Source: Microlunatus soli (GTDB lineage: Bacteria; Actinomycetota; Actinomycetes; Propionibacteriales; Propionibacteriaceae). From it: a DNA stretch of 64,000 nt. The translations under genes were made by a program, and so were the position numbers. The stretch lies in assembly GCF_900105385.1 (NCBI RefSeq), contig NZ_LT629772.1, positions 744,001-808,000 on the forward strand, given 5' to 3'. The notes beneath the pieces are model-generated. The model saw nothing but the letters and a program-made list of their open reading frames with translations. It was not told where the DNA came from and did not search any database. Below are positions 1 through 64,000 of this stretch, piece after piece (positions within the stretch are counted from its first letter, which is position 1; each line of letters begins with the position of its first letter).

Positions 1-67
1 CCCTATATAGACACTAGGAATTATTCGCCGGCACGATCGGAATGCGAGACACCCACCCCACCCCGCC

Positions 68-122
68 GACCCGTCAGTTTCTCCCCGACTCGCCCGGCGA
101 GTCGGGGAGAAACTGACGGGTC
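68..122 (-). terminator. Long perfect inverted repeat at the 3' end of the sulfatase operon
   Basis: Two perfectly complementary 27-base arms (68-94 and 96-122) are separated by one base. The right arm overlaps the sulfatase stop codon. The stem is far longer than a usual intrinsic terminator and no clear T-run follows on the minus strand. Its position at the end of a leftward operon suggests transcription termination or mRNA 3'-end protection. Bases 1-67 upstream of it hold no gene I can recognise. Confidence 0.6.
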
Positions 123-1524
123 AGCTGGTTACCTCGGACGGCCAGACTTCCAGCTGGCCGCGGCCGGCCGGGCTGGTGACGGCCGACTCGACGACCGCGT
201 CGGGTTCGCCGGCCGCCTTCATCCAGCTCAGCAAACGCTCCCGCAGGTGGTCCGAGACGTCGCGGTGGGACGGCAGTCCGACCAGGTTGTTCAACTCGTA
301 CGGGTCAGCCTCCAGATCGTAGAGATAGCCCTCGACGTAGCGGTCGGAGCCGGCGTCGGCGATCGGGTCCGCGTCCGGGGCGATCACGCCGTACTTCCAC
401 CGCTGGGTACGGATCCCGCGCGCCACCTCGGTCTCGCTGACCTGGATGAACGCCTCCCCGGCCGGCGGCTCCACCGACCGCATCACGGGGGTCAGCGACG
501 GCTGGATCCCGACCGGCGCCTCGATACCGGCCAACTCCATCAGGGTGGCCGGCAGGCCGACGGTGCTCACCACGTCCTCGACGATCCGGCCGCGGGGCAC
601 CTGCGGTCCCCTGATCATCAACGGCACCCGGGTGGATCCGTCGTGCACCGACCGCTTGTATTCGCCGTTGCGGGTCTTGAAGTGGCAGCCGTGATCGGAA
701 CTGAACACGGTGATCGTGTCCTCGTAGAGCCCGAGGCTGCGCAGCGCGTCCAGCAGCCTGCCGTAGGCCTCATCCATCCGCTTGATCATCCCGTAGTAGC
801 CGCCGATCTGCTGATACGAGGTGCCGTGCAGGCTGGCGAGGTCCGGCGGCAACCAACTGCCGTGGTAGGCGTCCCGGTAGACCTCCGGCGCCGGGTAGTC
901 GTCGCGCCGGTTCTGATGGTGCGGCTCCAGGAACGACACGAACAACAGGAACGGTTCGTCGGCATGATCACCGATGTAGCGGATCGCCGCATCGGTCAGC
1001 GCATCGATCCGATAGCCCGGCAGGTCGACCGGTTGCTGATCATTGTCGTACAGCCGGGTCAGGTAGGAGTCCGACACGTGTTCCAGGGCGTTGGCCGCCA
1101 GCCAGTAGTCGTAGCCGCCACGGTCCTCCGGTGCGACCGGTCCGCGCGAACCGGTCGGTGCCAGGTGCCACTTGCCGATGTAGCCGGTGGCGTAGCCCGC
1201 ACCGGAGAAGCGCTTGGCCAGAGTGTCGGCATCGGTCGCCAGCGACAGACCATTGCGGTGCACACCATTGGCGGTGGCGAAGTTGCCGGTCTGCAGACAG
1301 GATCGGGCCGGTGTGCAGAGCGGTTGCGGGGTGTGCGCGTTGTCGAACCAGGTGCCGGACCGGGCAGCGTGATCAAGGTTCGGCGTCAGCCCGCAGGGGT
1401 TGCCACCGATCCCGGTCGCGTCCCACCGCTGCTGGTCGGTCAGGAAGACGATCACCGGCGACTGCCGAGGACGTTCGGCTTCCGGGCGACGGTAGTTGAG
1501 GGCAGCGAAATCGGTCATCGGCAT
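121..1524 (-). CDS. Type I sulfatase, apparently cytoplasmic
   Basis: A 467-residue sulfatase of the alkaline phosphatase superfamily, hydrolysing sulfate esters. Visible hallmarks are the formylglycine site C70-T-P-A-R, an early metal-binding T-D-Q (29-31) and S-S-D-H-G near residue 275. The N-terminus runs straight into the fold with no signal peptide, so the enzyme should act on sugars already imported. It is the last gene of a leftward operon with a binding protein and two sugar permeases; the 90-bp gap before it carries two copies of a dispersed repeat. Activity needs a formylglycine-generating enzyme, which is not in this window. The exact sulfated substrate cannot be read from sequence. 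Confidence 0.9.
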   Translation of the reverse strand: MPMTDFAALNYRRPEAERPRQSPVIVFLTDQQRWDATGIGGNPCGLTPNLDHAARSGTWFDNAHTPQPLCTPARSCLQTGNFATANGVHRNGLSLATDADTLAKRFSGAGYATGYIGKWHLAPTGSRGPVAPEDRGGYDYWLAANALEHVSDSYLTRLYDNDQQPVDLPGYRIDALTDAAIRYIGDHADEPFLLFVSFLEPHHQNRRDDYPAPEVYRDAYHGSWLPPDLASLHGTSYQQIGGYYGMIKRMDEAYGRLLDALRSLGLYEDTITVFSSDHGCHFKTRNGEYKRSVHDGSTRVPLMIRGPQVPRGRIVEDVVSTVGLPATLMELAGIEAPVGIQPSLTPVMRSVEPPAGEAFIQVSETEVARGIRTQRWKYGVIAPDADPIADAGSDRYVEGYLYDLEADPYELNNLVGLPSHRDVSDHLRERLLSWMKAAGEPDAVVESAVTSPAGRGQLEVWPSEVTS

Positions 1525-1571
1525 CCTTTGGTCATGATCAACACGGTTACGAGATTCGGTTTCGGTTATCG

Positions 1572-1608
1572 TCCTTCGACAAGCTCAGGCCCCATCGACA
1601 AGCTCAGG
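1572..1608 (+). repeat. Two copies of a dispersed 18-bp repeat
   Basis: TCCTTCGACAAGCTCAGG lies at 1572-1589 and a partial second copy, ATCGACAAGCTCAGGG, follows at about 1594-1609. Both sit in the gap between a permease gene and the sulfatase gene. Related copies are at 11961-11978 (reverse strand), 40908-40925 and 60049-60066. This is a short dispersed intergenic repeat rather than a transposon end I can name. Confidence 0.7.
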
Positions 1609-1614
1609 GGTTGT

Positions 1615-2496
1615 TCATCCCTTCACCGCCCCGGCGATGCTGGCGATGAAGTAGCGCTGCAGGAACAGGAAGACGATGATCACCGGCAGCAGCGCGATGG
1701 TCGCGGCCGCGGTCATCACGCCCCAGTCGGACTGGAAGTCGTTGCGCAACGCATAGACGCCGACCGAGAGCGTCCGCAGTTCCGGCCGGGTGAGGGTGAA
1801 CACCAATGGCAGCAGGAAATCGTTCCAGGAATGCAGGAACTGCAGGATCACCGCGGTCGCGGTCACCGGCTTGGCCAGCGGCAGGTAGATCTTCCAGAAG
1901 GTCCGGAGGAATCCGGCGCCGTCCACCCGGGCCGCCTCCTCCAGCTCGGCAGGCAGCTGTCCGAAGAAGCCGGCGTAGAGCAGTACGGCGACGATGTTCA
2001 CCCCACCGGCTTCGGCCAGCGTCATGCCCCATAGGCTGCCGTCCAGATGCAGTTTGGTGAGCAGGTCGTAGATCGGGATGATCGTGTAACCCTCGGGGAG
2101 GAAGATCACCAACGCGAACAGACCGAACATCACCTTGCGGCCGGGGAAGCGATAGCGGCCCAATGCATAACCCATCAGTGCCGCGGTGATCACCGAGATC
2201 ACGATCGATCCGCCGGTGACCAGAACGGTGTTGATGAAGTAGCGCCCCATCGAGGCGTCCTGCCAGGCACGGATCCAATTGCCGACCCGAAGCACCGGCG
2301 AGAACGGATTGACCGATCCGAAGATCTCCGTGGTGTTCTTCAACGACGAGCTGAAGGTCCAGATGAACGGATAGATCCAGGCGATCCCGATGGTCAGCAG
2401 GACGATCGAGATGATCACCGCCCAGACCCGTTCCTTGCGGGAGAACCGGCCACGGCGGACCCGGGTCCGGTCGGCCGTGCCGTCGACGGTGGTCAT
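1615..2496 (-). CDS. Carbohydrate ABC transporter permease (MalG/LacG type)
   Basis: A 293-residue inner-membrane permease of the CUT1 sugar ABC family. A first transmembrane segment follows a basic N-terminus at about 27-47, more segments follow, and the cytoplasmic EAA loop (E-E-A-A-R-V-D-G-A-G, near 187-197) contacts the ATPase. The start overlaps the upstream permease stop by 4 bases (ATGA), so translation is coupled; the longer upstream-extended frame is not needed. No ATP-binding subunit is encoded nearby. In actinobacteria a shared MsiK-type ATPase usually energises such systems, which I infer here. Length is normal for the family. Confidence 0.92.
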   Translation of the reverse strand: MTTVDGTADRTRVRRGRFSRKERVWAVIISIVLLTIGIAWIYPFIWTFSSSLKNTTEIFGSVNPFSPVLRVGNWIRAWQDASMGRYFINTVLVTGGSIVISVITAALMGYALGRYRFPGRKVMFGLFALVIFLPEGYTIIPIYDLLTKLHLDGSLWGMTLAEAGGVNIVAVLLYAGFFGQLPAELEEAARVDGAGFLRTFWKIYLPLAKPVTATAVILQFLHSWNDFLLPLVFTLTRPELRTLSVGVYALRNDFQSDWGVMTAAATIALLPVIIVFLFLQRYFIASIAGAVKG

Positions 2497-3488
2497 CGGT
2501 CCAGCGCCTTTCTGTTCCTGGACAGACTCCGCCCGGCCCATACCTGCACCAGGGCCAGCAGCAGGGTCGCGGTCCCGAAGAAGCAACCGGCGGCCGAGGC
2601 ATAGCCGAGCTGCGGTACCCCTCCGTTGTCGGGCTGGAAGGCGGTGTTGAAGATGTAGACCTCGACCACCTGGGTGCGGAAGTACGGACCGCCGCCGGTC
2701 ATCGCCTGGATCAACGCGAAGGCGTGCAGATTTTCCTTCGCCGTCAGCACGATGATCACCAACGCGAACGGGATCAGGATCGGCATCGTGATGTGCCGGA
2801 CCCGGGCCCAGGTGCCGGCGCCGTCGACCTGTGCGGCCTCCAGATACTCGGCCGGAACGGTCTGCAGCGCGGCCAACCAGTAGATCATCGTGGTGCCGAA
2901 GTTCTTCCAGGTATGGGCGGCCAGCGTGGTCCACAGGGCAAGCTTCGGGTCCGACAGGAATTCCACCGGCTGGTCGACGACGCCTGCCCCGGTGAGCAGT
3001 GCGTTCACCGGTCCGTTGTTGGGACTCAGGACGAAGGTGTTGATCACACCGATGATCGATGCCGATGCCATCACCGGCAGGAAGAACATCGTCCGGAACA
3101 CCGGCGACAGCTTCAGCACCTGACGATTGAGCACCATCGCCACCAACAACGCCAGGCCGACCCGGACCGGTGTGCCGATCAGCACGAAGATCATCGACCT
3201 GCCGAAGGCACCCCAGAAGAAGTGATCCTGCACCAGCCGGACGTAGTTGCCGAGCCCGACGAACGTCATGTCGTCGGTGAACCCGGTCCAGTCCATCGTC
3301 GAGTACACCCAGGACATGATCATCGGATAGAAGGTGAATCCTGCGGTCAGCACCAACGCCGGCAGCAGGAACAGATAGCACCAGCGGGTGTTGGTCCGGG
3401 CATACCAACTGCCGACCTGGCGCTGGATCCGCTGCTGCACAGGCGGCGGCGCGACGGTGTCGCGGTCCAGGGATCGTGTCGCACTCAT
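2493..3488 (-). CDS. Carbohydrate ABC transporter permease (MalF/LacF type)
   Basis: A 331-residue permease, the first of the pair in this operon. It has a hydrophilic N-terminal tail of about 35 residues, a transmembrane segment near 39-60, and an EAA loop (E-A-A-Q-V-D-G-A-G near 214-222) for docking the ATPase. The ATG at 3488 was chosen because it lies 7 bases after the binding-protein stop; the open frame further upstream is arginine-rich shadow. It forms a heterodimeric channel with the next gene for a sugar delivered by the adjacent lipoprotein. Confidence 0.92.
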   Translation of the reverse strand: MSATRSLDRDTVAPPPVQQRIQRQVGSWYARTNTRWCYLFLLPALVLTAGFTFYPMIMSWVYSTMDWTGFTDDMTFVGLGNYVRLVQDHFFWGAFGRSMIFVLIGTPVRVGLALLVAMVLNRQVLKLSPVFRTMFFLPVMASASIIGVINTFVLSPNNGPVNALLTGAGVVDQPVEFLSDPKLALWTTLAAHTWKNFGTTMIYWLAALQTVPAEYLEAAQVDGAGTWARVRHITMPILIPFALVIIVLTAKENLHAFALIQAMTGGGPYFRTQVVEVYIFNTAFQPDNGGVPQLGYASAAGCFFGTATLLLALVQVWAGRSLSRNRKALDR

Positions 3489-3495
3489 CGTCGGG

Positions 3496-5079
3496 TCAGA
3501 GCTTCTGGTAATCGGCGGCGGTGTAGTCGGTGTTGCGATCCCAGTTGGGGAAGACGAAGTCGTCCCGGGTGACCGTCGACCCCTTCTTCTTCGCCGCCGC
3601 GATCGCGGTGTCCAGCGCCTTGTCCAGAGCACTGTTGTATTTCGCGAACTGCGCCTTGGGATTACTCAGGTCACCGGTGAAGAGCCCTTGCATCAGGTCC
3701 TGCCAGATCGGCGTCACCGGCTTCAGCAGCAGCTTGACCGTCGACACATCGGGGTTGCGGATCTCCACCTGGGGGATCGTGTGCATGATCTTGTGCGCGA
3801 GATCGGAGCAGAAGGTGGCGTTCGGATCGAGTTGGGCCTCGCGGTCGGCCGCCTCGTTCGCGGCAGGATGCAGCGACTCCAGATTGCCCTCGCTCTGAAT
3901 GACCATGTTCTTCTGGCCCTCCTCCGATCCCATGTAGGCGAGGATCTGACCGACGGCCTTCGGCATCTCGGTCTTGGCGTAGACCCAGACGCTGTTGGCG
4001 CCGACCTCGGCGAACGGCACCACGTAGTCCGAGCCGTCGGCCGACGGCAGCTGACCGACCGCGTACTTCCAGTCCGGTGCGTTCTGCTTCCAGGCCGGCA
4101 GCGAGTAGGGGCCGACGAACATCATCGCGCTCTTGCCGGCCGAGAACTGATCGCGCGCATCCTTGTCCACCAGAGTGAGGAACCCCGGTACCACCAGCTT
4201 GTCCTTGACCAGCTTCTGCAGGAACTCGAACGCTTGCAGCACCTCATCGGCGTCGTAGCGATACTGCCCGGTCTTCATGTCCAGACCGGTCCAACTGTTC
4301 AGCGACCCGGTCCAGCCGACCGTGGTGGCCAGCCCGGCGACCGTGGCAGCCAGGCCGTCCTTGCCGATCATCAGGCCGCTGCTGCCCTGGCCGACCGACT
4401 TGGTCAACGCCTGATGGATGTCGTCCCAGGTCTTGATCGCCGAGATCGGATCGTCATAGCCGGCCTTCTTCAGGTTGGCGCTGTCGACGAACAGCAGCTT
4501 GTCCAGCCGCCGGCTGGAGTTCAGCGGGAAGTTGTAGACCTTGTCGTCGAAGATGTGGATCCCCGGGATCAACGCGGTCTTCGGCCATTTCGCCCGCCAG
4601 CTCTCGAAGTCGGGCACCAGTTTCTCGATCGGCTGCACCCAACCCTGGGCGATCGCCGTCTGGGCGGGGATATCCGGTGGCAGCGCGAACACATCCGGGG
4701 CCGAGTTGTTGCGGATGCCGACCGAGACGACCTGGCGAATCGTCTCCCAGCTGGTCCCCTGGTAGTCATTCTTGATCTTGGAATACTTCGCGCTGTAGGC
4801 GTCCAGCACGGCGGTCTCGAAGACCGACTTGAGGTCACCACTGTCCAACCAACTGACCGTGCCGGAGGCTTCGGGCTTGGTGGAGTAGTCGGGGATCTTG
4901 ATCTTGCCCGCTTCGGCGGATCGGCTCGCCGAACTGCCGGTGCCGGTATCGACCTGGCAGCCGACGGCTCCGGCGGTCATCGCCGCCAGCGCGCTGCCGA
5001 GCAGCGTCCGGCGAGCGATCCGGCCGGAACGTCCGACGGCGGATGAGGAACTGAAGGCGTGCGAACTGGCTGAGCTCAT
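3496..5079 (-). CDS. Extracellular sugar-binding lipoprotein of the ABC importer
   Basis: A 527-residue solute-binding protein, first gene of the leftward sugar operon. The N-terminus has a twin-arginine stretch (R23-R24-T-L-L-G) followed by a hydrophobic run and a lipobox ending in Cys41 (G-A-V-G-C), which indicates Tat export and lipid anchoring. The ATG at 5079 is supported by AAAGGAG six bases upstream. It is longer than a typical CUT1 binding protein (about 420-450), as seen in families that bind larger oligosaccharides. With a sulfatase downstream, a sulfated glycan fragment is a reasonable ligand; this is inference. Confidence 0.9.
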   Translation of the reverse strand: MSSASSHAFSSSSAVGRSGRIARRTLLGSALAAMTAGAVGCQVDTGTGSSASRSAEAGKIKIPDYSTKPEASGTVSWLDSGDLKSVFETAVLDAYSAKYSKIKNDYQGTSWETIRQVVSVGIRNNSAPDVFALPPDIPAQTAIAQGWVQPIEKLVPDFESWRAKWPKTALIPGIHIFDDKVYNFPLNSSRRLDKLLFVDSANLKKAGYDDPISAIKTWDDIHQALTKSVGQGSSGLMIGKDGLAATVAGLATTVGWTGSLNSWTGLDMKTGQYRYDADEVLQAFEFLQKLVKDKLVVPGFLTLVDKDARDQFSAGKSAMMFVGPYSLPAWKQNAPDWKYAVGQLPSADGSDYVVPFAEVGANSVWVYAKTEMPKAVGQILAYMGSEEGQKNMVIQSEGNLESLHPAANEAADREAQLDPNATFCSDLAHKIMHTIPQVEIRNPDVSTVKLLLKPVTPIWQDLMQGLFTGDLSNPKAQFAKYNSALDKALDTAIAAAKKKGSTVTRDDFVFPNWDRNTDYTAADYQKL

Positions 5080-5125
5080 GACGCTCCTTTGACATGGCGG
5101 CGCTGCGATGTCGGAGAGCTGCCGC

Positions 5126-5234
5126 AGATCATCGATGATCTTCCGACACCGCGGATTACCCGCATACTCTACGGATCCACTGGGGTTTCTCCGAAACCAT
5201 TCATAGTGCGGACCGGTCACTGTCGGCCGGTCCG
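5126..5234. promoter_or_regulatory. Divergent control region with candidate LacI operators
   Basis: The 234-bp region between the binding-protein gene and the LacI gene holds several dyads: a perfect 16-bp palindrome with central CG at 5126-5141, GGTTTC-N3-GAAACC at 5184-5198, and CGGACCGG-N10-CCGGTCCG at 5209-5234. LacI-family operators are short palindromes, often with central CG, so the first two are the better candidates. The second would overlap the -35 area if TAGAGT near 5166-5171 (minus strand) is the -10 of the sugar operon. Which dyad is used is not known. Confidence 0.45.
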
Positions 5235-5313
5235 ACGTTTTCCCAGACACTAATGGATTATTCTGTGTCCGGACAAGACCCTACGACAGTTCGGGATCGG
5301 AACGAGGCTCACC

Positions 5314-6336
5314 GTGGCAACCGGAAAGCGGATCACCTTGCGCGACATCGCGGCAGCTGCCGGCGTGTCCGCGCCGACCGTGTCGAACGTTCTGAATGGG
5401 AATGATCAGCGAGGCAAGGTGCGGATCAGTGATGCGACCCGAACACGCATCCTCCGGGTCGCCGACGAGCTGGGCTACACGCCGAGTCTGCTGGGACAGA
5501 GCATCCGTCTGGGCCGGACCAATCAGGTCTGCGTCGTACCGCTCAACCTCTACTCGCCCTGGACCGAGGCACTGGTCGACGCCGTCACGGGGGCGTGCCG
5601 GACCGCAGGAAAGCGGCCACTGATCCTTGCCGACGGCGATTGGTCGGCCTTTCTCGCCGGCCAGGGCGCGGACGGTGCGGTGATCGAGGAGAGCGTGTTG
5701 GCCGACGGTGATCTGGACAAGCTGCGCCGGCTCGCCGGATCGGGGATCTCGATCGTCCTGTTCCACAGCGCCGCCGAGCCGGACGACATCGACGTGATCC
5801 GGCGCCCGATCCTGCCGGCGCTGCACACGGCGTTGCGGGATCTCACGACACGGCATCGCCGGATCGCTGTCCTGACAGGCGATGCCGCCAGCACCGATGA
5901 CGAGCGTCTGCTCGAATTCCGGGATGTGATCGCCGAGGCCGGCCTGCCGCTCGACCCGGACTTGATCCGTTCGACGGGGGCCGACCGCTATCTCGCCTTC
6001 CGGCAGGCCATGGAGCTGCTGCAGTCCGAGGACCCACCGACCGCGATCTTCGGCACCCAGGATCTCAGTGCCATCGGCGCGCTGTGGGCGGCCCAGCGGC
6101 TCGGCCTGGGCGTACCCGATGATCTGGAGATCATCGGCATCGGTAACACACCCGAATCGTTGCAGACCGACCCGCAATTGTCCTCGGTCGGTCCGCCGCA
6201 CTACTTCGACAAGGTCGCCGAGCTGCTGATCCAGCGGCTCAACGGTGACGGCCCCGCAGAACGGCTGCACGTCTATCCGGCGGAGATCTGGCATCGCGGC
6301 ACGACCCGAGCCGGCCGACCGTCGTCGAAGGGCTGA
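5314..6336 (+). CDS. LacI-family transcriptional regulator of the sugar operon
   Basis: A 340-residue LacI/GalR repressor. Residues 7-29 form the helix-turn-helix and hinge entry (L-R-D-I-A-A-A-A-G-V-S with T-V-S-N-V-L-N), followed by a periplasmic-binding-protein-like sensor domain. The start is GTG, placed just before the conserved N-terminus. It is transcribed divergently from the sugar ABC/sulfatase operon, so local repression relieved by the imported sugar is the likely role. The effector is unknown. Confidence 0.9.
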   Translation: MATGKRITLRDIAAAAGVSAPTVSNVLNGNDQRGKVRISDATRTRILRVADELGYTPSLLGQSIRLGRTNQVCVVPLNLYSPWTEALVDAVTGACRTAGKRPLILADGDWSAFLAGQGADGAVIEESVLADGDLDKLRRLAGSGISIVLFHSAAEPDDIDVIRRPILPALHTALRDLTTRHRRIAVLTGDAASTDDERLLEFRDVIAEAGLPLDPDLIRSTGADRYLAFRQAMELLQSEDPPTAIFGTQDLSAIGALWAAQRLGLGVPDDLEIIGIGNTPESLQTDPQLSSVGPPHYFDKVAELLIQRLNGDGPAERLHVYPAEIWHRGTTRAGRPSSKG

Positions 6337-6405
6337 ACCTCATCGGAGCCGGTCTCGGGTACATTCCCCCGGGACATGCTTCCCCGAGATGAGGTTGACG
6401 GCGAC

Positions 6406-7644
6406 ATGGTGTCCTCCGATGAGCGGCGTCCGGCCGGCAGGCCCGCGACCGCGGTGTCGACCGTTCTGGTGTTGACACTGGCACTGCAGTGCGCCGTGCC
6501 TCCGTTCGCCACCGACACGTACACCCCTGCCATCCCGCGAGTCACGGCCGGGCTGGACACCTCGGCATCACTGGTCGGTCTGACCTTGACGGCGTTCTTC
6601 ATCGGGATGGCGTTGGGACAGCTCTTCGGCGGACCGCTGTCGGATCAGCGGGGCCGTCGGTTGCCGATGATCGCCGGTGGTCTGCTGTGTACGCTCGGCG
6701 CGATCGGCTGTGCGCTGGCGCCGTCGATCGGTCTGTTGATCATGTTCCGGGTGCTGCAGGGATTCGGTGGCGGGGTGGCCGCTGTCGTCGCCCGCGCCGT
6801 CGTGGTGGACGTCGCGCGTGGTGACACGCTGGCACGGGTGATGTCGATCATGATGGCGCTCGGCGGACTGGCACCGATGATCGCGCCAGTGGTCGGCGGC
6901 GCCGTGCTCACCGTCGGCGGCAGCTGGCGGACCGTGTTCTGGGTGCTGGCCGGCTTCGGGCTGGCGATGATGATCACCGCCATCGTCGTCGTCGGAGAAT
7001 CGCTGCCCCCGGATCGCCGGCACGGCGGAGGGCTGGCCCGCTTCGCCGATGGCCTGCTCCAGGTGATCAGGATCCGCTCCTTCGTCGGGTACGCCCTCAC
7101 CGGATCGTTGTCGGGCTTCACGATGATGGCCTACATCGCGAATTCTTCCTACGTGCTGCAGCAGCAGAAGGGGCTGCAGCCGATGCCGTTCGCGCTGTTC
7201 TTCGCCGCCACCGCCCTGTCCCAGGTGCTGCTGTCGGTCGTGAACGCACGGATCGTCGGCCGGTTCCGACCGCGACGGTTGATCGGGGTCGGGCTGAGCG
7301 TTTCGGCCGCTGCTGTCGCGGGGTTGGCGATCGGCGTCTTCGCCCTCGGTACCCCGCTGGTCCTCACCTGCATCGGTTTCCTGCTGCTGATGGGTGTCCA
7401 GGCCTTCGTCTTCGGCAATGCCAGCGCCCTGGCCGCGAGCCAGGCCCGCCAGGTCGCCGGATCGGCATCTGCGGTGACCGGTGTTGCGCAGGCCGTCGCC
7501 ATGTCGGTGTCCGCGCCGCTGGCCAGTTCCGGCGGGTCGGTCACGGCGGTACCGATGATCTGGGTGATGATCGCCGGCATCTCCGCTGCGATCTTCTGTT
7601 ATCTGGTGGTGTCCAGACCGGCGGCCACGACCCGGGCCGGCTGA
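6406..7644 (+). CDS. MFS drug-efflux transporter, Bcr/CflA type
   Basis: A membrane exporter of the DHA1 branch of the major facilitator superfamily, about 412 residues with roughly 12 transmembrane segments. Diagnostic features are D-T-Y-T-P-A-I-P in the first helix and motif A G-G-P-L-S-D-Q-R-G-R-R after helix 2. The ATG at 6406 has a GATGAGG ribosome site 11 bases upstream; an in-frame ATG at 6376 is an alternative start adding ten residues. It ends 6 bp from the convergent GH4 gene. The substrate is not predictable; proton-coupled drug or metabolite export is the family role. Confidence 0.87.
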   Translation: MVSSDERRPAGRPATAVSTVLVLTLALQCAVPPFATDTYTPAIPRVTAGLDTSASLVGLTLTAFFIGMALGQLFGGPLSDQRGRRLPMIAGGLLCTLGAIGCALAPSIGLLIMFRVLQGFGGGVAAVVARAVVVDVARGDTLARVMSIMMALGGLAPMIAPVVGGAVLTVGGSWRTVFWVLAGFGLAMMITAIVVVGESLPPDRRHGGGLARFADGLLQVIRIRSFVGYALTGSLSGFTMMAYIANSSYVLQQQKGLQPMPFALFFAATALSQVLLSVVNARIVGRFRPRRLIGVGLSVSAAAVAGLAIGVFALGTPLVLTCIGFLLLMGVQAFVFGNASALAASQARQVAGSASAVTGVAQAVAMSVSAPLASSGGSVTAVPMIWVMIAGISAAIFCYLVVSRPAATTRAG

Positions 7645-7650
7645 GTCGGA

Positions 7651-9009
7651 CTAGCTTCGGTCGAAGACCGCGGCGACCTCGGGGATCGCGGCGCGATATC
7701 CGGCGAGCAGATCGGCGGCGACCTGGACCGAATCGACCAGCGGATGCAGTGCGAAGGCGAGCAACGCCTGCCGTGCCGAATGTTCCCGGGCTGCGGCGAT
7801 GACGTGCCGCTCCACTTCCTTGACCTGTTGCATCAAACCGATCTGATGCAGCCCAGGTTGGGTGACGTTCGACGGGTGGATACCGGTGCCGTCGACGGTG
7901 GTCGGCACCTCGACGACGGCATCGGGTGGCAGCGCGGGAATGGTGTCGTTGTTGCGTACGTTGAGGATCGCCGACGCCGGTTCGTTCCGGCTGATCGCCC
8001 GCATCACAGCCAGAGCGACCCCGGCATAGCCGAGCTGGCTGGGATCGGTCGCCGCGTCGTGTGTGCCGGCCGGCGCCCCCTGGGTTCCGCCCTTCGCCTC
8101 GGCCATGTAGCTTGCCTCGCGCTCGTCCACGGCCCGCTGCCATACAACCGCGGGGGCGGCAGCCTCCGCCGCCGCGGTGTAGAACTCCTGCTGGGTCCTG
8201 GCCAGGAAGTCACCACGGGTCGGCCCGGAGTTGCGGATCCGCTGCACGGCCTCGCGTTGGAAGTAGTAGTAATACAGGTATTCGTTGGGAATCATGCCCA
8301 AGGTCCGCAGCCAGTCGGCGCCGAAGATCTCGCTCTCCTCCAGCTGGGACAGCAGTGCGTCGTCGGCGAGCAGGTCGGGCAGCACGTCCCGTCCGCCGAC
8401 GATGATCTTGCGCATCCAACCCAGGTGGTTCAGACCCGCGTAGTCCATGGTGATCGCGGTGTGATCATGACCGAGGATGCCGGCGATCCGACGGCCCATC
8501 TCCGAGGGTGTGTCGCAGATCCCGACGACCCGGTCGCCGAGCTCGGTCTGGAGTGCCTCGGTGATGATGCCGGCCGGATTGGTGAAGTTCAGCAGGTACG
8601 CCTGGGGTGCGCGTTCTCGGATCCGCCGGGCGATGTCGATCATCACCGGCAGTGTCCGCAGCGCGTAGGCCAAACCGCCCGGTCCGGTGGTTTCCTGCCC
8701 GAGCACGCCACGGTCGAGGGCGACATGCTCATCGCACTGCCGACCCCGTACGCCGCCGACCCGGATCGCGGCGAACACGAAATCGCTGCCGTCCAGAGCG
8801 GGATCGAGGTCTGTGCTCGTCTCCAGGGTCGGCGCGTCGGGGAAGTCGGCGGCCTGCGCGGTCAGGATGGACCGCATCGTCTGCAACCGGGTCGCATCGG
8901 TGTCGTAGAGCGACACCCGGTCGACCCGTGGCGTGCCGGCATCGCGCAGCAGCGCCTGCCAGACGAACGGGGTCCGGAATCCACCACCGCCGAGGATGCA
9001 CAGTTTCAC
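7651..9009 (-). CDS. Glycoside hydrolase family 4 (6-phospho-beta-glucosidase type)
   Basis: A 452-residue NAD+- and metal-dependent glycosidase of family GH4, which works by a redox-elimination route rather than ordinary acid-base hydrolysis. Residues 6-14 (L-G-G-G-G-F-R-T-P) form the nucleotide-binding loop; N-F-T-N-P-A-G (141-147), C165 in C-D-T-P-S-E-M and H195 in N-H-L-G-W are substrate and metal sites. The start is GTG, giving the family's normal M-K-L-C-I-L-G-G beginning. It lies 58 bp after an APH-fold kinase gene on the same strand. No PTS gene is nearby, so the source of a phosphorylated substrate is unclear. Confidence 0.9.
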   Translation of the reverse strand: MKLCILGGGGFRTPFVWQALLRDAGTPRVDRVSLYDTDATRLQTMRSILTAQAADFPDAPTLETSTDLDPALDGSDFVFAAIRVGGVRGRQCDEHVALDRGVLGQETTGPGGLAYALRTLPVMIDIARRIRERAPQAYLLNFTNPAGIITEALQTELGDRVVGICDTPSEMGRRIAGILGHDHTAITMDYAGLNHLGWMRKIIVGGRDVLPDLLADDALLSQLEESEIFGADWLRTLGMIPNEYLYYYYFQREAVQRIRNSGPTRGDFLARTQQEFYTAAAEAAAPAVVWQRAVDEREASYMAEAKGGTQGAPAGTHDAATDPSQLGYAGVALAVMRAISRNEPASAILNVRNNDTIPALPPDAVVEVPTTVDGTGIHPSNVTQPGLHQIGLMQQVKEVERHVIAAAREHSARQALLAFALHPLVDSVQVAADLLAGYRAAIPEVAAVFDRS

Positions 9010-9067
9010 CCCTCCATCCTGACCTGTGGTCCCGCCGCTGGTGCAGCCAGGTGTGGCCCGGGCGTGA

Positions 9068-9904
9068 TCAGGCCGGGGTGAGGGCGTCGGCCATCCAGCG
9101 GAGGTGGGCAGCGAGTGTGCGGTTGCCCTGCAGGTGTTCGTAGAGGGCCGAGCTGACCGCTCGCGCCTGGCACAGCAGTGCCGAGCTGCTGCGGTCGACG
9201 CCGGCGACCTCGGAGAACAACGCCAACCGGTGCAGCAGTTCGACCGACCCGGCCCGAACCAGGTCGTCGAATCGCGATCGTTCCAGGATGATCGTGTGGC
9301 TCTCGTAGGCGATCGTGCCGACTCGCGGATTCGGGTCGAGTGCTCGCCAGGCACCGGTGGCATCGGCGTGCACATTGATCGCATGCAGATCACCGTGCGT
9401 CAGCGTCACGGTCCGGTCCTGATCGAGGTCGGTGATCGTCCGTCGAGCGAGGTCGATCGTCCGCCGGTCGAGCAGCCGCGGCCGCTGCCGGAGCAAGGAC
9501 GAGAGGTGTTCCAGCCAGCCGTCGTTGTCGGAGAGATGATCGATTCCTCCGGGGTCGGCCACCGCGAGTCGGCGGGCGAGGTCGGCCTGGACGGTGATCT
9601 GATCGTCGACCGTGTGTCCGGCCAGCGAGTCGGCCGTGAGCCGTTCCAGCAACAGGGCGCCGAGGTCGTCGGCAGCGTCCTCGCACCGTACGCTTGCCGA
9701 TGGTGGAAACGCGCGCAGCGCGATCGCCTCCTTCCGGGCCGCTTGTGGATCGAGCAGCTTGATCATCAGCGGCGATCCGTCGGCCGACCGGACCGGGACG
9801 ACGACCGACATCCCGCCCCGCAACTCGGTGCCGTCGACGCGACAGTTCCAGCGATGGAGCGCGGCGGCCAGCCTGTCGGCCGGCCGATTCGTCGGGACTT
9901 CCAT
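9068..9904 (-). CDS. Aminoglycoside/hydroxyurea phosphotransferase-like kinase
   Basis: A 278-residue protein-kinase-fold small-molecule kinase of the APH(6)/Hur type. Catalytic loop H170-G-D-L-H-A-I-N-V is followed by D190-P and the family hallmark A-Y-E. ATP-binding K49 lies in M-I-K-L-L-D. An AAGG ribosome site precedes ATG at 9904, 13 bp after the M20 hydrolase stop, so the two are co-transcribed and probably with GH4 downstream. Family members phosphorylate streptomycin or hydroxyurea, but chromosomal members often have unknown metabolic substrates. The context with a glycosidase makes a sugar or amino-sugar substrate possible; that is inference. Confidence 0.8.
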   Translation of the reverse strand: MEVPTNRPADRLAAALHRWNCRVDGTELRGGMSVVVPVRSADGSPLMIKLLDPQAARKEAIALRAFPPSASVRCEDAADDLGALLLERLTADSLAGHTVDDQITVQADLARRLAVADPGGIDHLSDNDGWLEHLSSLLRQRPRLLDRRTIDLARRTITDLDQDRTVTLTHGDLHAINVHADATGAWRALDPNPRVGTIAYESHTIILERSRFDDLVRAGSVELLHRLALFSEVAGVDRSSSALLCQARAVSSALYEHLQGNRTLAAHLRWMADALTPA

Positions 9905-9917
9905 GTCTGCCTTGATC

Positions 9918-11171
9918 TCAGCCCGTTCGAACGATGGCTTCCAACAGGTCGATGGCGGTGAAGATCGCCCGTTCGTCGGGGTCGAAGTAGGGGTTGTGAT
10001 GCGGCGCTGGGCTGTCGGCGCCGATGTTGAGGTAGGCGCCCTGTCCCCCGGCCTGCTGGACTCCCTTGATCATCAGGTTGACGTCGTCGCTGCCGGCCTG
10101 CGGACTGGTCGGCAGCACCTCAGGCACGCCGTCCACCGTTGCGGCAGCATCCAGCACCTTGGACACCAATACGTCATCCGGCGCAATGGTCACCGCTCGC
10201 CCGGTGATCTGCACGTCATGATCAACACCGTACGCTGCCGCGGCGCCGGCGATCACGGCCCGGACCCGTTCGGTCAGGTCGTCGATCACCTCGTCGTCGG
10301 CGGCACGCGCCTCACAGGTCAGCTCGGCGAGCGCGGGAACGATGTTGACGTTGTCGCCGGCGTGCAGGGTGCCGACGTTGAGCCGGGTATCGGTGCCGGC
10401 ATAGCGTGGCAGACTCATGATTCCGAGGCTGGCCATCGCCGCGGCCAACAGGGCGTTACGTCCCTCCTGCGGTGCGCCCGAGGCGTGCGAGGCGCGACCC
10501 TGGAAGCTGACGGCGAGCTTGCGGGTGGCCATCCCTCCGACCACGCTGCCGATCACGGTGGACACCGGGCTGTCGCCCCGGACGTGGACCCCGAGCATCC
10601 GATCGACACCGTCGAGGACGCCGGCATCGATCATGGTCTGGGCACCGCGGACCCCTTCCTCCGCGGGTTGGAAGAAGATCTTCACGGTGCCCGGAAAGTC
10701 ATGATCACTGAGCCGGTGCAGCAAGCCGACGCCGATGGCGGCGTGGCAGTCGTGGCCGCAGGCGTGCATTGCCCCGGTGGTCGAGTTGAAACCTTCCCGG
10801 GCCGGAAGATGTTGATCATCGTCGGCCTCGCGGATCGGCAGCGCGTCGATATCGGTCCGCAGCGCCCAGGTCGGACCAGGACGATCGCCGTCGATCTGCG
10901 CCACCAGTGCCGTCCCGTGTTCGAGGTAGTGATCGACCCGGTCGGGGTCGGCGCCACCATCGGTCGCCAGTCGAGCCCAGTGTTCGCGGGTCGCCGGATC
11001 CGGCGCGCCGACGACACCGGACAGATCCTGAACATCGGATCCGGTCAAGATCGTCACCGGCAGCCCGGCCAGCCGGCCTTCGATCCGGGCGGCCGTACCG
11101 AACTCGAGGAACCCCGGCTCGGCGTGCCGATGCAGTTCGCGACGGAAGTCGATCAACGCGTTATGGTCCAC
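9918..11171 (-). CDS. M20 family metallo-amidohydrolase (AbgA-like)
   Basis: A 417-residue M20D peptidase/amidohydrolase. Zinc-site motif H136-A-C-G-H-D-C-H is the Cys-ligand form typical of aminoacylase/AbgA enzymes, with E171-E-G as the general-base region and a dimerisation lid around G-R-A-S-H-A. An insertion near 44-85 is characteristic of the p-aminobenzoyl-glutamate hydrolase A branch. The start is GTG, six bases after TAGAGT, so the mRNA is probably leaderless. It heads an operon with an APH-fold kinase and GH4. It cleaves an amide of an amino acid or acyl-amino compound; the true substrate is unknown. Confidence 0.85.
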   Translation of the reverse strand: MDHNALIDFRRELHRHAEPGFLEFGTAARIEGRLAGLPVTILTGSDVQDLSGVVGAPDPATREHWARLATDGGADPDRVDHYLEHGTALVAQIDGDRPGPTWALRTDIDALPIREADDDQHLPAREGFNSTTGAMHACGHDCHAAIGVGLLHRLSDHDFPGTVKIFFQPAEEGVRGAQTMIDAGVLDGVDRMLGVHVRGDSPVSTVIGSVVGGMATRKLAVSFQGRASHASGAPQEGRNALLAAAMASLGIMSLPRYAGTDTRLNVGTLHAGDNVNIVPALAELTCEARAADDEVIDDLTERVRAVIAGAAAAYGVDHDVQITGRAVTIAPDDVLVSKVLDAAATVDGVPEVLPTSPQAGSDDVNLMIKGVQQAGGQGAYLNIGADSPAPHHNPYFDPDERAIFTAIDLLEAIVRTG

Positions 11172-11214
11172 GGTCGGACTCTAATGCTGTGGCGTTGCCC
11201 CGCGACCCGGCGGG

Positions 11215-11793
11215 TCAGCCGGGGAAGCTTTCTGCCAGCTTCCGGAGCCGTTGGACGTAGTTCTTCCAGTCGTTGTCGCCCTGGTCGGGGAGATTTGACC
11301 AGGTCTGGTCGGCGCCGGCGCGTCCGTCGATGAGCTCTCGGACGATGTCGACCTGGCCGACGTGCCTGGCGGTCTCGGCGATCATGTGCACCAGGACGGT
11401 CCGCAGATCGGTGTTTCGTCGCTCCGGCGGCCACCACGCCACCACGCCGGGGGCATCCAGGTCGAGGGCCTCGATGGTCGCGTCGGAGTGTTCCCAGGCT
11501 CGTCGGCAGAAGCTCCGCACCCAGTCCGCAGACTCGTCGCGGGTCGCCCACATGTCCGCGTTCGGCTCGGCACCCTCGTCCATCCAGGGCGTCGGTTCAC
11601 CGAAAGGCCGGCCGAAGACCTCGCCGAAGTAGCCGACGTCGACACTTGCTACGTGTTTGGCGACGCCCAGCAGATTGGTGCCGGTCGCCGTCATCGGCAT
11701 CCGGAGCTGACGCTCGCCCAGATTGCTCAGCTTCCAGAGCAGCGGGTCGCGCTGCCGCCGCAGGTAGTAGATCAACATCGCCTTCTCGTCCAT
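11215..11793 (-). CDS. DinB family / DUF664 protein
   Basis: A 192-residue DinB-like four-helix-bundle protein. The likely metal-binding histidines are H47 (A-K-H-V-A-S-V-D), H around 143 and H around 151 (M-I-A-E-T-A-R-H-V-G-Q-V-D), matching the DUF664 subgroup common in actinobacteria. Relatives include mycothiol-dependent isomerases and thiol transferases, so a mycothiol-linked reaction is possible but unproven. ATG 11793 starts the conserved M-D-E-K region; the long upstream open frame shows no homology-like pattern. It stands alone, 43 bp from the M20 gene. Confidence 0.8.
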   Translation of the reverse strand: MDEKAMLIYYLRRQRDPLLWKLSNLGERQLRMPMTATGTNLLGVAKHVASVDVGYFGEVFGRPFGEPTPWMDEGAEPNADMWATRDESADWVRSFCRRAWEHSDATIEALDLDAPGVVAWWPPERRNTDLRTVLVHMIAETARHVGQVDIVRELIDGRAGADQTWSNLPDQGDNDWKNYVQRLRKLAESFPG

Positions 11794-11960
11794 GCCCGGC
11801 ACCGTACTCGTGTGACCGATCGCCCCGCCTGCTGTTATCGACCAGCGCGATCGGCGGTCGGCCGGCGGCCGCCCCTTGGCGCGGACGTGGAGCTCGCGCT
11901 CGTCCAACGGCAGAGCGCGGACAGCGACAGAGTCCTGGACTTCTCGCGGGTCGCACGGGT

Positions 11961-11978
11961 CCGTGAGCTTGTCGAAGT
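11961..11978 (-). repeat. Diverged copy of the dispersed 18-bp repeat
   Basis: Read on the minus strand this is ACTTCGACAAGCTCACGG, close to TCCTTCGACAAGCTCAGG. It lies in the non-coding region between the DinB and HNH genes. Confidence 0.6.
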
Positions 11979-12152
11979 GCCGCCAACGAGCCGGTCGGAC
12001 AACCGAACACAGTCGTAGCAGCTCTCGCCGCGACACCGCTCCACACTTCAGCCCATCTGGATGGCATCGACCTCCAGAATCTCTTCCAAGATCTGTGGAT
12101 AACCCTTGCTGGCTTGGGATCTCGTCCGGCACAGAGTGTCAGACCCTTTGTC

Positions 12153-12158
12153 TAGTGT
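12153..12158 (+). promoter_or_regulatory. Candidate -10 box for a leaderless HNH-gene transcript
   Basis: TAGTGT lies seven bases before ATG 12166, and no ribosome site precedes that ATG. The spacing puts the expected transcription start on or next to the start codon, which supports both the start choice and leaderless translation. Confidence 0.5.
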
Positions 12159-12165
12159 TGATCAC

Positions 12166-13860
12166 ATGATCGATGGCAGCGGGTTGATGCGCACCGCCCT
12201 CACGGGGGTGGGTGTCGATCCGACGTGCCTTACCACCGATCAACTCGCGGACCAGGTCACCGCCTCGGACTGGCTGGTCCGCGTCGGACTCAACTCCCGG
12301 CTGATCAGCATCGCCAGCTGGGCCGACCGGTTCCCCGCCGACTCCATCGCACCGCACCAGTTGGCCATCCCCGGTGGTGACCGGCCGATCCGGCCCGGCG
12401 GCGACGGCACCCCCGAGATCACCCGGTTCTGCGTCACCGACCTGGCCGCCCAGCTGCACAAATCCACCGGCACCGCCGAACGCATGATCGCCGATGCTCT
12501 CGACCTCCGCCACCGGCTGCCGCATGTCTGGGCGCGGTTGTGTCGCTACGAGATCGATGGACTGGACGGTCAGACCATCGCCCGGCAGACCCGGCACCTG
12601 ACTGTGGAACAAGCCCGGGAGGTCGACCGGTCGATCGCCGACCTGGTCGGCCGATTCAGCTACGGCCGACTACTGAGCCAACTCGAGGCAATCATCATCC
12701 GCGTCGACGCGGTCAACATCGCCAAACTCGCCGAACAGGCCGCCGAAGAAGTCGGCGTCTGGATCAACCAGAGCAACCATCACGGCATCAAAGGCATGTA
12801 CATCAAGGCCAAAACCCCGGCCATCATCCGGTTCTACGCTCAGGTGACCCGGATCGCCGACATCCTCGCCCGCCGCGGCCACACCGGCAGCAAGGACGAA
12901 CGCCTCGCCGCAGCGATCGACGTCCTGGCCAACCCACTCGACGCGGTCCGGATGATCGCCGAAGACACCGAACCGACCCTGTTCGACCCCGATCCCGACG
13001 ACGACTCGCTGCTCCCGCGACCGATGAGCGGCGATACGAACCGGCGGGACGCTGCTGATGACGGTGGCGCAGCCGCCGAGGGCTCTGCCGACGACGATCC
13101 AGAAACCAGCGACCCGACCACCGACTGCCATCTCGATGACGGCCCAGCCACCGACGAGCTGCTCGGCGAGCGTGATGATCACGATGATCTGCTGCCACCC
13201 GACCCCACCAACGATGCGTTCGACCAGGACGACTCGTCGACCCGGTTTCCGCGTGTTGATCAGGATCGGCGATTGGCCGAGCTTGCGATCCGCGCGATCG
13301 GCCAGATCGATCCCGCGAAGTTCCGACCCAACGCCACCCTCTACGTCCACATCGCCCAGGAGACCCTCCAGTCCGGACTCGGCGTCACCCGAGTCGAAGA
13401 CATCGGCCCCATGGTCTCCACCCTGGTGGCCGACTGGCTCGGCGAGTGCAACATCACCGTCAAACCCGTCATCGACCTAGCGGTTGACCTGACACCGGTG
13501 GATTCGTATGAGATTCCACGGGCCATGCGGGAACGCCTGTTCCTGAAATATCCCGGGAGCATGTTCCCCTTCTCCGGGGCCATCGGGCAGCACCTTGATC
13601 TTGATCACAACATCCCCTACCTCGACGGTCTCCCGGCCCAAACCCGAGAAGACAACCTCGGCCCGAACGGCCGTCGGGAGCACAATGTGATCACCCACGG
13701 ACTCTGGAAGAGGCGACGAGCCGAGCCCGGAACGTTCTTGTTCCGGGCGCCGGACGGCAGAGTGTTTCTGGTCAACGCGACCGGCAGCTACGACCTCGGT
13801 CGTGGACGATTCGCCCAACACATCTGGCAATCTCCCGCGCCCACACCGCCCCGCAGCTGA
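12166..13860 (+). CDS. DUF222 / HNH endonuclease-like protein (13E12 family)
   Basis: A 564-residue member of the DUF222-HNH group, which is repeated in many actinobacterial genomes and includes the mycobacterial 13E12 REP proteins. The N-terminal half is alpha-helical (DUF222-like); a low-complexity acidic linker rich in D, P and T covers about 265-360; the C-terminus has an HNH-like block (D-L-D-H-N at 476-480, then N-L-G-P and R-R-E-H-N near 500-510). The normal HNH cysteines are absent, so nuclease activity is uncertain. The longer TTG start at 12106 was rejected in favour of ATG 12166. These genes are often mobile or multi-copy. Confidence 0.8.
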   Translation: MIDGSGLMRTALTGVGVDPTCLTTDQLADQVTASDWLVRVGLNSRLISIASWADRFPADSIAPHQLAIPGGDRPIRPGGDGTPEITRFCVTDLAAQLHKSTGTAERMIADALDLRHRLPHVWARLCRYEIDGLDGQTIARQTRHLTVEQAREVDRSIADLVGRFSYGRLLSQLEAIIIRVDAVNIAKLAEQAAEEVGVWINQSNHHGIKGMYIKAKTPAIIRFYAQVTRIADILARRGHTGSKDERLAAAIDVLANPLDAVRMIAEDTEPTLFDPDPDDDSLLPRPMSGDTNRRDAADDGGAAAEGSADDDPETSDPTTDCHLDDGPATDELLGERDDHDDLLPPDPTNDAFDQDDSSTRFPRVDQDRRLAELAIRAIGQIDPAKFRPNATLYVHIAQETLQSGLGVTRVEDIGPMVSTLVADWLGECNITVKPVIDLAVDLTPVDSYEIPRAMRERLFLKYPGSMFPFSGAIGQHLDLDHNIPYLDGLPAQTREDNLGPNGRREHNVITHGLWKRRRAEPGTFLFRAPDGRVFLVNATGSYDLGRGRFAQHIWQSPAPTPPRS

Positions 13861-13929
13861 AGACCCCGGTCTCTAAACACCGCACCGATGCCTGCTCGGC
13901 GGCTTGCCGCTGCGTCCGTCCCGCCGACG

Positions 13930-14766
13930 TCAGGCGGACGTCGGGCGATCGTGACCACTGGGACCGAGGGCATAACAAGCGACAGCGGTCGCAGCAGCTA
14001 CGTTGAGCGAGTCGATGCCGGCGTACATGGGAATCTTTGCGACCAGACTCGACTGATCGATCCAACGGCGGGACAGGCCCGCGCCTTCGGTGCCGAGGAG
14101 GATTGCGATCTTGGTCTGCTGGTCGGATTGCAGCAGTCGTCGTGCTTGATCAAGATCGACGGCGTCGTTGGCCAGCGCGAGGGCAACGGTCCGGAAACCG
14201 TGCTCATGAAGCATCCCTACGGCACCTCCCCAGTCCTCCAGTCGGGCCCACGGCAGGGAGAACACCGATCCCATGCTGACCTTGATCGATCGCCGATACA
14301 GCGGGTCGGCCGACCGCTGAGTCAGCAAGGCACCTTGCCACCCGAGTCCGGCAGCGCTGCGCAGAATTGCCCCCACGTTCGTGTGGTCCACGATGTCCTC
14401 AGCCACCACGAGCCGATCCAGAGCGAGCAGATCATCCACCGTGTGCCGCTGCTGCCGGTGCAACGACGCCAGCGCGCCCCGGTGCACGTGGAAGCCGGTG
14501 ACCTGCTCGGCCAGCTCCTCGGTCACCCGATAGACCGGGATCTGATCATGGTCGGCCAGCACATCGGACAGCGAGCTCAGCCAGCGTTCGGCGAGCAGGA
14601 AGGAACGTGGTGGGTAGCCGGCCTCGATAGCCCGCCGGATCACCTTCTCGCCTTCGGCGATGAACAGCCCACGTTCGCTCTCCAGATGCTTGCGCAGGTT
14701 GACGTCGCGCAGCCGGATGTAGTCGTCCAGCCGAGGGTCGGCGGGATCGGTGATCTCGATCAGCAT
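13930..14766 (-). CDS. TrmH/SpoU-family RNA 2'-O-methyltransferase
   Basis: A 278-residue SPOUT methyltransferase with an N-terminal substrate-binding domain. Motif 1 is V-D-H-T-N130-V-G-A-I-L-R137-S-A, motif 2 is L-L-G-T-E-G-A-G-L-S (223-232), and motif 3 is I-P-M-Y-A-G-I-D-S-L-N255-V-A-A-A, which forms the trefoil-knot SAM site. Close relatives include 23S rRNA methylases and the TsnR/AviRb resistance enzymes, so the target is probably rRNA or tRNA ribose. It follows the siroheme-type gene by 10 bp on the same strand. It converges on the HNH gene across a 69-bp gap. Confidence 0.85.
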   Translation of the reverse strand: MLIEITDPADPRLDDYIRLRDVNLRKHLESERGLFIAEGEKVIRRAIEAGYPPRSFLLAERWLSSLSDVLADHDQIPVYRVTEELAEQVTGFHVHRGALASLHRQQRHTVDDLLALDRLVVAEDIVDHTNVGAILRSAAGLGWQGALLTQRSADPLYRRSIKVSMGSVFSLPWARLEDWGGAVGMLHEHGFRTVALALANDAVDLDQARRLLQSDQQTKIAILLGTEGAGLSRRWIDQSSLVAKIPMYAGIDSLNVAAATAVACYALGPSGHDRPTSA

Positions 14767-14776
14767 CGCCGCTGGA

Positions 14777-15265
14777 TCAGGCAGCCCGGTCGCGGCGCTC
14801 GGACCCGATGATCTTGATCAGCAGCTGCACCAGGGTGTCCCGGATCCGTCGCGACCGATGATGATCACCGCCGGCCAGCACACCGACCTGGACGCCGTCG
14901 ACCTCTGCGCTCGCCGGAGTCCAGGCGGTCGCCTCGTCGCGATCATCGGCTCGTACGCAGAAGATCTGCTGCCGCTCGGCCTCGGCCGACACCTGCTCGT
15001 TGCAGGCACTGTCGCGGGTGGCGACGAGCACGTACCACGCATCGGCCAGATCGTCGGGCAGGTAGCTGCGACGCGTCCAGGTCAGTCGGCCGGCGGCGTC
15101 CAGCCGCTGGATCGGTGCGGTCGCATCGGGGGCGATCACCTCGATCGTCGCGCCGGCCTCCAGCAGCCGATACAGCCGTCGTTCGGCCACCCGACCGGCG
15201 CCCACGACGACCACCCGGCGGCCGCTGAGGCGGAGGCCGGAGAGGTACGGAACGGGCGCGTTCAT
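14777..15265 (-). CDS. Precorrin-2 dehydrogenase-like protein (siroheme synthase N-terminal type)
   Basis: A 162-residue NAD(P)-binding protein resembling the Met8p/CysG N-terminal domain, which oxidises precorrin-2 to sirohydrochlorin and can insert iron. The Rossmann motif V-V-V-V-G-A-G-R-V-A-E-R-R lies near 17-29, followed by the family pattern V-L-V-A-T-R-D-S-A-C-N. The methyltransferase half of full CysG is absent. ATG 15265 was chosen because GGAGG immediately precedes it and the conserved region starts soon after; the upstream frame is uncharacteristic. The gene is 10 bp upstream of the TrmH-type gene. Confidence 0.8.
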   Translation of the reverse strand: MNAPVPYLSGLRLSGRRVVVVGAGRVAERRLYRLLEAGATIEVIAPDATAPIQRLDAAGRLTWTRRSYLPDDLADAWYVLVATRDSACNEQVSAEAERQQIFCVRADDRDEATAWTPASAEVDGVQVGVLAGGDHHRSRRIRDTLVQLLIKIIGSERRDRAA

Positions 15266-15384
15266 GCCTCCATCATCCCAGGTCCACCCGGGGGCGACGC
15301 AATCGTCCAGGTGGCAGACCGTAGTCTCGGCTGAGCACGGCGGCACCCCAGCGATCCGTGACAACAACGAAAGGGACGTGTGCG

Positions 15385-15936
15385 ATGGCCGAAACTCCGG
15401 TCGGTTTGGGCAATCTGAGCTGGCAGCCGGCGCTCTCGGCGCCCGATCTGCTGGCGGCACCGGTCAGGCAGGCGCTGGACGCCGGCGGCTTCGACACCGC
15501 AGCGGTCTTCGTCACCAGCATCGATCCGACGTTGGCCGACACCGCCGCCTTCTGCGAGGCTTTCGACTCCCCGCCGGAGAATTCGGCCAACTGCGTCGTC
15601 GTCACCGGACGTCGGGGCGAGGTGACCAGCACCGCGGCCTGCCTGGTGCTGGCCACCGACAAGGCCGACGTCAACAAGACCGTCCGCAAGCATCTCGGCG
15701 TCCGTAAGCTGAGCTTCGCCCCGATGGACGAGGCGGTGGCGCAGACCGGCATGGAGTACGGCGGCATCACCCCCGTCGGGCTGCCCGCCGACTGGCCGGT
15801 GCTGGTCGATGCCGCCGTTGCCGACCGCGATTGGATCGTGATCGGCAGCGGGCTGCGCGGCAGCAAACTCGCCATCCCGGGCGCCCTCGCCGGCGACCTA
15901 CCGGGTGCCGAGCTGCTGGAACTCGCGCTGCGCTGA
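15385..15936 (+). CDS. YbaK/EbsC-type tRNA-editing domain protein
   Basis: A 183-residue protein of the YbaK/aminoacyl-tRNA deacylase superfamily. The conserved lysine region is V-N-K-T-V-R-K-H-L-G-V-R-K-L-S, followed by A-P-M-D-E-A and the T-G-M-E-Y-G-G-I-T-P-V-G-L-P block that forms the deacylase pocket. Members hydrolyse mischarged tRNAs such as Cys-tRNAPro or Ala-tRNAPro. ATG 15385 is supported by AAAGGGA about eight bases upstream; the GTG at 15358 would extend past that site. It is monocistronic, divergent from the siroheme-type gene and convergent with the SPFH gene. Confidence 0.85.
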   Translation: MAETPVGLGNLSWQPALSAPDLLAAPVRQALDAGGFDTAAVFVTSIDPTLADTAAFCEAFDSPPENSANCVVVTGRRGEVTSTAACLVLATDKADVNKTVRKHLGVRKLSFAPMDEAVAQTGMEYGGITPVGLPADWPVLVDAAVADRDWIVIGSGLRGSKLAIPGALAGDLPGAELLELALR

Positions 15937-15975
15937 TCCGGGCATCGTACGGCGGGTCTCCTCCTGGAGGCCGGC

Positions 15976-17349
15976 CTACTGCTGCGGGGGCGGCCCGGCC
16001 GGCGGCGTCGGCTGCGAACTCGGCCCGAACGGCGGCTGCTGCGACTGGTGCTGTGGACCGGCTTGACCCGCGCCCGGTTGATCGGATCCGGCCGGCGGCA
16101 GGAACGGATTGGCACCCTGCTGCTGTGCCTGTTGGCCTTGCTGGGGTTGCGAGCCGGACTCCTCCGCCGGACCGCCCGGGGCGTCGAACTGCGGAGCAGC
16201 CGGCTGATCGGGACCGATGCCCAGCGCTGCCTTCTGGTCGCTGCGCAGCGCGGAGCCGCCGCGCCGGCCGCCGGGCTCCCGTTCCAACTCCTGAGCGGCG
16301 GCGATCGCTTCCTGCACCCGCTTGTCGGCCTCGGCGTCGTCCTGCTTCTTCTGCTCGACGAGCTCGGCCTGGACGTCGATCTTCTCCGGCGCCTTGAAGT
16401 CGCCCTCGATCCGGGCCGGGATCCCGCTTCCTTCCTTGCCCTCCGCAGCGGCGCCCTGCCCGAAGGCGCCACCCAGGCCTTCCAGAGCCTTGCCGATCTC
16501 CGACGGCACGACCCATACCTTGTTGGCGTCGCCGCGGGCGATCTGCGGCATCATCTGCATGTACTGGTACGACAGCAGGGCCTGGTCCGGCTGACCGGCA
16601 TGGATCGCGTTGAAGACCGTACTGATCGCCTGGGCCTCGCCTTCGGCGCGCAGCATCTGCGACTGCCGATCGGCCTGGGCGCGGAGCACGGCGGCCTCCC
16701 GATCACCCTGGGCTCGCAGGATCGCCGACTCCTTCTCACCGCCGGCGGACAGGATCTGGGACTGCCGCTGCCCCTCGGCCAGCAGGATCGAGGCCCGCTT
16801 GTCACGCTCGGCCCGGGCGCCCTTCTCCATCGCGTCGCGGATGGTGGGCGGCGGCTCGATGGCCCGCAGCTCGACCCGGTTGACCTTGATCCCCCACTTG
16901 CCGGTGGCTTCGTCCAGCACCACCCGCAGCTTGCCGTTGATCTCCTCGCGGCTGGTCAGCGTCTGTTCAAGATCAAGACCACCGATGATGTTCCGCAGTG
17001 TGGTCATCGTCAGTTGCTCTATCGCCCGGATGTAGTCCTGTGCCTCGTAGGCCGCGCGCACCGGATCGATCACCTGGAAGTAGATCACCGAGTCGATGCT
17101 CACCATCAGGTTGTCCTCGGTGATCACACCCTGCGGCGGGAACGGTACGACGGCCTCGCGCATATCGATGTTGTAGCGCACCTTGTCCGCGATCGGGATC
17201 ACCAGGTGCGGGCCCGGTCCGATGGTTCGCTGGAACTTGCCGAGTCGTTCGACCAGCCCGACGCGCTGCTGGTGGATGATCTTGATCGCCGATCCCAGGA
17301 CGATGATCAACAAGATCACGACGACGATCAGGACGATAATGCCGCCCAT
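15976..17349 (-). CDS. SPFH/Band 7 membrane protein (stomatin/prohibitin family)
   Basis: A 457-residue SPFH-domain protein. An N-terminal transmembrane segment covers about 3-22, then the Band 7 domain (Q-R-V-G-L-V-E-R-L-G-K-F, R-E-E-I-N-G) and a charged A/E/R-rich coiled coil around 190-275. The last 80 residues are a low-complexity P/Q/G tail. ATG 17349 has AGAGGAG upstream and starts at the membrane segment. It follows the NfeD gene by 49 bp; NfeD and SPFH proteins are usual partners in membrane microdomains. Its job is membrane organisation or protein quality control, by family knowledge. Confidence 0.9.
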   Translation of the reverse strand: MGGIIVLIVVVILLIIVLGSAIKIIHQQRVGLVERLGKFQRTIGPGPHLVIPIADKVRYNIDMREAVVPFPPQGVITEDNLMVSIDSVIYFQVIDPVRAAYEAQDYIRAIEQLTMTTLRNIIGGLDLEQTLTSREEINGKLRVVLDEATGKWGIKVNRVELRAIEPPPTIRDAMEKGARAERDKRASILLAEGQRQSQILSAGGEKESAILRAQGDREAAVLRAQADRQSQMLRAEGEAQAISTVFNAIHAGQPDQALLSYQYMQMMPQIARGDANKVWVVPSEIGKALEGLGGAFGQGAAAEGKEGSGIPARIEGDFKAPEKIDVQAELVEQKKQDDAEADKRVQEAIAAAQELEREPGGRRGGSALRSDQKAALGIGPDQPAAPQFDAPGGPAEESGSQPQQGQQAQQQGANPFLPPAGSDQPGAGQAGPQHQSQQPPFGPSSQPTPPAGPPPQQ

Positions 17350-17398
17350 GGCTATCGAGCTCCTCTGCTGCGATTGGAAGCAACCGTGTCTACCCAGC

Positions 17399-17887
17399 CT
17401 ACGGGCTCGGTAGTTCACCGTACTTGGGGTAGACGACGGCGATCGCACCGTCGACCTCGTACACCTCGATCTCGGTGCCCTCTTCGATCACCAGATCCGG
17501 AGTGTACGGACGCGCCGTCCAGGTCAGCCCGTCGACCTTGACCTCACCACCGGAGGCACCGATCTCTGCCGTCACCACTCCGCTGCTGCCGACCATCTTG
17601 TCGGTCGAGCTGCGATAGCCGGGCATCTGGTGGATGCGCTTCATCAAGGTCGGCCGGAGCAGGAACAGCATGCCGACCGACACGGCCACCGCCACCACGA
17701 TCTGCAACCCCCACAGACCGGGGGCGATCAATGCCGTCACGGCGCCCCCGACCGCGCCAGCAGCGATCATGATCAACACCAGGTCCAGGGAGATGATCTC
17801 GGCCACGCCGAGCAGCGCGGCCAGGGACAGCCACAGCGCCCACGGATTGTCGCCGAGCCAATCGGTCAGATTGATCATCGGTGCCAT
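17399..17887 (-). CDS. NfeD family membrane protein
   Basis: A 162-residue NfeD-like protein with three to four transmembrane segments between about 15 and 85 and a C-terminal OB-fold domain near 95-157 (S-G-V-V-T-A-E-I-G, then the usual hydrophobic W-x-A and Y-E-V-D-G strands). The serine-protease domain of long NfeD proteins is absent; this is the short NfeD1b type that pairs with stomatin-like proteins. It lies directly upstream of the SPFH gene. An ATG three codons downstream (17878) is an alternative start. Confidence 0.85.
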   Translation of the reverse strand: MAPMINLTDWLGDNPWALWLSLAALLGVAEIISLDLVLIMIAAGAVGGAVTALIAPGLWGLQIVVAVAVSVGMLFLLRPTLMKRIHQMPGYRSSTDKMVGSSGVVTAEIGASGGEVKVDGLTWTARPYTPDLVIEEGTEIEVYEVDGAIAVVYPKYGELPSP

Positions 17888-17936
17888 CAGTAGGTCACCC
17901 CCTCGTCGGTTGAGCGGTTACCTCCATAGTGCCTCA

Positions 17937-18719
17937 TCACAGAGCGCGGGCCGCGTATCTGCCGGAACTGACCGTCAGCTGCAACGGCAGCTCGAAGGTC
18001 TCACTCAACGTCTCGGCGGTCAGGGTCTCGGCCAGCGGTCCGGCAGCGACAATGCCGCCCCTCTTCAGCAGTAGAGCATGAGTGATGCCGGTCGGAATCT
18101 CCTCGACGTGGTGGGTGACCAGCACGGTGGCCGGCGCGTACGGATCGGCGGTGATCTCCGACAGGGTGCGGACCAGATTCTCCCGGCCGGCCAGGTCCAG
18201 GCCGGCGGCCGGCTCGTCCAGCAGCAACAGCTCCGGGTCGGTCATCAGGGCACGGGCGATCTGGACCCGCTTCTTCTCGCCCTCGCTCAGGGTGCCGAAG
18301 GTACGGTCGGCCAGCTCCGCGATCGACAACTGCGCCAGCAGCTCGTCGGCCCGCTGATGATCCAGATCGTCGTAGGACTCCCGCCAGCGGCCGATCACCG
18401 CATAGCCGGCCGAGACCACCACATCGTGCACCGACTCGCCGCGCGGGATCCGCTCGGCCAGCGCCGCCGAGGTCAGACCGATCCGCGGCCGCAGCTCGAA
18501 GACGTCGACGGTGCCGAGCACCTCGCCGAGCAGGCCGGCGACCCCGGCGGTCGGATGGATCTGCGCCGAGATCACCTGCAGCAGGGTTGTCTTGCCGGCG
18601 CCGTTCGGGCCGATGATCACCCAGCGTTCGGACTCGTCGACGGTCCAGTTGATCTTGTCGAGCAAGGTCGATCCACCGCGGACGATGCTGACGTCGGCGA
18701 GATCGATTACGGCTGCCAC
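17937..18719 (-). CDS. ABC transporter ATP-binding protein without a membrane partner
   Basis: A 260-residue single ABC ATPase. Walker A is G-P-N-G-A-G-K-T-T (37-45), the signature is L-S-E-G-E-K-K-R near 142, and Walker B is L-L-L-L-D-E-P. The H-loop is V-T-H-H. No permease gene lies beside it; it resembles the YlmA-type soluble ATPases. The GTG start at 18719 is preceded seven bases upstream by TAGGTT, pointing to a leaderless mRNA, and the protein then begins at the conserved V-I-D-L-A-D-V strand. It precedes nfeD by 49 bp and may be co-transcribed. Confidence 0.85.
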   Translation of the reverse strand: MAAVIDLADVSIVRGGSTLLDKINWTVDESERWVIIGPNGAGKTTLLQVISAQIHPTAGVAGLLGEVLGTVDVFELRPRIGLTSAALAERIPRGESVHDVVVSAGYAVIGRWRESYDDLDHQRADELLAQLSIAELADRTFGTLSEGEKKRVQIARALMTDPELLLLDEPAAGLDLAGRENLVRTLSEITADPYAPATVLVTHHVEEIPTGITHALLLKRGGIVAAGPLAETLTAETLSETFELPLQLTVSSGRYAARAL

Positions 18720-18838
18720 ACTGGAGAACCTACAAGATGGCCGTTCACTCGGCGTCGAGCCCGGCACCCTGTCGCACCGATTCGACGCCGATCGGTCTCT
18801 GAGCGAGGCCGGTCAGCCGAAGATCGACCGGCTGCAGC

Positions 18839-19261
18839 TCAGTCGGGCAACCGATAGTCGAGGTCGAAGTGATGCGTGCCGTCGGGGTCGATGCTCAACG
18901 TGCCGGTGCCACTGATCCCGACCAGTTCGCCGGTGCCGCTGTCCGGGACGATCCTGAAATGTTCATCGGTGCGGTCGGCGCCATGGGTCGATGCCCCGTG
19001 CACCACGTTGAAGGTGCCGCTGCGGCCGCAGATCTCGCCGCTGATCGCCTCCAGAGCCACGTACGACCCGGCCCCGGTCTGCTGATTCAGCGCACCGAGG
19101 AACCAGGTGACCGAGCGCCCGGACAGCTCGCCGGTGAAGGTCTTGGTCAGGTAGGCGAGGCCGGCTGACGCTGCGGTGTCGATCATCGGCAGGTCACCGA
19201 CCTGTCCCGGATTCTCGGTCGGCGTGTAGTCGGCAACGGTAAAGGTCGATTTCGCATGCAC
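18839..19261 (-). CDS. DUF3224 domain protein
   Basis: A 140-residue small cytoplasmic protein of the DUF3224 family, predicted to fold as an allene-oxide-cyclase-like beta barrel. The pattern is F-x-G-E-L-S-G-R-S-V, Y-V-A-L-E-x-I-S-G, then G-S/T-F-x-V-V-H and a closing G-T-G-T-L-S-I-D-P-D-G-T-H-H-F-x-L-D-Y. Function is unknown for the family. The start is GTG, six bases downstream of TAGGTT, again a leaderless pattern. It diverges from the next hypothetical gene, which also looks leaderless. Confidence 0.8.
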   Translation of the reverse strand: MHAKSTFTVADYTPTENPGQVGDLPMIDTAASAGLAYLTKTFTGELSGRSVTWFLGALNQQTGAGSYVALEAISGEICGRSGTFNVVHGASTHGADRTDEHFRIVPDSGTGELVGISGTGTLSIDPDGTHHFDLDYRLPD

Positions 19262-19368
19262 GTGCCGAACCTAGCCGCGCCCGCACCGCAATGCTTGGAA
19301 GAACCCGACAGGGCTGGAAGACGCTGCCGATCAGCCCACTCTCACCACCGGTGACGTACCGTGTTCGG

Positions 19369-20097
19369 GTGCACTTGCCGTCAGTCAGGCTCGCCAGCCA
19401 CCTGAATGCGCTGCAGCATGCCCAGATCAGCGCCGAGGTCGCCGCGCAGGCGATCACCGAACCCGAGGTCGCCCATCACGTCGTGGACCGTGATCAGCGG
19501 TTGGGACTTGACCCGCTGACCGCGCACCCGTTGGAGCAGGTGCTGCCGGAGCTCCGACTGGTCGAACGGGAGAGTTGGGTGCTGGCGCTCCCGGTGCCCG
19601 GGACGCCCGGTGCGTTGCGCGGTCCGCGCGAGCTGAACGAGGCCGCGCTGGAGGCAGGCGAGGCAGTGATCGGGCTGACCGCCGGGATCGCGTTGGTGCC
19701 GGGCCGGGTGGGTCCGGCGGTGCAATGGCGGGTCTTCGCCGCTGAGCGTCCGTTCACCACCCTGACCCCGTACGACGCGGAGCGCGCCCTGAACGAGGTG
19801 GTCCTGGAAGCCGCGGCAACCTTGACCAGCTTGGAGATCGCCGCCGGCACCCGGCCCCGGCCGGACACCGCTCTGCGCCTGGCCCCCGGCTACCCGAGCC
19901 GGCAGTTGGCCACCGCCGAGCGAGCGGCCCGCCTGCTGCAGGCCGCCGACGTCGCCCTGGACGACGATGGTGCGGCCATCTCGGTCTACGAGGCCGACCA
20001 GCGAGCCCGGGTGCTGCGACGGCTTCGGACCGCGGCCAGCGACGCGCTCTGCGCCGCGGTCAGCTTTCCGCCCCGTCCGGAGTCGTCGGTCGGCTGA
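19369..20097 (+). CDS. Conserved-looking hypothetical protein
   Basis: A 242-residue soluble protein that I do not recognise. It is alanine- and leucine-rich, with predicted helices near the start, a central beta-type region around W-V-L-A-L-P-V-P-G-T-P-G, and helical C-terminal segments. No signal peptide, membrane segment or catalytic motif is visible. GTG 19369 was chosen because TACCGT (19357-19362) lies six bases upstream, matching the leaderless pattern of neighbouring genes; GTG 19351 is an alternative. The codon pattern supports a real gene. It converges on the XRE regulator gene. Confidence 0.65.
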   Translation: MHLPSVRLASHLNALQHAQISAEVAAQAITEPEVAHHVVDRDQRLGLDPLTAHPLEQVLPELRLVERESWVLALPVPGTPGALRGPRELNEAALEAGEAVIGLTAGIALVPGRVGPAVQWRVFAAERPFTTLTPYDAERALNEVVLEAAATLTSLEIAAGTRPRPDTALRLAPGYPSRQLATAERAARLLQAADVALDDDGAAISVYEADQRARVLRRLRTAASDALCAAVSFPPRPESSVG

Positions 20098-20106
20098 CGC
20101 GGCTGC

Positions 20107-20121
20107 CTGACCGGCCGTCAG
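20107..20121. terminator. Small hairpin between convergent genes
   Basis: CTGAC-CGGCC-GTCAG lies 10 bp after the hypothetical gene and overlaps the stop codon of the XRE gene. The stem is only five base pairs, with no T-run, so it is a weak bidirectional terminator candidate. Confidence 0.35.
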
Positions 20122-20642
20122 CGGCCCACCGACCGGCTCCGCCGGTAGTGCTGGACCGCATCGGCGGTCCGGGACGCGCCGTAGGCACGCAGCAGCTCCG
20201 CGATCTGCGGGTGATCGAGGGCCAGCCGGTCCGCCGCGGCAAGGAACTCCGGCGCCGACGCGGTCGCCCGGAACACCTCCTGGATCTCTCGTACCACCCC
20301 GCCGACGTCCTGCTGGGTGGTCATGGTGAAGACGTCGGCGGTCCGATTGCGCTCCAACTGATCCAGCGCCTCCGGCACGGCGGTTCGGCCGGTCTCGACG
20401 TCGATCAACAGGTCCCGCATGTGTTGCAGTCGCAGCGCTGCAGCCGGATTGCCGAGCTTGACCCGGTGCCCGTTGATCAACTGGGACAGCATCGGCGCGG
20501 AGACACCGAGCAGGTTTGCCAACCGCCCCTGGGTCAGACCGAGCGCGCCGGCGCAGCGCACGAGCAGATCGTTCAGCGGCTCGCCGTAGACCTCGGTCTG
20601 GGCACGTCGGTTGCGCGGAACCTCGTCATCGCTGCCGCCCAC
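20118..20642 (-). CDS. XRE-family helix-turn-helix regulator
   Basis: A 174-residue DNA-binding protein. The helix-turn-helix covers about 28-60 (G-L-T-Q-G-R-L-A-N-L-L-G-V-S-A-P-M-L-S-Q-L), followed by a helical C-terminal region that probably dimerises. The GTG start at 20642 has AAGGAGG six bases upstream; the open frame beyond it crosses operator-like DNA and is not coding. It is divergent from the VWA-protein gene, and each start has a near-identical dyad about 25 bp upstream, so it probably controls both. Its overall plan recalls EspR-type regulators, but I claim no orthology. Confidence 0.85.
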   Translation of the reverse strand: MGGSDDEVPRNRRAQTEVYGEPLNDLLVRCAGALGLTQGRLANLLGVSAPMLSQLINGHRVKLGNPAAALRLQHMRDLLIDVETGRTAVPEALDQLERNRTADVFTMTTQQDVGGVVREIQEVFRATASAPEFLAAADRLALDHPQIAELLRAYGASRTADAVQHYRRSRSVGR

Positions 20643-20664
20643 CGGGAGCCTCCTTGGTCCTTCG

Positions 20665-20685
20665 CATATTTGCTGAAGCAAATCT
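20665..20685. promoter_or_regulatory. Operator-like dyad upstream of the XRE gene
   Basis: ATTTGC-TGAA-GCAAAT is a perfect 6-bp inverted repeat inside a 21-bp block shared with a second site at 20720-20740. It lies 22 bp upstream of the XRE start, a place suited to autoregulation. The AT-rich half-site TTTGC stands out from the GC-rich background. Confidence 0.7.
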
Positions 20686-20719
20686 ACCTGATCGACTTGC
20701 GGGTGACCTCTCCCGCTGG

Positions 20720-20740
20720 CATATTTACTTTTGCAAATCT
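20720..20740. promoter_or_regulatory. Second operator-like dyad upstream of the VWA gene
   Basis: This 21-bp block matches the 20665-20685 site at most positions (ATTTAC-TTTT-GCAAAT core, one imperfect half). It ends 27 bp before the VWA start. Centre-to-centre distance between sites is 55 bp, close to five helical turns, which would suit cooperative binding or looping. Confidence 0.68.
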
Positions 20741-20767
20741 CGGTGCTGAACATTCTCGGAGGACCTG

Positions 20768-22690
20768 ATGCGTACCGGACTGATCAAGCCGACGGTCGTG
20801 GCGCTGGCCACTGCCCTGCTGGGCATCACGGCGGTGGTCCTGCCGGCGGCACCCGCCGCCCATGCCGACCCGGCGAACAAGATGATGCTGGTGATGGATT
20901 CGTCCGGATCGATGAAGGAGAAACTGTCCGACGGCAAGACCAGGATCTCCGCCGCCAAGTCGGCGTTGAACACCGTCATCGGCGGGCTGCCCGGCAGCCA
21001 GCAGGTCGGCCTCCGGGTCTACGGGGCCAAGGTCTTCGATCGCAGCGACAAGGGTGCCTGCACCGACTCCCAGCGAGTCGTCGACCTCGGCACCGACAAC
21101 CGTGACGATCTGAAGGCGGCGGTCGAGAAGTACAAGCCGTACGGCGAAACACCGACCGGTTATGCGCTGCAGCAGGCCGGCAAGGACCTCGGCAACGACG
21201 GCCAACGGACCATCGTCCTGGTCTCCGACGGGGAGCCGACCTGCGCGCCGGATCCCTGTGAGGTGGCCGGCGATCTCGCCGAACAGGGCATCGATCTGAA
21301 GGTCGACGTGGTCGGACTGGACGTGTCGGGCAAGGCCCGTTCGATGCTGCAGTGCGTGGCCAAGGCCGGTCACGGGCACTACTACGACGCCGACAGCGCC
21401 GACGACATCGGCAAGGCGTTGGATACCGTCGCGACGCGGTCGTTGCGACCGTACAAGCCGACCGGCAAGCCGATCACCGGCTCCGAGCAGGCCGATGGCG
21501 CCCCGGAACTGACCGTCGGCGACTGGCAGGACAAGATCGGCGGCGCGAAGCGAGCGCGAAGCGATCTGTTCTACACGCTGCGCCGGACGCTGCCGGGGTC
21601 GACCTTCCACGTCTCGGCGTCGCTGACCACGCTGGACGAATCCGACGGCCTGGACCTGAAGATCATCGGCGACACCTCGAACTGCGGGTTCGCCACCGAA
21701 CAGCACCCCGTCCAGTACGGCCAGCTGATCAGCGTGGCCATCACCGCTCCGGGCTACCGCGACTGGGACGAGAAGTGCACCGAGAACGACGAGTTCACGG
21801 TGGAAGTGACCCGCAAGGAAAATGACGGAGCGTCCCGCACCGTGCCGTTGGAGCTCCGGGTCGCCGAGGAACCTCCGGTCGACAACGTCGACTCGCTGCC
21901 GAAGGAGCTGCCCGACTCCGATTACGCCCCACCGGAGACCGGACCGGCCACCAAGATCGTCGGCGGCAGCTCGTTCGCTCAAGCCACCGACATCAAGCCC
22001 GGCTCCTTCAGCGGCACCTTGGTGCCGGGCGAGGTGCAGATCTTCCAGCTGCCGATCGAGTGGGGACAGCACCTCACTGCCGAGACCCGGATCAAGCCAC
22101 TCAACCAGCAACTGGACGACGCGATGGGCAACGGCCCCAACTGGCTCAACGTGAAGCTGTTCTCGCCGTCCCGGGCCATGGCCGAGAACGTCGTCAAGTC
22201 CAAGACCCAGGTCATCGTCGCACCGGACGGCGCCGAGGCACATGCGGTGAGCTATCCGGTCGCGTACCGGAATCGGACGTCCTTCGTGACCAGCAAGTCC
22301 GGAGCCAACCGCGCCGGCGTCTACTACATCGCGGTCGGGCTCAGCCCCGCGGAGGGTAAGTCCTACCAGCTGCCGTTCACGCTCAATGTCGGCGTCGACG
22401 GCGACGTGGTGGGCAAGCCGACATATCTGGAAAAGGGTCGACAGCCCAGCGCCAGCCCTTCGGCCGGCAGCACGCCGAGTATGTCGACGCCGACCCCATC
22501 GGCCAGTGCCCCGACGACGCCCGATCCGTCGCCGACCGGCAACCAGAGCGGTACGGCCGTCGACGACTCCGACGCCAAGCCGAACCCGTTGATCCGCGCG
22601 GTGGGGATCGCCGCCGGATCGGTCGGTGGACTCGCCGTCCTCGGCGGCATCGTCGCTTTGATCGTGGTGTTGATCCGGCGCCGCAGCTGA
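20768..22690 (+). CDS. Secreted, membrane-anchored von Willebrand factor A domain protein
   Basis: A 640-residue surface protein. A signal peptide (about 1-33, A-H-A cleavage) is followed at once by a VWA domain with a complete MIDAS start D44-S-S46-G-S48 and a threonine in G-E-T-P-T. Two beta-rich domains follow, then a Ser/Thr/Pro-rich linker near 555-600 and a C-terminal transmembrane helix (about 612-636) ending in R-R-R. A GGAGG site precedes the ATG. It is divergent from the XRE regulator and convergent with a Ser/Thr kinase gene 13 bp away. Metal-dependent ligand binding at the cell surface is the family role; the ligand is unknown. Confidence 0.88.
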   Translation: MRTGLIKPTVVALATALLGITAVVLPAAPAAHADPANKMMLVMDSSGSMKEKLSDGKTRISAAKSALNTVIGGLPGSQQVGLRVYGAKVFDRSDKGACTDSQRVVDLGTDNRDDLKAAVEKYKPYGETPTGYALQQAGKDLGNDGQRTIVLVSDGEPTCAPDPCEVAGDLAEQGIDLKVDVVGLDVSGKARSMLQCVAKAGHGHYYDADSADDIGKALDTVATRSLRPYKPTGKPITGSEQADGAPELTVGDWQDKIGGAKRARSDLFYTLRRTLPGSTFHVSASLTTLDESDGLDLKIIGDTSNCGFATEQHPVQYGQLISVAITAPGYRDWDEKCTENDEFTVEVTRKENDGASRTVPLELRVAEEPPVDNVDSLPKELPDSDYAPPETGPATKIVGGSSFAQATDIKPGSFSGTLVPGEVQIFQLPIEWGQHLTAETRIKPLNQQLDDAMGNGPNWLNVKLFSPSRAMAENVVKSKTQVIVAPDGAEAHAVSYPVAYRNRTSFVTSKSGANRAGVYYIAVGLSPAEGKSYQLPFTLNVGVDGDVVGKPTYLEKGRQPSASPSAGSTPSMSTPTPSASAPTTPDPSPTGNQSGTAVDDSDAKPNPLIRAVGIAAGSVGGLAVLGGIVALIVVLIRRRS

Positions 22691-22710
22691 TCACCGGAAC
22701 CGATCAGCTG
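22684..22710. terminator. Bidirectional hairpin containing both stop codons
   Basis: CAGCTGATC (22684-22692) pairs perfectly with GATCAGCTG (22702-22710) across a 9-base loop. The left arm contains the stop codon of the VWA gene and the right arm that of the convergent kinase gene, so both transcripts end in the same stem. Confidence 0.55.
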
Positions 22711-23885
22711 AGCAGCAGGGCGGCGACCGCTATCAGGATCAGTCCGGCGCCGATCGCCAGCAGCGGAAACACGATCCCAGCGGGCCGTCGAGCCGGTGGC
22801 GCGGCGGTGCCGTTCGCCGGTCCGTGTCCATCATCGCCGCGCGCCACATATCGCTCGCCGTGCCCGGCAGCGATCGGGCGGTCCGACGCCGGTGGCCAGG
22901 CCTGCTGCTTCTGGGGTTGTGGGTCCCGGGGGTGCTGGATCGGGAGTTCTCGGGCTGGGAGTTCTTGGCCTGGGGGTCGCTGGAACTGCAACGGCTCAGG
23001 TTGGGACGGGGCCGGTGACGCGGTCTCGCGCGGCCCGTGGGTCGTCCATCCTTCGGGCATCGGGGGCAGGTGATCGAAGACCTCGATCTCCCGGCTGCGT
23101 TCGCGATCCCAGGCCGTCGGCGTGCAGCCGTGCAGCGCATCAAGGGCCTGTTGGGCCGAACCGAATCGGCGTTCGGGGTCCGGCTCGATCAGTCTGCCGA
23201 CCACCGGCGCCAATGAACTCTGTCCGATCTCTGCCAGCTCGACCGGATCGGCGTTGCTCCCACTCGGGGGTCGGGCACCGGTGAGCAGCTCGACGGCGAC
23301 CATCCCCACCGAGTAGAGGTCCTGCCGGGGGTCGGGGTCGGCGCCGCGGAACGCCTCGGGCGACTGGTAGCCCGGCGTACCGATCACCTCACCGACCCTG
23401 GTCATCCGCGGATCGTCGACCGCCATTGCGATGCCGAAGTCGGTCAACCGGAGCCGTGGGCGGCCGGTGCCGGTCGCGTCCAGCAGCAGGTTGGACGGTT
23501 TGATGTCGCGGTGCACCAGCCCGGCAGCGTGCACCGCGACCAGCGCGGACAGCAGCTGACCGATCAGGTCACCGACCCAGATTCCCGGCAGGGCACCGAA
23601 GTCGCGGGCCAGCGTGGCCACCGTGCCACCGGCGACCAGCGGCATCGTGAACAGCACCCGATCGTCCTCGGCCGACCAGCCGACCGGGGTGACGACATGT
23701 TCATGATCGATCCGCCACGACGTCTCCCGGACGAACCGCAGCAACGAGGCGCTGTCGGACTGCTTGAGCATCTTGGCCGCACGGAAGGTCGCTTCCTTGT
23801 GGTCCCAGACCCGCCAGACCGTACCCATCCCGCCGTCGCCGAGAACGTCGACGAACTCGTAGCGGCCGGCGAACCGTTCTGCCAT
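22704..23885 (-). CDS. Transmembrane serine/threonine protein kinase
   Basis: A 393-residue Hanks-type kinase. The glycine loop is G-D-G-G-M-G (16-21), ATP lysine K38, catalytic loop H125-R-D127-I-K-P-S-N, and D-F-G at 149-151 with an activation segment ending G-T-P-G-Y-Q-S-P-E. All residues for activity are present. After about 265 comes a long P/Q/E-rich linker, then one transmembrane helix at about 370-392 right at the C-terminus, so there is no extracellular sensor domain of its own. Convergence on the VWA gene with a shared hairpin suggests that the VWA protein could be its outside partner. Confidence 0.9.
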   Translation of the reverse strand: MAERFAGRYEFVDVLGDGGMGTVWRVWDHKEATFRAAKMLKQSDSASLLRFVRETSWRIDHEHVVTPVGWSAEDDRVLFTMPLVAGGTVATLARDFGALPGIWVGDLIGQLLSALVAVHAAGLVHRDIKPSNLLLDATGTGRPRLRLTDFGIAMAVDDPRMTRVGEVIGTPGYQSPEAFRGADPDPRQDLYSVGMVAVELLTGARPPSGSNADPVELAEIGQSSLAPVVGRLIEPDPERRFGSAQQALDALHGCTPTAWDRERSREIEVFDHLPPMPEGWTTHGPRETASPAPSQPEPLQFQRPPGQELPARELPIQHPRDPQPQKQQAWPPASDRPIAAGHGERYVARGDDGHGPANGTAAPPARRPAGIVFPLLAIGAGLILIAVAALLLS

Positions 23886-23967
23886 CCCCGAGCCCTATCT
23901 CACCGTCACGTCAAGCTGTCCGGTGGTGTGCCGCTGCCGTTGATCGATCACGTGACTGCCCGAGACT

Positions 23968-24738
23968 TCAGGCGCCCATCTTCTGCATGCCGCCGTCGAC
24001 GTGCACCATCTCGCCGGTGGTCTTGGGGAACCAGTCGCTGAGCAGCGCGACGGCGGCCTTCGCTGCCGGGTTGATGTCCTTCGGGTCCCACCCGAGCGGG
24101 GCGCGCTCGCCCCAGACGTCGTTGAACTGTTCGGAGCCCGGGATCGCCTTCTTGGCCAGCGTGTCCAGTGGGCCGGCCGAGACCAGATTGACCCGTACGC
24201 CCTCGGGCCCGAGATAGCGGGCCAGGTAGCGGGAGGTGGACTCCAACGCGGCCTTGGCGACGCCCATCCAGTCATAGACCGGCCAGGCGACGGTGGCGTC
24301 GAAGTCGAAGCCCACCACCGAGGCGGTCTCACCGAACAGCGGCTTGACCGCCATCGTCAGGCTGCTCAACGAGTACGCCGACACCTGCATCGCCGTGGCG
24401 ACGTCGGGCCACGGCGTGGTGAGGAAACCGCCACCGAGCGCGGTCTCCGGATTGGCGAACGCGATGCAGTGCGCGACCCCGTCGATCCGATCGACATGCT
24501 CGCGCAGGTTGCCTTCCAGGGCGGCCAGATGATCTTCGTTGCTGACGTCGACCTCGAGCAGCACCGGCTCCGGATCGAGCTTCTTGATCACCCGCCGGGT
24601 CAGACTCATCGCCCGACCGAAGTTGGACACGATCACCGTCGCGCCCTCCTGTTGGGCGATCTTGGCGACGTGGAAACCGATCGAGGTGTCCAGGGTCACG
24701 CCGGCGACCAGGATGTTCTTGCCTTCAAGGATTCCCAC
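23968..24738 (-). CDS. fabI: Enoyl-[acyl-carrier-protein] reductase (NADH), InhA type
   Basis: A 256-residue enoyl-ACP reductase that performs the last reduction of each fatty acid elongation cycle. The glycine-rich region is G-V-T-L-D-T-S-I-G-F (13-22) and the catalytic pair Y155-x6-K162 matches InhA/FabI spacing. The start is GTG with GGGAG upstream. It follows fabG by 66 bp in the same order as mycobacterial mabA-inhA. It is a standard, complete housekeeping gene and the likely target of InhA-type inhibitors. Confidence 0.95.
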   Translation of the reverse strand: MGILEGKNILVAGVTLDTSIGFHVAKIAQQEGATVIVSNFGRAMSLTRRVIKKLDPEPVLLEVDVSNEDHLAALEGNLREHVDRIDGVAHCIAFANPETALGGGFLTTPWPDVATAMQVSAYSLSSLTMAVKPLFGETASVVGFDFDATVAWPVYDWMGVAKAALESTSRYLARYLGPEGVRVNLVSAGPLDTLAKKAIPGSEQFNDVWGERAPLGWDPKDINPAAKAAVALLSDWFPKTTGEMVHVDGGMQKMGA

Positions 24739-24804
24739 TGCTACTCCCGTACTTGATCTTGCGGGTTGATCATGAAATTTGGTGATCGCGGGTCGCGCCG
24801 AGGA

Positions 24805-25566
24805 TCAGTGGCCCATCCCGATCCCGCCGTCGACGGGGATCTGTGCACCGGTGATGTAGCCGGCGCTGTCGGACGCCAGGAACTCGACGGCGGCGGTGAC
24901 ATCGTCGACCGCGCCGAGCCGGCCCAAGGGGATCTGCTTCTTGTATTCGGCGACCAACTCGTCGGACAGCACGGCGGTCATGTCGGTCTCGATGAAGCCG
25001 GGCGCGACCACGTTCGCGGTGACGCCGCGGGAGCCGACCTCGCGGGCCAACGAACGGGCCAGTCCGACCAGCCCGGTCTTGGACGCGGCGTAGTTGACCT
25101 GCCCGGCCGAGCCGAGCATCCCGACCACCGAGGAGATGAAGATGATCCGACCGAACCGGTTCCTGATCATCGGCCGGACCGCGCGCTTGGCGACCCGGAA
25201 CGATCCGGTCAGGTTGGTGTCGATCACCGACTGCCAGTCCTCGTCGGACATCCGCAGCACCAGCGTGTCCTTGGTGATGCCGGCGTTGGCGATCAGCACC
25301 TCGACCGGGCCGTTCGCCTGCTCGACCTGGGCGAACGCGGCGTCGACCTGGCCGGCGTCGGTCACGTCGCACTCGACGCCGAGCACCCCGGTCGGAGCCT
25401 CCCCGCTGCGCGATGTGGTGGCGACCTTGTGGCCGGCGGCGGCGAACCGCTCGGCGATCGCCCGGCCGATCCCCCGGCTGCCGCCGGTCACCAGCACGCT
25501 CCGCGGCTGGAAGCCCTCGTCGGCTGTGTCGGTACCTGATCCTGCGGTCTGTCCTGCGTCAGTCAC
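24805..25566 (-). CDS. fabG: 3-oxoacyl-[acyl-carrier-protein] reductase, MabA type
   Basis: A 253-residue short-chain dehydrogenase reducing beta-ketoacyl-ACP with NADPH. NADPH motif T-G-G-S-R-G-I-G (27-34), N-A-G (94-96), S-S at 145-146, and catalytic Y159-x-x-x-K163 are all present. A 20-residue polar N-terminal extension precedes the fold. The GTG start lies six bases after TAGCGT (minus strand), so translation may be leaderless. It forms an operon with fabI, as in mycobacteria. Confidence 0.95.
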   Translation of the reverse strand: MTDAGQTAGSGTDTADEGFQPRSVLVTGGSRGIGRAIAERFAAAGHKVATTSRSGEAPTGVLGVECDVTDAGQVDAAFAQVEQANGPVEVLIANAGITKDTLVLRMSDEDWQSVIDTNLTGSFRVAKRAVRPMIRNRFGRIIFISSVVGMLGSAGQVNYAASKTGLVGLARSLAREVGSRGVTANVVAPGFIETDMTAVLSDELVAEYKKQIPLGRLGAVDDVTAAVEFLASDSAGYITGAQIPVDGGIGMGH

Positions 25567-25742
25567 GCCGACACGCTATCGGATCGGCGACCAGCAGCAG
25601 CGACGGAGGCAGCCCCACAAGACCGGATCCGGTCGCGCGGATCGCTCCGCCGCCCGACCGCCCGGGACGCCGATCTCCCTACGTCGTGCCTCGACTCGGA
25701 CGGCGGCGGTGCTCGTTGGTTGCGGGCGTCTAGAGTGAAGGT

Positions 25743-26210
25743 GTGAGTGCGGCACATGGTTCGCGGACCGGACGGCGCGGGGACAACCCGAGCCTGATCA
25801 CGTCCGCGCAGCCGGGCGCCAGCGAGGACTTCCGCGGTCGACAGATCCGCTACGTCGTGACGATGGGCTTCCGGGTCGCCTGCTTCATCGCGATGATCTG
25901 GGTGCCCAACCCGTGGCGGTGGCTGTTGTTCGCCGCCGCCGTCGTGCTGCCCGCGATCGCGGTGATGTTCGCCAATCAGGCCGACCAGCGTTCCGATCGC
26001 GGCACCTTCGAGACCGGATCCGGTCCCCGGTTCAGCATCACCGGAAGCTCCCTCGGTGAGCTGGATCCGCGCAACGGATCGGCCGACTCCCCCGACGCTG
26101 ACGCTTCCGACCCCGGCTCCACCGACCCGAATTCGACCGCATCGGGTCCGGGCAGTCCGGGTCCGGGCGAGTCGGACACCGGACCCCAGCAGGAAGGACG
26201 TCGTGGCTGA
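25743..26210 (+). CDS. DUF3099 membrane protein
   Basis: A 155-residue actinobacterial DUF3099 protein. The conserved core is S-L-I-T-S-A followed by R-Y-x-x-T-M-G-F-R-V-A-C-F and two transmembrane segments (about 38-55 and 60-77). The C-terminal half is a D/S/P/G-rich low-complexity tail. The GTG start is six bases after TAGAGT (25731-25736), a leaderless arrangement. It is divergent from fabG and overlaps the next small gene by 8 bases. Function is unknown. Confidence 0.85.
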   Translation: MSAAHGSRTGRRGDNPSLITSAQPGASEDFRGRQIRYVVTMGFRVACFIAMIWVPNPWRWLLFAAAVVLPAIAVMFANQADQRSDRGTFETGSGPRFSITGSSLGELDPRNGSADSPDADASDPGSTDPNSTASGPGSPGPGESDTGPQQEGRRG

Positions 26211-26415
26211 ACCCGGACTGGAATCGGACGAACGGATCTGCTCGGCGAAGGGCTGCCAGCAACCGGCCGGTTTCGACCTGCGCTGGAACAATCCGAAGAT
26301 CCACACCGAGGACCGTCGCAAGCACTGGCTGGCCTGCGCCGAGCACCGCGAGTCGCTGGCGAAGTTCCTCAGCGCCCGCGGCTTCCTCCGCGAGATCGAG
26401 CCGCTGGCCCCCTGA
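26203..26415 (+). CDS. Small Cys/His-containing protein
   Basis: A 70-residue protein with a probable metal site: C-S-A-K-G-C near 15-20 and C-A-E-H near 50-53. Similar small actinobacterial proteins are sometimes mislabelled as acetone carboxylase. GTG 26203 has AAGGA five bases upstream and overlaps the DUF3099 gene, so the two are co-translated. Function unknown; the conserved R-W-N-N-P-K-I and H-R-E-S-L-x-x-F-L blocks suggest a small folded zinc protein. Confidence 0.75.
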   Translation: MAEPGLESDERICSAKGCQQPAGFDLRWNNPKIHTEDRRKHWLACAEHRESLAKFLSARGFLREIEPLAP

Positions 26416-26439
26416 CCCAATCCAGAATTGTCCGGTGGG

Positions 26440-27444
26440 TCAGCCGCCGATGGCGGACATCGGACGGTCCGGCTGCAGGAAGGACGGGTCGTCGATGCCG
26501 TGGCCAGGACGCTTGATCGCGACGGCGGCAATCCATTGGTCGGCGAGTTGCTGGTCGGTGGCTCCGGACCGCAACCGGGACCGGAGGTCCTGCTCGGTCC
26601 GGGCGAACAGGCAGTTGCGCAGTTGGCCGTCGGCGGTCAGCCGGACCCGATCACAGGCGCCACAGAACGGCTCGGACACCGCGGCGATGATGCCCACCCG
26701 GTGGGCCGTGCCGGCGATCCGATACAGCTCTGCCGGTGCGCTCCCCCGACTGCGGACGTCGACCTGGTCTTCGACCAGATCGAACTCCGCCGCCAGAGTG
26801 GTCCGGATCTCCGCGGCAGTGATCATCGTGTCCCGATCCCAACCGTGCTGGGCATCCAACGGCATCTGCTCGATGAATCGCAGCTGCACGCCCTGCTCGA
26901 TCGCCCACCGCAGCAGCGGCCCGGCTTCATGATCATTGATCCCGCGCATCAGCACCGAGTTGATCTTGACCGGCTGCAGCCCGGCCTCGGTGGCCGCGGC
27001 CACGCCGGCCAGCACATCGTCGAGTCGACGACGGCGGGTCAGCCGGACGAATGTGTCGGCGTCCAGCGTGTCGAGTGAGATGTTGATCCGGTCCAGGCCG
27101 GCGTCGACCAGGCGCTCTGCCCGCCGGGCCAGCCCGATCCCGTTCGTGGTGAGGGCGATCTGCGGACGGGTGGGCAACGCGGCGATGCCGGCGACCAACT
27201 CCTCCAGCCCCTTACGCAGCAGCGGTTCGCCACCGGTCAGCCGCACCGTACGGATCCCGAGCAGCTCGGTGCCGATCCCGATCAGTCGGAGCAGCTCGTC
27301 CTCGGTGAGCAACTCGTCGCGGCCCATCCAGTCCAGGCCCTCGGCCGGCATGCAGTAGGTGCAGCGCAGGTTGCAGCGATCGGTCACCGAGACCCGCAGG
27401 TCGGTCGCAACCCGACCGTGGCGATCGGCCAGCACTCCGCTCAT
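26440..27444 (-). CDS. moaA: GTP 3',8-cyclase, molybdenum cofactor biosynthesis
   Basis: A 334-residue radical-SAM enzyme for the first step of molybdopterin synthesis. The N-terminal cluster motif is C24-N-L-R-C28-T-Y-C31; the C-terminal cluster cysteines lie in C-G-A-C-D-R-V-R and N-C-L-F. The protein ends in the conserved G-G needed for activity. ATG 27444 lies six bases after TAGGCT with no ribosome site, indicating a leaderless mRNA. It converges on the small Cys/His gene. No other moa gene is in the window. Confidence 0.96.
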   Translation of the reverse strand: MSGVLADRHGRVATDLRVSVTDRCNLRCTYCMPAEGLDWMGRDELLTEDELLRLIGIGTELLGIRTVRLTGGEPLLRKGLEELVAGIAALPTRPQIALTTNGIGLARRAERLVDAGLDRINISLDTLDADTFVRLTRRRRLDDVLAGVAAATEAGLQPVKINSVLMRGINDHEAGPLLRWAIEQGVQLRFIEQMPLDAQHGWDRDTMITAAEIRTTLAAEFDLVEDQVDVRSRGSAPAELYRIAGTAHRVGIIAAVSEPFCGACDRVRLTADGQLRNCLFARTEQDLRSRLRSGATDQQLADQWIAAVAIKRPGHGIDDPSFLQPDRPMSAIGG

Positions 27445-27525
27445 GCGACGAGCCTACGCGCGCCCGAAACCGTCGGAAACGGCCGGGTGCCTGCCCGGGT
27501 GCGGATCGGGGCTCAGCCTCCGGGC

Positions 27526-28047
27526 TCAGGCCGGTTCGTCGACCGGCGCGGCTGCCGGTGGTTGCCGCGACATCGCGGTGTAGGCGGCGAAACCGAACGA
27601 ACCGGCCAGTGCCAGCACCCGCATCCACGGCTTGTTGAAGACGTTCCGAGTCGCCGCGTCCAGCGACAGCGCACCCGGGCCGCCGAGTGCCAGAGCGCTG
27701 CTGACCAGCCCGAGGACGGCCGGGAACTCGAACCCGCCGTCGGTGTTGAAGAACCCGTTCGGGGCATGGGTACTGGCCGCCACCGCCATCGTGCCTGCCG
27801 CTCCCGCACCACCGGCGCCGGTCGCCAACCCGAGCACCAGCGACGCCCCGCCGAGGGTCTCACCGAGGCCGGCCAACTGTGCGGCCCGGCGCGGCTCGGG
27901 GAAGCCCATCTGCTCGAAGCCCTTGGTCACCCCGTCCAACCCAGGCCCGTCGAACGCCCCGAAGAGCTTCTGTGCGCCGTGCGAGATCAGGGTGCCTCCG
28001 ACGCCGAGCCGGACTGCCAGCAGAGCGAGATTGCCGAGCTTGCTCAT
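27526..28047 (-). CDS. DoxX family membrane protein
   Basis: A 173-residue DoxX-like protein with about four transmembrane segments. The family start is A-V-R-L-G-V-G-G-T-L-I-S-H-G-A-Q-K-L-F-G, and the central N-G-F-F-N-T-x-G-G-F-E-F-P region is typical. ATG 28047 has GGAAGGA upstream; the longer frame is not used. DoxX proteins are linked to redox or thiol stress complexes in mycobacteria. The gene stands alone, 81 bp from moaA. Confidence 0.87.
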   Translation of the reverse strand: MSKLGNLALLAVRLGVGGTLISHGAQKLFGAFDGPGLDGVTKGFEQMGFPEPRRAAQLAGLGETLGGASLVLGLATGAGGAGAAGTMAVAASTHAPNGFFNTDGGFEFPAVLGLVSSALALGGPGALSLDAATRNVFNKPWMRVLALAGSFGFAAYTAMSRQPPAAAPVDEPA

Positions 28048-28210
28048 GGGGTTCCTTCCGCGGATGACAAGGTGCCGTCCATCATGCCCCGCGGAGGGCA
28101 CCTCGCAACACCCGCCCCCGCTCGTGCGATCATCGGCCTGCGATGGTCTAGGAGTGCGGTTGCGCCGGCCCGCGGTCGCATGGGAAGGGCTGAACCTCAT
28201 GGAGTCAGGT

Positions 28211-28447
28211 ATGGAACTGGACGCATGGCTAGGCAAGCTTGCCGATGAGCTGAAGATCGGCGACGTCGAGCTCGACACCGACATGATGCACACGCTGCTC
28301 GATCTGGCCCGCGACGCGGCGCATCAGATCGACCGGCCGGCTGCCCCGTTGACCTGCTACCTGGTCGGGGTCGCCGTCGGCCGCGGAGCAGCGCTCGGCG
28401 CGACGGCCGCGACGGCGACCGCGGCGGCATTGGCCGTGGACGACTGA
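28211..28447 (+). CDS. DUF6457 domain protein
   Basis: A 78-residue protein that is nearly all DUF6457, a helical domain that is found alone or fused to MobA-like nucleotidyltransferases of molybdenum cofactor synthesis. It begins M-E-L-D-A-W-L and ends with an alanine-rich helix. ATG 28211 has GGAG six bases upstream; ATG 28199 is an alternative. Closeness to moaA fits a cofactor-related role, but no activity is known. Confidence 0.7.
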   Translation: MELDAWLGKLADELKIGDVELDTDMMHTLLDLARDAAHQIDRPAAPLTCYLVGVAVGRGAALGATAATATAAALAVDD

Positions 28448-28461
28448 CGTAAGCTCGGGTG

Positions 28462-29316
28462 GTGTCCCAGCAGGCTACCGATCCGGCGCGGCCGACCCAG
28501 CAACACCGTCGGCCCCAGCAGCGCAGGCCGCAGCGCAGGTCCGGCCCGCCGCCGGCGCCGAAATACCCGCTGTGGGTCCGCTGGGTCGCGCTGGCGCTGT
28601 TCGTCGCCGTCCTCGGAGTGACGTTCGTCAAGCTCGGTCAGTGGCAGTTGCGGCGCCTCGATGAGCGGCGCGCCGGCAACGTCGTCGTCCGTGCCAACGA
28701 GCGTGCCCCGGTCGCGGAGTTCTCCGACATCTTCAGTCACCCGATCGGGGCCGCCGACGAATGGAAGCGGGTCCGGGTCACCGGCACCTTCGACGCCGAT
28801 CGGCAGTTCGTGATCCGCTACCGGGACAACTCCGACGACTCCGGCTACGAGGTCGTCGCACCGCTGCGCACCTCGGACGGCCGGACCGTGCTGATCGACC
28901 GCGGCTTCATCCCCGTCGACGGCGGCCAGCGGATCGCTCAGCAGGCGCCACCACCGCCAACCGGGACGGTCACCGTTGTCGGCCGGGTTCGAGCCGACGA
29001 GACCGGCCGGGACAGTGCGACGGTTCCGGTCAACGGACATGCCCGCTTGATCAACTCAGGCAAGATCGGCTCGGCGCTGGGTCGGCCGGTGGTGAACGGC
29101 TACATCGACGCGCTCACGATGGATCCTGCCGATCCGACCACGTTCGCCCCGATCGATCTCCCGGAGCTCAACGACGGCCCGCATTTCTGGTACGCGGTGC
29201 AGTGGTTCATGTTCACCGGCATCGGCGTCCTCGGCGTCGTGGTCTTCATCCGCGGTGATCTGCGGGATCGTCGCGAACGTCGTGCGGCGGCGGCCAAGGT
29301 CGCCCGTGAGTCGTGA
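28462..29316 (+). CDS. SURF1 family cytochrome oxidase assembly protein
   Basis: A 284-residue SURF1 protein for assembly of cytochrome aa3 oxidase. After a proline- and glutamine-rich N-terminus there is a transmembrane helix (about 38-56) with the family motif L-G-x-W-Q-L-R-R, a conserved V-T-G-T-F region, and a second helix near 255-272 with W-Y-A-V-Q-W. TAAGCT at 28450-28455 lies six bases before GTG 28462; GTG 28459 is the alternative start. The gene's stop is inside a 17-bp tandem duplication. ctaA, also for heme A supply, lies at 60.8 kb. Confidence 0.88.
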   Translation: MSQQATDPARPTQQHRRPQQRRPQRRSGPPPAPKYPLWVRWVALALFVAVLGVTFVKLGQWQLRRLDERRAGNVVVRANERAPVAEFSDIFSHPIGAADEWKRVRVTGTFDADRQFVIRYRDNSDDSGYEVVAPLRTSDGRTVLIDRGFIPVDGGQRIAQQAPPPPTGTVTVVGRVRADETGRDSATVPVNGHARLINSGKIGSALGRPVVNGYIDALTMDPADPTTFAPIDLPELNDGPHFWYAVQWFMFTGIGVLGVVVFIRGDLRDRRERRAAAAKVARES

Positions 29317-29340
29317 CACGATCTGAGTCGTGACACGATC
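29307..29340 (+). repeat. 17-bp perfect tandem duplication
   Basis: TGAGTCGTGACACGATC occurs twice without a gap (29307-29323, 29324-29340). The first copy contains the SURF1 stop codon and the second ends just before the next start codon, so the duplication sets the spacing between the two genes. Confidence 0.85.
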
Positions 29341-29345
29341 GGCCC

Positions 29346-30107
29346 ATGGACCTTCAGCTCACCGATCGTGTATTCGTGGTCACTGCCGCCAGCAGCGGGC
29401 TCGGCCGCGCCACCGCGACCCAGTTGGTCGCCGAGGGCGCCAAGGTCGTCCTGGTCGCCCGCCGCGGCGACGTGTTGGATGAGGCGGTCGCCGAGCTCGG
29501 CTCGGACTCCGCGGTCGCACTGACCGCCGACCTCACCGCCGTCGAGACCCCGGCGCAGGCTGCCCGGTTGGCCGTGGCGACCTACGGCCGGCTGGACGGT
29601 GCCCTGATCAGTGTCGGCGGCCCACCGGCCGGCCCGGCGTTGGCGATGTCCGACGACCAATGGCGGGACGGTTTCGAGTCGGTGTTCCTGGCCGCGCTGC
29701 GGACGATCGGCGCCGTGGTCGACCATGGTACGGCCGACGACCTGGCGATCGCCTGTGTGCTGTCCACCTCCGCCCTGTCACCGATCGGCGGCCTCAGCAT
29801 CTCCAACGGGCTGCGTCCCGGGCTGGCGATGTTGATCAAGCAGGTGGCCGACGAACACGGCCCGGACGGGACCCGGATCAACGGCCTGTTGCCCGGCCGG
29901 ATCAGCACCGAACGCGTACAGTACCTGGACTCGTTGGCCGACGATCCCGAGGCCGCCCGCCGGGGCAGCGCGGCCCGGATCCCGCTGCGCAGGTACGGCG
30001 ATCCCGACGAGTTCGGCAAGGTCGCCACCTTCCTGCTGTCGCCGGCGGCGTCGTACGTCAGCGGCAGCCTGCTGGCCGTCGACGGTGGCGCACTGCGAGC
30101 CCTATGA
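29346..30107 (+). CDS. SDR-family protein lacking the catalytic tyrosine
   Basis: A 253-residue short-chain dehydrogenase-like protein. The NAD(P) motif T-A-A-S-S-G-L-G is at 13-20, and the unusual G-G-P-P-A-G replaces the usual N-N-A-G. At the active site I see I-S-N-G-L-R-P-G-L-A-M-L-I-K where Y-x-x-x-K is expected, so the tyrosine is missing. A subgroup of SDR proteins shares this G-G-P-P plus S-N-x-L-R pattern, so this is not simple decay. It overlaps the next gene by four bases (ATGA). Substrate unknown. Confidence 0.85.
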   Translation: MDLQLTDRVFVVTAASSGLGRATATQLVAEGAKVVLVARRGDVLDEAVAELGSDSAVALTADLTAVETPAQAARLAVATYGRLDGALISVGGPPAGPALAMSDDQWRDGFESVFLAALRTIGAVVDHGTADDLAIACVLSTSALSPIGGLSISNGLRPGLAMLIKQVADEHGPDGTRINGLLPGRISTERVQYLDSLADDPEAARRGSAARIPLRRYGDPDEFGKVATFLLSPAASYVSGSLLAVDGGALRAL

Positions 30108-30955
30108 GCCTGTCCGCGGTCGCCGATCTGCTGACCTGTCCGAACTGTCACCGGCCGTTGTCGATCATGGATCGTACGGTGCGGTGCCCGACCGGCCACA
30201 GCTTCGACCTGGCCCGGCAGGGGTATGTCAACCTCCTCACGGGCCGGCAGCCTGCCAACGCCGACAGCCCGGAGATGATCACCGCCCGGGACCGCTTCCT
30301 CGGTGCTGATCACTATCGTGCACTGGCCGACGCGATCGCGGACCGGGCAGCCGCCGCGGTCGACGGACTGCCCGCCGAGCAGGGGCGGCCGCGGTTGGCC
30401 GAGACCGGGGCCGGCACGGGCTACTATCTGGCGACCGTCCTGGACCGGATCACCGATGCGACCGGAATCGCTACCGACATCTCGGTGCCGGCCTGTCGGC
30501 GGGCCGCACGTGCCCATGCCCGGATCGGGGCGGTGGTCGCCGACACCTGGGCCGGACTGCCGATCGCCGACGGCCACATCGATCTGCTGATGGTGATCTT
30601 CGCACCCCGTAATCCGCCCGAATTCGCGCGCCTGCTGGCCCCGGGCGGCCGGCTGATCGTCGTCACCCCGGGGCCCGACCACCTCCGGCAGTTACGCGAA
30701 CCGCTCGGCCTGTTGGGCATCGAAGCAGACAAGCAGGACCGGCTGCAGGCGACGATGAGTGCGCACCTGGAGCCAGTACAGCGAGATCGGCTGCGCTATC
30801 GGCTGCGGCTGGCCGACGACGAGCTGATCGCGTTGGTCACGATGGGGCCGAATGCGCACCACACCGACGAACGGATCGCCGAGCGGGTCCGCGCGCTGCA
30901 ACCGCCGGTCGAGGTCGACGTGGACGTCTGGATCTCCGAGTTCGCCCAGCGCTGA
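30104..30955 (+). CDS. rRNA guanine-N1 methyltransferase, RlmA type
   Basis: A 283-residue SAM methyltransferase resembling RlmA(I/II), which methylate G745/G748 of 23S rRNA. An N-terminal zinc finger has C12-x-x-C15 and C28-x3-H32; the next block G-Y-V-N-L-L is family-specific, and the SAM site is A-E-T-G-A-G-T-G-Y-Y near 99-108. RlmA(II) proteins confer tylosin resistance in producers. The usual D/E-G-C-G is changed to E-T-G-A-G, which is common in actinobacteria. Translation is coupled to the SDR gene. Confidence 0.85.
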   Translation: MSLSAVADLLTCPNCHRPLSIMDRTVRCPTGHSFDLARQGYVNLLTGRQPANADSPEMITARDRFLGADHYRALADAIADRAAAAVDGLPAEQGRPRLAETGAGTGYYLATVLDRITDATGIATDISVPACRRAARAHARIGAVVADTWAGLPIADGHIDLLMVIFAPRNPPEFARLLAPGGRLIVVTPGPDHLRQLREPLGLLGIEADKQDRLQATMSAHLEPVQRDRLRYRLRLADDELIALVTMGPNAHHTDERIAERVRALQPPVEVDVDVWISEFAQR

Positions 30956-30970
30956 GTCCCGGCCGCGCCG

Positions 30971-32851
30971 TCAGCCCTCCATCTTCTCGGCGAACTGCGT
31001 GCGGTAGAGCTCGGCGTACAACCCGCCGGCGGCGATCAGTCGGTCATGATCACCGGCCTCGACGATCCGGCCGTGATCGACGACCAGGATCTGATCGGCG
31101 TTGCGCACCGTGGAGAGCCGGTGGGCGATCACCAAGCTGGTCCGTCCCTCCATCGCCCGGTCCAAGGCCCGTTGTACCGCTACCTCGGATTCGGAGTCCA
31201 GGTGCGCCGTCGCCTCGTCCAGGACGACGATCGGCGGCGCCTTCAGCAACAATCGGGCGATCGCCAAGCGTTGCCGTTCGCCGCCGGACAGCCGGTAACC
31301 GCGCTCGCCGACGACCGTCTGCAGACCGTCGGGCAGCGACCCGACAAGATCACCGACCTGGGCGGCCCTCAGCGCCCGCCAGAGCTGATCATCGGTCGCG
31401 TCCGGCCGCGCGTAGCGGAGATTGTTCTGGATCGTGTCGTGGAACAGGTGGGCGTCCTGGGTGACGTAGCCGACCGCGCCGTGCAGTGATTCCAGGGTCA
31501 GGTCGCGGACGTCGGAATCCCCCACCCGGACGGCGCCGGAGGTCGGGTCGTAGAGCCGTGCGACCAGGTGGGTGATCGTGGTCTTGCCCGCACCGGACGG
31601 ACCGACCAGAGCGACCGTCTGGCCGGCGTCGGCGCGGAAGTCGATGTCGTACAAGACCGGGTTGTCCGGCCTGTTCTCGGTGGTGGCGACCAACTCGAGG
31701 CTGGCCAACGACACCTCGTCGGCGCGGGGGTAGCTGAAGCCGACATGATCAAAGGCGATCGTCGCCGGTCCGGTGTAGCCGCGGGCGTCGTCCCGGTCGG
31801 CGATCATCGGTCGCAGGTCGAGCACCTCGAAGACCCGCTCGAAGCTGACCAGTGCTGTCATGACGTCGATCCGGACGTTGGTGAGCTGGGTGAGCGGGCC
31901 GTACAGCCGGGTCAGCAGGCCGGCCAGCGCGGTCAGGGTGCCGACGCTCAACGCTCCCCCGACGGCGATCGCGCCACCCACCCCGTAGACCAGGGCGGTG
32001 GCCAGCGCAGCAACCAGGGTGAGCGCGGTGACGAACAGTCGGCCGTTCATCGCGATGCCGACCGAGATGTCGCGCACCGCCCCGGCCTTGCCGGCAAAGT
32101 TGCGATGTTCGTCGTCGCCGCGACCGAACAGCTTGACCAGCAGCGCGCCGCTGACGCTGAACCGTTCGGTCATCGTCTCCGACAGTTCGCCGTTCAGCTG
32201 CATCTGCTCGCGTGTCATGCCGGCCAGCCGACGGCCCATGATGCGTGCCGGGATCAGGAAGATCGGCAGCAGGACCAACGCCGCCACAGTGAGCTGCCAG
32301 CTCAACAGGACCATCGCCACCAGTGTGGTGATCAAGGTGATCGCGCTGGACACCACGGTGATCATCGTGCCGGTGAACGCCTGCTGGGCGCCGATCACGT
32401 CGGAGTTGAGCCGGGAGACGAGTTTGCCGGTCTGGGTCCGACTGAAGAAGGCCAGTGGCATCCGCTGGACGTGATCGTAGACCTGGGTCCGGAGGTCGAA
32501 GATCAGACCTTCCCCGACCCGCGCCGAGAACCATCGTTGGATGATCGACAGTGCGGCGTCGACGACCGCGATCACCGCGACCACAACCGCGAGCCCGACG
32601 ACCAGCCCGTAGTCCTTGCCCAGCACGCCGTTGTCGATCAGGTCCTTGAACAACAGCGGTGGCACGACACCGATCGCCGCCCCGACGATCACCAGGATCA
32701 ACAACGCCGCAACCTGCCAACGATACGGCTTGCCGAAGCTGATCACCCGCCGCACCAAGCCCTTCTTGAGCTTGTGCGACAGCACTTCCCGATCGCTGCG
32801 GGACAACCTGCCCAGTCCGAAGCCGAAGCCCCCGAGCCCGCGCATGCTCAT
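30971..32851 (-). CDS. ABC exporter, fused membrane and ATPase domains
   Basis: A 626-residue half-transporter of the MsbA/LmrA type. Six transmembrane segments lie in about 40-340, followed by the ATPase domain with Walker [10 protein letters not shown]-loop Y-V-T-Q-D, signature L-S-G-G-E-R-Q-R, Walker B I-V-V-L-D-E-A-T and H-loop I-A-H-R. It should work as a homodimer exporting lipid, peptide or drug. A GGAGGAG site precedes the start; ATG 32845 (M3) is an alternative. It is convergent with the RlmA-type gene. Confidence 0.92.
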
Positions 32852-32965
32852 CCGGTCTCACACTCCTCCGGCGCGCAATCCTTCGACACTGGGCCGACGC
32901 ACCACCCGTGAACCTACTCCGCACTGCCGCGCAGCCAAGCGTCGTCATCACAGCCGGACATGACA

Positions 32966-32996
32966 GGGCCCGGACACCTGAGCGGTGTCCGGGCCC
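32966..32996 (-). terminator. Strong hairpin terminator of the H1-like gene
   Basis: A perfect 13-bp stem (32966-32978 with 32984-32996, five-base loop) lies 20 bp past the stop of the histone-like gene. It is the most classical terminator-like hairpin in the window, though without a long T-run. Confidence 0.75.
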
Positions 32997-33016
32997 GGAA
33001 CTGTCTTCGGTCGACG

Positions 33017-33646
33017 TCAGCGCTTGCGTGCCGTCTTCTTGGCCGCGGTCTTCTTGGCCGGGGCCTTCTTGGCGGTCGTCTTCTTGGCGGCGGTCTTGGC
33101 CGGGGCCTTCTTGGCCGGGGCCTTCTTGGCGGCGGTCTTGGCCGGGGCCTTCTTGGCCGTCGTCTTCTTGGCGGCGGTCTTGGCCGGAGCCTTCTTGGCC
33201 GTCGTCTTCTTCGCAGCGGTCTTGGCCGGGGCCTTCTTGGCCGCCGTCTTCTTCGCAGCGGTCTTGGCCGGAGCCTTCTTGGCGGGGGCCTTCTTGGCCG
33301 TCGTCTTCTTCGCAGCGGTCTTGGCCGGAGCCTTCTTCGCCGCCGCCTTCTTCGCGGCAGTCTTGGCCGGAGCCTTCTTCGCCGGGGCCTTCTTCGCCGC
33401 CGCCTTCTTGGCGGGGGCCTTCTTCGCCGTCGTCTTCTTGGCCGCACCGCGGGTTGCCCCGCCACGACCACGCAACTCGACGCCGGCCTCGGAGAGAACG
33501 CCGTGCACGAAACCGAACGAACGTCCGGCGTCGTCAGCGATCTTGCGGATGCTCTCGCCAGCGGTGTAGCGCTTGGCGAACTGGGACGCGAGGGTGTCTC
33601 GCTGCGAACCGGTGATCCGAGAACCCTTAGCTAATGCCTTGGCCAC
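33017..33646 (-). CDS. HTH protein with histone H1-like lysine/alanine tail
   Basis: A 209-residue protein joining two parts. Residues 1-65 are a compact helix-turn-helix ([34 protein letters not shown]) that occurs alone as a small protein in many actinobacteria, probably including Rv1473A. Residues 70-209 are almost only K, A, P and T in K-K-A-P-A-K and K-T-A-A-K-K repeats, like histone H1 and mycobacterial HupB tails. GTG 33646 has AGGAGG upstream. A nucleoid-associated DNA-binding role is inferred. It lies downstream of an ABC-F gene, matching mycobacterial gene order. Confidence 0.85.
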
Positions 33647-34082
33647 TCTTCCTCCTGGATGTCCAGTCACCAAGCGAGTCGCTCGATGACACCTCAGTCT
33701 GTTGACTTACGATCCATGATCGTCGTTTCATGATCAATGATCAATCATTTGTAGCATCCGGCGGGTCTTTCTGTGCAATTTAGGCGTAGATGATCAACTC
33801 ATGCCCGCCTGGATCCGCCTGATCATGGCTCCATGATCGTCAACGACCGGCGATGATCACCGGTTCCTAAAGGAAACACTGATCTATTCGGGTTACTGCG
33901 GCCCGCGCTGCACACCCGCTCGCTGCGTTGCACTCCCTTGACCGGCCCCGGCCCGCCTGCCGGCGTGCGCCGTGCGATCGGGCGCGCATCGCGGGTCCGC
34001 AGCTCAGCCCGAATAGATCAGTGCTTCCTTAATCGTTTCAGTCACCACTCGACCATCATGATCAAGCCGTCGACGGGGCCGA
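33647..34082. other. Intergenic region with a TGATCA cluster
   Basis: This 436-bp region separates the ABC-F gene from the H1-like gene, both leftward. I see no gene. The part nearest the H1-like gene is AT-richer and has TGATCA at 33731, 33738, 33791, 33820 and 33854, with another at 34059. The rest is a long hairpin element listed separately. The promoter of the H1-like gene must lie here. Confidence 0.7.
33870..34030. repeat. 161-bp long-hairpin element
   Basis: Outer arms of 23 bases (33870-33892 and 34008-34030) are complementary with one mismatch. Pairing continues inward with CTGCGGCCCGCG against CGCGGGTCCGCAG, giving arms of about 40 bases. The GC-rich centre of about 80 bases has further short dyads. 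It begins 52 bp after the ABC-F stop. It could be a miniature inverted-repeat element, a structured RNA or an elaborate terminator. Confidence 0.65.
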
Positions 34083-35681
34083 TCAGGCCAGGGTGATCAA
34101 CTCTGCGTAATCGGCGGTCCACAGATCCTCGGTCCCGTCCGGCAACACCAGCACCCGATCGGGCTCGAGCGCCTCGACCGCTCCCTCGTCGTGAGTGACG
34201 AGCACGATCGCACCAGCGTAGGAGTGGATGGCGGCCAGGATCTCTTCTCTGGAGGCGGGATCGAGGTTGTTGGTCGGTTCGTCCAGCAACAGCACGTTTG
34301 CGCTGGAAACCACCAGGGTCGCCAACGCCAGACGCGTCTTCTCACCGCCGGACAGCACCTCTGCGGGCTTCTCCACATCGTCCCCGCTGAACAGGAAGGA
34401 TCCCAGCACCTTGCGCACATCGGTCTCGTTCAGGTCCGGCGCGGCCGTCTTCATGTTGGCCAGCACCGTGCGATCAACATCCAGGGTTTCGTGTTCCTGG
34501 GCGTAGTAGCCGAGCTTGAGCCCGTGCCCGGCATGGACCTGTCCGGTGTCGGGTTCACCGATCCCGGCGAGGATCCGCAACAGGGTTGTCTTACCCGCTC
34601 CGTTCAGGCCCAAGATCACCACCCGGCTGCCGCGGTCGATCGCAAGATCAACGCCGGCGAACACCTCCAGGGATCCGTAGGACTTGCTCAGTCCGGTGGC
34701 CGTCAACGGGGTCCGGCCGCAGGGTGCTGGCTCGGGAAGCTTGATCCTGGCCACCCGGTCTTCGGCACGGACGGCCTCCAGTCCAGCCATCAACCTGTCC
34801 GCACGGCGGGCCATGTTCTTGGCTGCTACCGCCTTGGTCGCCTTGGCGCCCATCTTCTCTGCCTGGGTACGCAGTCGATCAGCCTTGCGCTCGGCGTTCT
34901 TGCGTTCCCGGCGGCGACGTTCCTCGTCGGTGGCGCGCTGCTGCAGATACCGCTTCCAGTTCATCGCATACACGTCGAGGACGGAACGGTTGGCGTCCAG
35001 GTGGAAGACCTTGTTGACGGTCTCGCCCAGTAGGTCGGTGTCGTGACTGATGACCAACAGGCCGCCGGAGTAGTTGATCAGGTAGGACCGCAGCCAGGCC
35101 ACGGAGTCGGCGTCGAGGTGGTTGGTCGGCTCGTCCAACAGCATCGTCTCCGCATCGGAGAACAGGATCCGGGCCAATTCGACGCGCCGCCGCTGGCCGC
35201 CCGACAGCGTGCTCAGCGGCTGCTGCAGGACCCGGTCCGGAAGCCCGAGGTTGGCCGAGATCCGAGCCGCCTCGGCCTCGGCCGCATATCCGCCGGCGGC
35301 AACGAGCTGGGCCTCGACACGGGCGTAGCGGTCCATCGCCGCTTCCCGGACGCTGTCGTCGGTCGAGGCCATCTCCTCCTCGGTGCGACGCATCCGGGCG
35401 AGCACCGCGTCCAGCCCCCGGGCGGACAGGATCCGATCCATCGCCAGCACCTCGGGATCGCCGGTCCGCGGGTCCTGCGGCAGGTAGCCGACACTGCCAG
35501 CGCTGGTGATCGTCCCGGACGCAGCCTGACCGGCGCCGGCGAGGATCTTGGTCAGGGTGGTCTTGCCGGCGCCGTTACGGCCGACCAGTCCGATCTTGTC
35601 GCCGGCTGCGATCTGGAACGACGCCTTCTCCAGCAGCAGCCGGGCACCCACCCGGACCTCGACATCACGTACGACTAGCAC
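34083..35681 (-). CDS. ABC-F family ATPase
   Basis: A 532-residue protein with two ABC domains and no membrane segment. Walker A motifs are G-R-N-G-A-G-K-T (about 35-42) and G-L-N-G-A-G-K-T; signatures are L-S-G-G-Q-R-R-R and L-S-G-G-E-K-T-R; the P-site-tRNA-interaction-motif linker is the R/K-rich coiled segment near 240-300. ABC-F proteins act on the ribosome, for translation rescue or antibiotic protection. GTG 35681 starts the usual V-L-V-V-R-D-V sequence; GTG 35699 is an alternative. Mycobacterial Rv1473 is the likely counterpart by neighbourhood. Confidence 0.9.
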   Translation of the reverse strand: MLVVRDVEVRVGARLLLEKASFQIAAGDKIGLVGRNGAGKTTLTKILAGAGQAASGTITSAGSVGYLPQDPRTGDPEVLAMDRILSARGLDAVLARMRRTEEEMASTDDSVREAAMDRYARVEAQLVAAGGYAAEAEAARISANLGLPDRVLQQPLSTLSGGQRRRVELARILFSDAETMLLDEPTNHLDADSVAWLRSYLINYSGGLLVISHDTDLLGETVNKVFHLDANRSVLDVYAMNWKRYLQQRATDEERRRRERKNAERKADRLRTQAEKMGAKATKAVAAKNMARRADRLMAGLEAVRAEDRVARIKLPEPAPCGRTPLTATGLSKSYGSLEVFAGVDLAIDRGSRVVILGLNGAGKTTLLRILAGIGEPDTGQVHAGHGLKLGYYAQEHETLDVDRTVLANMKTAAPDLNETDVRKVLGSFLFSGDDVEKPAEVLSGGEKTRLALATLVVSSANVLLLDEPTNNLDPASREEILAAIHSYAGAIVLVTHDEGAVEALEPDRVLVLPDGTEDLWTADYAELITLA

Positions 35682-35736
35682 GAACCCACGATTCCCCACT
35701 CGGCCGTTCTGGCCAAATTCATTACCCCCGGACGGT

Positions 35737-35800
35737 CCCGCGCACTTTTGAGGGTCCCGGGCAGGTCAAAGACTGCGCGGGACCCTCAAAAGTGCGCGGG
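35737..35800 (-). terminator. Long perfect inverted repeat ending the suf operon
   Basis: Perfect 23-base arms (35737-35759 and 35778-35800) with an 18-base loop that itself can pair GCAG with CTGC. It sits 24 bp past the last suf gene and upstream of the ABC-F gene on the same strand, suited to ending the suf transcript. Confidence 0.65.
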
Positions 35801-35823
35801 AACCGTTTTGCGGGTGGTGACGG

Positions 35824-36237
35824 TCAGACGTTGAAGCCGAGCGCTCGCAACTGTTCGCGACCGTCGTCGGTGATCTTGTCCAGACCCCACGGCGGCATCC
35901 AGACCCAGTTGATCGTCGCCTTCTCCACCAGGCCCTCCAACGCGGTCGCCGTCTGGTCCTCCAGCACGTCGGTCAGCGGGCAGGCGGCGGTGGTCAGGGT
36001 CATGTCGATGGTGACCGACTGGTCGTCCTCCACGTGCACGCCGTAGATCAGGCCCAGGTCCACGACGTTGACGCCGAGCTCGGGATCGACGACATCCTTC
36101 ATCGCCTCGGTGACGTCCTCCACCGACACGGCGCTGGACGCGACGGCATCGGCGGTGCCGGGCAGTTCGTCGCGCACCAGATCGGAGGGCCTGCTCTGCT
36201 CCTCCTGCTGGGGCGTCTGATGACTGGTCTCGGTCAT
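35824..36237 (-). CDS. sufT: Iron-sulfur cluster assembly factor SufT
   Basis: A 137-residue DUF59/MIP18-family protein that helps mature Fe-S proteins. The core V-V-D-P-E-L-G-V-N-V-V-D-L-G-L-I-Y follows a 40-residue polar N-terminus, then T-L-T-T-A-A-C-P-L-T with the conserved cysteine, and the W-x-P-P-W motif near the end. ATG 36237 is 2 bp after the sufU stop. It is the last gene of the suf operon, same order as Rv1466. Confidence 0.93.
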   Translation of the reverse strand: MTETSHQTPQQEEQSRPSDLVRDELPGTADAVASSAVSVEDVTEAMKDVVDPELGVNVVDLGLIYGVHVEDDQSVTIDMTLTTAACPLTDVLEDQTATALEGLVEKATINWVWMPPWGLDKITDDGREQLRALGFNV

Positions 36238-36239
36238 GA

Positions 36240-36719
36240 TCACTTCACCTTCTGATCGGTTGTTGCTGCGTCGCTCTCGGCGCCCTGGGCACGGATCACG
36301 GCGTCCTTGAACGCCGACCACCCCAGCAGGGCACACTTCACCCGAGCCGGGAACTTGGCGACCCCCAGGAAGGCGATGCCGTCCTCCAGGTCGTCCTCGT
36401 CCGGCTGGGCGTTGCCCTGGCTCTGCATCATCTCCAGGAACTCGTCGTGCAGGGCCAGGGTCTGCTCGACGGTCTTGTCCCGGACCAGTCCGGCCATCAC
36501 CGAGGTCGAGGCCTGCGAGATCGAGCAACCCGCACCGTCGTAGGACACGTCGGAGATCGTGGTCCCGTCCAGGTGCACCCGCAGGGTGACCTCGTCCCCA
36601 CAGGACGGGTTGACGTGGTGCACCTCGGCCTCGTAGGGGTCCCGCAGGCCACTGAAGTGCTTGGCGCGGTAGTGATCCAGGATGATCTCCTGGTACATCT
36701 CCTCGACGTCCATACTCAC
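36240..36719 (-). CDS. sufU: SufU zinc-dependent sulfurtransferase
   Basis: A 159-residue SufU protein that accepts persulfide sulfur from SufS. Zinc ligands C40 and D42 (N-P-S-C-G-D), C65 (G-A-G-C) and C129 (V-K-C-A-L-L-G-W) are all present. The 18-residue insertion typical of SufU as opposed to IscU is visible near L-x-M-M-x-x-x-G. The start is GTG 36719 or ATG 36713. It lies 13 bp after sufS. Confidence 0.94.
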   Translation of the reverse strand: MSMDVEEMYQEIILDHYRAKHFSGLRDPYEAEVHHVNPSCGDEVTLRVHLDGTTISDVSYDGAGCSISQASTSVMAGLVRDKTVEQTLALHDEFLEMMQSQGNAQPDEDDLEDGIAFLGVAKFPARVKCALLGWSAFKDAVIRAQGAESDAATTDQKVK

Positions 36720-36732
36720 CGATGATCACCTG

Positions 36733-38019
36733 TCATTTGTCGAAGAACTTCTTGGTGTAGGTCAACGCGTCGACCAGTTGGTCTATTTCGCCCCGGGTCG
36801 TGTACAGGTAGAACGAGGCACGCGTACTGGACTGGATCCCGTACGCCTCATGCAGCGGCCGTGCACAATGGTGACCGCCACGCACCGCGACCCCGCGGGC
36901 ATCCAGCATCTGCGCGATGTCGTGCGGATGGATCTGCCCGTACCTGCCCTGCAACGCGAACGACACCGCACCACCGCGGTCGACCGGCCTGCCCTGGCTG
37001 TCCAGCTCGGTCGGGCCGAGGATCGTCAGCCCCTCGATCTGCTGCAGCTCGGCCAGTGCGTAGCCGGTGATCGCCTGTTCATGATCGGCGATCGCTGCCA
37101 TCGAGATGGTGTCCAGGTAGTCGGCAGCTGCGGCCAACCCGACGGCCTGCACGATCGGCGGCGTACCGGCCTCGAACCGGGCCGGCGGCGGAGCGAAGGT
37201 GGAACCGGTCATCCTGACCACCTCGATCATCTCGCCGCCGCCGAGGAACGGCGGCAGCTTCTCCAGCAGACCGTAGCGACCCCAGAGAACGCCGATCCCG
37301 GTCGGGCCGACCATCTTGTGGCCGGTGAAGGCCAGCAGGTCCACGCCCAGCTCGGAGACGTCGGTGGTCATCTGCGGGACGCCCTGGGATCCGTCGGCGA
37401 TCATCGTCGCCCCCACCGCATGGGCCTGATCGGCGATCTGCCGCACCGGGTTGACCGTGCCCAGCACGTTCGACACCCAGGCGATCGAGACGATCTTCGT
37501 CCGCTCGTTGATCAGGTTGTCCGCGGCCGCCTTGTCCAGGTCGAGGCGCCCGTCCGGCGTCACCTCGAACCAGCGCAGCACGGCGCCGGTCCGTTCACAC
37601 AGCAGCTGCCAGGGCACGATGTTGGAGTGATGCTCCATCACCGAGACCACGATCTCGTCGCCGGCCTGCAACGAGCTGCCCAGGGTGTGGGCACACAGGT
37701 TCAGCGCCTCGGACGCGTTCTTGGTGAAGACGATCTCCTGCGGCCCGGCAGCACCGATGAACCGAGCCAGCCGAGACCGGGCACCCTCGTAGGCTTCGGT
37801 CGCCTCCGCGCCCAGGGTGTGCATCGCCCGGGCGACGTTGGCGTAGTGGTTCAGGTAGTGATCATCGATCGTCTCGACCACGACCTGCGGCTTCTGCGAG
37901 CTGTTCGCCGAGTCGAGGTAGGCCAGCGGGAACTGACCGACCGTGCGGTCCAGGATCGGGAAGTCGCCGCGGATGGCCTCGACGTCGAACGGGATGCCTG
38001 TGGGGTCCAACGTGGTCAT
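36733..38019 (-). CDS. sufS: Cysteine desulfurase SufS
   Basis: A 428-residue PLP enzyme of class II cysteine desulfurases that releases sulfur from cysteine as persulfide. The PLP lysine is in F-T-G-H-K-M-V-G-P-T-G, and the catalytic cysteine in R-G-G-H-H-C-A-R-P-L-H near residue 384. The N-terminus I-R-x-D-F-P-I-L and Y-L-D-S-A-N-S-S-Q-K-P are typical. It lies 50 bp after sufC in the operon and works with SufU. Confidence 0.95.
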   Translation of the reverse strand: MTTLDPTGIPFDVEAIRGDFPILDRTVGQFPLAYLDSANSSQKPQVVVETIDDHYLNHYANVARAMHTLGAEATEAYEGARSRLARFIGAAGPQEIVFTKNASEALNLCAHTLGSSLQAGDEIVVSVMEHHSNIVPWQLLCERTGAVLRWFEVTPDGRLDLDKAAADNLINERTKIVSIAWVSNVLGTVNPVRQIADQAHAVGATMIADGSQGVPQMTTDVSELGVDLLAFTGHKMVGPTGIGVLWGRYGLLEKLPPFLGGGEMIEVVRMTGSTFAPPPARFEAGTPPIVQAVGLAAAADYLDTISMAAIADHEQAITGYALAELQQIEGLTILGPTELDSQGRPVDRGGAVSFALQGRYGQIHPHDIAQMLDARGVAVRGGHHCARPLHEAYGIQSSTRASFYLYTTRGEIDQLVDALTYTKKFFDK

Positions 38020-38069
38020 GATCAGCTCCGGCTAGCGGTGGTTGGTGGGATCAGTTCGCCCTGCGTGTG

Positions 38070-38840
38070 TCAGCTCACCTGGGCCTTGGCGGCCTGGACG
38101 TAGCTGTCGTAGCCCTCGGCCTCGAGCCGGTCGGCAAGCTCGGCACCGCCCTGATCGGCGATCCGACCGGCGACGAACACGTGCACGTGGTCGGGCTTGA
38201 TGTAGCGCAGGATCCGGGTGTAGTGGGTGATCAACATGACGCCACGATCGCCCTGCTCGGTGAAGCGGTTGACACCCTCGGAGACGATCCGCAGCGCGTC
38301 CACGTCCAGGCCGGAGTCGGTCTCGTCGAGGACCGCGAACTTCGGGTTCAGCAGCTCCAGCTGAACGATCTCGTGCCGCTTCTTCTCACCACCGGAGAAG
38401 CCCTCGTTGACCGAACGGGAGGCGAAGTCGGGATCCATCCGGACCCGGTTCATGGCCTCCTTGACGTCCTTGGCCCAGGTCCGCAGCTTCGGCGCCTCGC
38501 CGTCGATCGCGGTCTTGGCCGAACGCAGGAAGTTGGACACCGAGACACCGGGCACCTCGACCGGGTACTGCATGGCCAGGAACAGCCCGGCCCGGGCCCG
38601 CTGATCAGCGGTCATGTCGACGATGTTCTCGCCGTCCAGCAGCACCTCGCCGCTGGTGATCTCGTACTTGGGGTGACCGGCGATCGAGTAGGCCAGGGTG
38701 GACTTGCCGGAGCCGTTCGGGCCCATGATGGCGTGGGTCTCACCGCTGTTGATGGTCAGGTCGACGCCCTTGAGGATCTCCTTCGGACCGTCCTCGGTCT
38801 TCACCGATACGTGCAGGTCGCGGATCTCGAGAGTGGACAT
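38070..38840 (-). CDS. sufC: Fe-S assembly ATPase SufC
   Basis: A 256-residue ABC-type ATPase of the SufBCD scaffold. Walker A G-P-N-G-S-G-K-S-T, the SufC-specific signature F-S-G-G-E-K-K-R, and Walker B A-V-L-D-E-T-D-S-G-L-D are clear. The D-E-T-D form distinguishes SufC from transport ATPases. ATG 38840 has AGGAG about 11 bases upstream. It drives cluster assembly on SufB/SufD. Confidence 0.96.
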   Translation of the reverse strand: MSTLEIRDLHVSVKTEDGPKEILKGVDLTINSGETHAIMGPNGSGKSTLAYSIAGHPKYEITSGEVLLDGENIVDMTADQRARAGLFLAMQYPVEVPGVSVSNFLRSAKTAIDGEAPKLRTWAKDVKEAMNRVRMDPDFASRSVNEGFSGGEKKRHEIVQLELLNPKFAVLDETDSGLDVDALRIVSEGVNRFTEQGDRGVMLITHYTRILRYIKPDHVHVFVAGRIADQGGAELADRLEAEGYDSYVQAAKAQVS

Positions 38841-38909
38841 AGTGTGTGGTTCTCCTGGTTTATCTGTGTGGTGATCAGCTGTGCTGTCGGTGATTCGGGT
38901 CGATGGCCG

Positions 38910-39260
38910 TCAGACGTCGTTGAGAGCATGATCGACATCGACGTAGATCTCGCCGTCCTCGACCTTGACCGGATAGACCGCGACCGGTTCGGTGGCCGGC
39001 AGCCCGAGCGGCTCACCGGTCTTCAGGCTGAAGCGGGATCCGTGCATGTAGCACTCGATCTCACCGTCGCCGACGTCTCCCTCACTCAACGGGATCGCCG
39101 CGTGACTGCATTCGTCGGCGATCGCATAGATCTCACCGGCGGAGTTGACGATCGCGATGTCCTCGCCGTCCACCTCGACCGCTGCCGCGGTCTCGGCAGC
39201 GAGGTCGGCCAGTGGGCAGACCCGGCGGAAGGACCCCGATTCGGACGATGCGGCGGACAT
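38910..39260 (-). CDS. Rieske-type ferredoxin in the suf operon
   Basis: A 116-residue Rieske 2Fe-2S protein. The cluster ligands are C-S-H (E-C-S-H-A-A-I-P-L-S) and C-Y-M-H (I-E-C-Y-M-H-G-S-R-F). It resembles the small ferredoxin subunits of dioxygenases and NirD-like proteins. ATG 39260 overlaps the sufD stop by one base, so the two are translationally coupled. Such a ferredoxin between sufD and sufC is seen in several actinobacteria but not in M. tuberculosis; electron supply for cluster assembly is the likely role. Confidence 0.92.
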   Translation of the reverse strand: MSAASSESGSFRRVCPLADLAAETAAAVEVDGEDIAIVNSAGEIYAIADECSHAAIPLSEGDVGDGEIECYMHGSRFSLKTGEPLGLPATEPVAVYPVKVEDGEIYVDVDHALNDV

Positions 39261-40525
39261 CAGTGATGGCTCCCCGAGGTCGGTTCGGCCGCGAGTTCGT
39301 GCAGTTCCTCGACCGGGGCGTAGCTGCCGTCGGCGTAGGAGTCCGGGGTGCCGATGTTGATCGCCAGTTCCTTCTCGACCGCGATCATCAGGGCCTTCTC
39401 CAGGTCCGGGACGCCGATCTTGGAGATGATGTCGGCGAAGAAGCCGTGCACCACGAGGCGGCGCGCCTCGGTCTCGTCGATGCCGCGGCTGCGCAGGTAG
39501 AACAGCTGCTCGTCGTCGAAGCGTCCGGTGGTGGCCGCGTGCCCGGCGCCGAGGATCTCGCCGGTCTCGATCTCCAGATTGGGGACGGCCTCGGCCTTGC
39601 AGCCGTCGGTGAGCACCAGGTTGCGATTGGACTCGTACGTGGTGATGCCCTCGGCCGCCTTGCGGATCAGCACGTCGCCGATCCACACCGTGTGCGCCTT
39701 CTCGCCCTGCAGCGCGCCCTTGTAGTCGACGTTGGAGATCGACTTCGGCTTGTTGTGGTCGACGAACAGTCGGTGCTCCAGGTGCTGGCCGGCGTCGGCG
39801 AAATAGAGCCCGAGCAGGTCGGCCTCGCCACCGACGGAGTCGTAGTCCAGCGAGACGTTCATCCGCACCAGGTCACCACCGAAGGAAACCGCGACATGGC
39901 GCAGTAGCGCGTCCTTGCCGACATGGGCGTGCTGGGTGGAGTGATGCACCGCGTCGTCGGCCCAGTCCTGCACCGACACCACGGTCAGCTTGGCACCGTC
40001 ACCGATCACGAACTCGATGTTGTCCGCGACAACGGCCGATCCCTCGAACCGCAGCACAACGGTGGCCACCGAGAACGGCTCGGCGATGATCACTGCGTGC
40101 CCGGCGCTGGCGGTCTCGGTCGAGACGCCGGTGTGGCTGAGGATCGTCGCTCCCGGAACCTCAGCCTCCTTCGGGATGGTGATCACGATCGCGGTCTCGG
40201 CTGCCTGCCACGCCCGCGCACTGACCCGGTCGCTGGGCACGTACCCGCTGCTGCCGACCACCGGATCGCTGGCCGGCACCTCGCGGGCCGTCACGCCCTC
40301 GGCAAGCTCGGTGGAGAAGGTCACGTTGCCCGCACCGAACGGCGCATCCTTGTGCAACCCGCGCAGCCGCTTCAGCGGCGTGAACCGCCAGATCTCCTCC
40401 AGCCCGTTCGGCACCGCATGATCATCGGGGTTGAACGACCCCTGCGGATGCAGATGGCTGGCCACCTTGTCCGACGTCTCGATAGCGCCGCTCACATTGT
40501 CGGTCGCAGCATCGGTAACAGTCAC
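39260..40525 (-). CDS. sufD: Fe-S assembly scaffold subunit SufD
   Basis: A 421-residue SufD protein with the usual N-terminal helical part and a long right-handed beta-helix, ending in the conserved H-A-A-T-T-G-R-F-D-D-E-Q-L-F-Y-L-R-S-R-G-I segment that pairs with SufB and carries the ligand histidine. GTG 40525 is the start, with only a weak GA-rich ribosome site. Unusually, 422 bp of non-coding sequence separates it from sufB, while other suf genes are tightly packed. Confidence 0.94.
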   Translation of the reverse strand: MTVTDAATDNVSGAIETSDKVASHLHPQGSFNPDDHAVPNGLEEIWRFTPLKRLRGLHKDAPFGAGNVTFSTELAEGVTAREVPASDPVVGSSGYVPSDRVSARAWQAAETAIVITIPKEAEVPGATILSHTGVSTETASAGHAVIIAEPFSVATVVLRFEGSAVVADNIEFVIGDGAKLTVVSVQDWADDAVHHSTQHAHVGKDALLRHVAVSFGGDLVRMNVSLDYDSVGGEADLLGLYFADAGQHLEHRLFVDHNKPKSISNVDYKGALQGEKAHTVWIGDVLIRKAAEGITTYESNRNLVLTDGCKAEAVPNLEIETGEILGAGHAATTGRFDDEQLFYLRSRGIDETEARRLVVHGFFADIISKIGVPDLEKALMIAVEKELAINIGTPDSYADGSYAPVEELHELAAEPTSGSHH

Positions 40526-40776
40526 AGATTTCGCTTTCTCGTTCGTTCAGTTCAGACCTACACGTTGCGGTTGAGCTCGCCCCGCATCAGACCCGCCAGT
40601 TCCGGTTGAGCTCGTGCCGATCGCCACCCCCACGGAGTCCCGCCGTGGAGTTCGCAGCCCAACGACTGCGCTCAGGGCCCTTGGTCGAGTCGCTGCACAA
40701 GGTTGCGTGCGTCGGCTGGGAATGCGGAGGTTTCGCATGCTCACCCTCCGCGTACGCAAGCCGCGGCACCCGACAC

Positions 40777-40889
40777 GGGCGGGGGTTCGGGATACGGAGC
40801 CTGGGTGTGGCGGGCGTAAAGCGAATGCCGGGCGAGCCTGCGAGCTCGGAATCGCCCCGGGCGAGGCTCCGTATCCCGAACCCCCGCCC
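40777..40889. repeat. Perfect 26-bp inverted repeat between sufB and sufD
   Basis: Arms at 40777-40802 and 40864-40889 are perfectly complementary and very GC-rich, with a 61-base centre. The core is GGGGTTCGGGATACGGAGCC and its complement. The symmetry suggests a palindromic mobile or REP-like unit. Confidence 0.8.
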
Positions 40890-40907
40890 ACCAGGCACCC
40901 AGTTGCG

Positions 40908-40925
40908 TCCTTCGACAAGCTCAGG
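40908..40925 (+). repeat. Copy of the dispersed 18-bp repeat
   Basis: An exact TCCTTCGACAAGCTCAGG, identical to the copy at 1572-1589, lying 22 bp from the sufB stop codon within the inserted element. Confidence 0.8.
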
Positions 40926-40947
40926 AACCTCCGTACGTCCCGGGAGA

Positions 40948-42411
40948 TCAGCCGACAGCACCTTCCATCTGCAGCTCGATCAGCCGGTTGAGCTCGATGG
41001 CGTACTCCATCGGCAGCTCCTTGGCGATCGGCTCGACGAACCCGCGAACGACCATCGCCATGGCTTCGTCCTCCTCCATGCCGCGGGACATCAGGTAGAA
41101 GAGTTGATCTTCGCTGACCTTGGACACGGTGGCCTCGTGGGCCATCGAGACGTCGTCCTCGCGGACGTCGACGTAGGGGTAGGTGTCGGAACGGCTGATG
41201 GTGTCGACCAGCAGCGCGTCGCACTTGACCACCGAGGCGGAGCCGGCGGCTCCCTCCTGCACCTCGACCAGGCCGCGGTAGGAGGCCCGGCCACCGCCAC
41301 GAGCGACGGACTTGGAGATGATCGAGGAGGACGTGTTCGGGGCGCAGTGCACCATCTTGGAACCGGCGTCCTGATGCTGACCCTCGCCGGCGAAGGCGAC
41401 GGACAGCGTCTCACCGCGGGCGTGCTCGCCCATCAGGTAGACGGCCGGGTACTTCATGGTGACCTTGGAACCGATGTTGCCGTCGATCCACTCCATGGTC
41501 GCGCCCTCTTCACAGGTGGCCCGCTTGGTCACCAGGTTGTAGACGTTGTTCGACCAGTTCTGGATGGTGGTGTAGCGGCAGCGGGCGCCCTTCTTGACAA
41601 CGATCTCGACGACCGCGGAGTGCAGCGAGTCCGAGCTGTAGATCGGCGCCGTACAACCCTCGACGTAGTGCACGTAGGCGTCCTCGTCGACGATGATCAA
41701 GGTCCGCTCGAACTGGCCCATGTTCTCGGTGTTGATCCGGAAGTAGGCCTGCAGCGGGATCTCGACGTGCACACCCTTCGGCACGTAGATGAAGGAGCCG
41801 CCGGACCAGACCGCGGTGTTCAGCGAGGCGAACTTGTTGTCACCGGACGGGATGACGGTGCCGTAGTACTCCTCGAAGAGCTCCGGGTGCTCCTTCAACG
41901 CGGTGTCGGTGTCGAGGAAGATCACGCCCTGCTTCTCGAGCTCCTCGTTGATCTTGTGGTAGACCACCTCGGACTCGTACTGCGCGGCGACACCGGCGAC
42001 CAGCCGGGCCTTCTCGGCCTCCGGGATGCCCAGCTTGTCGTAGGTGTTCTTGATGTCGGAGGGCAGATCCTCCCAGCTGGCGGCCTGCTTCTCGGTGGAC
42101 CGGACGAAGTACTTGATGTTGTCGAAGTCGATCCCGCCGAGGTCGGCACCCCACGCGGGCATCGGCTTGCGTTCGAACAGCTTCAGCGCCTTCAGCCGAC
42201 GCTCCCGCATCCAGTCCGGCTCGTCCTTCATGTCGGAGATGTAGGAGACGACGTCCGGGCTCAGACCACGCTGGGCCTTCGCGCCGGCCTCATCGGAATC
42301 GGCCCAACCGAACCGGTACCGGCCCAGCGCGTCGAGATGTTGATCTTGGGTCTCGCCGGTGCCCGCAACCTTGGGCGCGGTGGTGCTGCTGGGGTCCTGG
42401 ACCTGGGTCAT
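40948..42411 (-). CDS. sufB: Fe-S assembly scaffold subunit SufB
   Basis: A 487-residue SufB protein, the core scaffold on which Fe-S clusters form with SufC and SufD. Recognisable blocks are Y-x-F-G-W near the start, [17 protein letters not shown] near the middle and the C-terminal [11 protein letters not shown]. No intein is present, unlike M. tuberculosis Rv1461. ATG 42411 lies 3 bp after sufR. Length is normal. Confidence 0.96.
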
Positions 42412-42414
42412 ATC

Positions 42415-43212
42415 TCAGTTGCCTTTCCCTGTGGAGGGGTTGTTCCTTGCGGCTTGTTCGGACACGTCGTCGTGTTGTCGTCGGGTGATGGTCCTGTCCA
42501 GCAGGACCTGATCCAGATGCGGTACGTGGGTGGTGCAGACGCCGTCGCCATGGGCGATGGTGGCCAGCCGTTGGACATGAACCCCGAGCAGCCGGGAGAA
42601 GGTCTCGGTCTCCACCTCACACAGCTGCGGGAACTGTTCGGCGACGTGGGCGACCGGACAGTGGTGCTGGCAGACCTGCTCACCGGCGACGGCCGGCTTG
42701 GTCGACGCCACGTAGCCCTCGTCGGAGAGCGCCGCGGCCAAGGCCTGCGCCGGAGTCATCTCCCGATCAGCCCGAATGCTCTCGGCCCGGATGCTGCGAT
42801 AGCGTTCCTCGACCTGAGCCATCCGGGACCGAGCCAGCTCGGTGACCGCCTGCTGGCCGGCACTGGCAGCCAGCGCCTGCAGCGCCGCGATCGCCAACTG
42901 GTCGTAGGCCTGGTAGAAGTCGGCGCGTCCGGCGTCGGTGAGCTCGAACACCTTGGCCGGGCGACCGCGGCCACGAGCGCCGTAGACCCGCTGCTCACGG
43001 GAGGCGACATGGCCGAGCTGGAGCAGCCCGTCCAGATGCCGGCGGATCGCGGCAGCAGTCAACCCGAGCCGGCCCGCCAGCTCCGCGGCGGTGGACGGCC
43101 CTTCCTCCAAAATGGACTGCGCGACCCGCTGCCGGGTCGAGGCATCCGCGTCCGAGGACGGCACGGCATGGACCGACCCGACATCAGCAACACGCTGCGA
43201 CGGGGTTTTCAC
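42415..43212 (-). CDS. sufR: SufR-type Fe-S-sensing repressor
   Basis: A 265-residue ArsR/DeoR-like winged-helix regulator at the head of the suf operon. The DNA-binding domain covers about 28-90 (T-A-A-E-L-A-G-R-L-G-L-T-A-A-A-I-R-R-H-L). Cluster cysteines are C-Q-H-H-C near 183-187, C at about 202 and possibly C at about 230. SufR represses suf when it carries a 4Fe-4S cluster. The start is GTG 43212. No operator is certain; a CACA-N7-TGTG dyad covers the start codon. Confidence 0.92.
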   Translation of the reverse strand: MKTPSQRVADVGSVHAVPSSDADASTRQRVAQSILEEGPSTAAELAGRLGLTAAAIRRHLDGLLQLGHVASREQRVYGARGRGRPAKVFELTDAGRADFYQAYDQLAIAALQALAASAGQQAVTELARSRMAQVEERYRSIRAESIRADREMTPAQALAAALSDEGYVASTKPAVAGEQVCQHHCPVAHVAEQFPQLCEVETETFSRLLGVHVQRLATIAHGDGVCTTHVPHLDQVLLDRTITRRQHDDVSEQAARNNPSTGKGN

Positions 43213-43301
43213 AACACCAGTGTGCGCTTATTCCCCCACCACCTTCAAGCAAGGCTCCCCTAACCCCGCCGATCCCGCAGTCCAGACCAGGCCAATTCAG
43301 C

Positions 43302-43364
43302 GCGATATATCAAGGTTAGGCACGTTCCAGGGGTGCGGGAACGTGCCTAACCTTGATATATCGC
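43302..43364 (-). terminator. Long perfect inverted repeat after the sigma-factor operon
   Basis: Perfect 27-base arms (43302-43328 and 43338-43364) with a 9-base loop, containing the AT-rich GCGATATATCAAGG at the base. It lies 48 bp past the sigma-factor stop and ahead of sufR. The architecture matches the repeats at 68-122 and 35737-35800, though sequences are unrelated. Confidence 0.65.
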
Positions 43365-43411
43365 CCTTAGTTCAGCGGCGCAGGTACCAGGCTGCGCACG
43401 TCGTGTTGCGA

Positions 43412-44692
43412 CTACGACAGCTCCGCGATGCGCGACCGAAGGAACTGGCGCTCGGCCTCATTGTCGGCAAGCCGGAGCGCTGCGGTGTACGCGGCGAGGG
43501 CGTCGGTGCGGCGGTCGAGCCGCCGGAGCAGGTCGGCGCGGATCGCCGGAAGGTAGCGGTAGCCGCTCAGCCGGGGCGTCTCGGCGAGTCGGTCCACCTC
43601 GCGCAGCGCGGCCGCCGGTCCGTCGACCATGCCGACCGCGACCGCTCGGTTCAGCGCAACCACCGAGGACGGCCAGACCGCCAGCAGACCGTCGTACAGC
43701 TGAAGGATCTGCGGCCAGTCCGTCTCGGCGTAGCTCGGCGCGAACGCGTGCAGCGTCGCGATCGCCGCCTGTAACGCGTAGCGCCCGGGCGCCCCGCCCC
43801 GCATCGACTCCAGCACCAGCCGATCGGCCTCGGCGATCTGGTCGCGATCCCAGGTCGTCCGGTCCTGGTCGGCCAGCAACACCAGTCGGCCGTCGGGCGC
43901 CATCCGTCCCGGTTGGCGGGCATGGTTGACCATGATCAACGCCAACAGGCCGGTAACCTCCCGCTCGGTCGGCAGCAGGTCATGCAGCAGGCGGGCGAGT
44001 TCGAGCGCCCTGAGCTCCAGATCACTGCGGGCCAAGGCAGGCCCGGACGGTGCGGTGTGCCCGGTGGTGAACAGCAGGTACACCACCGCCAGCGCCGCCG
44101 TCAGCCGCTGCGGCAGCTCGTCGACGGCCGGCATCCGGAACGGGATGTGCGCCGTACTGATCTTCCTCTTGGCGCGGGTGATCCGGGCCGCCATCGTGGA
44201 CTCGCTGACCAGGAACGCCGTGGCCACGTCGGCCGTGCTCACCCCACAGACCAGCCGCAAGGTCAGGGCCACCTGAGCCTCGACGGCCAGTGCGGGATGA
44301 CAGCACAGGAAGATCAGCCGTAGCCGATCATCGTCCACTGCGCCGTCAGTCTCCGGTTGAGCATGCCGGAGCTCGGCAGCGCCGGCGTCGTCACCAGCGC
44401 TCCCCGGTTCGATCAACAAGGGCAGTTTCGTCCGCAAGGTGCGCGCCCGGCGCAACGCATCGATCGCGTTGTGCCGGGCAGCGGTGGTCAGCCACGCGCC
44501 GGGACGATCGGGTACGCCGTCCCGCGTCCACGCCTGCAGAGCGTCGACGTAGGCGTCCTGGACGCATTCCTCGGCCAGGTCGAGATCCCGGGCGACCCGG
44601 ACGGTGGCGGCGAGCACCGCGGCCCATTCCCGGCGGTGCGCCTCCGCGACCGCGTGCGCGCCCTCCGACCCCGAGCCCGGCCGAACCGTCAC
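43412..44692 (-). CDS. ECF sigma factor of the ECF42 type
   Basis: A 426-residue sigma factor far longer than usual ECF proteins. Sigma region 2 is at about 15-85, region 4 near 135-185 (L-R-L-V-C-G-V-S-T-A-D-V-A-x-A-F-L-V-S-E-S-T-M), followed by about 240 residues of TPR-like helices. This layout and its DGPF-protein partner define group ECF42, where the C-terminal extension is needed for activity. The GTG start overlaps the upstream YCII stop by four bases. No anti-sigma factor is present, as expected for the group. Confidence 0.92.
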   Translation of the reverse strand: MTVRPGSGSEGAHAVAEAHRREWAAVLAATVRVARDLDLAEECVQDAYVDALQAWTRDGVPDRPGAWLTTAARHNAIDALRRARTLRTKLPLLIEPGSAGDDAGAAELRHAQPETDGAVDDDRLRLIFLCCHPALAVEAQVALTLRLVCGVSTADVATAFLVSESTMAARITRAKRKISTAHIPFRMPAVDELPQRLTAALAVVYLLFTTGHTAPSGPALARSDLELRALELARLLHDLLPTEREVTGLLALIMVNHARQPGRMAPDGRLVLLADQDRTTWDRDQIAEADRLVLESMRGGAPGRYALQAAIATLHAFAPSYAETDWPQILQLYDGLLAVWPSSVVALNRAVAVGMVDGPAAALREVDRLAETPRLSGYRYLPAIRADLLRRLDRRTDALAAYTAALRLADNEAERQFLRSRIAELS

Positions 44693-45030
44693 AACACCTG
44701 GAAGTCGAACAGCGGCCGCACCTCGATGCCACCGGCCATGATCGGCGTCAGCTTCGCCAACGCCAGCGCATGATCAAGATCATCGGCTTCCAGCAGGAAG
44801 ATGCCGGCGATAGCCTCCTTGCTCTCGATGAACGGGCCGTCGGTCACCACGTCGTCCCGCACGCTGGTCGATGAGGAGGCCGGCTCGAAGGCCAGTCCGG
44901 CATAGATCCGGCCGCCCTGCTCGGCGACCCGGTCCGGCAGCGCGGCATGGGCGTCCATGACCTCCTGCGGGATGTCGTCGGCGCCGTTCGGCGTTTCCTG
45001 CTCGTACATGAACACTGCGTATTGAGGCAT
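44689..45030 (-). CDS. YCII/DGPF-domain protein
   Basis: A 113-residue protein with the DGPF motif (V-T-D-G-P-F-I-E-S-K-E) of YCII-related proteins and a P-Q-Y-A-V-F-M-Y start. DGPF proteins are the standard partners and targets of ECF42 sigma factors. The start chosen is the second ATG (45030), nine bases after AGGA; ATG 45036 is the alternative. Biochemical role unknown. It sits between the DHFR-like gene and the sigma gene. Confidence 0.88.
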   Translation of the reverse strand: MPQYAVFMYEQETPNGADDIPQEVMDAHAALPDRVAEQGGRIYAGLAFEPASSSTSVRDDVVTDGPFIESKEAIAGIFLLEADDLDHALALAKLTPIMAGGIEVRPLFDFQVL

Positions 45031-45066
45031 GATCATCTTTCCTGTCGGATGCCGGAAGCGGTCGGG

Positions 45067-45702
45067 TCAGTTGGCGAATTCGGCACCGTAGAAACCGGTC
45101 CGGAGTTCGCCGTCGCGGGTGTAGGTGCTCATCGTGACCCCACCGGGCGAGGTCGTGGTCTCGGTCAGCTTCAGCCCCGCGGGCGCCGTACCGTCGCCGA
45201 AGAGCCGCTTGCCGGACCCGACCAGCACCGGGAAGATCTTGATCCGGTATTCGTCGATCAGGTCGTGTCGGAGCAGCGTCTGGATCAGATCGCTGCTGCC
45301 GTGCACCTGGATCTCCCCCTCCCCTGGCTGCGCCTTCAGCTCGGCCACCGCATCGGCGACCTCGCCGTCGAGAACCGAGGAGTTGTGCCACACAGGGTCG
45401 CCGAGAGTTGAGGTCTGCAGGGTCCGGGATGCGACGTACTTGGGCACCCGGTTGAATCGCTCCGCGACCGGGTTGTCGTCGCCGACCAGCGGCCAACTGG
45501 CAGCGAATTCCTGATAGGTCCGGCGGCCGAGCAGCAGGGCCGTCAACGGCTCGACCTCGTCGTCGCGGCCCAGCAGGTCGTCGATGTACGGCACCACCCA
45601 GCCGCCATGGGCGAAGTCGCCGTCGCGGTCCTCGTCCGGGCCACCCGGTGCCTGCATCACACCGTCCAGCGAGATGAAGGTCGCCACAACCAGTTTGCGC
45701 AT
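45067..45702 (-). CDS. Dihydrofolate reductase-like (RibD C-terminal) protein
   Basis: A 211-residue protein of the RibD C-terminal/DHFR-like family. It opens R-K-L-V-V-A-T-F-I-S-L-D-G-V-M-Q-A-P-G-G and has L-L-G-R-R-T-Y and P-V-L-V-G-S-G-K-R-L-F, typical of the group with probable NADPH binding. AAGGAG precedes ATG 45702. It is the first gene of the ECF42 operon; substrates are unknown for these stand-alone members. Confidence 0.88.
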   Translation of the reverse strand: MRKLVVATFISLDGVMQAPGGPDEDRDGDFAHGGWVVPYIDDLLGRDDEVEPLTALLLGRRTYQEFAASWPLVGDDNPVAERFNRVPKYVASRTLQTSTLGDPVWHNSSVLDGEVADAVAELKAQPGEGEIQVHGSSDLIQTLLRHDLIDEYRIKIFPVLVGSGKRLFGDGTAPAGLKLTETTTSPGGVTMSTYTRDGELRTGFYGAEFAN

Positions 45703-45778
45703 GATGTCTCCTTGTTCGTCGTTCAGCCAGGAGCGCGTCTGGCACGCTCTACTGAACCGGCGAACGACATTCGACGAA

Positions 45779-45784
45779 TCGACA
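45779..45784 (-). promoter_or_regulatory. Candidate ECF42 -35 element
   Basis: TGTCGA on the minus strand lies about 77 bp upstream of the DHFR-like start. TGTCGA is reported as the -35 motif of ECF42 targets in Streptomyces. A matching -10 is not clear, so this is tentative evidence for autoregulation. Confidence 0.35.
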
Positions 45785-45815
45785 GCTCCGCATCATGATT
45801 TTGCCGTCGATCGGA

Positions 45816-46577
45816 TCAGGAGGTGATGACGATCTTGTCACCAGAGCGGAGATAGGCCAGCGCGATCCGCATGTTGGTGCGGCTGATCGAGACACAACCG
45901 GCGGTTGCACCGTCACCCTTGACGTGCAGGAAGATCCCGGCGCCGCGGTAACGGACCGCATTCGGCGGCCGGTTGTAGTTGATCACCAGGGCATAGTCGT
46001 ACTGGCCGGGATAGTCTGTCAGCCGCTCACTGCTGTTGGCATCGGATGTCGGCAGCCAGTAGCGGAATCCGCCGGCCGACCTGTTGCGCAGCGTGTTGTA
46101 GTAGCGGCTGCCATTGTCCTCCACCCAGTAGTCGCCGGACTTGACCCGGTGGTAGGGCACCCAGGATCCGGGATCGGCCTTCAGCCCGAACGCCGAGGTG
46201 ATCGAGTAGGTGCCCCGCGGTGTCGTCCCGGTCCCCTGCCGGCGTTTGGTCCCAGCGACCGTGCCGCCGTAACCGAGCCGGCTCTTGGTGGCCAGGAACA
46301 GTCGATGCAGGGTGCACCTCTTGCCGTTGACGCGAACGTAGAAGCCGGTGTCGGCGTAGGTCTTGGAACGCTGGTTCACCACGGTCACGGTGCGCTGGTT
46401 GGCACCGACCGTGGTCTTCACTCCGTTCAGCGTTGGGTTGCATCGCACCCAGCCCTTGCCGTAGTTCGGCGAGCCGGCCGAGATGTCGGCCGCCTGCGCG
46501 CCGGGTGCGGCGAACAACGAGCTCCCCAACGCGATCCCGGTCAGCCCGGTGATCATGATCAACATCAACTTGCGCAT
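45816..46577 (-). CDS. Secreted L,D-transpeptidase (YkuD domain)
   Basis: A 253-residue exported enzyme. A signal peptide (about 1-29, ending A-Q-A-A) precedes a beta-rich region, and the C-terminal YkuD domain has H218-V-K-G-D-G-A-T-A-G-C228-V-S-I-S, the catalytic His and Cys. It forms 3-3 cross-links or otherwise modifies peptidoglycan stems. GGAGG precedes ATG 46577. It is divergent from the beta-propeller gene and downstream of no clear operon partner. Confidence 0.9.
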   Translation of the reverse strand: MRKLMLIMITGLTGIALGSSLFAAPGAQAADISAGSPNYGKGWVRCNPTLNGVKTTVGANQRTVTVVNQRSKTYADTGFYVRVNGKRCTLHRLFLATKSRLGYGGTVAGTKRRQGTGTTPRGTYSITSAFGLKADPGSWVPYHRVKSGDYWVEDNGSRYYNTLRNRSAGGFRYWLPTSDANSSERLTDYPGQYDYALVINYNRPPNAVRYRGAGIFLHVKGDGATAGCVSISRTNMRIALAYLRSGDKIVITS

Positions 46578-46737
46578 GGCAACCTCCGTCGGATGGTGCC
46601 CCCCGGAATTGTTCGCACACTACCGCCGCGACCGCGGATCGGGACGCTGCCGACGACGTGTCGCGAGCAGACTCGTACACTCCCGAAGCAGGCTGATCCT
46701 GCTCGGAAATGGACGGCAACGCAGAGGAGCGCACCCG

Positions 46738-47610
46738 ATGGCACCACGTACTCTCGATCCTGGTCGCCGGACCCAGATCTGGCTCGGCGGTCCGACCATC
46801 GCGGACCCCGAGCTGCTGTACGAGACCGACCAGACCCTGTACGAGGCTCCGAACTGGACCCCGGACGGGAGCCGGCTGGTGATCAACGGCGACGGAGCAT
46901 TGTGGACCCTCAGCGTCGATGATCCCGGAGCCGGTCCACAGCGGATCGACTTCGACGATCTTCCTGACCTGAACAATGATCACGTCCTGGCTCCGGACGG
47001 CGAACACGTCTACATGTCGGCGGCGGACCGGCACATCTATCGGGGCACCCTCACCGGCGGCCCGGTGGAACGGGTCTCTCCCGATGACGGCAACTGGCAT
47101 TTCCTGCACGGCGTGTCCCCGGACGGCACCCGGCTGGCCTACGTCGAGATCAGCGACTTCGACCTGCCCGGGCGGCTGGCGATCATCGAGCCCGGTCAGC
47201 CCGCCACCGTCCTCGACACCGGCAACGGCCACCTGGACGGGCCGGAGTGGTCGCCCGACGGCCGCTGGATCTACTTCAACACCCAGACCTTCACCGACGA
47301 GCCCGGCCATGCCCAACTCGCCCGGATCTCCGATTCCGGCGACACCATGGAGCGACTGGTCAGCAGTGACACCGTCGACTGGTTCCCCCACCTCTCTCCC
47401 GACGGCACGGTCGCCAGCTACATCGCTTTCCCGCCCGGCACCCTCGGTCACCCGGCCGACAAGGAGGTCGAGATCTTCGTCGTCTCGACCGCGGACTGGT
47501 CGACGCCGCTGCAGCGCTACCGGCTGTTCGGTGGTCAGGGAACGATCAACGTGAACAGCTGGGCCCCGGACAGCACCCGATTCGCGTTCGTCGGCTATCC
47601 CCAGGCGTGA
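46738..47610 (+). CDS. TolB/DPP-like beta-propeller protein
   Basis: A 290-residue WD40-like beta-propeller of the TolB/PD40 type with repeated blades, such as N-W-T-P-D-G-S-R-L-V, V-S-P-D-G-T-R-L-A-Y, W-S-P-D-G-R-W-I-Y-F and L-S-P-D-G-T-V-A-S-Y. No signal peptide is present. It lacks a peptidase domain, so it is a binding or scaffold protein or an enzyme of unknown type. ATG 46738 has GAGGAG eight bases upstream; the long open frame upstream crosses the promoter region and was not used. Confidence 0.85.
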   Translation: MAPRTLDPGRRTQIWLGGPTIADPELLYETDQTLYEAPNWTPDGSRLVINGDGALWTLSVDDPGAGPQRIDFDDLPDLNNDHVLAPDGEHVYMSAADRHIYRGTLTGGPVERVSPDDGNWHFLHGVSPDGTRLAYVEISDFDLPGRLAIIEPGQPATVLDTGNGHLDGPEWSPDGRWIYFNTQTFTDEPGHAQLARISDSGDTMERLVSSDTVDWFPHLSPDGTVASYIAFPPGTLGHPADKEVEIFVVSTADWSTPLQRYRLFGGQGTINVNSWAPDSTRFAFVGYPQA

Positions 47611-47634
47611 TCAGCTCGCCGATGCCGCCGATGA

Positions 47635-48492
47635 TCATGAACCGGCGGGCGAGCCGATGGTGAAGTCCTGGATGCCGATCACCCGCAGCAGTTCGAGCTT
47701 GTCGGCCGCATCGGTGCCCTCGACCGGAAAGAACACGGTCAGCTTGACGTCCTCCTCCGGCGTCAGCAGCACCTCGCAACGCATCTGGATCAGACCGACC
47801 CCTGGATGTCGGAGATCCTTGCGGTCCGACCGACGAACCGCGACCTCGTGCTGCTCCCACAACGTACGGAATTCGGTGCTGCAGGCGAGCAGATCATCCA
47901 CCAGTTCGGTCACGTCGCGGTCCCCCGCGCGTCGGGAATACACCGCCCGAAGATCGCTGACCTGCGCCGCCGTCAGGCGCGGCTGGTCCTCCTCGGGAAC
48001 AAGATCACGGACCGCCGGCCGGGTGAACCATCGCCACAGCGCGTTGGCCTCGCGGCCCGATCCGGTCTCGGCGTGGATGCCCAAGGCGCTGAACAACGGG
48101 TTGCACCACAGCAGCTGACCGATATCGCTGTAGATGCAGGCCGGGACGTCGACGAGCCGCTCGGCAAGGCTGATCAATCCCGGGCTCGGGTGGCCTCCGG
48201 CGCGATGCGGTGGCGGCACCAGTCCGGCGAGATGGAACAGATGATCGCGCTGGTCAAGGTCGCAGCGCAGGGCGCGGGCGATGGCCGCCACGACCGACGC
48301 CGAGGGCGCCGATCCGCGGGCCTGTTCAAGTCGGGCGTAATGATCACTTGACACCCCGGCCAGTTGGGCGACTTCCTCCCGACGCAGTCCGGGCGTGCGC
48401 CGCCGGGAGCCCTCCGGGAGTCCGATATCTGCCGGCCGAAGGGTTTCGCGGCGCCGGCGGAGGAAGTCGGCGAGGCCGGGACGATCGATCAT
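47635..48492 (-). CDS. XRE/MmyB-type transcriptional regulator
   Basis: A 285-residue regulator with an N-terminal helix-turn-helix (R-R-T-P-G-L-R-R-E-E-V-A-Q-L-A-G-V-S, about 32-50; Y-A-R-L-E-Q-A-R-G) and the MmyB-like ligand-binding domain in the C-terminal two thirds. The R-R-x-E-V-A-x-L-A pattern is typical for this group, which often controls a divergent oxidoreductase. Here it diverges from an aldo/keto reductase gene. ATG 48492 begins I-D-R-P-G-L. Confidence 0.88.
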   Translation of the reverse strand: MIDRPGLADFLRRRRETLRPADIGLPEGSRRRTPGLRREEVAQLAGVSSDHYARLEQARGSAPSASVVAAIARALRCDLDQRDHLFHLAGLVPPPHRAGGHPSPGLISLAERLVDVPACIYSDIGQLLWCNPLFSALGIHAETGSGREANALWRWFTRPAVRDLVPEEDQPRLTAAQVSDLRAVYSRRAGDRDVTELVDDLLACSTEFRTLWEQHEVAVRRSDRKDLRHPGVGLIQMRCEVLLTPEEDVKLTVFFPVEGTDAADKLELLRVIGIQDFTIGSPAGS

Positions 48493-48593
48493 TGCTCCAT
48501 CATGCAAAAGCCGCCGCCGGGTATCCAGGGAGAGCGCGTCCCTGGATGTGCTGCGCCTGGTTGCCGACTCGGGTAACACCGAAGCTGGCACCC

Positions 48594-49601
48594 ATGACGA
48601 CAACACCATCATCAGCACAGCAGCTCCGCACCCGGACGTTGGGTCGTTCGGGCCCGAGCGTCACCGCCCCCGCCCTGGGTTGCATGGGCATGTCCGGCGC
48701 CTACGGACCCACCGACGACGAGGAGAGTGTCCGCGTCATCGGCCGCTATCTGGACGCTGGCGGCAACCTGCTCGACACCGCCGATTTCTATGCGGCCGGG
48801 CACAACGAACTCCTGATCTCCCGTGCCCTGCGTGACCGCAACCGTGACGACGTCGTGCTCTCGGTGAAGTTCGGAGCCGTGCTCACCCCCGGCGGCCGGG
48901 TGGGAGGCTTCGACGGACGTCCGGCGGCCGTACGCCACTCGCTGGCCTATTCGTTGGTACGCCTCGGCACCGATCACGTGGACGTCTACCGGCCCGCCCG
49001 GCTGGATCCCGCGGTGCCGATCGAGGACACCGTCGGCGCGATCGCCGAGTTGGTCGAGGCCGGGTACGTCCGCCACATCGGACTGAGCGAGGTGAGCTCG
49101 GCGACCATCCGACGAGCCGCCGCGGTCGCGCCGATCAGCGATCTGCAGATCGCGTATTCGCTGCTCAGCCGCGGCATCGAGGACGACATCCTGAGCACCT
49201 GCCGCGAGCTCGGCATCGCCGTCACCGCCTACGGCGTGCTCGGCAACGGCCTGATCGGCGGCAGCTCCCCCGATCACGGTGCACGGGCAGCGTTCCCTCG
49301 ATTCCAGGGGGCCAATCTGAAACACAACGTGGCGTTGGTCGCCGGGTTGCAGTCGATCGCCGATGCCAAGGGAGCCACGCCGGCACAGATCGCGATCGCC
49401 TGGGCGGCCGCTCAGGGCGAGGACATCGTGCCGGTCGTCGGCGCCCGTCGGATCGAGCAGGTCCACTCCATGATCGGCAGCGTGGGGGTCAGCCTGGACC
49501 AGGATGACCTCGCCACGATCGAGGAACTGGTGCCACGCGGCGCGGTCCGTGGTGATCGCTATCCGCCCGAGCACATGCGGGACCTGGACAGCGAACACTG
49601 A
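48594..49601 (+). CDS. Aldo/keto reductase lacking the usual catalytic histidine
   Basis: A 335-residue AKR-fold protein. D61, Y66 and K92 of the catalytic tetrad are present (D-T-A-D-F-Y, L-S-V-K-F-G). Where family members have Y-Q-H-R-V-D-P, this has Y-R-P-A135-R-L-D-P, so the fourth residue, histidine, is replaced by alanine. NADPH-binding elements near the C-terminus (P-V-V-G-A-R-R) are kept. It is divergent from the MmyB-type regulator, its probable controller. Activity may be altered. Confidence 0.87.
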   Translation: MTTTPSSAQQLRTRTLGRSGPSVTAPALGCMGMSGAYGPTDDEESVRVIGRYLDAGGNLLDTADFYAAGHNELLISRALRDRNRDDVVLSVKFGAVLTPGGRVGGFDGRPAAVRHSLAYSLVRLGTDHVDVYRPARLDPAVPIEDTVGAIAELVEAGYVRHIGLSEVSSATIRRAAAVAPISDLQIAYSLLSRGIEDDILSTCRELGIAVTAYGVLGNGLIGGSSPDHGARAAFPRFQGANLKHNVALVAGLQSIADAKGATPAQIAIAWAAAQGEDIVPVVGARRIEQVHSMIGSVGVSLDQDDLATIEELVPRGAVRGDRYPPEHMRDLDSEH

Positions 49602-49605
49602 ACGA

Positions 49606-49641
49606 CGGCACGGCGACGCCGAATCGGCACGGCGACGCCGA
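49606..49641. repeat. Direct repeat between convergent genes
   Basis: CGGCACGGCGACGCCGA occurs at 49606-49622 and 49625-49641. Each copy contains the dyad GGCG-A-CGCC, and CGACG/CGTCG flank the pair, so the region can fold into hairpins that may end both convergent transcripts. Confidence 0.6.
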
Positions 49642-49650
49642 TCGTCGGCC

Positions 49651-50493
49651 TCAGCGAGCCCTGAGCGGCCCACCGGCGATCAGCGCGCGAGTGTCCTCCA
49701 GCGACCTGTCCGGCGGAACGTACTCCGACCACCAGTCCGCGTCGGCCGCCGCGATCGAGCTGACGTAGTCGACCTCGGCATCGAGGTCGGCACGCCGCTG
49801 CCGGCCACCGACCGCAACAACGAAGTGGGCATTGCCGGCGGCGGCAGCCTCGTCCTTCAGAGCCCGTACGTCGTCGGCCGTCAGGTCCTGCCAATCCGGT
49901 GGCGGCGTGCCGTACAGGCAGGATCCGTCCCAGCGCAGCGCCCGCCGCCGCGGTCCGGGCAGGGCGGCGCAGCCACCGACCCAGATCGGGATCCGCGGTC
50001 GCTGCACCGGCCGAGCCGGCAATCGCACGTCCTGCAACGAGACGTGGCTGCCCTGATAGCTCACGGGTTCGCCGGACCAGAGGGCGGCCAACACCTCCAA
50101 CCCCTCGTCCAAAGCGGCCGCCCGCGCCGTCGGATCGGTCAAGTCACCGACACCGCCGAAATCGGGACTGCCGGCGTCCCCCAGCCCGACGCCAAGCACC
50201 AATCGTCCCGCCGAGAGATGATCCACGGTGATGGCCTCCGCTGCCAGCTTCCAGACCCGGCGACGGGCGACCGGAGTGACACAGGTGCCGATCGTCACCC
50301 GCGAGGTCGCGACAGCGATCGCCGCCAAGGTCACCCATGGGTCATAGACCGGCACCGACGGATCGTGGAAGAACACATAATCCTCCAGAAAGACACCGTC
50401 CCACCCGGAATCCTCAGCCAGCCGGGCCAGTTCGGCCATCGTGATCGGGTCGCCCCACTCCCCGACGGCCGAGATGTCAAGCCCGTACTTCAT
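49651..50493 (-). CDS. LLM-class flavin-dependent oxidoreductase
   Basis: A 280-residue luciferase-like F420- or FMN-dependent oxidoreductase. It shows M-K-Y-G-L-D-I-S, the V-F-L-E-D-Y segment, T-C-V-T-P-V-A-R-R-R and the L-S-A-G-R-L-V-L-G-V-G-L-G motif characteristic of the family. The cofactor is probably F420 given the actinobacterial setting, but this is not certain. It is convergent with the AKR gene and its upstream region has tandem repeats. Substrate unknown. Confidence 0.87.
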   Translation of the reverse strand: MKYGLDISAVGEWGDPITMAELARLAEDSGWDGVFLEDYVFFHDPSVPVYDPWVTLAAIAVATSRVTIGTCVTPVARRRVWKLAAEAITVDHLSAGRLVLGVGLGDAGSPDFGGVGDLTDPTARAAALDEGLEVLAALWSGEPVSYQGSHVSLQDVRLPARPVQRPRIPIWVGGCAALPGPRRRALRWDGSCLYGTPPPDWQDLTADDVRALKDEAAAAGNAHFVVAVGGRQRRADLDAEVDYVSSIAAADADWWSEYVPPDRSLEDTRALIAGGPLRAR

Positions 50494-50837
50494 CCCGCCA
50501 CCTCCTCAACAGCCCTGCTGTGATAGCCCCAAGACGTGAATCCCGTCAGGTCTGAATCCCCTGTGTTGTGGGTCCCCTGTGTTGTGAATCCCCTGTGTTG
50601 TGATTGTCGGATCCATAGGATCGACGCTAGACCCGACTGCGGACACCGGCAGCCGGGTTGGCGTGTTCTCCCGATGTGCCATGCTTGGTGCAGTGGCGCT
50701 ATCCCGGCGCCCAGCCTTGTGCGGGTCCCCAGCATCCGCACCGACGGCGAAGGGGAGCAGATCCTCGGGTGTGATCTTTGTCGTCCACGTCGACGCACAC
50801 GCGCTGGGGGCGGACGTGCGATCGGAGTGTCCCGACA
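50494..50837. other. Shared upstream region of LLM and DUF2087 genes
   Basis: A 344-bp region between divergent genes. It carries four 16-bp tandem repeat units near the LLM gene. The remaining 236 bp toward the DUF2087 pair has open frames, but none with a clear start, conserved motif or actinobacterial codon pattern. Confidence 0.6.
50538..50601 (+). repeat. Four 16-bp tandem repeats
   Basis: Units start at 50538, 50554, 50570 and 50586. The second and fourth are identical (GAATCCCCTGTGTTGT), the third differs at two bases and the first matches mainly in GAATCCC. They start 45 bp upstream of the LLM start and could be iterated operator sites. Confidence 0.8.
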
Positions 50838-51368
50838 GTGACCAGGAACAAGGATTTCAAGGCCGTCGTCCGAGCCCGGATGCGGCACACCGGGGAGAAC
50901 TACACCGCCGCCAGAACCGCATTGGCAGCAATCCCCTCTCCTCGGGTGCCGACCCAGGCGGCTCGCACCGCGGTCGCCCGGTCCCGGATGGATGCCGCCC
51001 GCCAGCAGCGCCTCATCGTGCAACGCTGGTTCGTCGATGGTCGGCTGCGGGCGATTCCGAGTCGGCGCAAGATCCGGGCGGCCGTCCTGCTGGAGGTTTT
51101 GTCCCGGGTACATCCCGGGCAGCTCTACACCGAGCAGCAGATCAGCAGGCTGCTGGGAGAGATCCACCCCGACTTTGCCACCGTACGGCGCGAACTGGTC
51201 GGTCTGGGATATCTGCAGCGCCGGGACGGTCGCTACTGGGTCTGTTCGGAGCCGCCGGTCCGCGATGATCATCAACGTGACGAACTCCCTGCCTGGGAAG
51301 AGATCTGGCTGCCCCGCTTCGTTGCCGGCGATCGCGGTGTTCGAGCTTCGGCGGAGGTCGGCCGATGA
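50838..51368 (+). CDS. DUF2087-domain protein, first of a coupled pair
   Basis: A 176-residue protein. The N-terminal V-T-R-N-K-D-F-K-A-V-V-R-A-R-M with T-G-E-N-Y-T-A-A-R is a recurring actinobacterial segment. A DUF2087 domain follows at about 60-135 (F-V-D-G-R-L-R-A-I-P-S-R-R-K-I-R, Y-T-E-Q-Q-I-S-R-L-L, D-F-A-T-V-R-R-E-L-V-G-L-G-Y-L), which looks like a winged helix and is linked to regulators. The start is GTG 50838, with GGAG about ten bases upstream. It overlaps the next gene by four bases. Confidence 0.75.
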   Translation: MTRNKDFKAVVRARMRHTGENYTAARTALAAIPSPRVPTQAARTAVARSRMDAARQQRLIVQRWFVDGRLRAIPSRRKIRAAVLLEVLSRVHPGQLYTEQQISRLLGEIHPDFATVRRELVGLGYLQRRDGRYWVCSEPPVRDDHQRDELPAWEEIWLPRFVAGDRGVRASAEVGR

Positions 51369-51934
51369 CGACCGCACCCGATCTCGTGCTGCGCCATCGG
51401 GCAGCCCGATTGCTGCATGAGCTGTGTCGGCCGGCCAGTGCGGCCGTGATCGCCCAGCTGCCATCCGGCCCGGGTCGGATGCGCGCCGCCGATCTGGTAC
51501 GCGACGGGTCGGCGTTGTCGATCAAGGAATTCTGGACGACGGTCAGCCGACTGGAGGCCCTGGGTGTGCTGCGGCGCCGCGCCGGCGAGCTGGCATTGGA
51601 CCATGATCATCGAGATCTGGTCGTCGGCCAGCTGGTCGCCGACAGCCCGCTGCTGGACACGCCGCGGACGAGACCGCGCCTGGCGGCGTTCGTGCAATCG
51701 GGACGCTTCACCCGGATGCCGACCGAGCCGGTGCTGCTCGACGAACTCTACGACGCTCTGGCGGAGCTGTTCACCCCCGGCGAGACGATGACCGAGGCTG
51801 GCGTGAACGCTCGGATCGCTGCTGTGCATGACGATCCGGCAGAGATCCGTCGAGGTCTGGTCGACCGCGGCCTGCTGCACAGGGCACCGGGCAGCACCCG
51901 CTACCGGTGCCCCGATCGTACGGAGCGCAGGTGA
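51365..51934 (+). CDS. Winged-helix/DUF2087 protein, second of the pair
   Basis: A 189-residue protein with an N-terminal winged-helix region (about 10-90, S-I-K-E-F-W-T-T-V-S-R-L-E-A-L-G-V-L) and a C-terminal DUF2087-like domain (F-V-Q-S-G-R-F-T-R-M-P, M-T-E-A-G-V-N-A-R-I, E-I-R-R-G-L-V-D-R-G-L-L). It starts on ATGA overlap with the first DUF2087 gene, so they are made together and may form a heteromeric regulator. Function unknown. Confidence 0.75.
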   Translation: MTTAPDLVLRHRAARLLHELCRPASAAVIAQLPSGPGRMRAADLVRDGSALSIKEFWTTVSRLEALGVLRRRAGELALDHDHRDLVVGQLVADSPLLDTPRTRPRLAAFVQSGRFTRMPTEPVLLDELYDALAELFTPGETMTEAGVNARIAAVHDDPAEIRRGLVDRGLLHRAPGSTRYRCPDRTERR

Positions 51935-52022
51935 GCTGTGGTGAGGCTGAAAAGCCGACCGCATCCAGCGGGTCACCGATACTGTTCGAATGCCGTGACG
52001 TTCAGGAGAGGAGGTGGAACCC

Positions 52023-52076
52023 ATGCAGGCCGTAACCCTCTGGGTGCTCCTCTCACGTTCACGGTCGTGCGAGTGA
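52023..52076 (+). CDS. Possible 17-residue leader peptide
   Basis: MQAVTLWVLLSRSRSCE is encoded just upstream of the alpha/beta hydrolase gene, with a strong GAGGAGG ribosome site nine bases before the ATG. GAGAGGAG around the ribosome site can pair with CTCCTCTC near 52047-52054 inside the small frame. Position, ribosome site and pairing suggest a regulatory upstream ORF, but no known leader family is recognised. Confidence 0.45.
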   Translation: MQAVTLWVLLSRSRSCE

Positions 52077-52131
52077 CGTAGCCGTCGCCGGGAGCGCCCG
52101 AAACACAGGCATCCCGAAGAAAGGCACGATC

Positions 52132-52890
52132 ATGAAGACTCTCGAACACACGATCTCCGACGGCGTCACCGAACGCAGTTTCATCCTGGGCGAGGTACCC
52201 GGTGTGCTCTGGACACCGACCACGGTGACGGCACCGGCTCCGCTGGTCCTGATGGGCCACGGCGGTGGTCTGCACAAGAGATCCCCCGACCTGGTGGCGC
52301 GGGCCCGACGGTACGTCGCCCGGTACGGGTTCTCGGTGGCGGCCATCGACTCCCCCGGACACGGTGAACGACCGCGCTCGGTCCGCGATCAGCAATGGGT
52401 CGCGAAGATGCTGCAGGCCCGGGAATCGGGGCGACCGATGGGACCGATCATCGCCGAGTACAACGGATCACTCGCCGAGCGGGCGATCGGAGAATGGCGG
52501 GCCACCATCGACGCACTGCAGGAACTGCCGGAGATCGGACCCGATGCACCGATCGGGTACAGCGGCATGACGTTGGCCTCGGCGATCGGGTTGCCGCTGA
52601 TCACCGTCGAACCGCGGATCAGCGCCGCCGTCGTCGGCGGGGTGTTCGTCTACGACGTTCTGATGGCGGCGGCCCGGATGATCACCATCCCGATCAGGTT
52701 CCTGCTGCCCTGGGATGATCACGAGATCGACCGGCAGACCGGCCTGGACCTGTTCGACGCGTTCGGTTCGACGGAGAAGTCGCTGCTGGCCACCACTGGC
52801 GGGCATCACGAACTGCCGAGCTACGTGGCCGATGAGGCGGCGCGCTTCTTCGTCCGGCAGTTCGGTCGTTCGGCGGCCGTCACGACCTGA
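52132..52890 (+). CDS. Alpha/beta hydrolase
   Basis: A 252-residue alpha/beta-hydrolase-fold enzyme. The oxyanion region is M-G-H-G-G-G (about 43-48), and the nucleophile elbow is I-G-Y-S-G-M near 142-147, with the last position being Met instead of Gly. A candidate acid aspartate is in L-P-W-D-D-H-E and the histidine in G-G-H-H-E-L-P. No signal peptide. Substrate unknown; similar proteins are esterases or dienelactone-hydrolase relatives. A small leader ORF lies upstream. Confidence 0.82.
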   Translation: MKTLEHTISDGVTERSFILGEVPGVLWTPTTVTAPAPLVLMGHGGGLHKRSPDLVARARRYVARYGFSVAAIDSPGHGERPRSVRDQQWVAKMLQARESGRPMGPIIAEYNGSLAERAIGEWRATIDALQELPEIGPDAPIGYSGMTLASAIGLPLITVEPRISAAVVGGVFVYDVLMAAARMITIPIRFLLPWDDHEIDRQTGLDLFDAFGSTEKSLLATTGGHHELPSYVADEAARFFVRQFGRSAAVTT

Positions 52891-53078
52891 GAATCGACCA
52901 CCCTCGCCCGACTCCTGCGACGCCCGGTTGACCGGGCATCGCGGAGATCGGCCGGCCCCCGGAACCCCTTCCCGAAGATCGGCCGAGAGTCCAGATATCA
53001 CGGCCTCCACCGCCGTACGCCGCCCGACATTCGACCGAGTGTCCGGGAATCGCGGCAGCTGCTGCGACCCGCCATTCA

Positions 53079-53100
53079 GTTGCGAAGAACTGTTCGCAAC
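53079..53100. promoter_or_regulatory. Candidate ArsR-family operator
   Basis: GTTGCGAA-N6-TTCGCAAC is a perfect 8-bp dyad just upstream of the regulator gene, between the expected -35 and -10 positions. Its place and symmetry fit autorepression. Confidence 0.7.
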
Positions 53101-53103
53101 CCC

Positions 53104-53109
53104 TAGATT
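53104..53109 (+). promoter_or_regulatory. -10 box of a leaderless regulator transcript
   Basis: TAGATT lies six bases before ATG 53116. No ribosome site precedes that ATG, so transcription probably begins at the start codon. Confidence 0.55.
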
Positions 53110-53115
53110 TGTTGA

Positions 53116-53661
53116 ATGATCTCGCCGGAACCGACCACGGCACAGCTGCGCGTGCTGTCCCACCCGACCCGGCTGGCACTGCTCCGCAGACTGCGCAGTG
53201 ACGGGCCGGCGACAGCCCGGGCACTGGGCCGGGAGTTCGCCATCGATTCCGGCGCGATCAGCTACCACCTCCGCCGGCTTGCCGAGGGTGGCCAGATCGT
53301 CGAGGACGTCGAGCGCGGCACCCGGCGCGAACGGTGGTGGCGTGCCGCCGAGGCGTTCACCCAGTTCGAGACCGCCCGGCACCATGATCATGATCAACTG
53401 TCCCGGGAGTATCTGCAGGCCGTCGTGCTGTCGAAGGCCGACGAACTGCAGCGGATCGCCTCGACCGTCGCCGCGTCACCGCAGGATTGGCTGGATGCAA
53501 CCACCTTCTTCGACAGCGAACTGTCACTGACGGCGACGGCGACCGAGGAGCTGAAGCAAGAGTTGCTCGCCGTCATCGATCGCTATCGCGACCACCCCTG
53601 CGCGGACTCCGACGACGCTCGCCGGGTTGCCGCCCACCTGCAGTTGTATCCGCGATCATGA
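53116..53661 (+). CDS. ArsR-family winged-helix regulator
   Basis: A 181-residue regulator. Residues about 10-80 form the winged helix (L-S-H-P-T-R-L-A-L-L-R-R-L, T-A-R-A-L-G-R-E-F, G-A-I-S-Y-H-L-R-R-L-A-E-G-G), then a longer helical C-terminal domain than in metal-sensing ArsR proteins. No metal-binding Cys cluster is visible. It overlaps the MFS gene by four bases, so it probably controls its own efflux partner. The ligand is unknown. Confidence 0.9.
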   Translation: MISPEPTTAQLRVLSHPTRLALLRRLRSDGPATARALGREFAIDSGAISYHLRRLAEGGQIVEDVERGTRRERWWRAAEAFTQFETARHHDHDQLSREYLQAVVLSKADELQRIASTVAASPQDWLDATTFFDSELSLTATATEELKQELLAVIDRYRDHPCADSDDARRVAAHLQLYPRS

Positions 53662-54914
53662 CCGCTGCCGCTTTCGGCCGGACGAACGCCGCCCGCTGGG
53701 TTGTCGCCTACACCTGCGCCGTCGCCGGTGACGCCACGTTCTATGTCGTGCTCACCTGGGCAGCGGCAGAGTCCGGTGGTCCACAATGGTCCGGCCTGAT
53801 CCTGGCGGCCGGCGCCGTCCCTCGGGTGATCCTGATGTTGCCCGGTGGCGTCCTCGCCGACCGGGTGGATCCACGTCGGCTGGCGATCGGCAGTGACCTC
53901 GGCCGTTGCCTGGCGATGCTGGTGGCGGCGACACTCGGCATCCTGCTCGGCCTGTTGCCGTGGTGGTTGCTCGGTGTCGCCGCGATCTTCGGCGTGATCG
54001 ACGCGATCTTCATGCCGGCGGTCGGCGCGATGCCGGCCGGACTGGTGGGTCCCGGCGACCTCAAACGCCTGCAGGCCTGGCGGATCAGCGGTGTCCGGGT
54101 GAGCAACATCATCGGCCCGACCGCCGGAGCGGTGCTGATCTCGTTCGGTGCGGCACACGCATTCGCCGCGATCGCCGTGCTGTTCGCGGTGTCGGTCGGC
54201 CTGCTGGTGTCGGTGCGGCTGCGGCCGCGCGCCGACGCAGCGCCTGCGGCGACACAGGACAGCCGCCGGATCAGTCGTGCCGGCATCCGGATGACGCTCG
54301 CCCGACTCCGCCGTCACGGCCTCGGACGGCTGGTGCTGGTGACCGCATTGACCGACATCCCGTTCTCGGGTCCGGTGCTGGTGGGCGTCATCCTGTTGGT
54401 CCAGGAACGGCACTGGCCCGCGACCGCGGCGGGCGGGGTGCTGTCGGCCTTCAGCATCGGCGCACTGATCACCGGTCTGCTCTGCGCCGTCGCCCCGTCG
54501 CGATTGCTGAGCAAGCCGACGGTGCTGGCAGCGATCGCCGTCACCGCCGGCCTGCTGGTGGCGCTGACCGCTGCGACCGCAACCTGGTCGGCGATCATCA
54601 TCGGCGCGCTGCTCGGGGTCAGTACTGCGGTGACCATGATCAGTTGCCACGGAGAGATCCAACAAGCCACTCCGCCTGATCTGCTCGGACGGGTCACCGC
54701 ACTGCTGGCACTGCTCACCCTCGGGGTCAGTCCGATCGTCTTCGCCGCCTCCGGAGCGGTGGTCGCGGCGGCCGGGGCTGCGCCGTTCTTCTACGCGGCA
54801 GCCGCCGTGATCATCGTCGCCGGCGTCGGGGCGGCAACCATCCGCTTCACCCGGACGCCTCCCCCGGCCGCCACGACCACCGCGGCATCGTCCGATACAA
54901 AGTTCGGATCGTGA
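53658..54914 (+). CDS. MFS transporter coupled to the ArsR-family regulator
   Basis: A 418-residue MFS protein with about 12 transmembrane segments and the motif-A-like L-A-D-R-V-D-P-R-R. It resembles the MFS3/enterobactin-exporter-like branch often paired with ArsR-type regulators in actinobacteria. ATG 53658 overlaps the regulator stop. Export of a drug or toxic metabolite is likely; the substrate is not predictable. Confidence 0.88.
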   Translation: MTAAAFGRTNAARWVVAYTCAVAGDATFYVVLTWAAAESGGPQWSGLILAAGAVPRVILMLPGGVLADRVDPRRLAIGSDLGRCLAMLVAATLGILLGLLPWWLLGVAAIFGVIDAIFMPAVGAMPAGLVGPGDLKRLQAWRISGVRVSNIIGPTAGAVLISFGAAHAFAAIAVLFAVSVGLLVSVRLRPRADAAPAATQDSRRISRAGIRMTLARLRRHGLGRLVLVTALTDIPFSGPVLVGVILLVQERHWPATAAGGVLSAFSIGALITGLLCAVAPSRLLSKPTVLAAIAVTAGLLVALTAATATWSAIIIGALLGVSTAVTMISCHGEIQQATPPDLLGRVTALLALLTLGVSPIVFAASGAVVAAAGAAPFFYAAAAVIIVAGVGAATIRFTRTPPPAATTTAASSDTKFGS

Positions 54915-55053
54915 ATCAGCGAACCGATTCGCGATCCCAACAGTCCAGACCAGAGCTTGCCGGACGGACCGGGCCCGAGTCGTCGGCCCGGCCGATTGCC
55001 GATCTCTGGTCCGCCCAGGACCGATCGTCGAGCCCGGGACCATGGGAGATAGC

Positions 55054-55062
55054 TGTGGATAA
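55054..55062. other. Isolated DnaA-box match
   Basis: TGTGGATAA, the complement of the DnaA box TTATCCACA, lies 85 bp upstream of the ATPase gene. It is a single site with no neighbours, so not an origin. Confidence 0.4.
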
Positions 55063-55146
55063 CTCGGCCGAGCAGCGGCGAGATCTTCTTAGCATCGACG
55101 GCAAAGGTGCCGGCGGGCCAGAGCGGCACGCGATGCGAGGACAGGG

Positions 55147-57075
55147 GTGGCGATGGACGACTTCGTGATCAACAGGGCCGACGAGTACGGCCGTTCGATC
55201 TATCTGCGCGATCGGCCGGCGAACGCGCGTTCGGTGATCTTCACCGGCGCGCCGGGCAGTGGGAAGTCGTTCGTGCTGCGGCACGCGGCCGAGCAAGCGC
55301 GGGCTGCCGGGGACCTGGTGATCAGGATCGACGCCAGCTCCCGGGAACCCTTGCAGAGCAGGATGACCCGCGCGATCGGCGACCAGTTGGAGCAGCTCAA
55401 ACGCGAGACCCCGGTCGGGGCGAACAGACTGTTGAATCGGCTGTACAAGACGCTGGACACGATGTTGTCCAACCGCTTCGACATCCAGCACGCCATCTCC
55501 GGATCGCTCTCCTGGTGGCCACCGCTGCGGATCGCCTTCACCCGCGGCCGTGATCAACAGTTCGAACGGCCCACCTCCTCGATGAACGATCTCGCCGACC
55601 GACTCGGCGACCTCGCCGCCGACCGGGGCAAACAGGTGATGGTCCTGATCGACAGCCTCGATCGGGCTCAGGAGGGCGATCTTGCCGCGATCAACGAACT
55701 CGCGACCCACCTCGACGGCAGTGAGCGTCCGGTCAATCTGACCGTGGCAGCTTCCCAACCGGCTTTGGACAAGCTGCTGGTCGCGGCGATGCCGGAGGGG
55801 CTGGCATCCGGCGCCGCCCATTGTTACGACGTCCGCAACTGCGGGCCGGTCCCCGACGCCGAGTTGCGCCCCGCGCTGACGGCTCGGATCGCTCGCAGCG
55901 GCGCGGCCGTCCTGCCCGATGCCGCGGACCGGCTGGTTGCCGAAGCCAACGGCGATCCCGGCCGGCTGCTCCGCCTCGCCGACCAGGCCACCGATCTCGC
56001 GACCGGTCCGCACGGCGTGACGACCGACACCGCAACCGCCGCGATCACCCGGCTGCGGCACGACGACGCCTGGATCTACAACGCCGGCTGGAACAACCTC
56101 ACCGGTCGGGCCAAGGCGATCCTGGCCGACGCCGCTGCCGACCCGACCGGCGGCAGCATCGCCGACCTCAACACGGGAATCGATGCCGACGAATGGGCCG
56201 AGCGCGATGCTGCTCGCAACGAGTTGATCGGTGCCGGCTTCGTCCGGGAGTCCGAGGGCACACTCGTCGTCGCCGACCCCGGATTGCAGCAGTGGATCAC
56301 CGATCACACCGGCAGCCGGCCGTCACTGTCCACCCCCGACGACAACGCGACCGAGAAGGACGCCGACGGCAAGTCCCCCGCTACGAAGGATGCGGCTACG
56401 AAGGATCCCGCTACGAAGGATGCGGCTACGAAGGATCCCGTTACGAAGGAAGCTGGCGACAAGTCGCCCGCCAAGAAGTCCCCGACCGACAAGAGCCCCG
56501 CCAAGGCGGCCTCAGTGAAGAAGGACGGTGCTGCAGAGCCGACGGCCAAGAGCGACGCTGCGGAGAAGTCGGCCGCCGAGAAGGCAGCAGCGAAGACGTC
56601 GACAGCCAAGAAGTCCCCTGTCGAGAAGTCCCCTGTCGAGAAGTCCCCTGTCGAGAAGTCCCCTGTCGAGAAGTCCCCTGTCGAGAAGTCCCCTGTCAAG
56701 AAGTCGACAGCCAAGAAGTCGACAGCCAAGAAGTCGACAGCCAAGAAGTCGACAGCCAAGAAGTCAGCACAGGCGACGGGCAACCGCACGGTCACGATGA
56801 GCAACACCAAGCCGAGCCGGAGCAAGCCCAGCGCCAGCAAGACCAGCACCACGAAGACCAGCAGGACCAAGATCAACAACCAGAAGTCGAGCTCCGCCGC
56901 GAAGACCGCGTCGAAGTCGTCTGCCACGGCCGGCGCAGCCACGAAGAGGCCGGCAGCCAAGTCGGTCCGGCCGGTCACCGATCTGCACGCCGTGCAGCCG
57001 CCGGTCGCCCGCACCCTGTCGGCGCGCCGGCCGGCGGTCCGTTCCGTCGCCCAGCCCACCGGGAGAGCCTCATGA
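55147..57075 (+). CDS. P-loop (AAA-type) ATPase with lysine-rich H1-like repeat tail
   Basis: A 642-residue protein. Residues 1-390 form an ATPase with Walker A G34-A-P-G-S-G-K-S41, Walker B V-M-V-L-I-D-S-L-D near 164-172 and helical winged-type sequence after it, like AAA_16/STAND proteins. From about 400 the protein is a basic low-complexity tail: T-K-D-P-A/T-K-D-A-A repeats, six K-S-P-V-E/K units (489-518), four K-S-T-A-K units (519-538), then K/S/T-rich sequence. The S-P and K-K pattern resembles histone H1. GTG 55147 or ATG 55153 is the start. It overlaps the next gene by four bases. Function unknown. Confidence 0.8.
   Translation: MAMDDFVINRADEYGRSIYLRDRPANARSVIFTGAPGSGKSFVLRHAAEQARAAGDLVIRIDASSREPLQSRMTRAIGDQLEQLKRETPVGANRLLNRLYKTLDTMLSNRFDIQHAISGSLSWWPPLRIAFTRGRDQQFERPTSSMNDLADRLGDLAADRGKQVMVLIDSLDRAQEGDLAAINELATHLDGSERPVNLTVAASQPALDKLLVAAMPEGLASGAAHCYDVRNCGPVPDAELRPALTARIARSGAAVLPDAADRLVAEANGDPGRLLRLADQATDLATGPHGVTTDTATAAITRLRHDDAWIYNAGWNNLTGRAKAILADAAADPTGGSIADLNTGIDADEWAERDAARNELIGAGFVRESEGTLVVADPGLQQWITDHTGSRPSLSTPDDNATEKDADGKSPATKDAATKDPATKDAATKDPVTKEAGDKSPAKKSPTDKSPAKAASVKKDGAAEPTAKSDAAEKSAAEKAAAKTSTAKKSPVEKSPVEKSPVEKSPVEKSPVEKSPVKKSTAKKSTAKKSTAKKSTAKKSAQATGNRTVTMSNTKPSRSKPSASKTSTTKTSRTKINNQKSSSAAKTASKSSATAGAATKRPAAKSVRPVTDLHAVQPPVARTLSARRPAVRSVAQPTGRAS
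56380..56454 (+). repeat. Five 15-bp coding repeats
   Basis: GCTACGAAGGATGCG and GCTACGAAGGATCCC alternate from 56380, ending in a diverged fifth unit. They encode A-T-K-D-A/P repeats in the ATPase tail. Confidence 0.85.
56611..56760 (+). repeat. Two adjacent 15-bp minisatellites
   Basis: Six units of AAGTCCCCTGTCGAG (56611-56700, last with CAAG) are followed directly by four units of AAGTCGACAGCCAAG (56701-56760). Units within each block are identical or nearly so, implying recent expansion; both keep the reading frame and encode K-S-P-V-E and K-S-T-A-K. Confidence 0.95.
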
Positions 57076-57581
57076 CCTCACCCCACGTCGACCACGATCC
57101 CGGACTGGCCGGCGTGCCGGTGATCCGGGTCCGTACGGAGATCCAACGGCTGCGACGTCTCGCACGCAGCGACGACGAGCAGGACGGCATCGAACTGTTC
57201 GCCGCGTTGTGTGACTATCTGGACGAGTTGTCCGGCCCGGCGGGCTTCGACCGTCTGCTCAGTCCGCCGGAGCGCGAGACGATGGCAGCCGCGATCACCA
57301 GGGCCCGAGTGCAATCGGACTCCGGTCCCGACCCGGTGGTGCGGCTGGACCAGCCGATCAACGCCGCGGTCTCCGTCGCCGACGGTCGCGGGCTGGCGCG
57401 ACGGCTGTCCCGGTCGGGCGACTGGCAGGCCGGCCTCGGCGTCTCGCTGATGGCGTTGTACGACTACCTCGACGACCTGCACGGCGGCCGCGATCGCTTC
57501 ACCGTGCTGCTCAACTCGCAGGAACGAAGGCTGGTCGCTGCCGAGCGACGGGCAGTCCCGACGATCGACCGGTCACCGTAG
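57072..57581 (+). CDS. Hypothetical protein with internal duplication
   Basis: A 169-residue protein I do not recognise. It contains two copies of one motif: D-Y-L-D-E-L then R-L-L-S-P-P-E-R (48-68), and D-Y-L-D-D-L then V-L-L-N-S-Q-E-R (131-152), about 83 residues apart, so it arose by duplication. It is soluble and helical in appearance. ATG 57072 overlaps the ATPase stop (ATGA), so it is co-translated with the P-loop protein and is its likely partner. Confidence 0.72.
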   Translation: MTSPHVDHDPGLAGVPVIRVRTEIQRLRRLARSDDEQDGIELFAALCDYLDELSGPAGFDRLLSPPERETMAAAITRARVQSDSGPDPVVRLDQPINAAVSVADGRGLARRLSRSGDWQAGLGVSLMALYDYLDDLHGGRDRFTVLLNSQERRLVAAERRAVPTIDRSP

Positions 57582-57628
57582 CGCGCCGGCCGTGCCGAGG
57601 CCGGCCGAGCGCCGTGCCATGATCACGT

Positions 57629-57961
57629 GTGCGAATCCTCGACCTCGGCACCGCCGAGCTGCACCCTGTCCACCGATTCGACAGCAACGGCTTCATGATC
57701 GGCAAGATCACTGCCGCGGCCGGGCCGACGCGGATCAGTCAACTGCGCCTCGCCCCCGGCGGCGTCGTCGGTCGGCATCCGGCGGTTCAGGACCAGTTGC
57801 TGATTCCGCTGCAGGGCGACGCTCTGGTGACCGGCTCGGACGGTGCGCAGTCCTCGATCGCCCCCGGCCGCGCCGCGGCCTGGACCGACGGCGAGCAGCA
57901 CGAGACGAGGACAACAGCCGGGCTGTGGGCGCTGGTGGTGGAGGGCCCGCTCGACCTCTGA
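57629..57961 (+). CDS. Small cupin-domain protein
   Basis: A 110-residue single-domain cupin. The barrel is seen in Q-L-R-L-A-P-G-G-V-V-G-R-H-P, D-Q-L-L-I-P-L-Q-G-D-A and A-W-T-D-G-E-Q-H-E-T. The histidine at H50 and the late H-E could bind a metal, but the usual H-x-H is missing. The start is GTG 57629. Role unknown; cupins range from isomerases to small-molecule sensors. Confidence 0.72.
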   Translation: MRILDLGTAELHPVHRFDSNGFMIGKITAAAGPTRISQLRLAPGGVVGRHPAVQDQLLIPLQGDALVTGSDGAQSSIAPGRAAAWTDGEQHETRTTAGLWALVVEGPLDL

Positions 57962-57983
57962 CCGACGCCGCGTACGACGCCGG

Positions 57984-59066
57984 TCAGCCCAGGATGGCTG
58001 CCAGATCGAAGTTGACCGGCTCGTCGAGTTGTTCGTAGCTGCAGGACTCCGGGGTCCGGTCCGGGCGCCAGCGGTTGAACTGGGCGGTGTGCCGGAAGCG
58101 GTTTCCCTCCATGTGTTCGTAGCGGACCTCCACCACGCGTTCGGGCCGAAGCGGGACGAACGACAGGTCCTTGCCCGCACTCCAGCGACTCCCCTCGCTG
58201 TTGCGTGGGGTCCGATTGCCCTCCAGCTGCTTCGCCCAGGCCCAGGGATGATCATCGAACGAGGTCACCCAGGGCTGCAGCTCGGTGAACAGTTCCTTGC
58301 GGCGAGCCAGCGGAAAGGCGCCGATCACGCCGACCGACAGCAGATTGCCGGCCTCGCCGTAGCGGCCGTCCCGATCGTAGAGGCCGAGCAGCAGCGAGCC
58401 GATCGCGTCCGGGCCGCTCTTGTGCACCCGATAACCGGCGACCACGCAGTCCGCGGTGCGTTCGTGTTTGATCTTGAACATCACCCGCTTGTCCGGCTGG
58501 TAGGCACCGCCCTGCGGCTTGGCAACGATGCCGTCCAGCCCGGCCCCCTCGAATTCGGTGAACCACTGCTCGGCGACGGCGGGATCGGTGGTGACCGGCG
58601 TGAGATGGATCGGCTCGGGCACGTCGGCCAGCGCCTCGGCGAGTGCGGCACGTCGTTCGGCGTAGGGCCGACCGGTGTAGTCCTCGTCGCCCAGCGCCAG
58701 CAGATCGAAGGCGACGAATCGTGCCGGAGTGGTCTCGGACAGCATCGTGACCCGGCTCGCCGCCGGATGGATCCGTTGTTGCAGCGCCTCGAAGTCCAGT
58801 CGGTCACCCGACGCGCTGACCAGGATCAGCTCCCCGTCGATCACACAGCGCGGGGGTAGCAGCCGGCGGAAGGCTTCGACCAGTTCCGGGAAGTAGCGAG
58901 TCATCGGACGCTCGTTACGGCTGCCGATCTCGACCTCGTCGCCGTCGCGGAAGATGATCGAACGGAATCCGTCCCACTTCGGCTCGTAGGTCAGTTCGCC
59001 GGTCGGGATGGTCTTCGTCGACTTGGCCAGCATCGGTTTCACCGGCGGCATCACGGGCAGCTCCAT
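57984..59066 (-). CDS. ligC: ATP-dependent DNA ligase, LigC type
   Basis: A 360-residue ATP-dependent DNA ligase with only the adenylation and OB-fold domains. Motif I is E-P-K30-W-D-G-F-R with the AMP-accepting lysine; motif III/IIIa (F-V-A-F-D-L-L-A-L), motif IV (L-D-G-I-V-A-K) and motif V (F-K-I-K-H) are present. No polymerase or nuclease domain is fused, so it is not LigD. Length equals mycobacterial LigC (about 358), used in base-excision repair. ATG 59066 was chosen over the long upstream frame. Confidence 0.88.
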   Translation of the reverse strand: MELPVMPPVKPMLAKSTKTIPTGELTYEPKWDGFRSIIFRDGDEVEIGSRNERPMTRYFPELVEAFRRLLPPRCVIDGELILVSASGDRLDFEALQQRIHPAASRVTMLSETTPARFVAFDLLALGDEDYTGRPYAERRAALAEALADVPEPIHLTPVTTDPAVAEQWFTEFEGAGLDGIVAKPQGGAYQPDKRVMFKIKHERTADCVVAGYRVHKSGPDAIGSLLLGLYDRDGRYGEAGNLLSVGVIGAFPLARRKELFTELQPWVTSFDDHPWAWAKQLEGNRTPRNSEGSRWSAGKDLSFVPLRPERVVEVRYEHMEGNRFRHTAQFNRWRPDRTPESCSYEQLDEPVNFDLAAILG

Positions 59067-59294
59067 GCACCCATCCTGACCGATCGGCGGCCCGCTGTCG
59101 CGCCATCGGGTCCGGTTCTCGGGGCCGGTCGCCCGCAGCCGCAGAAACCGGCGTCGTGCCGATCGTCGCCAGCCAGGACAGCATCCCCTGTTCCTCGGTT
59201 CGCGCCCGGCCGTCCTCCGGCAGCAAAGGTGTCGGGTCAGCGGACGGCGACGCCGGGAATACGACCGCGTGTAGTACACCGCCGCCGTCCGGAT

Positions 59295-59300
59295 TAGACT
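59295..59300 (+). promoter_or_regulatory. -10 box for a leaderless ABC transcript
   Basis: TAGACT lies seven bases before GTG 59308 in the 241-bp divergent region between ligC and the ABC gene. No ribosome site is visible there, so translation is probably leaderless. Confidence 0.5.
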
Positions 59301-59307
59301 CGCCTGC

Positions 59308-60027
59308 GTGCAAGGTCTGCGTCCTGCCCTCGAGGTGACCGGGCTGGGCGTCGATCTCGGCGGCCACCCGGTGCTCGACGACCTCTCGCTGACCGCAGCT
59401 CGATCCGCTCTGACCAGCATCCTCGGCCCGAACGGCGCCGGCAAGACCACCCTGATCCGCTGTTGCACCGGCCTGATCCGGCCGACGCGCGGCAGCGTCT
59501 CGGTGCTCGGCACCGAGCCGGGAGGCACGGCGGCCGCCGCACGCGTCGGCATGATGCCACAGAGCACCGGAGCCTGGTCCGGCATCCGTCCACTGGAACT
59601 GCTGCGCTATCTGGCGTCGCTGTACGCACGACCGCTGCCGGTGGACGCGCTGGCCGACCGGCTCGGGCTGCATCCGCTGGCCAAGACGCCCTACCGGCGG
59701 TTGTCCGGCGGCCAGCAACAGGCCGTCAACCTGGCGGGGGCGCTGATCGGGCGACCCGAACTGGTGTTCCTGGACGAACCCACCGCCGGGATGGATCCGC
59801 ATGCCCGTCGAGCCACCTGGGAGCTGCTCCGCGAGTTGCGGACGGCCGGCGTCAGCCTGGTGCTGACCACCCACGCCATGGAGGAGGCGGCCGCCCTGTC
59901 GGACCTGATCCACATCGTCGACCGGGGCCGGGTGGCGGTCTCCGGCACCGTCACCGAGCTCACCGCCGACGGCAGCAGCCTGGAGGACGTCTTCCTGGCC
60001 AACACCCATGCGGGGTTGGGCGGATGA
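59308..60027 (+). CDS. ABC-2 type transporter ATPase
   Basis: A 239-residue ATPase of the DrrA/ABC-2 export family. Walker A G-P-N-G-A-G-K-T-T, signature L-S-G-G-Q-Q-Q, Walker B L-V-F-L-D-E-P and the H-loop T-T-H-A-M-E-E are present. It overlaps the permease gene by four bases. In M. tuberculosis the equivalent Rv1458c-Rv1456c genes lie next to suf on the opposite strand, so this trio is probably an old linked cluster. Cargo unknown. Confidence 0.9.
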   Translation: MQGLRPALEVTGLGVDLGGHPVLDDLSLTAARSALTSILGPNGAGKTTLIRCCTGLIRPTRGSVSVLGTEPGGTAAAARVGMMPQSTGAWSGIRPLELLRYLASLYARPLPVDALADRLGLHPLAKTPYRRLSGGQQQAVNLAGALIGRPELVFLDEPTAGMDPHARRATWELLRELRTAGVSLVLTTHAMEEAAALSDLIHIVDRGRVAVSGTVTELTADGSSLEDVFLANTHAGLGG

Positions 60028-60842
60028 GCGGCGGCCAGCGGGAACCGATCCTTCGACAGGCTCAGGACCCTGCGGTGGTTCAGGACGCGGGGCTCGACTT
60101 CACTCCTGCAGGTGGGGCGGCACCGGCGGGTCGGCGAGTGCTGGCGCACGGACTGACCGAGACCAAGCTGTTGGTCCGCAACGGTGAGCAGCTGTTGTTG
60201 GCGTTGATCATCCCGGTGGCGATCCTGGTGGCTGCACGCTTCATCGGCACCCGGCTGCTCGGTGATCAACTCCCGGCGTCGGTGCTGGCGCTGGCAGTGT
60301 GGTCGTCGGCGTTCACCTCGATCGCGATCGCTACCGGATTCGAGCGACGCTACGGCGTGCTGGAACGGCTGGCCACCACCCCGCTGGGTCGGTCCGGACT
60401 GCTGACCGGTAAGGCGATGGCGGTGGTGATCATCGTGCTCGGCCAGCTGGTGATCTTGACCGTGGTGGCCTTGCTGCTCGGCTGGCATCCCGCGTTCACC
60501 GCGCCGACCGTGCTGCTGGCGGTCGCGGCCGTGGTGATCGCGATCATCGCCTTCGTCGCGTTCGCGCTGTTGCTGGCCGGTCGGTTGCGGGCCGAGGCGA
60601 CGCTGGCGCTGGCCAACGTGATCTACGTGATCCTGCTGGTCGGCGGTGGCCTGGTCATCCCGGCCGAACGGTTCCCCGGAGCGTTGGCGGTGGTCGTCCG
60701 ACTGCTGCCCACCGGTGCCTTGGGTGAGGAACTCCGGGCCGCAGCTGCGGGCACCGCGACCGGCTGGCCGTTGTTGGTGCTCGCGATCTGGGCGGCAGTG
60801 TTCATTCTCCTTGCCAGGAAGGCTTTCCGATGGGTTCCCTGA
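60024..60842 (+). CDS. ABC-2 type transporter permease
   Basis: A 272-residue membrane protein with about six transmembrane segments, paired with the preceding ATPase. The central F-E-R-R-Y-G-V-L-E-R-L-A-T-T-P-L-G-R segment is typical of ABC-2 permeases. Its N-terminal 40 residues are atypical: a copy of the dispersed repeat is translated here as I-L-R-Q-A-Q-D-P. It overlaps ctaA by 13 bases. Confidence 0.88.
   Translation: MSGGQREPILRQAQDPAVVQDAGLDFTPAGGAAPAGRRVLAHGLTETKLLVRNGEQLLLALIIPVAILVAARFIGTRLLGDQLPASVLALAVWSSAFTSIAIATGFERRYGVLERLATTPLGRSGLLTGKAMAVVIIVLGQLVILTVVALLLGWHPAFTAPTVLLAVAAVVIAIIAFVAFALLLAGRLRAEATLALANVIYVILLVGGGLVIPAERFPGALAVVVRLLPTGALGEELRAAAAGTATGWPLLVLAIWAAVFILLARKAFRWVP
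60049..60066 (+). repeat. Dispersed repeat copy inside a coding sequence
   Basis: TCCTTCGACAGGCTCAGG differs by one base from the copies at 1572 and 40908. It lies in codons 9-15 of the permease gene and is translated in frame, adding a short non-conserved peptide before the first membrane segment. Confidence 0.8.
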
Positions 60843-61732
60843 CCGATCTGCGACCACCGGCTCCACTCGGTGGCCTGGGCAGCCCGCGCTGGCTGCGTCG
60901 GCTCGGCGTCGCATCGCTGGTGATGAACATCGTGATCATTCTGACCGGTGGGTTGGTCAGGCTGACCGACTCCGGACTCGGCTGTCCGACCTGGCCGCAG
61001 TGCACACCCGGCTCCTACACCCCGCACCAGGCGCTCGGCATCCATGGCGTGATCGAGTTCGGCAACCGGACCCTGACCTTCGTCCTGATCGTGATCGCGT
61101 TGATCACCTGGATCGCCACGTTGTTGTACCGCCGACCCGACGGAACCCCGGACCGTAAGCTGCGCTGGCTGACCTTCGGGATGGGGTTCGGTATCCCCTT
61201 CCAGGGCGTGATCGGCGGCATCACCGTGCACACCGGGCTCAACCCGTACGTCGTCGCCCTGCACATGCTGAACTCGATGGTGCTGGTCGCACTCTCGGCC
61301 TGGCTGGTCCGACTGACCTGGCCGGCGCCACGCCGTACGGTCTCCGGTCCGGCCCGGGCCCTGTCGGCGGTGATCTTCGCACTGTCCTGGCTGGTCGTCT
61401 GTCTGGGCACCGTGGTCACCGGATCCGGACCACACGCCGGCGACGTCAACGCCCACCGGACCGGGCTGGACCCGGTGGTGATCAGCCATCTGCACGCAAC
61501 GGCGGTGTACGCGTTGGTCGCCGCCACCGTGCTGCTGGTGATCATGCTCCGCGGCCACCGGCCGGCACTGTTGCTGTTGGCCGTCGAGATCGCTCAGGGC
61601 ATCATCGGCTTCGTGCAGTATTTCAACGGCCTGCCGATCGGTGTCGTCGAGCTGCATCTGCTGGGTGCAGCAGGCACCATCGCCTGTGCCTCCAACCTGT
61701 TCTGCTCGCTCCGCGGGCCGCACCGAGGCTGA
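60830..61732 (+). CDS. ctaA: Heme A synthase, COX15/CtaA family
   Basis: A 300-residue eight-helix membrane enzyme that converts heme O to heme A for cytochrome aa3. Helix 1 ends in T-G-G-L-V-R-L-T-D-S-G-L-G-C52-P-T-W-P-Q-C58, the extracellular cysteine pair; heme-ligand histidines are in I-H-G-V-I-E-F-G-N-R, L-H-M-L-N, S-H-L-H-A-T and E-L-H-L-L-G. The start overlaps the permease end, so the three genes form an operon. SURF1 at 28.5 kb serves the same oxidase. Confidence 0.93.
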   Translation: MGSLTDLRPPAPLGGLGSPRWLRRLGVASLVMNIVIILTGGLVRLTDSGLGCPTWPQCTPGSYTPHQALGIHGVIEFGNRTLTFVLIVIALITWIATLLYRRPDGTPDRKLRWLTFGMGFGIPFQGVIGGITVHTGLNPYVVALHMLNSMVLVALSAWLVRLTWPAPRRTVSGPARALSAVIFALSWLVVCLGTVVTGSGPHAGDVNAHRTGLDPVVISHLHATAVYALVAATVLLVIMLRGHRPALLLLAVEIAQGIIGFVQYFNGLPIGVVELHLLGAAGTIACASNLFCSLRGPHRG

Positions 61733-61814
61733 CCCGAGCCCGGACGGCTCAGCCTCGATCCAGCGATGTGCCGCTATTGCGCGACCCCATCCGGGAACAT
61801 CGGCGGATCGGGGC

Positions 61815-62369
61815 TCAGACGAGGTTCCGGGCCTGCTTCACGTCCCCCTGCCACCATCGGCAGCCGACCGCCTGGGCCTCGATCTCGCGGGGTGCGCCGT
61901 TCGATGCGCCGGTACGGGCCAACAGTTGCAGCGCGACCGAGATCTGATCGGGCCGCAGCCGGTGCGCCAGCGTCACGTGCGGCGCCCACCGACCGGCATT
62001 GAAATGATCATCGACCGCCGGCGGGCTGTTCCGCCGTACCTGCTGTTGGAGTTCCAGCAACGGCACCGTCGGGTGCACCTGGCGGACCAGGATCAGACCG
62101 GGTCGGCCGACCTTCGCCGTGCCGAAGACCATCGGTACGCCGATCACCAGCGGAATCGGCAGCGCCTCACTGACCACCGGCCCGAGCCCGGTCGCGATCT
62201 GGGCGGGGATCTGTTCGGCCGCTACCAAGGTGACGTGCGGCCGTCGCGGCCCGCCACCCTGCGGTGGTCGATGTTCACTGGGCAACCCGGCGTCTGCGAG
62301 CAGCCGCCATTGCCGCCGGATCGCGGCTTCGGCCTCGTCGTCCAGCAACAACTCGATCGAGTGAACCAC
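61815..62369 (-). CDS. 2'-5' RNA ligase family protein
   Basis: A 184-residue member of the 2H phosphoesterase superfamily. Both catalytic motifs are present: R-P-H45-V-T-L and A-P-H130-V-T-L. Members cut or join 2'-5' RNA links or hydrolyse cyclic nucleotides. A central loop around 30-42 is P/G-rich. It is convergent with ctaA and follows the GH15 gene by 29 bp on the same strand. Confidence 0.88.
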   Translation of the reverse strand: MVHSIELLLDDEAEAAIRRQWRLLADAGLPSEHRPPQGGGPRRPHVTLVAAEQIPAQIATGLGPVVSEALPIPLVIGVPMVFGTAKVGRPGLILVRQVHPTVPLLELQQQVRRNSPPAVDDHFNAGRWAPHVTLAHRLRPDQISVALQLLARTGASNGAPREIEAQAVGCRWWQGDVKQARNLV

Positions 62370-62398
62370 CGGGTGCCTTCCCTGTCGGTTGAGACGAA

Positions 62399-64000
62399 TT
62401 ATCCCGTACTGGCCGTCGGATTGCTCGGAGGCTGGTCGGTGCGACCTGTCGGACGCGTCGCGAGCGGTTCGTCATCGGCGGCCCGGGTGGCCTGTCGGCC
62501 GCGCTGTTGCCGATTGCCGTCCACCCCGCCGCGCTCCTCCTCCATCCGGATCACATGCATCACCGCGTTGATCAGCGCCAGGTGGGTGAACGCCTGCGGG
62601 AAGTTGCCCAGATGGCGGCCGGTCCGCGGGTCGAGCTCCTCGCCGTACAGTTCCAGCGGACCGGCGGCGGCGAGCAGCTTGGCACACAGCTTGTGCGCCC
62701 GTTGGAATTCGCCGATCTCGCACAGCGCCGACACCAGCCAGAACGAACAGATCGTGAAGGTGCCCTCCTCACCGGCGAATCCGTCGTCGGTCTCGTGCAC
62801 CTGATAGCGCAGCACCAGATCGTGCACGCTGAGCTCGTCGGCGATCGCCAACACGGTGTTGCGGATCCGTTCGTCATCCGGCGGCAGGAAACGCAGCAAC
62901 GGTGCCAGCAGCAGCGAGGCGTCCAGGGCGTCGGTGTCGTAGTGCTGGGTGAACACGCCGCGGGAGTCGACGCCGTTGGCCAGGATGTCGGCCTTGATCT
63001 CCTCGGCCGCTTCCCGCCATTGCTTGGCCCGTTCGTGTTCGGAGTAGGCCTCGGCGAGCAGCGCGCCGCGATCGGCGGCGACCCAGCACATGATCTTGGA
63101 CGAGGTGAAGTGCTGCAGCGGACCGCGCACCTCCCAGATCCCGGCGTCCGGTTCCCTCCAGTGCTCCAGAGCCTCCTGCACCTGCTTCTCACAGATGCTC
63201 CAGATCCGGTTGTCCAGATGATTGGTCACCTTGGAGTGCAGATAGACCGAGTCCAGCAGCGCACCCCAGACGTCGTGCTGCTGCTGCCGGTAGGCCGCGT
63301 TGCCGATCCGCACCGGCCGGGACGAGGCGTAGCCGGGAAGATGATCAAGCTCGGATTCGGGCAGGTCCTTCTCGCCGCCGATGCCGTACATGATCTGCAG
63401 CGGTTCGTCACCGTCGGCGAGGTCGGCGATGAAGGAGAAGAAGTCCACCGCCTCCCAGTCGTAGCCGAGCGAGAACATCCCCCACAGCGCGAAGGTGGCG
63501 TCGCGAATCCAGGTGTAGCGGTAGTCGTAGTTGCGCTCACCGCCCAAGGATTCGGGCAACGAGGTGGTACCGGCTGCCAGGATCGCGCCGCTCGGGGCGT
63601 AGGTCAGGCCCTTCAGCGTCAGCGCGCTGCGCTGCAGATAGCTCCGCCACGGATGATCGGGGAAGTTGCCCCGGGCCAGCCAATGCTGCCAATGGTGCGC
63701 GGTCCACACCTGCCGGCTGTAGGCGTCGGCATAGTCGCGCGGCGGTGGTGCTCCACCCCAGGACAGCGCGACGAAGTGCAGATCGCCTTCCTTGAGCAGG
63801 GTGCGGGACGAAGCCTGGCCGCCCTCGAAACCGAGTCGCATGTCGGAGGTCAGATACAGCTCGAGTTCGCCGTCGGGTGCGGTGCACCGGGCCTGGTGGT
63901 AGCCCTCCTCGGTGTACTCCCAGCTGCCGCCGCTGCGGCCGTAGTCGAACGACGGTTCGCAGTCCATCACCATCTGGACCTCGCCGTTCACGCAGCGGAC
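62399..64000 (-). CDS. GH15 glucoamylase/trehalase-type hydrolase (5' end cut by window)
   Basis: At least 534 residues of a GH15-family protein; the reading frame continues past the right edge, so the start is missing. Family hallmarks are Y-G-R-S-G-G, R-N-Y-D-Y-R-Y-T-W-I-R-D-A-T-F, and G-I-G-G-E-K-D-L-P-E-S-E-L-D-H-L-P-G-Y, with catalytic glutamates expected in these regions. Actinobacterial members of this branch include trehalases and glucoamylases acting on alpha-glucosides. The C-terminus ends in a non-conserved R/T/P-rich tail of about 45 residues. Confidence 0.9.
   Translation of the reverse strand, partial: VRCVNGEVQMVMDCEPSFDYGRSGGSWEYTEEGYHQARCTAPDGELELYLTSDMRLGFEGGQASSRTLLKEGDLHFVALSWGGAPPPRDYADAYSRQVWTAHHWQHWLARGNFPDHPWRSYLQRSALTLKGLTYAPSGAILAAGTTSLPESLGGERNYDYRYTWIRDATFALWGMFSLGYDWEAVDFFSFIADLADGDEPLQIMYGIGGEKDLPESELDHLPGYASSRPVRIGNAAYRQQQHDVWGALLDSVYLHSKVTNHLDNRIWSICEKQVQEALEHWREPDAGIWEVRGPLQHFTSSKIMCWVAADRGALLAEAYSEHERAKQWREAAEEIKADILANGVDSRGVFTQHYDTDALDASLLLAPLLRFLPPDDERIRNTVLAIADELSVHDLVLRYQVHETDDGFAGEEGTFTICSFWLVSALCEIGEFQRAHKLCAKLLAAAGPLELYGEELDPRTGRHLGNFPQAFTHLALINAVMHVIRMEEERGGVDGNRQQRGRQATRAADDEPLATRPTGRTDQPPSNPTASTG

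What the first reader, a model, noticed from the sequence alone, without database searches (positions are those of the whole stretch)
20118..23885. XRE regulator, secreted VWA protein and transmembrane kinase form a candidate surface-signalling module
The XRE and VWA genes diverge, and each start has a near-identical ATTTGC-N4-GCAAAT-like site about 25 bp upstream, with centres 55 bp apart. The VWA protein has a signal peptide, intact MIDAS and C-terminal anchor. The kinase has all catalytic residues and a C-terminal membrane helix but no outside domain. VWA plus kinase could make a split receptor. The half-site TTTGC is like the EspR motif of mycobacteria, which could hint at the regulator class. 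The link between the three is inference from gene order.
Basis: partly seen in the sequence, partly recalled or inferred. Interest (0 to 1): 0.62.

Follow-up and report, generated by a model that had tools for sequence, protein, structure and literature searches.

The report
Three-gene surface-signalling module of actinobacteria
Three neighbouring genes (a DNA-binding regulator, a membrane-tethered protein kinase and a protein displayed on the outside of the cell) look like an unstudied signalling module kept together in many actinobacteria, Streptomyces among them, and the regulator appears to control its own gene and the surface-protein gene through a matching pair of DNA sites.

Summary
Two 16-bp dyads, ATTTGC-N4-GCAAAT and ATTTAC-N4-GCAAAT, lie 25 and 29 nt before the XRE and VWA starts; they are the only two places in the 6.73-Mb genome within one mismatch of ATTTRCN4GCAAAT. 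The genes form a conserved module: of 96 XRE loci read (two are duplicates), 86 hold XRE, kinase and the ectodomain gene, and 8 of the other 10 are cut by contig ends. Gene order varies, and no fourth family is shared by more than two lineages. The XRE gene is in 101 of 101 genomes sampled from a genus matching Streptomyces. A dyad RTTYGC-N4-GCRAAY (one mismatch allowed) precedes XRE in 73 of 80 named loci, the kinase in 0 of 80; shuffles give under 1%. Proposed mechanism: a dedicated auto-repressor set by the tail-anchored kinase, which is informed by the ectodomain protein. The operator link is well supported; repression, phosphorylation and receptor steps are inferred.

The parts
20118..20642 (-). 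XRE-type regulator, 174 aa: HTH region (helices within 7-101), flexible Ser/Thr-containing linker (102-112), four-helix C-terminal domain (113-173)
   Evidence: Pfam HTH_31/HTH_3 just below cut-off; AlphaFold model pLDDT 91.5 with a low-confidence linker; alignment of 26 sequences
20649..20655 (-). ribosome binding site AAGGAGG of the XRE gene
   Evidence: read directly; supports the GTG start at 20642
20668..20683 (.). operator dyad 1, ATTTGC-TGAA-GCAAAT, 25 nt before the XRE start codon
   Evidence: like sites precede XRE genes elsewhere
20723..20738 (.). operator dyad 2, ATTTAC-TTTT-GCAAAT, 29 nt before the VWA start codon
   Evidence: like sites precede module VWA genes elsewhere
20768..22690 (+). 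secreted, membrane-anchored VWA protein, 640 aa
   Evidence: Pfam VWA_2 2.4e-14; AlphaFold pLDDT 83
20879..21442 (+). VWA domain with intact MIDAS (residues 38-225); absent from most streptomycete partners
21470..22402 (+). two beta-sandwich domains (residues about 235-370 and 395-545), the part shared with VWA-less partners
   Evidence: secondary structure; profile positions about 230-633 matched by VWA-less partners; weak-superposition Foldseek hits such as ColG 5iku
22610..22684 (+). C-terminal membrane-type helix of the VWA protein (residues 615-639)
22704..23885 (-). tail-anchored Ser/Thr kinase, 393 aa, with an EVFDHLPPMP motif after the catalytic domain
   Evidence: Pfam Pkinase 2.4e-35; alignment of 16
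22707..22766 (-). C-terminal hydrophobic segment of the kinase (about residues 374-393), nothing after it
   Evidence: hydropathy

Best explanation
The three genes are one conserved signalling module of actinobacteria. Best supported: the XRE protein binds the dyad RTTYGC-N4-GCRAAY and near forms, of which this genome has one near-perfect copy at the XRE promoter and one at the VWA promoter. It most likely represses both, because the sites lie within tens of bases of the start codons, in some relatives within 3-7 nt of the estimated start. Inferred: the tail-anchored kinase, which usually has no outside domain of its own, is informed through the membrane by the neighbouring anchored ectodomain protein and phosphorylates the XRE protein, plausibly on its Ser/Thr-rich linker. 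That would loosen DNA binding and adjust the amount of ectodomain protein and of XRE, giving a self-tuning surface sensor. Status of the steps: linkage of the genes shown by comparison of genomes; the operator assigned by phylogenetic footprinting; binding, repression, phosphorylation and kinase-ectodomain contact not shown.
For: Linkage: of 96 XRE loci (window, 15 from unnamed relatives, 80 named; L054 and L055 duplicate L023 and L024) 86 have XRE, kinase and ectodomain gene, 8 are cut by a contig end, one lacks the ectodomain gene and one the kinase. XRE and kinase are directly adjacent and co-directional in 83 of 96, and the trio is kept in several gene orders. In 16 loci of 12 lineage groups (two in one genus) no family outside the trio and its antisense shadow frames is shared by more than two groups (frames of 110 aa or more). 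Co-occurrence: kinase subfamily at E<1e-120 in 15 of 16 XRE-positive and 1 of 41 XRE-negative relatives, Fisher p 1e-11. Operator, 16 representative loci of the 96: best mismatch to the window-derived consensus is at most 3 before 16 of 16 XRE genes and 13 of 17 VWA/ectodomain genes, against 0 of 15 kinases and 1 of 21 VWA genes without XRE beside them. Named loci: RTTYGCN4GCRAAY within one mismatch before 73 of 80 XRE genes, 10 of 15 full VWA genes, 0 of 80 kinases; shuffles 0.1-1%. Separate sites before XRE and VWA where the two are convergent (L023, L025, L101). An unlinked kinase+VWA pair in G004 has the dyad too (L146).
Against: No binding, phosphorylation or contact data. The kinase promoter in the window has no dyad. 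Most VWA-less partners have no near-perfect dyad: 12 of 67 do within one mismatch, though shuffles give 0.4%. The stricter pattern RTTYRCN4GYRAAY is met before only 36 of 80 named XRE genes. The match in L027 is weak (3 mismatches, shuffles reach it in 5-8%). Nine further degenerate matches exist in the genome, so other targets are not excluded. The VWA family also occurs without the module, with hits at E<=5.2e-100 in 11 of 41 XRE-negative relatives; G025 has kinase plus VWA without XRE (L150). Ser/Thr-rich linkers are common, so the phospho-site is a guess; the best conserved Thr (Thr159) opens the last helix and may be structural. No sigma-70-like promoter was found to place the sites against.
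Confidence: 0.6

Rival explanations
1. The XRE protein regulates itself and the VWA gene, and the kinase acts on other envelope or division targets. The ectodomain protein is an adhesin or wall-binding effector (output), not a sensor.
For: Sites stand before XRE and VWA but not before kinases. The VWA protein gives Foldseek hits to pilus adhesin SpaC and ColG tandem collagen-binding domains, with low TM-scores. Membrane Ser/Thr kinases with many substrates are common (recalled).
Against: Kinase and XRE are directly adjacent and co-directional in 83 of 96 loci, which suggests kinase-regulator coupling. The kinase subfamily tracks XRE presence across genomes.
Confidence: 0.27
2. It is an anti-phage or toxin-antitoxin type unit: an XRE antitoxin-like repressor with a kinase effector.
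For: The kinase matches PADLOC PD-T4-6 models, best E 8.9e-51; the HTH resembles HigA-type antitoxins weakly.
Against: One copy in each of 101 of 101 genomes sampled from the Streptomyces-like genus, beside tRNA genes in five loci looked at and near gyrA in the one examined; defence loci are patchy (recalled). No PADLOC hit for XRE or VWA at E 0.001. I expect most Ser/Thr kinases to match these kinase-domain models, but did not test that.
Confidence: 0.06
3. The three genes are neighbours by chance or descent, with no functional link.
For: In the 73 Streptomyces loci XRE and kinase always stand in the same order, which vertical descent alone could give.
Against: Different orders and orientations retain the trio across lineages with otherwise unrelated flanks; the shared dyad stands before genes that lie apart.
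Confidence: 0.03

Closest known systems
S. coelicolor SCO3860 (tail-anchored kinase) and SCO3859 (DNA-binding protein)
   Same: The SCO3860 tail printed in PMC3087755 (passages read) is nearly the same as that of the module kinase in L072. SCO3859 was captured on ssg promoter DNA in a pull-down (PMC4457907, section 13 read) and is, by locus number, probably the XRE protein.
   Different: Nothing in the passages I read describes the three-gene module, the ectodomain partner or the operator. That SCO3859 is the XRE gene is inference from numbering. The hit for SCO3859 in PMC9779433 is a primer name.
EspR of Mycobacterium tuberculosis
   Same: Half-site TTTGC; a short similar stretch at the HTH (profile positions 43-68).
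   Different: E = 0.5 only; EspR is reported as a nucleoid-associated protein with hundreds of sites (PMC3315491, passages read), here two near-perfect dyads in the genome.
PknB/Stk1 PASTA kinases
   Same: Ser/Thr kinase domain, best NCBIfam match NF033483 (151 bits).
   Different: Far below the cut-off of 450; no PASTA match; tail-anchored without ectodomain.
PpkA of Pseudomonas aeruginosa
   Same: A Ser/Thr kinase combined with a VWA domain (PMC1262709, passages read).
   Different: There both are in one protein; here they are separate genes and no XRE gene or operator is mentioned in the passages read.
MoxR-vWA ternary (VMAP) systems
   Same: Conserved gene groups with a vWA protein (PMC7159879, passages read).
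   Different: Those are centred on a vWA-MoxR ATPase pair; here the VWA protein is secreted and no fourth gene is shared.

Membership tests
XRE-kinase-ectodomain module (defined here) | XRE homologue, kinase subfamily and anchored two-beta-domain protein side by side | tested here: met
   Window and 85 others of 96 loci
XRE-kinase-ectodomain module (defined here) | dyad RTTYGC-N4-GCRAAY or near form before the XRE gene | tested here: met
EspR family | homology over the whole protein | tested here: inconclusive
   profile hit E 0.5 over 26 residues; EspR not among the 4 single-sequence hits
EspR family | global, nucleoid-type binding with hundreds of sites | tested here: inconclusive
   two near-perfect dyads in 6.73 Mb, 11 with the degenerate pattern; a pattern count is not a binding test
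PknB/PASTA kinases (NF033483) | score above curated cut-off, PASTA repeats outside | tested here: not met
   151 bits against 450; no PASTA match in Pfam
MoxR-vWA ternary systems | MoxR ATPase and third component next to the vWA gene | tested here: not met
   no fourth family shared by more than two lineage groups beside the trio; MoxR itself was not searched for by profile
PD-T4-6 defence kinase | demonstrated defence activity | not testable with these tools
   only a kinase-domain profile match
Tail-anchored membrane kinases (SCO3860 type) | single C-terminal membrane segment with almost no tail, no N-terminal signal | tested here: met
   SCO3860 tail (membrane location itself not testable)

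The most novel reading that the evidence does not exclude
A so far undescribed class of bacterial receptor: a split Ser/Thr receptor kinase (tail-anchored kinase plus separate anchored ectodomain protein, with or without a VWA domain) that signals to its own dedicated XRE repressor through phosphorylation, and is core equipment of Streptomyces envelope biology.
Probability: 0.35. Interest if true: 0.78.

Novelty: new variant of a known kind. Interest (0 to 1): 0.6.

Why it matters
Bacterial Ser/Thr kinases seldom have known inputs and outputs. Here the gene neighbourhood and a dedicated operator name a candidate output (the XRE protein and its two promoters) and a candidate input (the anchored ectodomain protein) for a kinase subfamily whose XRE partner was found in every genome sampled from the Streptomyces-like genus. 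It can be tested in S. coelicolor with standard tools.

Tried and rejected
EspR as the regulator class: half-site agrees, family membership not shown. Promoter consensus scan: none found. Loose 3-mismatch dyad scan in the window: at chance level. C-terminal domain of XRE: Foldseek and VIA rows cover mainly residues 7-102, so it was barely tested. Search for a fourth conserved gene: none among frames of 110 aa or more. Defence reading: kinase-profile matches only. Literature: searches gave listings, and the passages I opened do not describe the trio; in one search I saw 15 of 43 papers listed. The library holds open-licence papers only. S. coelicolor was first looked for under other locus numbers (SCO3867-SCO3871); those hits do not bear on the module. 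Phylum sample: 12 of 396 genomes, but only 8 candidates per genome were scored in that search, so absence elsewhere is not established. A degenerate dyad 489 bp before a VWA paralogue of the same genome lies inside the reading frame of the gene before it and is taken as chance.

Rows dropped and choices made: L039 and L040 (very weak XRE hits) and L038 (weak XRE hit in a long frame, though kinase and ectodomain gene are present) were left out of the 96 loci. Searches used 16 representative trio loci of the 96 (near-duplicates L032, L035, L037 and the Streptomyces loci left out); the named loci were all counted. Kinases cut by a locus end were left out of the 90, which include L038, L146, L150 and the two duplicates. 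The consensus RTTYGCN4GCRAAY was written after reading upstream regions, so 73 of 80 is partly fitted; searches used a consensus drawn from the two window sites with one further degenerate position. Sites between divergent genes are counted for both genes. Start codons in other genomes are estimates from profile alignment. The cut E<1e-120 for the kinase subfamily was chosen after seeing the list; at the cut searched (1e-70) it is 16 of 16 XRE-positive and 3 of 41 XRE-negative genomes, with at most 33 candidates per genome scored.
Full report
What was checked. The finding names an XRE regulator, a secreted VWA protein and a transmembrane kinase at 20118-23885, with two near-identical dyads. 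The genes are as described. The XRE gene starts at the GTG at 20642, after AAGGAGG. The dyads are at 20668-20683 and 20723-20738, 55 bp apart centre to centre, 25 and 29 nt from the two start codons, in a 125-bp intergenic space of 52% G+C in a window of 63-70%. In the whole genome (one contig of 6,732,914 bases) these are the only places within one mismatch of ATTTRCN4GCAAAT; the reversed control pattern gave one match on each strand. With 3 mismatches the window is at chance level, so only the near-perfect matches carry information. The wider pattern RTTYRCN4GYRAAY has 11 places in the genome, these two and nine others of the more G+C-rich GTTC form; of the nine I looked only at the one near a VWA paralogue, which lies inside a reading frame.

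Are the three genes a unit? XRE homologues occur in 16 of 57 relatives searched, the window's genome included. Profile searches of all frames and a tally of gene order give, for 96 loci (L054 and L055 duplicate L023 and L024): 86 with all three; 8 with XRE and kinase where the kinase frame runs to the end of the locus; one without an ectodomain gene (L026, where a frame that looks LysR-like by eye stands in its place); one without a kinase (L030, whose contig has related kinases elsewhere). The trio occurs as STK> VWA< XRE> (as in the window), STK> XRE> VWA<, XRE> STK> ectodomain<, VWA< XRE> STK>, ectodomain< STK> XRE>, and variants with a second VWA gene; XRE and kinase are directly adjacent and co-directional in 83 of 96. 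In 16 loci of 12 lineage groups (two of them in genus g15) no family of frames of 110 aa or more, other than the trio and its antisense shadows, is shared by more than two groups. The kinase subfamily is found at E<1e-120 in 15 of 16 XRE-positive and 1 of 41 XRE-negative relatives.

How widespread? In a genus whose 11 fetched loci match named Streptomyces loci at 84-100% identity, 101 of 101 genomes sampled have the XRE gene, one match each. In the loci looked at it lies beside a tRNA-Ala gene (five of five streptomycete loci scanned), with a tRNA-Ile gene beyond the ectodomain gene in four of five, and in L099 near gyrA. The kinase tail of S. coelicolor SCO3860 printed in PMC3087755 is almost identical to that of L072, so SCO3860 is very probably the S. 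coelicolor member; SCO3859 is probably its XRE protein (inference from locus numbers). In an even sample of the phylum 12 of 396 genomes scored, the window's included, with only 8 candidates scored per genome.

The operator. In 16 representative trio loci, upstream regions were compared with the window-derived consensus ATTTRCN4GYAAAT. At 3 or fewer mismatches: XRE genes 16 of 16; VWA or ectodomain genes 13 of 17; kinases 0 of 15; VWA genes without an XRE neighbour 1 of 21. At 2 or fewer: 14 of 16, 12 of 17, 0 of 15, 0 of 21 (Fisher p 5e-7 for XRE against kinases, 2e-6 for module VWA against other VWA). In divergent pairs the site is shared, but in L023, L025 and L101, where XRE and VWA are convergent, each has its own. 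A second, unlinked kinase+VWA pair in G004 (L146) carries GTTTGCTTTCGCAAAC 25 nt before its VWA gene (shuffles reach this in 3%). In the 80 named loci RTTYGCN4GCRAAY within one mismatch is found before 73 XRE genes (shuffles 0.25%), 10 of 15 full-length VWA genes (1%), 12 of 67 VWA-less partners (0.4%) and 0 of 80 kinases (0.1%); the loci hold 128 such matches against 3 for the reversed pattern in 931,490 bases. The stricter RTTYRCN4GYRAAY is met before 36 of 80. In five Streptomyces-like genomes the perfect form GTTCGCN4GCGAAC occurs 2-6 times, and the copy before XRE is present in all five (with XRE places). So the regulator looks local more than global. Sites within tens of bases of the start codons, in L023, L025 and L057 within 3-7 nt of the estimated start, fit repression better than activation (inference).

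The proteins. XRE: an all-helical model at pLDDT 91.5; HTH region to residue 101, flexible linker 102-112, then a four-helix domain. Structure comparison matches the HTH part, at Z 7 or less, to HigA2, SinR and ClgR among others; the C-terminal domain was barely tested. The linker segment has at least three Ser/Thr in 91 of 91 distinct homologues, and Thr159 is Thr in 96% (whose own numbering runs two higher). VWA protein: signal-type N-terminus, VWA domain with intact MIDAS, two beta-sandwich domains, Pro/Ser/Thr-rich stretch, C-terminal helix. Foldseek finds VWA proteins and, with low TM-scores, multi-domain proteins such as pilus adhesin SpaC and tandem collagen-binding domains of ColG, so the beta domains are only loosely placed. 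Of 66 streptomycete loci with a partner, 65 have one matching only profile positions from about 210-260 onward, that is without the VWA domain; nine of these also have a VWA-bearing copy. Kinase: catalytic residues invariant, an EVF[DT][QH] motif after the kinase domain in 61 of 90, and 15 or fewer residues after the last hydrophobic segment in 82 of 90; six kinases, all of genus g15, carry 82-95 residues beyond it (two other g15 kinases, L026 and L036, do not); in two none was called.

Mechanism. Shown by comparison: the genes belong together and share a dyad tied to the presence of XRE. Inferred: XRE binds it and represses itself and the VWA gene; the kinase, mostly without a sensor domain, uses the neighbouring ectodomain protein as its outside part; and XRE is its substrate. 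The frequent XRE-kinase pairing in one direction supports the last point but does not prove it. Against a tight circuit stand the lack of a dyad before kinases, its absence before most VWA-less partners, and VWA relatives without the module (hits at E<=5.2e-100 in 11 of 41 XRE-negative relatives).

Compared with what is known. EspR membership is not supported; it is not a PASTA kinase by score and not a MoxR-vWA ternary system by its neighbours. Defence or toxin-antitoxin function is unlikely for a gene present in every genome sampled from the Streptomyces-like genus, though the kinase domain matches PD-T4-6 models. In the library searched SCO3860 appears as a tail-anchored kinase and SCO3859 as a protein captured on ssg promoters (passages and one section read), and I saw no description of the module in listings or passages. 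I file it as a new variant of a known kind: Ser/Thr-kinase signalling with a dedicated repressor and a detached surface domain.

Noticed in passing
G000:C1:583312-585192 (-), L133 (outside the window): A VWA paralogue in the same genome (615 bits) with no XRE or kinase of this kind in the 14 kb read; a degenerate dyad 489 bp before it lies inside the frame of the preceding gene.
   Followed up: partly
L031-L035, L037 kinases (genus g15): These kinases carry a conserved 82-95-residue part (CGWQEAG...) after the membrane segment, unlike the tail-anchored rest.
   Followed up: partly
window 23968-25566 (-): Enoyl-ACP reductase FabI and a FabG1-like 3-oxoacyl-ACP reductase lie side by side just beyond the kinase; the order recalls mabA-inhA (from memory).
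   Followed up: no
window 19291-20097 (+): Open frame of 268 aa that ends just beyond the XRE gene's end, with no Pfam match.
   Followed up: no
window 15976-17887 (-): SPFH/Band 7 protein with an NfeD-like partner.
   Followed up: no
L026 6412-7380 (-): In the second module copy of G036 a frame that looks LysR-like by eye occupies the place of the VWA gene, while the dyad GTTTGCTATCGCGAAT before XRE remains.
   Followed up: partly
window 18839-19261 (-): DUF3224 family protein.
   Followed up: no
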